Virus record (IMG/VR): IMGVR_UViG_3300035701_000362
Location: 1-20,461 of that record
Length of the DNA stretch: 20,461 bases
Source: a virus
Reading direction: 5' to 3' (one strand)
Shown: in pieces, positions 1 through 20,461 of the stretch
Layout: each line of letters opens with the position of its first letter
Position numbering within the stretch: position 1 is the stretch's first letter
Program-made: the position numbers and the translations under genes
The notes under the pieces: generated by a model
Databases searched by the model: none
Told to the model about the DNA's origin: nothing
The model's input: the letters and a program-made list of their open reading frames with translations, nothing else

Positions 1-2021
1 TTGAGATAGAACAGGGCCAGCGTCGCCGCGTCGGATGCGCTGGTTAAAAGCGTTTCCTTCTCCAGAATTTCCGCTTGATCGAAACGGAATCCGATGTTCG
101 GGTCCGTCACCGAGGCGGCCAGCCAGTCCTTCGTCGTCGGGTCCTGGCCGTATTTCACGACGACGGTCTTTCGGACCGACGCGGTGTCATAGATCAGCGC
201 GAAGGACGCCATGTCGATCTGGTCGATCCGGGTCTCCGCACCTGTCGTCCCGACCGCATAACGGAACGCGCCGAAGGTCCCGTTCAAGAGCGGAATCAGG
301 TGGAATACGTTCGAGTCCTGGAGCCACCGGATGAAGTCGCCGATAGGAATCTGTTCGGTCAGATAGACGGCCAACACTTGGGTCCGAGCGGTCCGAAGAT
401 CAAAAAAACTGACCAAGTCGATTTGCGATTTCGGGATGGCGGGGGAGTTAAATATCGTGAGTGCGTGGAAGAGAACATCCGCCCCGAGGGCGCTGTAAGT
501 CCCATCCTCGATTTTGCACTTCGCGCCCTTTGCTTTGCAGGTGATGATGGAATCTCCCGGGTCCGCGACGAGATCGATGATCGCGGTTGCCGGGGTCGCA
601 GTATAGTCTCCGGGGGGGGTGAGTGCGACTCCGTCTTTACAGACCACGCTGATGTCTTGAAGCGGATGACAAGCGACTAAATATTCGAAGGTTGTGGTAT
701 CGATGCAAACAGGCGTCAGATTATCGAGTTCCCCGAAAAGAATCGGGATGGCCCGTCCGATAGCATTCGGATCCATGTCCGGATAGGTTGCCAGATCATA
801 GAGGGCGGTCGGGATCATCCCGAAAAGCCCCTCCCGTGCGTCGACGACCTGGAACGTCACGGCCTCGTCGGTGACCATCGGGCGGGTCGTCCGGCCCCAG
901 AATATCGTCCCGAGTTCTGAGTAGGTCGAGTCGATGGCCCCGACCTTCAGCCAGAACTCTTTTAAGTGCCAGATGTAAGCGTCGAGGGCGATATACCACC
1001 AGCCGTCGTTTCCGTATTTAAGCTCGCCCGCGGATAGGGCAACATCGCCGATATAATAATCCCCGACAGCTTGCGTGACCGACGGGGCTCCGCCTAATGG
1101 AATGATGGCCCGGTAGGACATTGGCTCCAGTAATCGGAGGAGCGAGACATCATCCCAATAAACATAATAAATCGAACCGTGGTCGGTTGTCCCGCGTTCA
1201 AGAATAAAGATATAAGTCGAATAAGTCGCGTGAGCCGTGAAGTCAAAAGTGACTTCGGTCCATCCCGCACTCGTGATACCCGTCACTTCGTTATCGTGAA
1301 CGGCCCCCCAAGTTCCAGTCGTGGAGTTGAGCCACACATTGCCGTCATCATCCTGGAGTCGCCAATGGACGGAGATCCCCGGCGAAGCGACCGAACTCGT
1401 GACGCGGAAGCGGACCCGTCCCTTGCATCCCGGGCGAAACCTCAGGTTCAACTGATAGACCTGGACGTTGTCCCCGGCGGCGTCGACCGTCATCGTCAGC
1501 GAGTATGCTCCGCTATAAATCTCGGTCGTCTCGCGGGCGATTGCCGATGTCCCAGCGTGGGCGTCCCACCACTCCACGAGCTCCGTCGCGTCCACCCAGT
1601 CCTCCATGCCGCCGTCCAGGAGCTTCTCGATTTCCGGCTCGAAAACTGGGTCCCGTCCGTCCGCGTCCACGCGGTCCGCAAACCCGATGAGGAAATAAGC
1701 CAGGATGCAAAAGTCATAAACCCCGCCCGTCTGATGGCTCGGAATAACCCCGGCGGGTGAAGTGTGAAGGTAAAGCCGCTGGTTCACGAGGTCCATGAAA
1801 AAAGTAGACGCCACGGCGTCGCACTCCGCGACCGTGAACACCTCGTCGTAGGCGGCCCCGTTCTGCGTGACCTCGATGATCTCGCCGTCGGTCATGGGCG
1901 CCCAATGCGAACCGCCCCCTGTCGCCGTCCATGTCCGGCTCTCAACCTCGATGGCCGGCTTGTGCTCGCCGATGACGAGCCTCTTGGCCTCGGGCAATAG
2001 GATCAGGTCTTCGAAATTCAC
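1..2021 (-). CDS. tail hub / minor tail protein with embedded carbohydrate-binding-like domain (partial, 3' end outside window)
   Basis: The minus strand is open without a stop from a GTG at 2021 to the left edge, giving at least 673 residues; the C-terminus lies outside. The start is chosen because GAGGAGG (2031-2037) lies 9 bases upstream and the next in-frame ATG is codon 43. Residues 1-135 look like a tail-protein N-terminal domain (LYLHTSPAG near 83-91). Residues about 138-297 read as a beta-sandwich like family 4/9 carbohydrate-binding modules: they open with GGMEDW, have SGAYSLTM in the middle and end YVYWDDVSLL. After this comes a GRAIPILFGELDNLTPV segment (422-437), a pattern I associate with siphovirus tail hub proteins. 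It follows the distal tail-like gene by 4 bases, the usual place for the tail-tip hub that contacts the host surface. The tail role is well supported by position; the exact hub name is inferred. Confidence 0.75.
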   Translation of the reverse strand, partial: MNFEDLILLPEAKRLVIGEHKPAIEVESRTWTATGGGSHWAPMTDGEIIEVTQNGAAYDEVFTVAECDAVASTFFMDLVNQRLYLHTSPAGVIPSHQTGGVYDFCILAYFLIGFADRVDADGRDPVFEPEIEKLLDGGMEDWVDATELVEWWDAHAGTSAIARETTEIYSGAYSLTMTVDAAGDNVQVYQLNLRFRPGCKGRVRFRVTSSVASPGISVHWRLQDDDGNVWLNSTTGTWGAVHDNEVTGITSAGWTEVTFDFTAHATYSTYIFILERGTTDHGSIYYVYWDDVSLLRLLEPMSYRAIIPLGGAPSVTQAVGDYYIGDVALSAGELKYGNDGWWYIALDAYIWHLKEFWLKVGAIDSTYSELGTIFWGRTTRPMVTDEAVTFQVVDAREGLFGMIPTALYDLATYPDMDPNAIGRAIPILFGELDNLTPVCIDTTTFEYLVACHPLQDISVVCKDGVALTPPGDYTATPATAIIDLVADPGDSIITCKAKGAKCKIEDGTYSALGADVLFHALTIFNSPAIPKSQIDLVSFFDLRTARTQVLAVYLTEQIPIGDFIRWLQDSNVFHLIPLLNGTFGAFRYAVGTTGAETRIDQIDMASFALIYDTASVRKTVVVKYGQDPTTKDWLAASVTDPNIGFRFDQAEILEKETLLTSASDAATLALFYL

Positions 2022-2025
2022 TGCC

Positions 2026-2781
2026 TCAGACCTCCTCGGCCAGACTGAGGGTTAACGTCCAGGTCGTCAGATGGAGATGTTCCCACTCCCAGGCCGTCGC
2101 GATGACATAGAGGGTCGCGTTCGGAACGTCCGAGTCCTCGCAAAACCAGAACGGGATTGACCATCCGACAAGCCGCCGGATTGTTTCGAACGATGTCTTC
2201 TCGGCAGTCCTGAACGTATATTGCCAGATGCCCGGTTGGTCGTGGATGACGACCGTCCGCTGGCCGCCGGCCGACTTCGTAATGACGCTCACGTCCTCCG
2301 GCGTCGCCGTCCCACCGATTTTGTAATTAACAGCCGGCTCAAAATATAATCCCAAGAACATCGGCCCGGCCTCGACGTAGAGGTCCGTGTTGGCGGCGTC
2401 CGAAATGAGGAGCCTCCAGTATTGATGGGTCTGTGCCTCAAAGAACGCGCCCATCGTCGTGTTGTCCACGGGGCTTAAGACCGCCGCGAAATCGGGGGCG
2501 GCCCAATGCCCCGCCTCATCCTCGTGGGTAGCCTGGATGGTGACTACCGCCGTCGCCGAGAAATTATTGCCTCGAATTAAAAATGCCGTCGCCGGAATAT
2601 TGGCGGCCCCGAGATCGGCGGTAAGGGTCTGATCGGTGACAACGGTCGTTGACCTCCACCGTCGGCCGGGCGCGCGCTTCTGCGTTTTTGTCGCGGGGAA
2701 ATACGTCTCCGCCGTCGAGGCCGTCAGGGTGGTCGTTGCCGCCTTCCATCGGTTATCGTATAGAAATCGACAGTTGGCCAT
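2026..2781 (-). CDS. distal tail-like protein
   Basis: This 251-residue protein is encoded directly after the tape measure gene, whose TGA is one base upstream of this ATG. It has no signal peptide or membrane segment and is rich in beta-type residues. The central part has HQYWRLLISDAANTDLYVEAG (from about residue 119), then GPMFLGLYFEP; the pattern 'YWRL.I.D..N.D.Y...G..FLG' recurs in phage proteins encoded just after the tape measure. The last third has many Trp and aromatic residues (SIPFWF, TAWEWEHLHLTTW). Position between tape measure and hub suggests a distal tail protein or equivalent that joins the tail tube to the tip complex. The start ATG has only a weak AAGAG-like upstream site, so it may be translated by coupling to the tape measure. 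The structural role is likely; the precise equivalence is inferred. Confidence 0.6.
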   Translation of the reverse strand: MANCRFLYDNRWKAATTTLTASTAETYFPATKTQKRAPGRRWRSTTVVTDQTLTADLGAANIPATAFLIRGNNFSATAVVTIQATHEDEAGHWAAPDFAAVLSPVDNTTMGAFFEAQTHQYWRLLISDAANTDLYVEAGPMFLGLYFEPAVNYKIGGTATPEDVSVITKSAGGQRTVVIHDQPGIWQYTFRTAEKTSFETIRRLVGWSIPFWFCEDSDVPNATLYVIATAWEWEHLHLTTWTLTLSLAEEV

Positions 2782-2782
2782 G

Positions 2783-5218
2783 TCAGTATGCTCTTATCGC
2801 ACGCGGATGAATTAACATGTTCTCCGATTTGGTTCCTTCCCGGATCGTCTTAGAAATGAACGTCTTCATCTCTTTCCCGTCGATATAGACGTGGTGGTGA
2901 TGGTGTTCTACTATTGTTTGGGCAGAGCCGCCCCGGGCCCCCCTTCCCATGATCGCCTCCCGGAGCTGGCGCGGTGAGCTGACGATCTCCGCCTCCCCGC
3001 CCTCGGCCACCTCGTATTCCTGGCCGCTGGCTTGAGACATGAGCAGGGCTTTTTGCTTGAAGATGGCCCCGGCCGCCGCGCCGATGGGCTGGGACCGGAT
3101 GATGGCGATCTGGACGGCCCCGGCCGCTGCCGTGATCGCGGCCAGTGCGATGTTGAACGGCGGGGGAAGCGCGGATAGGGCCGCCGTGACACCCTCGGCA
3201 ACGTTGATTATAGCCTGTGCGATAGCGATGATCTTCGCTTTTTGCGCCGCGGAAACCTCCAGCGCCCGCCGCTTCATGGTGTACTCGGCATCTAGGGCCG
3301 TGATGGCTACCTCTTTTTCCTCCTCATTCATCACGCTGTTATTGATAAGGTCAAGGCGGGCCTGGTATTCCTCATCCAGTAGGGCGAGTTTGTTCGTCAG
3401 ACTCTGTTGCATGGCGGCTTCGATGGCACCGAGTCCCTGTTGCGCGGCCGTACAGACCTGTTCTATTTTGCCGACCGTCGTATTCGCCCAGGTCGTCACG
3501 CCCGATGTGTCTTTGAGTGTCTTATTGAGATCATCAAGGAGTTTTTTATATTGTTTGAGCGAAATCATCCCCATGACGAGTGCCGCCACGAGCGCCTTTT
3601 CCGCAGTGGTGGCTGTCTTAAATCCCGGTCCCGTTATCTTGAGTTTGTTAACCATGTCCTGTATCGACGAGGCGAACGCTGATGTCGCTGTCTTGGCCTT
3701 CTTTTCCGCGTCCGCTGCCGCGTCGAGGTCTTTATGGATGCTCTCAAGTCCCTTCGCGTAAGCCTTGTCGGTGATGACCCCCGCCTTGAGCGCCGCGTTC
3801 AGTTTCATTTCGTCGTCGATGGCCTTTACCATCGCCGCGTGCATGGGGTTGTACTTGGTGATGATGTCCACGGCGGCCTTTGCCAGCGCCCCCTGCGCCT
3901 TTGCTGACTTGCCTGCCTCGACCCCGACGTCCTTCGTGGCTTTGGCGTTTGCGGCCATCGCCCTGTCGTAATCACCGATGCTCATGGCCCCGGCCTTCCA
4001 GGCCTTCGTCAGGGTGTCCTCCTCCGCCTTGAGCTTGATCATCGCGCCCAAGAGCGGGTTGTATTTGGCTACGATGTCGGCGGCTGCGTCCCCGAGCTTT
4101 TTATATGCATCCGCCGCTTCCTTCGCCGCCTTGATTTCGGCTGCCGTCAATTCGTGGACCTTATTCCCCACTTCGTTTATCTTCGCGGGCGCGCTCGCAA
4201 ACATCCCAACGAGCGCGGCAAAGTCAATACCGAAGACCTTCGTCAACGGGGCCGCTTTCGCAAAGGCCTTTCCCACCACGTCGATGGCGATCCCTAGACC
4301 TGCGTTGACCTTCGCGGCATGGTCAGCCTTTGCGGCCTCCAGCTCCAACGATAAAGTCAGTAATTTCAGGGCATCTGAGAAACTTCGAATAACCGGAAAT
4401 CTCTCAAGTTGCTCCAGAAATCTCGTGAATGCGCCGGACGCCACGAAATTCGACATGGCTTTATTGAGGGCCACGATAGCCGTGCCGAATCCCTCGGTTT
4501 CAATGACCGCTTTTCCGGCTTGTTCTTTAACCTCATCCCAATTGTTGGCAAGCTGTTTCAATGATCCGCCGAAAGTGCCAACCTCTCTTGTCGAGCGCCC
4601 GTAAAGCTTCTCCAGCTGGTCGAGCATGGACGCCTGTTTCTGCTCCGCCGTGAGGTTCTCGCCGACGCGAATCCCAACGCGGCCCAGCGCTCCGTAGTTC
4701 CCCTCCATCGCCTTCGTCACCATCATGGTCGCGCTGTGGAGGTCTATCCCCATCGTGGATGCCAGGCCCATCGCGCCCTTTGTCGCCCGGTCAAGTCCCT
4801 TCTGGTCAAGGCTTGTGAGCTGGAGAAGTAGCGCCTGGCTGGCCATGACCTGCTCATCCGTGTAGGTCGTCGCCTTTAATTGCTCAGCAGCGAATTTTTT
4901 ATAGTGCTGGATGTTCCCTTCGACGGTCCGGCCTGTAATCTCCAGGGCGGCCTTCAAGTTATTCTCAGCTTGTTCTGCTTCTATGGCGTTTGTGATGGAA
5001 CTCGCAATGACATCCTTGAGCGCACCAATCCCTTTTTGTAGCGCAGAGGCTACCAATGTTCCGGCTGTGAATTGGGCGAAGAGGCTGCCGAAAGGCCCGC
5101 TGGAGCCCCCGGCTTTGGCCGTCGTCCCGGCCGCCTTGTCGATGGCACCGTCGAGGTCCTTAATAGACTTCAGCGCACCGGTAGCATCGCACTCGACGAT
5201 ATATTTTATGTCCGAAAT
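2783..5218 (-). CDS. tail tape measure protein, probable ATT start
   Basis: This is the longest complete gene, 811 residues if read from ATT at 5218. It is Ala/Lys-rich and mainly helical. Residues 5-20 (after ISD) read IKYIVECDATGALKSI, a typical tape measure opening. Three helical repeats with a 70-residue period lie at about residues 378-574. A hydrophobic stretch at about 655-710 (IIAIAQAIINVAEGVTAAL, then an Ala-rich segment) matches the C-terminal region of lambda-like tape measures. Near the end is a run of five His (about 772-776). The start is unusual: the frame is open up to the upstream TAA at 5234-5236, but the only ATG/GTG/TTG-type codon is a TTG at 5056, with no binding site and a truncated N-terminus. 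GAGGAG at 5226-5231 lies 7 bases from ATT 5218. The gene follows the chaperone pair and precedes the distal tail gene, as expected. Product sets tail length and is ejected with the DNA. Confidence 0.88.
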   Translation of the reverse strand: MSDIKYIVECDATGALKSIKDLDGAIDKAAGTTAKAGGSSGPFGSLFAQFTAGTLVASALQKGIGALKDVIASSITNAIEAEQAENNLKAALEITGRTVEGNIQHYKKFAAEQLKATTYTDEQVMASQALLLQLTSLDQKGLDRATKGAMGLASTMGIDLHSATMMVTKAMEGNYGALGRVGIRVGENLTAEQKQASMLDQLEKLYGRSTREVGTFGGSLKQLANNWDEVKEQAGKAVIETEGFGTAIVALNKAMSNFVASGAFTRFLEQLERFPVIRSFSDALKLLTLSLELEAAKADHAAKVNAGLGIAIDVVGKAFAKAAPLTKVFGIDFAALVGMFASAPAKINEVGNKVHELTAAEIKAAKEAADAYKKLGDAAADIVAKYNPLLGAMIKLKAEEDTLTKAWKAGAMSIGDYDRAMAANAKATKDVGVEAGKSAKAQGALAKAAVDIITKYNPMHAAMVKAIDDEMKLNAALKAGVITDKAYAKGLESIHKDLDAAADAEKKAKTATSAFASSIQDMVNKLKITGPGFKTATTAEKALVAALVMGMISLKQYKKLLDDLNKTLKDTSGVTTWANTTVGKIEQVCTAAQQGLGAIEAAMQQSLTNKLALLDEEYQARLDLINNSVMNEEEKEVAITALDAEYTMKRRALEVSAAQKAKIIAIAQAIINVAEGVTAALSALPPPFNIALAAITAAAGAVQIAIIRSQPIGAAAGAIFKQKALLMSQASGQEYEVAEGGEAEIVSSPRQLREAIMGRGARGGSAQTIVEHHHHHVYIDGKEMKTFISKTIREGTKSENMLIHPRAIRAY
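3497..4087 (-). repeat. three 70-residue repeats inside the tape measure gene
   Basis: Three consecutive helical units align with a period of 70 residues. The first has AADIVAKYNPLLGAMIK, the second AVDIITKYNPMHAAMVK, and the third a diverged IQDMVNKLKITGPGFK; each is followed about 25 residues later by a 'KAG.. / .MGMIS ... Y' element (KAGAMSIGDYDRA, KAGVITDKAYAKG, VMGMISLKQYKKL). They are recognisable in protein only. Such units probably arose by duplication and would change tail length in steps. Confidence 0.7.
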
Positions 5219-5225
5219 TGGAGTT

Positions 5226-5231
5226 CTCCTC
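5226..5231 (-). promoter_or_regulatory. ribosome binding site that sets the tape measure start
   Basis: GAGGAG on the minus strand, just after the chaperone stop codon (5234-5236). With 7 bases of spacing it points to ATT at 5218. No ATG, GTG or TTG lies at a workable distance, so this site is the main argument for an ATT start. Confidence 0.6.
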
Positions 5232-5233
5232 GT

Positions 5234-5578
5234 TTAGCCACTTAATTGCTCCTGAGCCTTATTTCTCCGCTCCGCCGCGACGGTCTGGAACATGATGTGG
5301 ATTGAGTTCAGCGCAGACAGCGCCATCTTCCGGGCCGGTCCGCAAAATCTCACCCCCCGAAATTCTTCGGCAACGATTCCGGCTTCGAGCGTGAAGTGAT
5401 TCACGTGCTCGACGTACCAGTTCCAGATCCCGATCTCAAATGCGCTCAGCTTCGCCGATATCGCGTCCAGCCTGCAATTCACGCACTCCTCCGTAGATTC
5501 GCCTACCTCGTGCTGGTGATCTTCCGGCTTCAGCATCGCCTCCCACCGATCGGCATAGAGCGCGAGATAGGCCGTTAA
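5234..5578 (-). CDS. tail assembly chaperone, -1 frameshift extension (GT-like)
   Basis: This segment is in the -1 frame relative to the chaperone gene that ends at 5575. It is open from the slippery site down to TAA at 5234-5236. Read after slippage it begins LTAYLALYADRWEAMLKPED and adds 114 residues, making a fusion of about 248 residues. An ATG at 5536 could in principle start a separate 100-residue protein, but the nearby GGGAGG lies only 2 bases before it, which is too close for good initiation. The frame also continues smoothly upstream through that ATG. In lambda and most siphoviruses the G and GT proteins made this way bind the tape measure and tail tube protein during tail assembly. 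The location between tail tube and tape measure genes fits. Frameshifting is inferred from sequence and from the known behaviour of this gene family. Confidence 0.8.
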   Translation of the reverse strand, partial: LTAYLALYADRWEAMLKPEDHQHEVGESTEECVNCRLDAISAKLSAFEIGIWNWYVEHVNHFTLEAGIVAEEFRGVRFCGPARKMALSALNSIHIMFQTVAAERRNKAQEQLSG

Positions 5579-5979
5579 TTTTTTAGGAAGTATTCCGAGT
5601 TCCCGGCAAACTCCGCCAGCGCCCGGACGAGGACCAAAGCCACGGGATCGGTTGGCACGGTCTCACCGTCAACGACTGCTTCCGGCTGTTTGATCTTCAA
5701 GCCGAATAGCAAGGGCAGATATTTGTCCTTGTTCTCCCGCGTGCAGGGGAGCGGCTTCCCGTCCTCCGTCAGGTCCCAGTCATGGATCGCGTCGCTCACG
5801 GCCCGCCGGATCATGTCCGAGATTCGCGGAGGACGTATGCCGTCCCTGGATTCATTGACGTAATCCTGGACCGCATCAAGCGGGATGAACCCGACCTTGA
5901 ACGTGATCGAGATAGGCTCCCCCGTCGTGTCCAGCCAGTAGGCGACATCAGCTTCCGGCTGTAATTTCTTGATGTCCAT
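5575..5979 (-). CDS. tail assembly chaperone (G-like)
   Basis: A 134-residue soluble, mixed-charge protein with no membrane segment. It follows the two tail tube genes and precedes the tape measure. An AGGAGG lies 3 bases before the ATG, and the gene is 11 bases from the end of the second tail tube gene. The protein contains PISITFKVGFIPLDAVQDYV (from about residue 22) and ends AGNSEYFLKN, with the slippery heptamer lying on the last codons. The family is very diverse in sequence, so the call rests on position, length and the frameshift signal. Both the short product and the frameshifted product are expected, the short one in excess, to hold the tape measure and recruit tail tube subunits during tail assembly; neither is usually found in the finished virion. 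Confidence 0.8.
   Translation of the reverse strand: MDIKKLQPEADVAYWLDTTGEPISITFKVGFIPLDAVQDYVNESRDGIRPPRISDMIRRAVSDAIHDWDLTEDGKPLPCTRENKDKYLPLLFGLKIKQPEAVVDGETVPTDPVALVLVRALAEFAGNSEYFLKN
5578..5584 (-). promoter_or_regulatory. slippery heptamer A_AAA_AAT for -1 frameshift
   Basis: The minus strand reads C CTA AAA AAT TAA in the chaperone frame. Six A and one T form an X_XXY_YYZ heptamer in the correct phase, and the zero-frame stop (5575-5577) follows at once. Slippage by -1 continues with TTA ACG GCC into the downstream open frame. Confidence 0.8.
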
Positions 5980-5990
5980 GTGCCTCCTTG

Positions 5991-7352
5991 TTATGCGAGA
6001 TAATCCGCGCTCCTTGAATTCATAATCTGGCAGACGACCGGGACCAGAACGCCCGTCATCCCGATCGGCCCGCTATCCGGCACGAGCGCCCTTAAGACTA
6101 TCTTTGCCGGAATGATTTTCGAGTCGGCATACTCGACGTCCTCAATGATGAGACGCGGCAGCTGAAACTTTAGGTAGTAGTTGTATGCCCCTTCGATGGC
6201 CGGCCCGGTGATGGTCAAGTCCGCTTTCTTTTCCGTCCCGGCAATCCAGGCCGCAAAATACGCCGCATTCGCAGTATCCATCCTCGGGAACTCCATCGTC
6301 AGTTTGATGGACGGCTTGTCGTTTTCCACCGGCTCCACGATTGTCTGGACACCGGCGACGTGCTCGCTGTCCATCTTACGTTCGATTTCGAGCGTGAAGG
6401 ATTTGGGCCGAATAATGTCGCCGTCCACAAAGTCGTTCCCGGTCTGTGCGTTCAAATGGAAGACGGCCTGCGTAAACTTCGCTCGCGCGTGCGTGTTGCC
6501 GAGGACGGTCGTGGAAGTGAAGGCCGCCGGGAGCGCAGAATCGTCCACGACCTTGATCCCGCGCAAATTGAACGCCGCTTTGATAAGCCCCCCGCTCAGC
6601 GAGAACGTGCCTTTCAGCACTTTGAACGTCGGGACCGTGTGAATGGCGGTGAACTTCTCCGTCGCGTAGGTTCCGAAAATCCCAAAAACCGTATTGAGGA
6701 GAACGAACGAATGGAGATAATTGAGCGCCAGCCCGACCGCCGCCGCGGATGATGTGTACGTTATCTCGCCGGATAAGTCGGCCGCAAAGCCCAAGAGCGT
6801 GTCGGCCGCCGCCGCGTTATTCGTCCCCGTGTTCCACCACAGTTTGAAGTTGGCAGTCGTGGCAATCGTGAACTTCCGAGTCGTTGCGTTATAGGTGACA
6901 GTATAGGTCAACGTTCCGTTGGACAGAGGCTCCAGCCTGGCCTTAATTTCTGCACAGAGTGCCGTTGCCGCATAGGTCCCGTTGGTCAAGATTGCATTTT
7001 TCTCACCGCCTGCAGCTTCCTCAAAATCGATGTGATGGTTCGCGTTGCTCACGATAAAGTACATTCCCGGCAGTCCGGCCGTCCCCATGAGCATCGCCAG
7101 CAGAAGGTTCTCACGCCCGTCCCATCGGTAATCAAAGTCAAGCCCGAAGTCCGATGCGTTGATAAGCCCGACGTCCAGGTTCCCTTCAAACGCCGAAGCC
7201 GCCTCGTCCTCCATCATCTGCACCGCCGCCTTCGGGGACCCCGGATTCAGCGGCAAGAACCCCATCCCGGCCGCATCCGTATCGACAGCCGTCCCCCATG
7301 TTCCGGCCTTTTTGACCGCTGCCTTGTTTAGCCTTTTCTCAATGTCCGCCAT
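5991..7352 (-). CDS. tail tube protein paralog 2, with inserted domain
   Basis: 453 residues, preceded by GGGAGG 5 bases before the ATG. It is clearly homologous to the gene just upstream (7365-8402). Shared stretches include DIEKRLNKAA at the N-terminus, ASDFGLDFDYRWDG (66-79) and IIEDVEYADSKIIPAKIVLR near the C-terminus. The difference is about residues 92-210 (6723-7079), absent from the shorter copy, which has about a dozen unrelated residues there. The insert has YFIVSNANHHIDFEEA, NGTYAATALCAEIKARL, TYTVTYNATTRKFTI and TLLGFAADLSGEITYTS. I recall this pattern as a recurrent stand-alone or embedded domain in phage virion proteins. The tube subunit call comes from position before the chaperone pair and the paired architecture; the insert may project from the tail surface. 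Which copy forms most of the tube cannot be told from sequence. Confidence 0.75.
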   Translation of the reverse strand: MADIEKRLNKAAVKKAGTWGTAVDTDAAGMGFLPLNPGSPKAAVQMMEDEAASAFEGNLDVGLINASDFGLDFDYRWDGRENLLLAMLMGTAGLPGMYFIVSNANHHIDFEEAAGGEKNAILTNGTYAATALCAEIKARLEPLSNGTLTYTVTYNATTRKFTIATTANFKLWWNTGTNNAAAADTLLGFAADLSGEITYTSSAAAVGLALNYLHSFVLLNTVFGIFGTYATEKFTAIHTVPTFKVLKGTFSLSGGLIKAAFNLRGIKVVDDSALPAAFTSTTVLGNTHARAKFTQAVFHLNAQTGNDFVDGDIIRPKSFTLEIERKMDSEHVAGVQTIVEPVENDKPSIKLTMEFPRMDTANAAYFAAWIAGTEKKADLTITGPAIEGAYNYYLKFQLPRLIIEDVEYADSKIIPAKIVLRALVPDSGPIGMTGVLVPVVCQIMNSRSADYLA

Positions 7353-7364
7353 GTTGTCCTCCCA

Positions 7365-8402
7365 TTACGCGATGAAGCTCGTCGACCGAACGTTCGTCAC
7401 GAAAACCCCGATGGGCAAAAGCCCCGTCAGGCCCGTTTGCGCCACGTCCGCCATGACACCCCGAAGGACGATCTTTGCCGGAATGATCTTGCTGTCCGCG
7501 TATTCCACGTCCTCAATAATGAAATGCGGGAATTGGAGGTTCAAGACATAGGGATGAGTCGCGTCGGCAAGCGGCCCGGTCACTACGATATCGGCCTTCT
7601 TGTCTGTGGCTGCCGTCCATGCCGCAAAGTACGCGGCGTTCACCGCGTCCATGCGCGGGAAGTCCATCGTGAGCTTCACGCTCGGCTTGTCATTCTCGAT
7701 AGGCTCAAGGATGACCTGGCTCCCGGAGACATGCTCCGCGTCCATCTTCCGCTCGATCTCCAAGCTGAATGTTTTCGGCTTGATGATGTGGCCGGAACCC
7801 AATGTCGTGCCCCCGCCCGCGAGCGTGTAGTCGTTCATGCGGAACACGGCCTGCTGGAACTTGGCCCGGATGTGGGAATTGGCCGGAACGGTCGTATTGG
7901 ACAGCGTCGCCGTCTCGTCGGTGATGTTACTTCCCCGCAGATTGAACGCCGCTTTAAGGAGTCCGCCCGAAGCCGAGAACGTCGCCTTCAGGACCTTGAG
8001 CGTCGGGATGGTATGCACCATCGTCCCCTTCTCAACAGCATAGGACGCGAACAGCAGCGCGACCGAATCCTTCAGCGTGACCGTGTGCAAAAAGGCTCCC
8101 CCGCCCAGCGCAGAGGGATTCGTGTCAACGCCCATGAGGAGGCCGAGGAGGATGTTCTCCAGGCCGTCCCAGCGATAGTCAAAGTCCAGGCCGAAGTCCG
8201 AAGCCCCGAACGTGCCGACGTCCAGGTTCGCCTCGAACGCTCCGGCGGCTTCGTCCTCGATCATCTGGACGCTCCGCTTGGGCGTGCCGGGATTAAGCGG
8301 CAGGATGCCATTCCCCGCGCCGTCCAGCCCGGCGATGACCGCACCCCATTCTGTCGCCTTCTTGATGGCCGCCTTGTTAAGTCTTTTTTCAATATCGCCC
8401 AT
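7365..8402 (-). CDS. tail tube protein paralog 1
   Basis: 345 residues, with AGGAGG 5 bases upstream of the ATG. It is expected to polymerise in hexameric rings into the tail tube. The N-terminal 90 residues (DIEKRLNKAAIKKA, LPLNPGTPK, VQMIEDEAAGAFE, ASDFGLDFDYRWDG) and the C-terminal 130 residues (FSLEIERKMDAEHVSG, ENDKPSVKLTMDFPRMD, AAYFAAW) match the downstream paralog closely; the middle is shorter because it lacks the inserted domain. It comes after the tail terminator and a small unknown gene and before the second copy and the chaperone. Length is normal for a tail tube protein. An alternative is that one copy is the tube and the other a minor ring or surface protein. A long open frame on the opposite strand is a shadow. 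Confidence 0.75.
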   Translation of the reverse strand: MGDIEKRLNKAAIKKATEWGAVIAGLDGAGNGILPLNPGTPKRSVQMIEDEAAGAFEANLDVGTFGASDFGLDFDYRWDGLENILLGLLMGVDTNPSALGGGAFLHTVTLKDSVALLFASYAVEKGTMVHTIPTLKVLKATFSASGGLLKAAFNLRGSNITDETATLSNTTVPANSHIRAKFQQAVFRMNDYTLAGGGTTLGSGHIIKPKTFSLEIERKMDAEHVSGSQVILEPIENDKPSVKLTMDFPRMDAVNAAYFAAWTAATDKKADIVVTGPLADATHPYVLNLQFPHFIIEDVEYADSKIIPAKIVLRGVMADVAQTGLTGLLPIGVFVTNVRSTSFIA

Positions 8403-8411
8403 GTTGACCTC

Positions 8412-8612
8412 CTATCTCGATGCCTTTTTCTTTGCCGGACGGGATTCGGTTTTCGGCTCCCGTTCCGGCTTCACTTCGACGGCGTATCCATCCTTAATCC
8501 AGGACGAGACGACCTCGTCGGGGACGCCCAATGCCGCCATGTCGATGATGTGTCCGACCTTGAACAGGCCGAACTCCGTGTGCTGATTGCTGATCGCCCA
8601 TTTCACTTTCAT
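8412..8612 (-). CDS. small tail-region protein of unknown function
   Basis: I do not recognise this 66-residue protein. The ATG at 8612 is chosen because it lies one base after the TGA of the tail terminator gene and has a GGGGG stretch just upstream; a longer reading would start inside that gene. The first 50 residues are compact (WAISNQHTEFGLFKVGHIIDMA, WIKDGYAVEV), and the tail is strongly basic (KPEREPKTESRPAKKKASR). The shape, a short folded part containing 'F..G..I....G.....W...G.A' and a Lys-rich tail, is common among small head-tail or tail module proteins encoded near the tail tube. Neighbours suggest a role in tail assembly, but none can be assigned. Confidence 0.7.
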   Translation of the reverse strand: MKVKWAISNQHTEFGLFKVGHIIDMAALGVPDEVVSSWIKDGYAVEVKPEREPKTESRPAKKKASR

Positions 8613-8613
8613 G

Positions 8614-9099
8614 TCATACCCCCATGACCCCCGCGATGCTGACTCTAATTTTTTGATCAAAAAAGCCCATACCTTCGAGTGACAAATACCCGTCATCCGT
8701 TTCCGGTGAATCCTCAATCCTTGTCTCAACGGCCAGGACACCCAGACTTCCGGCCGCCCCGCTTCGCGAGTCCGCGTCGATGGCTTTCCTGATGTCCGCG
8801 ATACACCGTTCCAGCTTCGTCACCGTGTCGACGCTGTCCTTGACGATGCCCTTGATGGACACATAGAAGTCCTCGGTGTATTCGCTATCGTCTCCCGCCG
8901 CCCCGCTGAGTTCCACCTTACCGCCGGAGGCCGTGAACACCATGTAGGTCGGGAACGCCTTGCACTCGCTCCAATGGATGAAGCGCTTGGCCACCTCGCC
9001 GGGTGTGTAGAAGTAGGTGGCACCCGTCGAGATCCCCTGGAGGACCGCGACGATCCTATCAATGACCTGAAGTCTCAGGGGCGTTGCCGGCGTCGTCAT
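8614..9099 (-). CDS. tail terminator / tail completion protein
   Basis: 161 residues; the ATG overlaps the previous stop by 4 bases (ATGA) and has GAGG 6 bases upstream. The N-terminus, LRLQVIDRIVAVLQGISTG, is the amphipathic helix expected in minor tail proteins of the lambda gpU / gp17 type. Mid-protein it has FPTYMVFTASGG followed by a beta strand FYVSIKGIVKD and a helix TKLERCIADIRKAIDAD, with a final strand IRVSIAGV. That alpha-beta order fits the tail terminator fold, which caps the tail tube and joins it to the head. It lies immediately upstream of the tail tube genes, the normal place. The family is very diverged, so the call is from architecture and position. Confidence 0.65.
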   Translation of the reverse strand: MTTPATPLRLQVIDRIVAVLQGISTGATYFYTPGEVAKRFIHWSECKAFPTYMVFTASGGKVELSGAAGDDSEYTEDFYVSIKGIVKDSVDTVTKLERCIADIRKAIDADSRSGAAGSLGVLAVETRIEDSPETDDGYLSLEGMGFFDQKIRVSIAGVMGV

Positions 9100-9386
9100 A
9101 ATATCCTCACAAGAATTGCGTCGTGATCGGGCGAGGCATAGATGCTCCCGTCCATTGTCGTGACGGTAAACTGCACCAAATAAGTCGCGCCCGAAACGCC
9201 GCCGTGCATCATCTGCATGACCTGCTGACCGGAGATGACGACGTCTCCGTCCAGTGTTAAACCGGACGGTGAAACAGCCGCCGTCGCTGTAACAATCGCG
9301 TTTGCCGTAGTCACATCGGGCGGCCAGTAGTAGAGGCCGATCTTGAATTTCTCAACAGCCGCTTTTTCCACGATGAATTGAGTCAT
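9096..9386 (-). CDS. small beta-sandwich virion protein
   Basis: 96 residues, overlapping the repeat-protein stop by 4 bases and the tail terminator start by 4 bases. The pattern SGLTLDGDVVISGQQVMQMMHGGVSGATYLVQFTVTT, then MDGSIYASPDHDAILVRI, resembles a short Ig-like domain found in many phage neck or fiber-adaptor genes ('I.....V...L.GG..G..Y.V...TT..G......'). There is no signal peptide or membrane helix. Its tight coupling to the repeat protein suggests that the two act together, perhaps as a base or adaptor for it, but this is inference. Confidence 0.6.
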   Translation of the reverse strand: MTQFIVEKAAVEKFKIGLYYWPPDVTTANAIVTATAAVSPSGLTLDGDVVISGQQVMQMMHGGVSGATYLVQFTVTTMDGSIYASPDHDAILVRIL

Positions 9387-10996
9387 GATCTCCCTCTTGG
9401 CGTCCAGGCCCTTCGTCTTCCCGTATGGATAACGTCCTTCACTAACCGACCCCGATATGTCGGGAAGGCAAGTTCCTGGCCGGTTTCTATGATTAAATAG
9501 TCCGGCGAATCAGAGGACTGCGTTTGATAACCCTTCTGAACCTCAAGAATGAAGGTGAGATAGAGGATCGCCGCATCGCTTATTTGTTCCTGAACGCCTT
9601 CTGCCGCCACCAGGTCTATAATATTTCCGGGGAGCGTCGCCTGATCGGATACCTGCTCCTGCGTCCCCTCTTGGGCCGCCAGATGATGCTCTTGCGTCAA
9701 GGGCGGAGTATCCGAGACTTGAGTCTGTACCCCTTCGGCGGCCTGGAGATTATGCGTCTGCGTCAATCCTGGCGTTTCAGACGCCTGTTCCTGAGCTCCT
9801 TCGGCAACGACGAGGTTGTGAACCTGCGTCAGTGCGGGCGTGTCCGAGATTTCGAGCTGAACCCCCTCGTCCGGAATAAGGTCAATCGCACCCGCTTCTT
9901 CCTCGATTGTCGGCGTATCCGAGACTTGAACTTGTGCGCCTTCATCGGCGGCCAGGATGTGAGTCTGCGTGAGTGGCGGGGTGTCGGACGCCTGCGTCTG
10001 GCTCCCTTCGGCCGTGGACAAAATATGTGTTTGCGTGAGCGCGGGCGTATCAGACGCCTGGACTTGCGCCCCTTCGCCTGCGGTGAGAATGTGAGTTTGA
10101 GTGAGCGCCGGAACATCGGATACTTCATCCTGTGCCCCCTCAGCCGGGACGAGTGGAACCACTTGCTCAAGCGCCGGAGTGTCCGATGCTTGCTCTTGGC
10201 TTCCCTCTGCCGCAACGAGGATATGCGTTTGTGTCAGGGCCGGAGCGTCCGAGAGTTCTGTCTGATAGCCCTCCGCTGCCACCAGCTGATGTTCTTGGGT
10301 CAAGCCGGGTGTGTCGCTACCCTCAGTCTGAAACCCTTCAGCGGCAATGAGATCGATCGGGGGAGTCGCGGGCGTCAATGCTACCGCGTGCCCGCTACTG
10401 ACGGCTGACGTGAAGGTGCTCAGCGAGTGGGCGTCGATTGCATCCGTGCCCGCTTTTACCCCACTAAAGCAGGCAAGGGCGCAGTATGTGCTGTAAGCGA
10501 CAGCATAGCCGAGCGTGATGGTCGCTGTCGGATCGCTCCCGGAACAGGCGGTCGCTACGCCGCCTAAGGCATTACTGCCGATGATAAGGACCAGACATCC
10601 ATTCGTGACCGTCGGCGTCGGGACGGCGATGGACGTCCCCGCCGCGTTTATCTGCTGGTCCGCTACATTTATGGGGTTGGAAGTATCAACGCCAAGCCAA
10701 GCCGCCATCTCCCCCCGGTTCCGTCCTGTCGTGCCAAGAGTGAAAGTGAAGGTCGTGGCGTCAACGTCGGTCTGGACGGCGAATTTATAGAACAGGGCCG
10801 AGCGGGAGCTTGCCGTGTTGGACTGCGCTCCGATTATCGTCCAGTCAGCCGGCGGCGTAATTGTCCCGGACGTCGCCTTATTGACGACGTGCGCCAGCAT
10901 GAAGTCGCCGAGGGCCAGGCCCGCGGGCTTCGTGATGATGCAGTTAGACGAGTTCGCCCCAGGGCTGGCCCCGACGGATCGCAGCGTAATGGCCAA
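9383..10996 (-). CDS. virion protein with N-terminal beta domain and about 13 22-residue repeats
   Basis: 537 residues from a TTG start at 10996. AGAGG lies 6 bases upstream and no ATG is near; the upstream stop is 9 bases away. Residues 1-210 form a beta-rich domain: CIITKPAGLALGDFMLAHVV, TITPPADWTIIG, SALFYKFAVQTD, MAAWLGVDTSNPINVA, SAVSSGHAVALTPAT. This is a layout I know from surface and virion proteins ('i..P.g...GD.lla......t.P.gWt.......'). Residues 214-503 are repeats built on 'L.AAEG.Q.Q.SDTP.LTQTH.'. The last 35 residues (YRGRLVKDVIHTGRRRAWTPRGRS) are basic and not repetitive. The gene sits between the neck genes and the tail terminator, where head fibers, neck fibers or decoration proteins are often encoded. 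A surface-exposed, perhaps carbohydrate-contacting, role is possible but unproven. Confidence 0.7.
   Translation of the reverse strand: MAITLRSVGASPGANSSNCIITKPAGLALGDFMLAHVVNKATSGTITPPADWTIIGAQSNTASSRSALFYKFAVQTDVDATTFTFTLGTTGRNRGEMAAWLGVDTSNPINVADQQINAAGTSIAVPTPTVTNGCLVLIIGSNALGGVATACSGSDPTATITLGYAVAYSTYCALACFSGVKAGTDAIDAHSLSTFTSAVSSGHAVALTPATPPIDLIAAEGFQTEGSDTPGLTQEHQLVAAEGYQTELSDAPALTQTHILVAAEGSQEQASDTPALEQVVPLVPAEGAQDEVSDVPALTQTHILTAGEGAQVQASDTPALTQTHILSTAEGSQTQASDTPPLTQTHILAADEGAQVQVSDTPTIEEEAGAIDLIPDEGVQLEISDTPALTQVHNLVVAEGAQEQASETPGLTQTHNLQAAEGVQTQVSDTPPLTQEHHLAAQEGTQEQVSDQATLPGNIIDLVAAEGVQEQISDAAILYLTFILEVQKGYQTQSSDSPDYLIIETGQELAFPTYRGRLVKDVIHTGRRRAWTPRGRS
9488..10357 (-). repeat. 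array of about 13 66-base coding repeats
   Basis: Each unit encodes about 22 residues with conserved EG, Q, SD, P, LTQTH positions. Units 7, 11, 12 and 13 are the most diverged or of altered length. The DNA copies differ at many positions, so the repeats are maintained at protein level, not as recent exact copies. Confidence 0.85.
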
Positions 10997-11005
10997 GAAA
11001 GCCTC

Positions 11006-11386
11006 TTACGCCACGTCTCGGATTTCGTCGATGTCGGTCGCCGGGAAATTGACCAGGTTGCCCGCTGTCAGCGTTTGGAGCGTCAGCGTCCCGATGAGTC
11101 TGATGCTCGTGTCGCCCGACTTCCCGATAACGTAATGCGTTGCATCCCCGTTGTGGTCGACGGTGAATCCGTTCTGCGCCGCCAGGATGAGCTTCCGGCC
11201 CGACGTGTCCCCATTGTCCTTCGAAAAGTCTCCGCTCGTCAGGATGTGCGTCGCCAAGTCATAGGTCGCGGACGCTTCGGCATAGGTTGCCGGTTGCGCC
11301 GAGCAGATGAATAGTCTGTCACCGTTCGATGCTCCGATGATGTCAAGCATCAGGTCGATGATCGCATCTGGAATGAGTTTTGCCAT
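11006..11386 (-). CDS. beta-rich virion protein of unknown role
   Basis: 126 residues with GGAGG 5 bases before the ATG. An N-terminal helix (IPDAIIDLMLDIIG) is followed by FICSAQPATYAEAS, then the ordered stretch LTSGDFSKDNGDTSGRKLILAA, DHNGDATHYVIGKSG and TLQTLTAGNLVNFPATDIDEI. I recall this pattern ('..DF....GD.SGRK...AA......G.ATH......L..T...Q.LT.G..VN.P...I.E') from many unnamed phage structural proteins encoded between connectors and fiber-like genes. It lies 9 bases before the repeat-protein start and probably belongs to the same sub-operon of surface or neck proteins. The function is unknown. Confidence 0.65.
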   Translation of the reverse strand: MAKLIPDAIIDLMLDIIGASNGDRLFICSAQPATYAEASATYDLATHILTSGDFSKDNGDTSGRKLILAAQNGFTVDHNGDATHYVIGKSGDTSIRLIGTLTLQTLTAGNLVNFPATDIDEIRDVA

Positions 11387-11397
11387 GTTATCCTCCG

Positions 11398-11970
11398 TTA
11401 TTTAATTTCCGACCGTATCCCCACCGCGCCGCTCCCCATGATCTCGGCCACTTGGAGCACTACGTTTTTCTGCATCATGGCCGAAAGTATCGGCTCCCGC
11501 TCCTCGATAACCGAAGTAAACCATTTGGACGCCGGGATGTTGACGTCGAGTTTCGATTTCTTTGTGAGCGCCAGCCACTTGAACCGCTCCTCTTTCCACT
11601 TCGCGTACATGAACCAGGCCCATCCGCGCATCCGCTTCGTGACGGTCGGGTGGGTCGTTCCGCCCTCGTCCTGAATCTTCGCGTAGGGAACCGACTGTTT
11701 GCCCCCGATCCCCGTCCCGATGGCGATGGTCCACCTGTCGTCGCCGACGCCTATAAGCTGGCCGATGTTTCTCTGCATCATGGCGGTCTTTTTACTATGG
11801 TGGACGCGGGTCGATATCTGCCTGTCCGCCGCCGAGCGCATGAGTGCTTTGATTGTCTCAGCCGTCCACGATGTCGCCTGATACTTGTGCGCCCTGCCAA
11901 GAGCGCCCAGAACCTGGGTCTTTCGGATCGCGCCCGAGAAATCTGCGCGAAGGCCTATTCCATCCGTCAT
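11398..11970 (-). CDS. head-tail joining / tail completion protein (gp10/gpS-like)
   Basis: 190 residues from ATG 11970, chosen because it overlaps the connector stop by 4 bases (ATGA); a longer reading would run into the connector gene and looks Arg/Asp-biased. The N-terminal half has a helix with SWTAETIKALMRSAADRQISTR. It is followed by WTIAIGTGIGGKQSVPYAKIQDEGGTTHPTVT, typical of HK97 gp10 / Mu gpG tail-completion proteins ('YA...EEG....P.T..M..W'), and NIPASKWFTSVIEEREP, which takes the place of the 'iPaRpFL' motif. The neighbour is the gp6-like connector, giving the standard neck order. Its likely role is to complete the head-tail junction. The family is diverse, so confidence is moderate. 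Confidence 0.65.
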   Translation of the reverse strand: MTDGIGLRADFSGAIRKTQVLGALGRAHKYQATSWTAETIKALMRSAADRQISTRVHHSKKTAMMQRNIGQLIGVGDDRWTIAIGTGIGGKQSVPYAKIQDEGGTTHPTVTKRMRGWAWFMYAKWKEERFKWLALTKKSKLDVNIPASKWFTSVIEEREPILSAMMQKNVVLQVAEIMGSGAVGIRSEIK

Positions 11971-12527
11971 ATAGTGACCCGCTTGAATTTCGCCAGGATC
12001 GTCAGTTGTGCTTTCGTCAATGCGCCGTCTGCGTTGACCGAGCTCGTCGATCCGTCCGGCATCGTCCTTCCGCTCTCCCCCCAGCCCTGCTCTTTCATCG
12101 TCTTCCACTTCCGGGCGATGAGTTCGTAGCAGACGAGCGCGATGTCCGCCGGAATCGCCGCGTATCCCGCCGTATAGGTGACGGTGAAGTTCCCTCTGCC
12201 CTCAGCCCAGACTCCGTTGACCTTCCGCAGGCAGAACGCATCGATGACGAAATCCGCATCATTGCCCTCTGTGTATTCAGCCCCGTAGGAATCCACAACC
12301 GACGTGACTGCCGTGATGGGCCAGTTCAAAGGCTTGAGCGCCGACGTCCCGTCCCCGCTGACAAGTTCGCCCGTGTAGGTTGCGCTCAAAAGAATGCATC
12401 CAACCTCGCGGTTAATCTGCTCGGACACCGCCGAGATAATCGACGGTAGGATGGCGTCCCATGTCGTGATAGACTCCCCCGGCCAGAGGTATGATTTGAC
12501 GTTTGCGAGCGTGACCAGGTCTGCCAT
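11967..12527 (-). CDS. head-tail connector, gp6-like
   Basis: 186 residues. I take the ATG at 12527; a TTG two codons earlier is also open, but AGGAG is 6 bases from the ATG and lies in the last codons of the upstream gene. The N-terminus MADLVTLANVKSYLWP is the usual 'L.tle..K.yL' helix of HK97 gp6-type connectors. It is followed by SIISAVSEQINREVGC, LNWPITAVTSV (the 'P....v.sv' strand), GNFTVTYTAGYAAIPADIALVCYELIARKWK (the 'v.Y.aGy..iP.di..A......' segment) and a C-terminal helix ending with FKRV. All elements are in family order. The protein forms the ring under the portal. It overlaps the next gene by 4 bases. Confidence 0.85.
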   Translation of the reverse strand: MADLVTLANVKSYLWPGESITTWDAILPSIISAVSEQINREVGCILLSATYTGELVSGDGTSALKPLNWPITAVTSVVDSYGAEYTEGNDADFVIDAFCLRKVNGVWAEGRGNFTVTYTAGYAAIPADIALVCYELIARKWKTMKEQGWGESGRTMPDGSTSSVNADGALTKAQLTILAKFKRVTI

Positions 12528-12529
12528 GT

Positions 12530-12802
12530 TCAACTCCTCTTTTTCTTGCCTTTCTTTGCGGGCGCTTCGATCACTTCAAGCGTAACGTTCGGCCCAATCT
12601 TCACTTCCGGCGGGCCATCTATAGATTTGTCCTGATAGGCCCGGCCATTTCGGATGTACATGAATGCCAGGTCTATCGGGAGGTCATAAGACTTCCCGGC
12701 CTCATAGGCGTTCCGCGTCTCTTTCATCCGGACGCGCATGGTCTTTCCCGATGCCCGAAGCGCATTGACCCCGCCTGGCGTCTTGTTAAATTCAATCGGC
12801 AT
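12530..12802 (-). CDS. small head-module protein of unknown function
   Basis: 90 residues with GAGGGG 6 bases before the ATG at 12802. Residues 20-60 (KTMRVRMKETRNAYEAGKSYDLPIDLAFMYIRNGRAYQ) resemble a small beta-barrel of the 'v.f......y..Gd...lp...A..li..G.A' kind often encoded just before the connector in phage genomes. The end is strongly basic (PAKKGKKKRS). It is the first gene after the predicted terminator, so it may have lower expression than the capsid genes or depend on readthrough. The specific role is unknown. Confidence 0.65.
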   Translation of the reverse strand: MPIEFNKTPGGVNALRASGKTMRVRMKETRNAYEAGKSYDLPIDLAFMYIRNGRAYQDKSIDGPPEVKIGPNVTLEVIEAPAKKGKKKRS

Positions 12803-12823
12803 AACTTACCCCTCTGTAAAATC

Positions 12824-12863
12824 AAAAAAGGAAATGGGAGGAGAGCGTCTTGGCCCCCCTCCC
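12824..12863 (-). terminator. probable rho-independent terminator after the capsid genes
   Basis: On the minus strand GGGAGG (12858-12863) pairs with CCTCCC (12836-12841) across a 16-base loop. ATTTCC then separates the stem from a run of six T (12824-12829). The hairpin starts 7 bases after the stop of the capsid-accessory gene. The T-run is not directly at the stem, so it may be weak and allow readthrough into the connector genes. Confidence 0.45.
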
Positions 12864-12869
12864 GATTGA

Positions 12870-13316
12870 CTACGCTTGAACTTCTGTTTCCTGTGTCACG
12901 GGAATATGGTTCGGTTGTCCCATGACCGCCACCGCGCTCAAGGGAGTCCCATTCGTGTGCGTGCCTGTCTGCGTGAAGAGAATGCGCACGTACCGCAGGC
13001 TCCCCCGGTACATCCGGGTGATGGTCATGTCGTCCTCGGTAGGCTCGTTGATGACCCAATCGTTAACCCCGCCTTCGAGGTCTGCCGCCGGGATGTTGAC
13101 GAAGCTCCCCGGCGTGGTGACGGCACAGTGCTGGAACGAGATCGTCCAGTAGAGTGCCCCACTGAGCGTGTCACCCGAGATCCCGACATGGGCGATCATC
13201 AGGACGTCGCCGTATCCCCAGCGGTCTTTCGCGACGCCCGTCCCCTCTGCCGTGTTATTGGCCACAACTGGCGTCAGGAGGCTGACTACTTTTTTGTCCG
13301 TAATTGTGTTGATCAC
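12870..13316 (-). CDS. probable capsid accessory / decoration protein
   Basis: 148 residues from GTG 13316, with GGGGAGG 5 bases upstream. It follows the major capsid gene by 18 bases, where capsid decoration or stabilisation proteins are normally encoded. The protein is beta-rich: YGDVLMIAHVGISGDTLSGALYWTISFQH, then RGSLRYVRILFTQTGTHTNGTPLSAVAVMGQP. The pattern 'Y.r...t.TG.h.nGTP..A.v..g.P' recurs in uncharacterised proteins encoded after phage capsid genes. It is not one of the short gpD-like decoration proteins, being longer. A terminator-like hairpin follows, which would group it with the highly expressed capsid gene. Function inferred from position only. Confidence 0.55.
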   Translation of the reverse strand: MINTITDKKVVSLLTPVVANNTAEGTGVAKDRWGYGDVLMIAHVGISGDTLSGALYWTISFQHCAVTTPGSFVNIPAADLEGGVNDWVINEPTEDDMTITRMYRGSLRYVRILFTQTGTHTNGTPLSAVAVMGQPNHIPVTQETEVQA

Positions 13317-13334
13317 TTTAGCCTCCCCGTGCCC

Positions 13335-14504
13335 TTACGCCTTGACTTTGAGAAGTTGAATGGCCTCCGGCAGAAGAACCCCGCCGCCGACGCGCCGCCG
13401 CGCCAAGAATCCGATCATGCCGAACTCGGCATACTTCTCGATGAGCCGCTGGATGATGATGTCCACTCGGTCGACGATGGTGTAGCCCGCCCTAAAATCG
13501 CCATAGGCGGCGATCAGTGCGGCATCAGCGGGCGCACCAGCTCCGCTCACGACATCCGGGCATTCAAGAACAGGTGAGCCCAGGATCGTCGCCGGCTGGC
13601 CCTGCGTGAGATTCGGCTGGAGAAGGTACATATTAGTCGTTGCGCTCTTGAGTGTGATGGCTGCGCCGACTGTCGCCCTGTTCAGGAGCCACGTGGCGTT
13701 GGCGACATAGGGGCTGGCGAGTGCGTACTGCGTGGCGATGAAGTCGTCGAATGCCAGGACGTTGGAGCCGATTGTTTCGAGTGCGTCCGCCGCAACCGTC
13801 GCGTTAATTGAGATACCCTCGGGCGCCGTTGTGCCGTTGCCGCTCCAGAAGGACGTCCCTTCCAATTGCCCGAACTTCCGGCCCACGACGCTGGCGATCT
13901 CCGCTTCCAGGTTGAAAACGCTGTCCTCCAGCATCTTCTGCGTGGCCTTGAACAGTTGCGCCATTTCGAACGTCTTGAGTTCGGTCAGTCCGTAGGTGAG
14001 TCCGGTCGTTTCGGTCTTTTCTGCGCTCTCTGCGATCCACGTGGCTGCCGGGACGGTGAGTTCCGTCGGGAACTCAACGGCATAGGCCGACGTCTGCCTA
14101 ACATTTGCGACCGTGCGAATGGGCGAGAAAAGCGTCAAAGCCTTGATGATCTGCTGCACGTACTCGTAGGGGGCCAGCACTCCGGCGTGGTCCGAGTCCG
14201 CGATGGTCAGAACCTTGCGCTCATCGGGCGTCAGGTTGCCTCTGCCCTTGCGAAGCCAGCCCGCAAAAGCCTTTGTCTGGACTGCCTTCGCCACGTCGGC
14301 TTCGCTGGCCTGCATGATGGGCGTCTTGAGCCTGATGACCTCGTCGCTGAGTTCGTTATACCGCTTGTCGGTATTGACCTTGAACTCGTCGAAAGACGTC
14401 TTGTGGATGACGTCCCGCTCATACTCCGTGTGTTTGGTCTGCACGTCGGCGATGAGCTTGTTGACTGCGCCGTTAAGATCGGCGACTTGTTTTTCGATGT
14501 CCAT
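13335..14504 (-). CDS. major capsid protein, HK97 fold
   Basis: 389 residues, with GGAGG 8 bases before the ATG. Residues 1 to about 100 are charged and helical (KLIADVQTKHTEYERDV, EFKVNTDKRYNELSDEVIRL), a delta-domain scaffold that the upstream protease should remove. Residues 100-389 show the HK97 capsid order: VLAPYEYVQQIIKALTLFSPIRTVANVRQTS (N-arm and E-loop entry), VPAATWIAESAEKT, KTFEMAQLFKATQKMLEDS (the 'l...v..S..lleds' helix), FDDFIATQYALASPYVANATWLLN (the P-domain helix and strand), and AAYGDFRAGYTIVDR with a closing strand near the end. Gene order terminase-portal-protease-capsid supports it. The residue at which the scaffold domain is cut cannot be fixed from sequence; about residues 95-105 is plausible. 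Confidence 0.93.
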   Translation of the reverse strand: MDIEKQVADLNGAVNKLIADVQTKHTEYERDVIHKTSFDEFKVNTDKRYNELSDEVIRLKTPIMQASEADVAKAVQTKAFAGWLRKGRGNLTPDERKVLTIADSDHAGVLAPYEYVQQIIKALTLFSPIRTVANVRQTSAYAVEFPTELTVPAATWIAESAEKTETTGLTYGLTELKTFEMAQLFKATQKMLEDSVFNLEAEIASVVGRKFGQLEGTSFWSGNGTTAPEGISINATVAADALETIGSNVLAFDDFIATQYALASPYVANATWLLNRATVGAAITLKSATTNMYLLQPNLTQGQPATILGSPVLECPDVVSGAGAPADAALIAAYGDFRAGYTIVDRVDIIIQRLIEKYAEFGMIGFLARRRVGGGVLLPEAIQLLKVKA

Positions 14505-14517
14505 GATTTTTCCTCCG

Positions 14518-15096
14518 TTAGGATTCGAGATATTCCTTGATCCGGGCCGTCATGCCCTCGATCAAGTGGAGTGTTTCCGGCTTGATCGCGGGCGGAGTGG
14601 GTTGCCCCGGCTCCGCACCCGGCTCTATGCTTTTTACGTCATCGACCAGTGCATCGGGACAGGATTGAAAGACGCAGGGCGATACTTCCCACAGGTTGAT
14701 TTCTTTCAGTTGCCTTATGCCCGACTCGCGGTCGATGGCTTCTTTGTTGACGTTATATCCGATGGAGAGTCCCGGCACGGCTCCCTGAACCATGAGCGAG
14801 CGAATCTCACGAGCGAGTTGCACATCCAAGTTGAGCTGTCCGATAACCTCCAGGCCTTTCTCGCTCTCGGTCCCCGAGATAACGCCGATGGGCTTGTCGA
14901 TGTTGTGCGACCACAGGAGCGGAAACTGCTTTTTTTCCCGCAGCGTTTTCTTGAACGCTCCCTTCTGCACCGAATCGCCGTAGGTGTCGACCACGTCGAA
15001 GATGGAGGCATAGCCGGTGAATGTCCCGGCCTCCCCCTCTTCGTCGCCCATGACGAACTTGAATTCCAGGTTTTTAGTTTCTAGTTTCTTTGACAT
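14518..15096 (-). CDS. prohead maturation protease, HK97 family
   Basis: 192 residues. The ATG at 15096 is preferred because GAGGAGG lies 5-6 bases upstream and it follows the portal stop by 13 bases; a longer frame would overlap the portal gene. The family landmarks are present: GYASIFDVVDTYGDSVQKGAF (29-48), QFPLLWSHNIDKPIG (57-71) with the catalytic His at 64, GAVPGLSIGYNV (105-116) with the nucleophile Ser at 111, and INLWEVSPCVF (133-143) with Glu137 in the third catalytic region. It should cut the N-terminal scaffold domain from the capsid protein during prohead maturation and may cut itself. The last 40 residues are Pro-rich and not conserved. Its place between portal and capsid is standard. 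Confidence 0.93.
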   Translation of the reverse strand: MSKKLETKNLEFKFVMGDEEGEAGTFTGYASIFDVVDTYGDSVQKGAFKKTLREKKQFPLLWSHNIDKPIGVISGTESEKGLEVIGQLNLDVQLAREIRSLMVQGAVPGLSIGYNVNKEAIDRESGIRQLKEINLWEVSPCVFQSCPDALVDDVKSIEPGAEPGQPTPPAIKPETLHLIEGMTARIKEYLES

Positions 15097-15109
15097 ATCG
15101 CCCTCCTCG

Positions 15110-17320
15110 TTAAGCCACAACCGGATACGTGCCGCAAAGGCAATTGCACACTTCCCCGGCACTGCCCCGTGGATCGCCCGGAAAGCCGAGCTGTTCTCCG
15201 CCGACGCTGAAATCATCGTCCAGCGCGACCTCTTGGCCGTCGGCCGCGATGTGCGATTCCCGACTATCCGGAACCATGGAGCACATCCAGCCCTTCAGTT
15301 CCACAAATTCGGTCTCCTTGAACCCCTCAACCGCGCCGTAGTTATCGACCTTCACGCTCTCCGTCCTTGCCCAGAGCCGTGATCTCCACGGCCCTAAGTC
15401 AGTAGCTTTATCGCTCAAGTTCTGCGCGAATTGCTGAACCGTCCAGTTTGAATCATTGGCCTCGTGGATCATCCGCTCGACAATCTCCAACATCGTCTTG
15501 CTCACCTTCGTGCCCGAATTGAAGATCATATCCTTGAGTTTCGCGTCCTGCTCGGGCGTCATTGTGAAGGTCCAGGACGTCGGCTTCTTGGGATCGCCCT
15601 TCCATGCCATCGCCTTGAATTCGGTATCGTCGAAAAGCTCGCCCTTCGAGGCCCTCATGCCGGCATTCCCGGCACGGATGAAGTGATCGACATACCAGGG
15701 CGTGAACGTCCGGGCGTATCGCTTCGTCTCTTCCTTGACACTGAAGATGTCGGCGGCATGAACGCCGCTCACGGAGCCGAGCCGTGCGGCCTTCTGTCGG
15801 AGCGCGTCTGCCTGGGCGCGAAGATAGCTTTTCGCCATCTGCTCGAACGATTTCTCCCGCGCCTTGACCCGCGCCTCGAACGTTTTCCAGAGTCGCTCCT
15901 TGAGTTCGGGCTTGGCCCAGTATCCCGTGCCCTTGAGTTCATTGGGGAATGGTTTCTGCTCTGGAGCACCAGCGGCCAGCGCCTTGCCCTGATCCTCTTC
16001 GGACATCGGCTCTTCATCGGTCCCTGGTTCAGCGTCTGCCCCTCCATCCGCAGTGCCTCCATCGGCAAACGGCTTGAGCGCATCCGGCACGGGTTCCGGC
16101 TCAGCGACAGATTGATCCAGCGGGATTTTCCCGATCCCGACTAGGATGATGTCGCCCTCCGGCCCCACTTCGTCATATCCCGTTGCAACACGCTTCTCGT
16201 TCACCGTCAGCCAGTCGGATGACGCAAGATAGGCATATTTCTGCGCCTGTTCCTCTTGCAAGGCTTCGATAGCATCCCTGTCGTAATCGAGATACAGCCC
16301 TTCCCCGAATAGCGGCACAATCCACGAGTTCAGCGCGTCCCGCAGGTTATCCATGATCGGGAGCACCGTCTCCATGTAGAGCGCCTTACGTGCTTCCTGG
16401 ACGTTCGAATAGGTCTTATTCTCGCTGTCGCCCAAGAGTTCCGACGGCACATTGAACACGGAGCAGATGCGCCGCAGGTTGGACTTGTCCGCATTCACCC
16501 AGTCCATGTCCTTCGGCGAAATGGCGAACTGCTTCCAGTCGAACCCACCCTCCAGGATCATCGGCGTTCCCGCATTCCCCGAGCCCATGTACTTCTCGCG
16601 GAGCTGGCGCTCAAGGAACTTGCGCTGGTCCTCGGTCAGGTTGCCCGTGAGGACAAGGGCCCCCGGCGGACGCATATCGTTCTGGAGGATTTTCGCGTTC
16701 CATTCAGCCGACGCATTGGAAATGTCAATAGCCCTTGCCGCAACCTCAAGCCGCGACAGGCCATAGAAATCATCGAGCGGGTTGAAGTCTCTGAGGTGCA
16801 GAACTTCTTCTGTCTTGAGTTGTGTCGGTATGCCGTTCACCTCATATGTGAACCCGCCGACGAGTTCCTTTCCGCCCTTAGCCCCGGGCTTAACCTTCAT
16901 CCGGTCCGGGCGCAGTGCATAAAGAAAGCGGGGCGGTTGCGTTCCGATCCCGACGCGCAGGATGTAACTATTCCCGGCCAGGAGTTTGTAACTCACCACC
17001 TTTTCGATGAACTGGAATCCATGATCGTACTCATTCGGGTGAGCCAAGAGTTCCGAGAGCGGGCTGTTGTCAAGCTCCGTCAGCTCGCCATCCGAAGCCT
17101 TGCGCCCAACCGTCCACGCGATCCCCGCGGCGGAGCGAGCGATCAGACTTACGCACGCGAACGCGGGAGCGCAGAGCTTATAGCCAGCCTGGGCCAGCTT
17201 GTTATAATCGGCGGGCGTCCAGACTGCCTCTTGCCCATACAGCATCGCCAGGATGGACTTCCACGTAGGATCCTCTTTCCGCTCCCTTGCCCTTGTGATG
17301 TTTAGCCCTAATAGTTTCAT
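15110..17320 (-). CDS. portal protein fused to MuF-type C-terminal domain
   Basis: 736 residues, much longer than a usual HK97-type portal of about 400. Residues 1-400 follow the portal pattern: LCAPAFACVSLIARSAAGIAWTVG (49-72), ELLAHPN, LLAGNSYILRV (113-123), PLDDFYGLSRLEVAARAI (181-198) and FNVPSELLGDSENKTYSNVQEARKALYMETVLPIM (289-323). Residues about 405-460 are an acidic, Gly/Ala-rich linker (PEPVPDALKPFADGG, DEEPMSEEDQG). Residues about 465-736 are MuF-like: a Lys/Arg-rich helical part, LWARTESVKVDNYGAVEGF (649-667), then DSRESHIAADGQ with His690 and a final C-N-C-L-C motif (725-729). GGAG lies 8 bases before the ATG. MuF-type proteins are minor capsid proteins that bind the inner capsid or portal; here the two functions are one chain. 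There is no toxin-like extension after the cysteine motif. The frame is continuous across the junction. Confidence 0.9.
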   Translation of the reverse strand: MKLLGLNITRARERKEDPTWKSILAMLYGQEAVWTPADYNKLAQAGYKLCAPAFACVSLIARSAAGIAWTVGRKASDGELTELDNSPLSELLAHPNEYDHGFQFIEKVVSYKLLAGNSYILRVGIGTQPPRFLYALRPDRMKVKPGAKGGKELVGGFTYEVNGIPTQLKTEEVLHLRDFNPLDDFYGLSRLEVAARAIDISNASAEWNAKILQNDMRPPGALVLTGNLTEDQRKFLERQLREKYMGSGNAGTPMILEGGFDWKQFAISPKDMDWVNADKSNLRRICSVFNVPSELLGDSENKTYSNVQEARKALYMETVLPIMDNLRDALNSWIVPLFGEGLYLDYDRDAIEALQEEQAQKYAYLASSDWLTVNEKRVATGYDEVGPEGDIILVGIGKIPLDQSVAEPEPVPDALKPFADGGTADGGADAEPGTDEEPMSEEDQGKALAAGAPEQKPFPNELKGTGYWAKPELKERLWKTFEARVKAREKSFEQMAKSYLRAQADALRQKAARLGSVSGVHAADIFSVKEETKRYARTFTPWYVDHFIRAGNAGMRASKGELFDDTEFKAMAWKGDPKKPTSWTFTMTPEQDAKLKDMIFNSGTKVSKTMLEIVERMIHEANDSNWTVQQFAQNLSDKATDLGPWRSRLWARTESVKVDNYGAVEGFKETEFVELKGWMCSMVPDSRESHIAADGQEVALDDDFSVGGEQLGFPGDPRGSAGEVCNCLCGTYPVVA

Positions 17321-17321
17321 G

Positions 17322-18527
17322 CTATATGCTCCAAATTCGCGGCTCTACCCTTGGCCCTCCGATTAGCCAGTAGCTGAGGGCAAGGGAAATCACGCAGTCA
17401 TCGTGATAGCCTTCCGGGGCCGCGTAGTGCACCATGCCCGATGACCCGATGGCATACTCGAAGATGTCAAGTTCATTCGTCTGAACCGGCTCACGTAAAA
17501 GGCATAGCTTTTTCTGGTCGAACCCGATCATGAGCGTCTCGATGAGCTTCTTCTTGCTCTCGGCCGTGAACTTATAGCCGACGACGTTCAGTCCGGCGCG
17601 TCGCAAGTCCTCATAGATCGGATCGCCAACGCCTGTCGCGTCCACGTTGAGTTTCGCCTTGTATTTTCGGATGACCGGAATGATCCGCTCTTTCTGCACC
17701 GTCCAGTCCAGGAGATTGAAGCGGTCCCAATAGACTTGCCGCCCATGCGCATCGAGGATCGTCAAGACCGTAAAATCCGTGAGCCGTGCCAAATCGAGCC
17801 CAGCGAAATATTCCTTACCGGGGAGCGGCTCCTCGCGGATCGACCCGATACATGCCTGGATGTTCCTGAATACGCCCGCGCTGTTCTCAAGGAACTCGGC
17901 CAGGTATTCCTGGCTGAACACATCAACCGGGAGCGACTGCCGCGCCTGCTCAATGTCCTCGGCGCTCACCTTCGGGTTATCGCTCGTCGGGAACTTCCAG
18001 CTCTTAAACTCGGGTTGAAGCACGTCCTGCCCGCGAGTCCACAACTCATAGAACCAGTTTTTGCCTTTGGGTGTCGATATGAACAGCACCCGCCCGTGCG
18101 TATCGGATACGGCTGGACGAAGGATTGCTTCCCATACTTCGCGTCTGACCCTAGCCGCCTCGTCCACGACTGCGCGACGCAGTCCTTCGCCGCGCAGGTT
18201 GTCCGGGTTGTCGGCGCTCTTCCAGGTCATGGCCGATCCGTTCAGGTAGGCGATCCTCAGCTCGGAATGAGACACGTCCTTGAACACGCCTTCGGCCTTG
18301 CCCTTCCTGGCCGCGCTGAGGAGCGTCCGGAAAGCCATCTTGCTCTGCGAATAAATCGGGGCAACCCACCAGTATTCCCCCGGCTGTTCGCACACGCCCT
18401 GGAGGAGCCAGTTCAGGCCCGTGATCGTCTTGCCCCAGCGCCTGCCCGCGTCGATGACCGGGAACCTGACCGGGGATGCGAAGAGCAAACGCTGACTGTC
18501 TCGCGGTGCGTAGCCAGTGATTTTCAT
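17322..18527 (-). CDS. terL: terminase large subunit
   Basis: 401 residues. It is the packaging motor ATPase and nuclease. The N-terminal ATPase half has a deviant Walker A GRRWGKT at 28-34, a Walker B AVVDEA at 119-124 (Asp122, Glu123) and the coupling motif FISTPKG at 149-155. The C-terminal RNase H-like nuclease has Asp residues at expected sites: GLDLARLTDF (Asp245), NVDATGVGDP (Asp296) and GYHDDCVISL (Asp376/Asp377). All motifs are intact, so it should be active. Length is a little short for the family but complete. It overlaps the upstream small-subunit gene by 4 bases and ends one base before the portal ATG. The packaging strategy (cos or headful) cannot be told from this alone. Confidence 0.96.
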   Translation of the reverse strand: MKITGYAPRDSQRLLFASPVRFPVIDAGRRWGKTITGLNWLLQGVCEQPGEYWWVAPIYSQSKMAFRTLLSAARKGKAEGVFKDVSHSELRIAYLNGSAMTWKSADNPDNLRGEGLRRAVVDEAARVRREVWEAILRPAVSDTHGRVLFISTPKGKNWFYELWTRGQDVLQPEFKSWKFPTSDNPKVSAEDIEQARQSLPVDVFSQEYLAEFLENSAGVFRNIQACIGSIREEPLPGKEYFAGLDLARLTDFTVLTILDAHGRQVYWDRFNLLDWTVQKERIIPVIRKYKAKLNVDATGVGDPIYEDLRRAGLNVVGYKFTAESKKKLIETLMIGFDQKKLCLLREPVQTNELDIFEYAIGSSGMVHYAAPEGYHDDCVISLALSYWLIGGPRVEPRIWSI

Positions 18528-18838
18528 CCATTCTCTTTCCCGTTCTCGCCGGACCCGAAGTCAAAGGAAAGGACGTGAGCAACTTCGCCGGAGTGCGAAA
18601 CATCCAGCGCAAGAATCTTCGGATAGATGTCCCGATAGAATGATTCCATGTTACGTGGGGTTCGCTTAGCCCAGGTCGTCATGCCGCGCACTCCGCCGAG
18701 CGCCTCGAATACGGCCCCGATGTTTTCCTTGGCCGCCCTTGAAAGTTTATTTTTCGTCCCCTTCGGGCGTCCGGGATGAGAACGCAGAACAGCGCCCGTT
18801 ATGGGCGAGACTGCATTTCCCTTGCTTTTTTTATTCAC
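18524..18838 (-). CDS. terS: terminase small subunit
   Basis: 104 residues from a GTG start at 18838 that overlaps the previous stop by 4 bases; only a weak GGA-type site is upstream, suggesting translational coupling. It lies directly before terL and overlaps it by 4 bases. The N-terminal part has GRPKGTKNK, an AT-hook-like basic motif common at the start of small terminases, then a helical region with LSRAAKENIGAVFEALGGVRGMTTWAK and a FYRDIYPKILALDV helix. There is an acidic C-terminus (GSGENGKENG). Such proteins bind the packaging initiation site and regulate the large subunit. The gene position is the main support, with the basic motif and helices in agreement. Confidence 0.85.
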   Translation of the reverse strand: MNKKSKGNAVSPITGAVLRSHPGRPKGTKNKLSRAAKENIGAVFEALGGVRGMTTWAKRTPRNMESFYRDIYPKILALDVSHSGEVAHVLSFDFGSGENGKENG

Positions 18839-19041
18839 TTGCTTTCCGACTTCTCCATCAGCACCACGAAAATTTCCTGATCGGCCTTCATCAGGCCGTT
18901 GATGTCCGCGACAAGCGCATCATCGGTTGCGTTAAACTCCAGCGGTAAGAGGCCACCTTTATCCAGACTGACAAGACTCTTGATCTCCAGCTTTTTCATA
19001 AGGGCGGCAAAGGCGACGCGTTTATGGTTCATGGTTTTCAT
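18835..19041 (-). CDS. small protein before terminase, unknown function
   Basis: A 68-residue reading frame, KTMNHKRVAFAALMKKLEIKSLVSLDKGG onward, ending DADINGLMK-like acidic and KSESK. It overlaps the small terminase start by 4 bases, so the two are likely translated together. The start is uncertain: ATG at 19041 has no Shine-Dalgarno sequence, and internal Met codons at 4 and 15 also lack one. The predicted structure is two helices with no membrane segment. I do not recognise a family. The coupled arrangement makes it a real gene of moderate likelihood. Confidence 0.55.
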   Translation of the reverse strand: MKTMNHKRVAFAALMKKLEIKSLVSLDKGGLLPLEFNATDDALVADINGLMKADQEIFVVLMEKSESK

Positions 19042-19323
19042 GCTTTATTTGTGGTGGGTAGATGAGCTATAGTCCGCGTGGATAATAATAGGCGTGGCGA
19101 CTTTCACCCGTTACCGGATGCTAACCGTATCGCCACGTCCGACTTGTCCCGCCCGCACACGCATACGGCTATGCGATCCCGGGCTTCAGGCGAGACCTCT
19201 ATACACCATGCTTCTTATGAAGACTGGACGTTCATAGGGTAACGCCTGACAATTCCCAGGTAAATAAAATCTCTTTAATAAGCGCGTTCGTTATGAAAGC
19301 GGATCAGGCTTCGCCTTAATAGA
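19042..19323 (-). ncRNA. gene-free gap with several hairpins, candidate structured RNA or leader
   Basis: 282 bases without a convincing reading frame or obvious promoter. On the minus strand three hairpins are visible. First: GGCGTT (19241-19246, with an 8-base loop) pairs with AACGTCC (19226-19232), one bulge. Second: GCCCG/CGGGC (19151-19155 with 19180-19184) encloses a 4x4 internal loop, then a 6-bp stem CGCATA/TATGCG with a 4-base loop (19160-19175). Third: a 10-bp stem between 19091-19100 and 19130-19140 (one bulge) encloses a 5-bp hairpin with a GTAA (GNRA-type) loop (19106-19119). The loop region 19123-19130 can pair with 19163-19170 in the second hairpin, a possible pseudoknot or alternative fold. 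The part nearest the 68-residue gene may be a 5' leader. No known family is recognised; function is unknown. Confidence 0.3.
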
Positions 19324-19587
19324 TCAAAGCCGCACCAGCATGCCCACGAGCGTGCCGACGGATGCCCCGAGCGAATACGCGAAGAATAGTTCACGTCTTT
19401 TGGCAGAGATGCCCCGTTCGGCCACGAGAAAAGGGACGAGGGTTACGAGGAACGACAGCCACATCGCCGCAAATGCCATGCCGGAAGAGACCGAGCGATA
19501 ATAGAGAACGACAAGTACGTCTGTGCCCGCGCCCAGCACGAAGAAACCGGCAAGGTTCGCTAGGCGTTTCCGCAAGTGGCGGCTCAT
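19324..19587 (-). CDS. small multi-span membrane protein, holin candidate
   Basis: 87 residues. AGGAGG lies a few bases before the ATG at 19587, the strongest binding site in this part. Hydrophobic segments at about 10-28 (LANLAGFFVLGAGTDVLVV), 36-54 (MAFAAMWLSFLVTLVPFLV) and 67-86 (LFFAYSLGASVGTLVGMLV), with a basic N-terminus (MSRHLRKR) and a basic cytoplasmic loop (ERGISAKRREL), give a likely three-span protein. Size, charge and topology fit class I phage holins, which make membrane holes at lysis, but no endolysin is seen in the window, so another membrane role is possible. I do not recognise a named family. It is 16 bases downstream of the 44-residue gene and followed by the long gap. 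Confidence 0.6.
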   Translation of the reverse strand: MSRHLRKRLANLAGFFVLGAGTDVLVVLYYRSVSSGMAFAAMWLSFLVTLVPFLVAERGISAKRRELFFAYSLGASVGTLVGMLVRL

Positions 19588-19603
19588 CGACCCTCCTGGT
19601 CAT

Positions 19604-19738
19604 CTAACTTCGCCTCTTAAACCACCGCCATGCGACTAGCAGACAGAACCCGAGCGCGAATAGCGCGCCGATGTTCAGAGGGGTCAATTGCAATTTGAGC
19701 GCAAAGGCAATGTCTAAGTATTCGGGAATTAGATTCAT
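19604..19738 (-). CDS. 44-residue single-span membrane protein
   Basis: A short reading frame from ATG 19738, overlapping the preceding gene's stop by 4 bases (ATGA), to TAG at 19604-19606. Sequence begins MNLIPEYLDIAFALKLQLTP and has a hydrophobic stretch from about residue 22 to 40 (NIGALFALGFCLLVAWRWF), ending KRRS, a positive-inside pattern. The coupling overlap is the same as in its neighbours, which supports it as real. It has no recognised family. Together with the 77- and 87-residue proteins it forms a run of three small membrane proteins, as in phage lysis or membrane accessory cassettes. Confidence 0.6.
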   Translation of the reverse strand: MNLIPEYLDIAFALKLQLTPLNIGALFALGFCLLVAWRWFKRRS

Positions 19739-19968
19739 GGCAATCTTCCCTTGATCTCTTCGATGTCTTTCTCGATCCGCTCAAGCCGCTGTTCAATAAC
19801 GGAAAGCCTAACCGAATGTTGCTCGCATCGCTCGGGGTTTGCGTCCAGCCCCTTTTCCTTGCTGAGCGCTCTTTCTTTCGCTTTCCAGTATGTCAAGAGA
19901 GCGAATGCTAGCGTGCCTAATATGATCCCGATGACCTCAGCAATTTTCAGAGCGAGTGCGAGATTCAT
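19735..19968 (-). CDS. small membrane-anchored coiled-coil protein
   Basis: 77 residues, overlapping the genes on both sides by 4 bases. Residues about 8-28 (KIAEVIGIILGTLAFALLTYW) are one membrane span; the rest is charged, ending with a heptad-like SVIEQRLERIEKDIEEIKGRLP (about 56-77). The topology, N-terminal anchor and soluble coiled coil, is that of BhlA-type holin-like or Rz-like accessory proteins. It lacks any enzymatic motif. The tight coupling suggests a role in the same process as the two small membrane genes after it. The holin/lysis connection is inferred from shape and neighbours only. Confidence 0.6.
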   Translation of the reverse strand: MNLALALKIAEVIGIILGTLAFALLTYWKAKERALSKEKGLDANPERCEQHSVRLSVIEQRLERIEKDIEEIKGRLP

Positions 19969-20461
19969 TTGGCCGCCCCTTTCAGCGCGTCAACTGCTAC
20001 CTTCGCGCCCAATCCCAGAATCACAAGTTTCTCGATGTTGGAACCGATACGCGCCCACCGGAGCTTCCGCTCAGACGCCTTCCAGCCCTTCTCCGCCAGC
20101 GTGCGCAAGCGTGTCTCGCCTTCGTACTTCTGCTTCCACATATCCCCGATCGTAACCTGAGCACTATACTTCGCGGACCAATCGGCGATGATGGCGTCCT
20201 TCTCTGCGATGACCGTCTGCGCCAAGCTGAACTTGTCCGACCACGCCTTGACCTGTTCTTTGAGGTTCGCCACCTGCGCGGAAAGGTCGCCGCTCACTTC
20301 CAGCTGATGCAGTTTTTGCACAAGTTGAGTAAGATCGGAATCCTTCCGGCCAATGGCGTTGGTCATGTGACCAATGGTCTCGACCTTCTCGGCGATCTCC
20401 TGATCCTTTTGCCCCACAATCGCGGTCATCTGAGCGATTTGTGTGGTAAGCGCTTTGCCGT
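19965..20461 (-). CDS. coiled-coil protein with hydrophobic C-terminus (partial, 5' end outside window)
   Basis: The frame is open to the right edge and reads GKALTTQIAQ before the Met at 20429. There is no Shine-Dalgarno sequence upstream of that ATG, so the true start lies outside and only the last 165 or so residues are seen. The visible part is a long coiled coil (IVGQKDQEIAEKVETIGHMT, LTQLVQKLHQLEVSGDLSAQ, QVANLKEQVKAWSDKFSLAQ) rich in Gln, Lys and Glu. It is followed by WKASERKLRWARIGSNIEK and a short hydrophobic end, LVILGLGAKVAVDALKGAAK, that could insert in or lie on a membrane. It overlaps the 77-residue membrane gene by 4 bases. No family is recognised; spanin-like or tail-fiber-associated roles are both possible. 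Confidence 0.65.
   Translation of the reverse strand, partial: GKALTTQIAQMTAIVGQKDQEIAEKVETIGHMTNAIGRKDSDLTQLVQKLHQLEVSGDLSAQVANLKEQVKAWSDKFSLAQTVIAEKDAIIADWSAKYSAQVTIGDMWKQKYEGETRLRTLAEKGWKASERKLRWARIGSNIEKLVILGLGAKVAVDALKGAAK

Follow-up and report, generated by a model that had tools for sequence, protein, structure and literature searches.

The window analysed here, a 20,461-base virus record of the metagenomic collection IMG/VR, encodes two tandem tail-tube paralogues that are probably a plain (TUBE_A) and an outwardly decorated (TUBE_B) double-domain tube protein. These would be co-assembled in one tail, with the decoration being an exchangeable domain most likely devoted to attachment or docking. 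Beyond what the initial annotation had proposed from the sequence, the analysis points to swaps of insert alleles, hopping of the domain between virion proteins and a relation to the insertion domains of giant-virus pentons. Most of the shuffled decoration domains known from phages have Ig-like folds, and the fold predicted for this insert is a different one. The movement of the domain is visible in close relatives that have it, lack it or carry another allele, and in copies moved between tail-tube and distal-tail genes.

Gene organization and the tandem tube paralogues

The minus strand holds a head-and-tail module made up of terminase, portal, prohead protease, HK97-type capsid, head-tail adaptor, tail terminator, the two tube genes, small open reading frames at the tail-chaperone position, tape measure and distal tail proteins. 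The location of the tube genes, between the tail terminator and the tail chaperones and tape measure, is that of the tail-tube gene in siphophages. The features considered are listed below with their coordinates in the window.

11967..12533, minus strand: head-tail adaptor (phrog_442), without the domain in the window
8614..9099, minus strand: tail terminator, upstream neighbour (PHROG 3907 and Pfam tail terminator, weak matches)
8407..8412, minus strand: Shine-Dalgarno GGAGGT of TUBE_A, from the sequence
7365..8402, minus strand: TUBE_A, tail-tube paralogue of 345 aa without the insert, fold assigned by alignment to TUBE_B
8094..8129, minus strand: empty site of TUBE_A, a 12-residue loop (92-103) at the insert position, from the A/B alignment and the loops of relatives
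7357..7363, minus strand: Shine-Dalgarno-like GGGAGGA of TUBE_B, in the 12-base gap past the TUBE_A stop, from the sequence
5991..7352, minus strand: TUBE_B, tail-tube paralogue of 453 aa with the inserted domain
7086..7112, minus strand: helix alpha1 of tube domain 1 of TUBE_B, residues 81-89, preceding the insert (DSSP of the model)
6726..7064, minus strand: inserted domain of TUBE_B, residues 97-209, predicted beta strands and one long helix (129-144)
6702..6719, minus strand: strand beta4 of tube domain 1 of TUBE_B, residues 212-217, following the insert (DSSP of the model)
2783..5056, minus strand: tape measure protein of 757 aa, downstream neighbour (PHROG 3336, 3.8e-8)
2026..2781, minus strand: distal tail protein (phrog_8610) of 251 aa, without the domain in the window

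Two other genes of the minus strand deserve mention. The first (9383-10996) encodes a 537-aa protein consisting mostly of repeats of about 20 residues (..AEGAQEQASDTPALTQTHIL..); its homologues or same-position proteins in relatives range from about 470 to 1,170 aa, and one related contig (L017; relatives are designated by L numbers) has a second open reading frame related to it near the distal tail genes (L017 10895-12637). The second (3-2021), cut by the contig end, encodes a tail protein in which residues 150-277 are predicted to form a carbohydrate-binding module (Pfam CBM_4_9).

The tandem duplication proposed in the initial annotation is evident in two open reading frames that lie 12 bases apart, are 57-71% identical and align at both ends around the insert. 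Identity is 71% over residues 1-90 and 57% (4e-89) between TUBE_B 212-453 and TUBE_A 104-345, the C-terminal region of about 246 residues, and the only gap in the alignment is the insert site. The identical 20-residue block described near the C-terminus, IIEDVEYADSKIIPAKIVLR, was found in both proteins, and the extra segment, first placed at about residues 92-210 against a dozen residues in the other copy, could be refined to about 97-209 of TUBE_B against 12 residues. In the pairs tested dN/dS was 0.07-0.12 for TUBE_A and 0.06-0.16 for the TUBE_B core, from which we conclude that neither gene is decaying. The pair recurs in about 15 other IMG/VR contigs, where the A genes and the B genes form separate clades.

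That the pair or the insert could be an assembly chimera had to be considered, given that the window belongs to a metagenomic collection. Both the pair and the insert site, however, are seen again in contigs of many samples, their frames being open and under purifying selection; this recurrence refutes an artefact, which we regard as hardly conceivable.

The tube of phage SPP1 is built from plain and extended subunits, gp17.1 and gp17.1*, the long form being a frameshift product with a C-terminal FN3 domain. The arrangement in the window can be likened to it in combining plain and extended subunits, but here there are two separate genes and the extension is an internal insert. A frameshifted extension of the SPP1 type was ruled out for TUBE_B, which has its own start codon and Shine-Dalgarno sequence.

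Fold of the tube proteins and site of the insert

TUBE_B was modelled with AlphaFold2 from 54 aligned sequences, among them insert fragments taken from other proteins, which gave a pLDDT of 82.9 and a pTM of 0.80; a first prediction with 29 close sequences (pLDDT 47) was left out of the fold search. The model matched the tail tube of P74-26 (8ed0_A; Z 27.3, rmsd 3.0, 309 aligned residues), and the SH-Ab15497 tail protein and T5 pb6 (Z 20-23) were further best matches, while a chain of the T5 tip complex gave Z 19.5. As in the fused double-domain proteins of siphophages, the model contains two tube domains, each with a long beta2-beta3 loop and a flanking helix, the first stacking loop being of low confidence. 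By this model, TUBE_B is a double-domain tail-tube protein of the T5/P74-26 type, and TUBE_A is taken to have the same fold because it aligns over the whole TUBE_B core, in agreement with the earlier assignment of both genes. To the Pfam family PF18906 (Phage_tube_2) TUBE_B gave a borderline match, 27.2 bits with a cut-off of 27; TUBE_A had no match to it.

The tube subunits of P74-26 and T5 are described as having two tube domains each and forming trimeric rings (PMC10034513; PMC8718954), and rings of TUBE_A and TUBE_B, being of the fused double-domain type, would also be three-fold. T5 pb6 and P74-26 share with the proteins of the window the double tube fold predicted here, including its two long stacking loops (Z 20-27). 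The decorations differ: T5 pb6 has a C-terminal Ig-like domain and P74-26 none, whereas here a different domain is carried in the alpha1-beta4 loop of one of two tube paralogues, TUBE_B.

The insert spans 113 residues (97-209) where TUBE_A has 12. In the model, alpha1 (81-89) is followed by the strands and helix of the insert (96-200) and by beta4 from residue 212, so that the insert is predicted to be a separate domain in the alpha1-beta4 loop of tube domain 1. According to the account in PMC8718954, in the minimal tube of GTA both alpha1 and beta4 face the outside of the ring, and the YSD1 tube protein has its extra domain2 precisely between these two elements, packed against the outer sheet. 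This domain2 of the YSD1/Chi major tail protein is likewise beta-rich; YSD1/Chi subunits differ in having one tube domain, and shuffling of domain2 among virion proteins is not among the features described in the part of that source used here (PMC8718954). From the outer position of alpha1 and beta4 in GTA and the placement of domain2 at the same site in YSD1, we infer that the TUBE_B insert faces outward in this phage too. The suggestion of an independent domain in a surface loop was thus supported, the outward loop by homology to solved tubes. The opposite outcome, an insert buried in the tube core or with no domain of its own, did not occur: already in the weak first model (pLDDT 47) no other domain was as well supported as the insert, and single-tube phages seem to use an insert-bearing subunit in all their rings.

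The insert is optional and exchanged among relatives

Comparison with close relatives shows that insert and core have different histories. The window and its relative L008 share 98% protein identity at the N-terminus and 93% at the C-terminus, with only 63% in the insert; the corresponding values for L024 and L021 are 95, 59 and 91% (N-terminus, insert, C-terminus), and the situation is reversed between L027 and L025, with 80, 93 and 71%. At the DNA level, window and L008 are 85-98% identical upstream of the insert, 53-68% within it and mostly 75-100% downstream. In the same direction, dS rises from 0.54 in the core to 2.1 in the insert (window-L008) and from 0.44 to 1.61 (L024-L021), while it falls from 0.47 to 0.10 in L024-L020. 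On these sequence comparisons, insert alleles are swapped among close relatives.

The domain can also be missing. The B protein of L017 lacks the insert and is nested inside the insert-bearing B clade; its empty-site loop, QGATAAYLH, is the same in the insert-free L016 and nearly the same in L094, and QG[AG]TAAYLH or close variants are found in most A genes as well as in these three proteins. Single tube genes occur both without the insert (L028, L094 and L016; L080 looks alike, but its contig ends there) and with the domain at the same site (L070, L071, L072, L073, L055 and L079). The domain is thus optional and seems compatible with a whole tube, and the latter six relatives indicate that an insert-bearing subunit can probably build the entire tube alone.

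These observations bear on two elements of the initial annotation. Its proposal that one copy gained the insert stands in so far as a gain in B fits the conserved empty loop of the clade, a direction derived only from that shared loop, gain and loss being indistinguishable at the deeper root. The insert is not peculiar to the duplicated copy, as shown by the single-tube phages with the domain at the same site.

A search of assembled genome contigs yielded one relative, L080, on the small contig JALHVH010000077.1 binned as Candidatus Aminicenantes. Its tube gene is related and has no insert, the genes around it are highly similar (88% for the terminator), and the contig weakly hints at Candidatus Aminicenantes as host phylum. 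A tblastn search with TUBE_B and three domain copies against 50,697 phage records gave no match at that sensitivity.

The same domain in other virion proteins

The initial annotation stated that the insert had a pattern known from other virion proteins, and a profile search with the insert alone did find the domain in other virion proteins of the same phage group, including adaptors and distal tail proteins; wider scans raised the collection to 48 non-redundant copies. Besides the tube at the TUBE_B site and at a second site, the hosts comprise phrog_442 adaptors, phrog_8610 distal tail proteins, FN3-bearing tail proteins (L048), an SU10-type adaptor, tail fibres and podoviral neck proteins. 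Head-tail adaptors of the phrog_442 type carry it at residue about 55 in L023, L025, L026, L027 and L035 and lack it in the window, L024, L021, L017 and others, while the protein after the tape measure has 365 aa in L022, with the domain at 54-157, against 251 aa in the window. In the domain tree the host-protein label needs 13 changes, with a minimum of 5, some of the distal labels having been given from gene position or length only. The clearest move between genes is that seen in the tube insert of L026 and the distal-tail insert of L022, which are sister copies (100/97 support) with 73% DNA identity. Taken at sequence level, these data indicate that the domain has moved between virion proteins of five or more kinds.

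Some copies are placed differently. Tube proteins of 504-510 aa in L058, L063, L060, L065 and L039 have the domain at residues about 235-354, apparently in the linker between tube domains 1 and 2 as a separate insertion, a position assigned by eye; hhalign of this L058 family against TUBE_A and TUBE_B gave no alignment. In L061 the domain is present in an SU10-type adaptor (4082-5092) and in the next gene (5110-8310), matched to internal virion protein phrog_511, and because of this last copy the domain is not always clearly external.

Neither Pfam nor PHROG has a family that clearly corresponds to the insert. Matches of the insert alone to pAdhesive_6 and phrog_644 were weak and scattered and were taken as chance or remote, none of the 47 domain copies searched had a Pfam match near the cut-off to the Ig-like families Big_2, I-set or FN3, and in an 18-row alignment the conserved stretches were too few for a degenerate-pattern search. 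Ig-like domains of these three families are considered promiscuous in phages (Fraser et al., 2006, cited in PMC8718954). They resemble the insert in being optional, exchangeable and present on many virion proteins; the insert differs in the absence of an Ig match, in a predicted fold with a long helix and in being mostly an internal insertion. The head-tail adaptor of roseophage R4C has a peripheral Ig-like attachment domain (PMC10276861) and in this sense resembles the adaptors of L023 and L025, which also have an extra domain, a comparison made by description.

This distribution bears on the function of the insert. It could be a structural clamp rather than an adhesin, packing on the neighbouring subunit and stiffening the ring, as suggested by the insertion site shared with YSD1 domain2, which is described as folding onto the adjacent subunit (PMC8718954). 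We consider this quite unlikely: the domain is exchanged or lost while the host protein stays 88-98% identical, and a ring-specific clamp would not be expected in adaptors, distal tail proteins, fibres and other unrelated hosts, where the domain also occurs. Outward attachment or docking fits better with the optional presence, the exchange and the spread along neck, tube and tip.

A probable relation to penton insertion domains of eukaryotic viruses

In structural comparisons, the insert region of the TUBE_B model matched the penton of EhV-201 (8rbs_K, an AlphaFold model fitted to the map; Z 14.2, rmsd 2.3) and P1v1 of PBCV-1 (8h2i_bG; Z 12.2, rmsd 2.0); residues 97-209 also matched the mavirus penton (6g41_B) with Z 7.5, inconclusive if taken alone. 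The insertion domains of the three pentons thus share the fold of the insert (Z 7.5-14.2), with a profile match in the case of P1v1, but they sit in the jelly-roll penton of eukaryotic viruses, in another realm. TUBE_B was not considered to be a giant-virus or virophage penton itself, as the host protein is a tail tube and not a single jelly-roll penton, and the domain alone is shared.

Could this likeness be convergent? Identity between the insert and the penton domains is only 15-20%, the E-value of the profile search over the whole PDB is a modest 0.0074, and a scan with the P1v1 stretch for related or intermediate contigs found none. Against convergence, in that same search a profile of 47 phage copies placed P1v1 first among 177,635 PDB sequences, with the match (P1v1 residues 89-177) falling inside insertion domain I, which comprises residues 59-203 and 370-385 and to which the base of the spike is attached (PMC9617893), that is, in the same domain as the fold match. 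Moreover, the insert-P1v1 comparison exceeded shuffled controls both with hhalign (score 40.6, best of 200 shuffles 14.7) and as HMM score (23.1, best of 5,000 shuffles 10.2), and when the P1v1 stretch was used as query the best phage open reading frame was a carrier of the domain. The breadth of the profile matters: starting from a distal-tail carrier, phmmer did not retrieve the pentons from the PDB, and P1v1 was found only by the broad profile. We therefore regard convergence as rather unlikely, and common descent of the phage insert and the penton insertion domain as likely, though not proven, the sequence relation being of moderate strength. No statement of such a link was found in the literature searched, which covered few subscription journals.

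On balance we favour the idea that one unnamed family of surface modules, comprising the domains of phage tube, neck, tip and fibre proteins and those of giant-virus and virophage pentons, has crossed between two realms, and that in both it is found on one member of a pair of plain and decorated paralogues. If the penton link is true, a surface module would be common to viruses of two realms; one tail gene would connect very different viruses, since the insert resembles a domain on giant-virus capsid vertices.

Tube architecture and proposed role

TUBE_A and TUBE_B are probably expressed from a single operon and assemble together around the tape measure. Mixing of both proteins in one tube is suggested by the sequence of the ring-stacking loops, which are among the better-conserved parts between A and B (66% and 70% identity, with several other segments at 44-54%). 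In that case domains would stud the outer wall of an otherwise plain scaffold, at a density set by the A:B ratio. The domain may contact cell-surface or extracellular material, or dock accessory fibres, and an attachment function of this kind seems the most likely one; the domain appears dispensable for tube assembly and is kept, lost or swapped as a cassette.

There is room for a zoned tube, in which one paralogue forms the tube and the other a special ring, so that the domain of B docks fibres or a collar at one place, given that the alpha1 helix, with 60% identity between A and B, is nearly fixed inside each clade (95-97%). These clade-specific helices in separate A and B clades would fit such a division, and there are precedents for it: in T5, the tube-like p140 makes up one trimeric ring at the tip, which separates the pb6 tube from the distal tail protein and has the collar around it (PMC10038345), and the T5 tip-complex chain is the one that matched the TUBE_B model with Z 19.5; in PBCV-1, the penton variant with the insertion is located only at the unique vertex, where it holds the spike (PMC9617893). 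The conservation of the stacking loops between A and B argues against zoning, as does the existence of single-tube relatives, both carriers and non-carriers of the domain, which implies that a separate ring protein is not essential in the family, and we give this arrangement a minor chance. The natural single-tube and double-tube relatives make the purpose of tube decorations directly testable.

Other parts of the module also vary between relatives. The capsid genes of L025, L026 and L027 are about 30% identical to that of the window, with tube genes at 66-81%, and the head module appears to have been swapped independently of the tail. L028 matches the window with 93-100% identity in the neighbouring genes, 97.5% in the case of the tail terminator, but its one tube gene shares just 62% with TUBE_A, a pattern that we read as a local replacement of the tube region.
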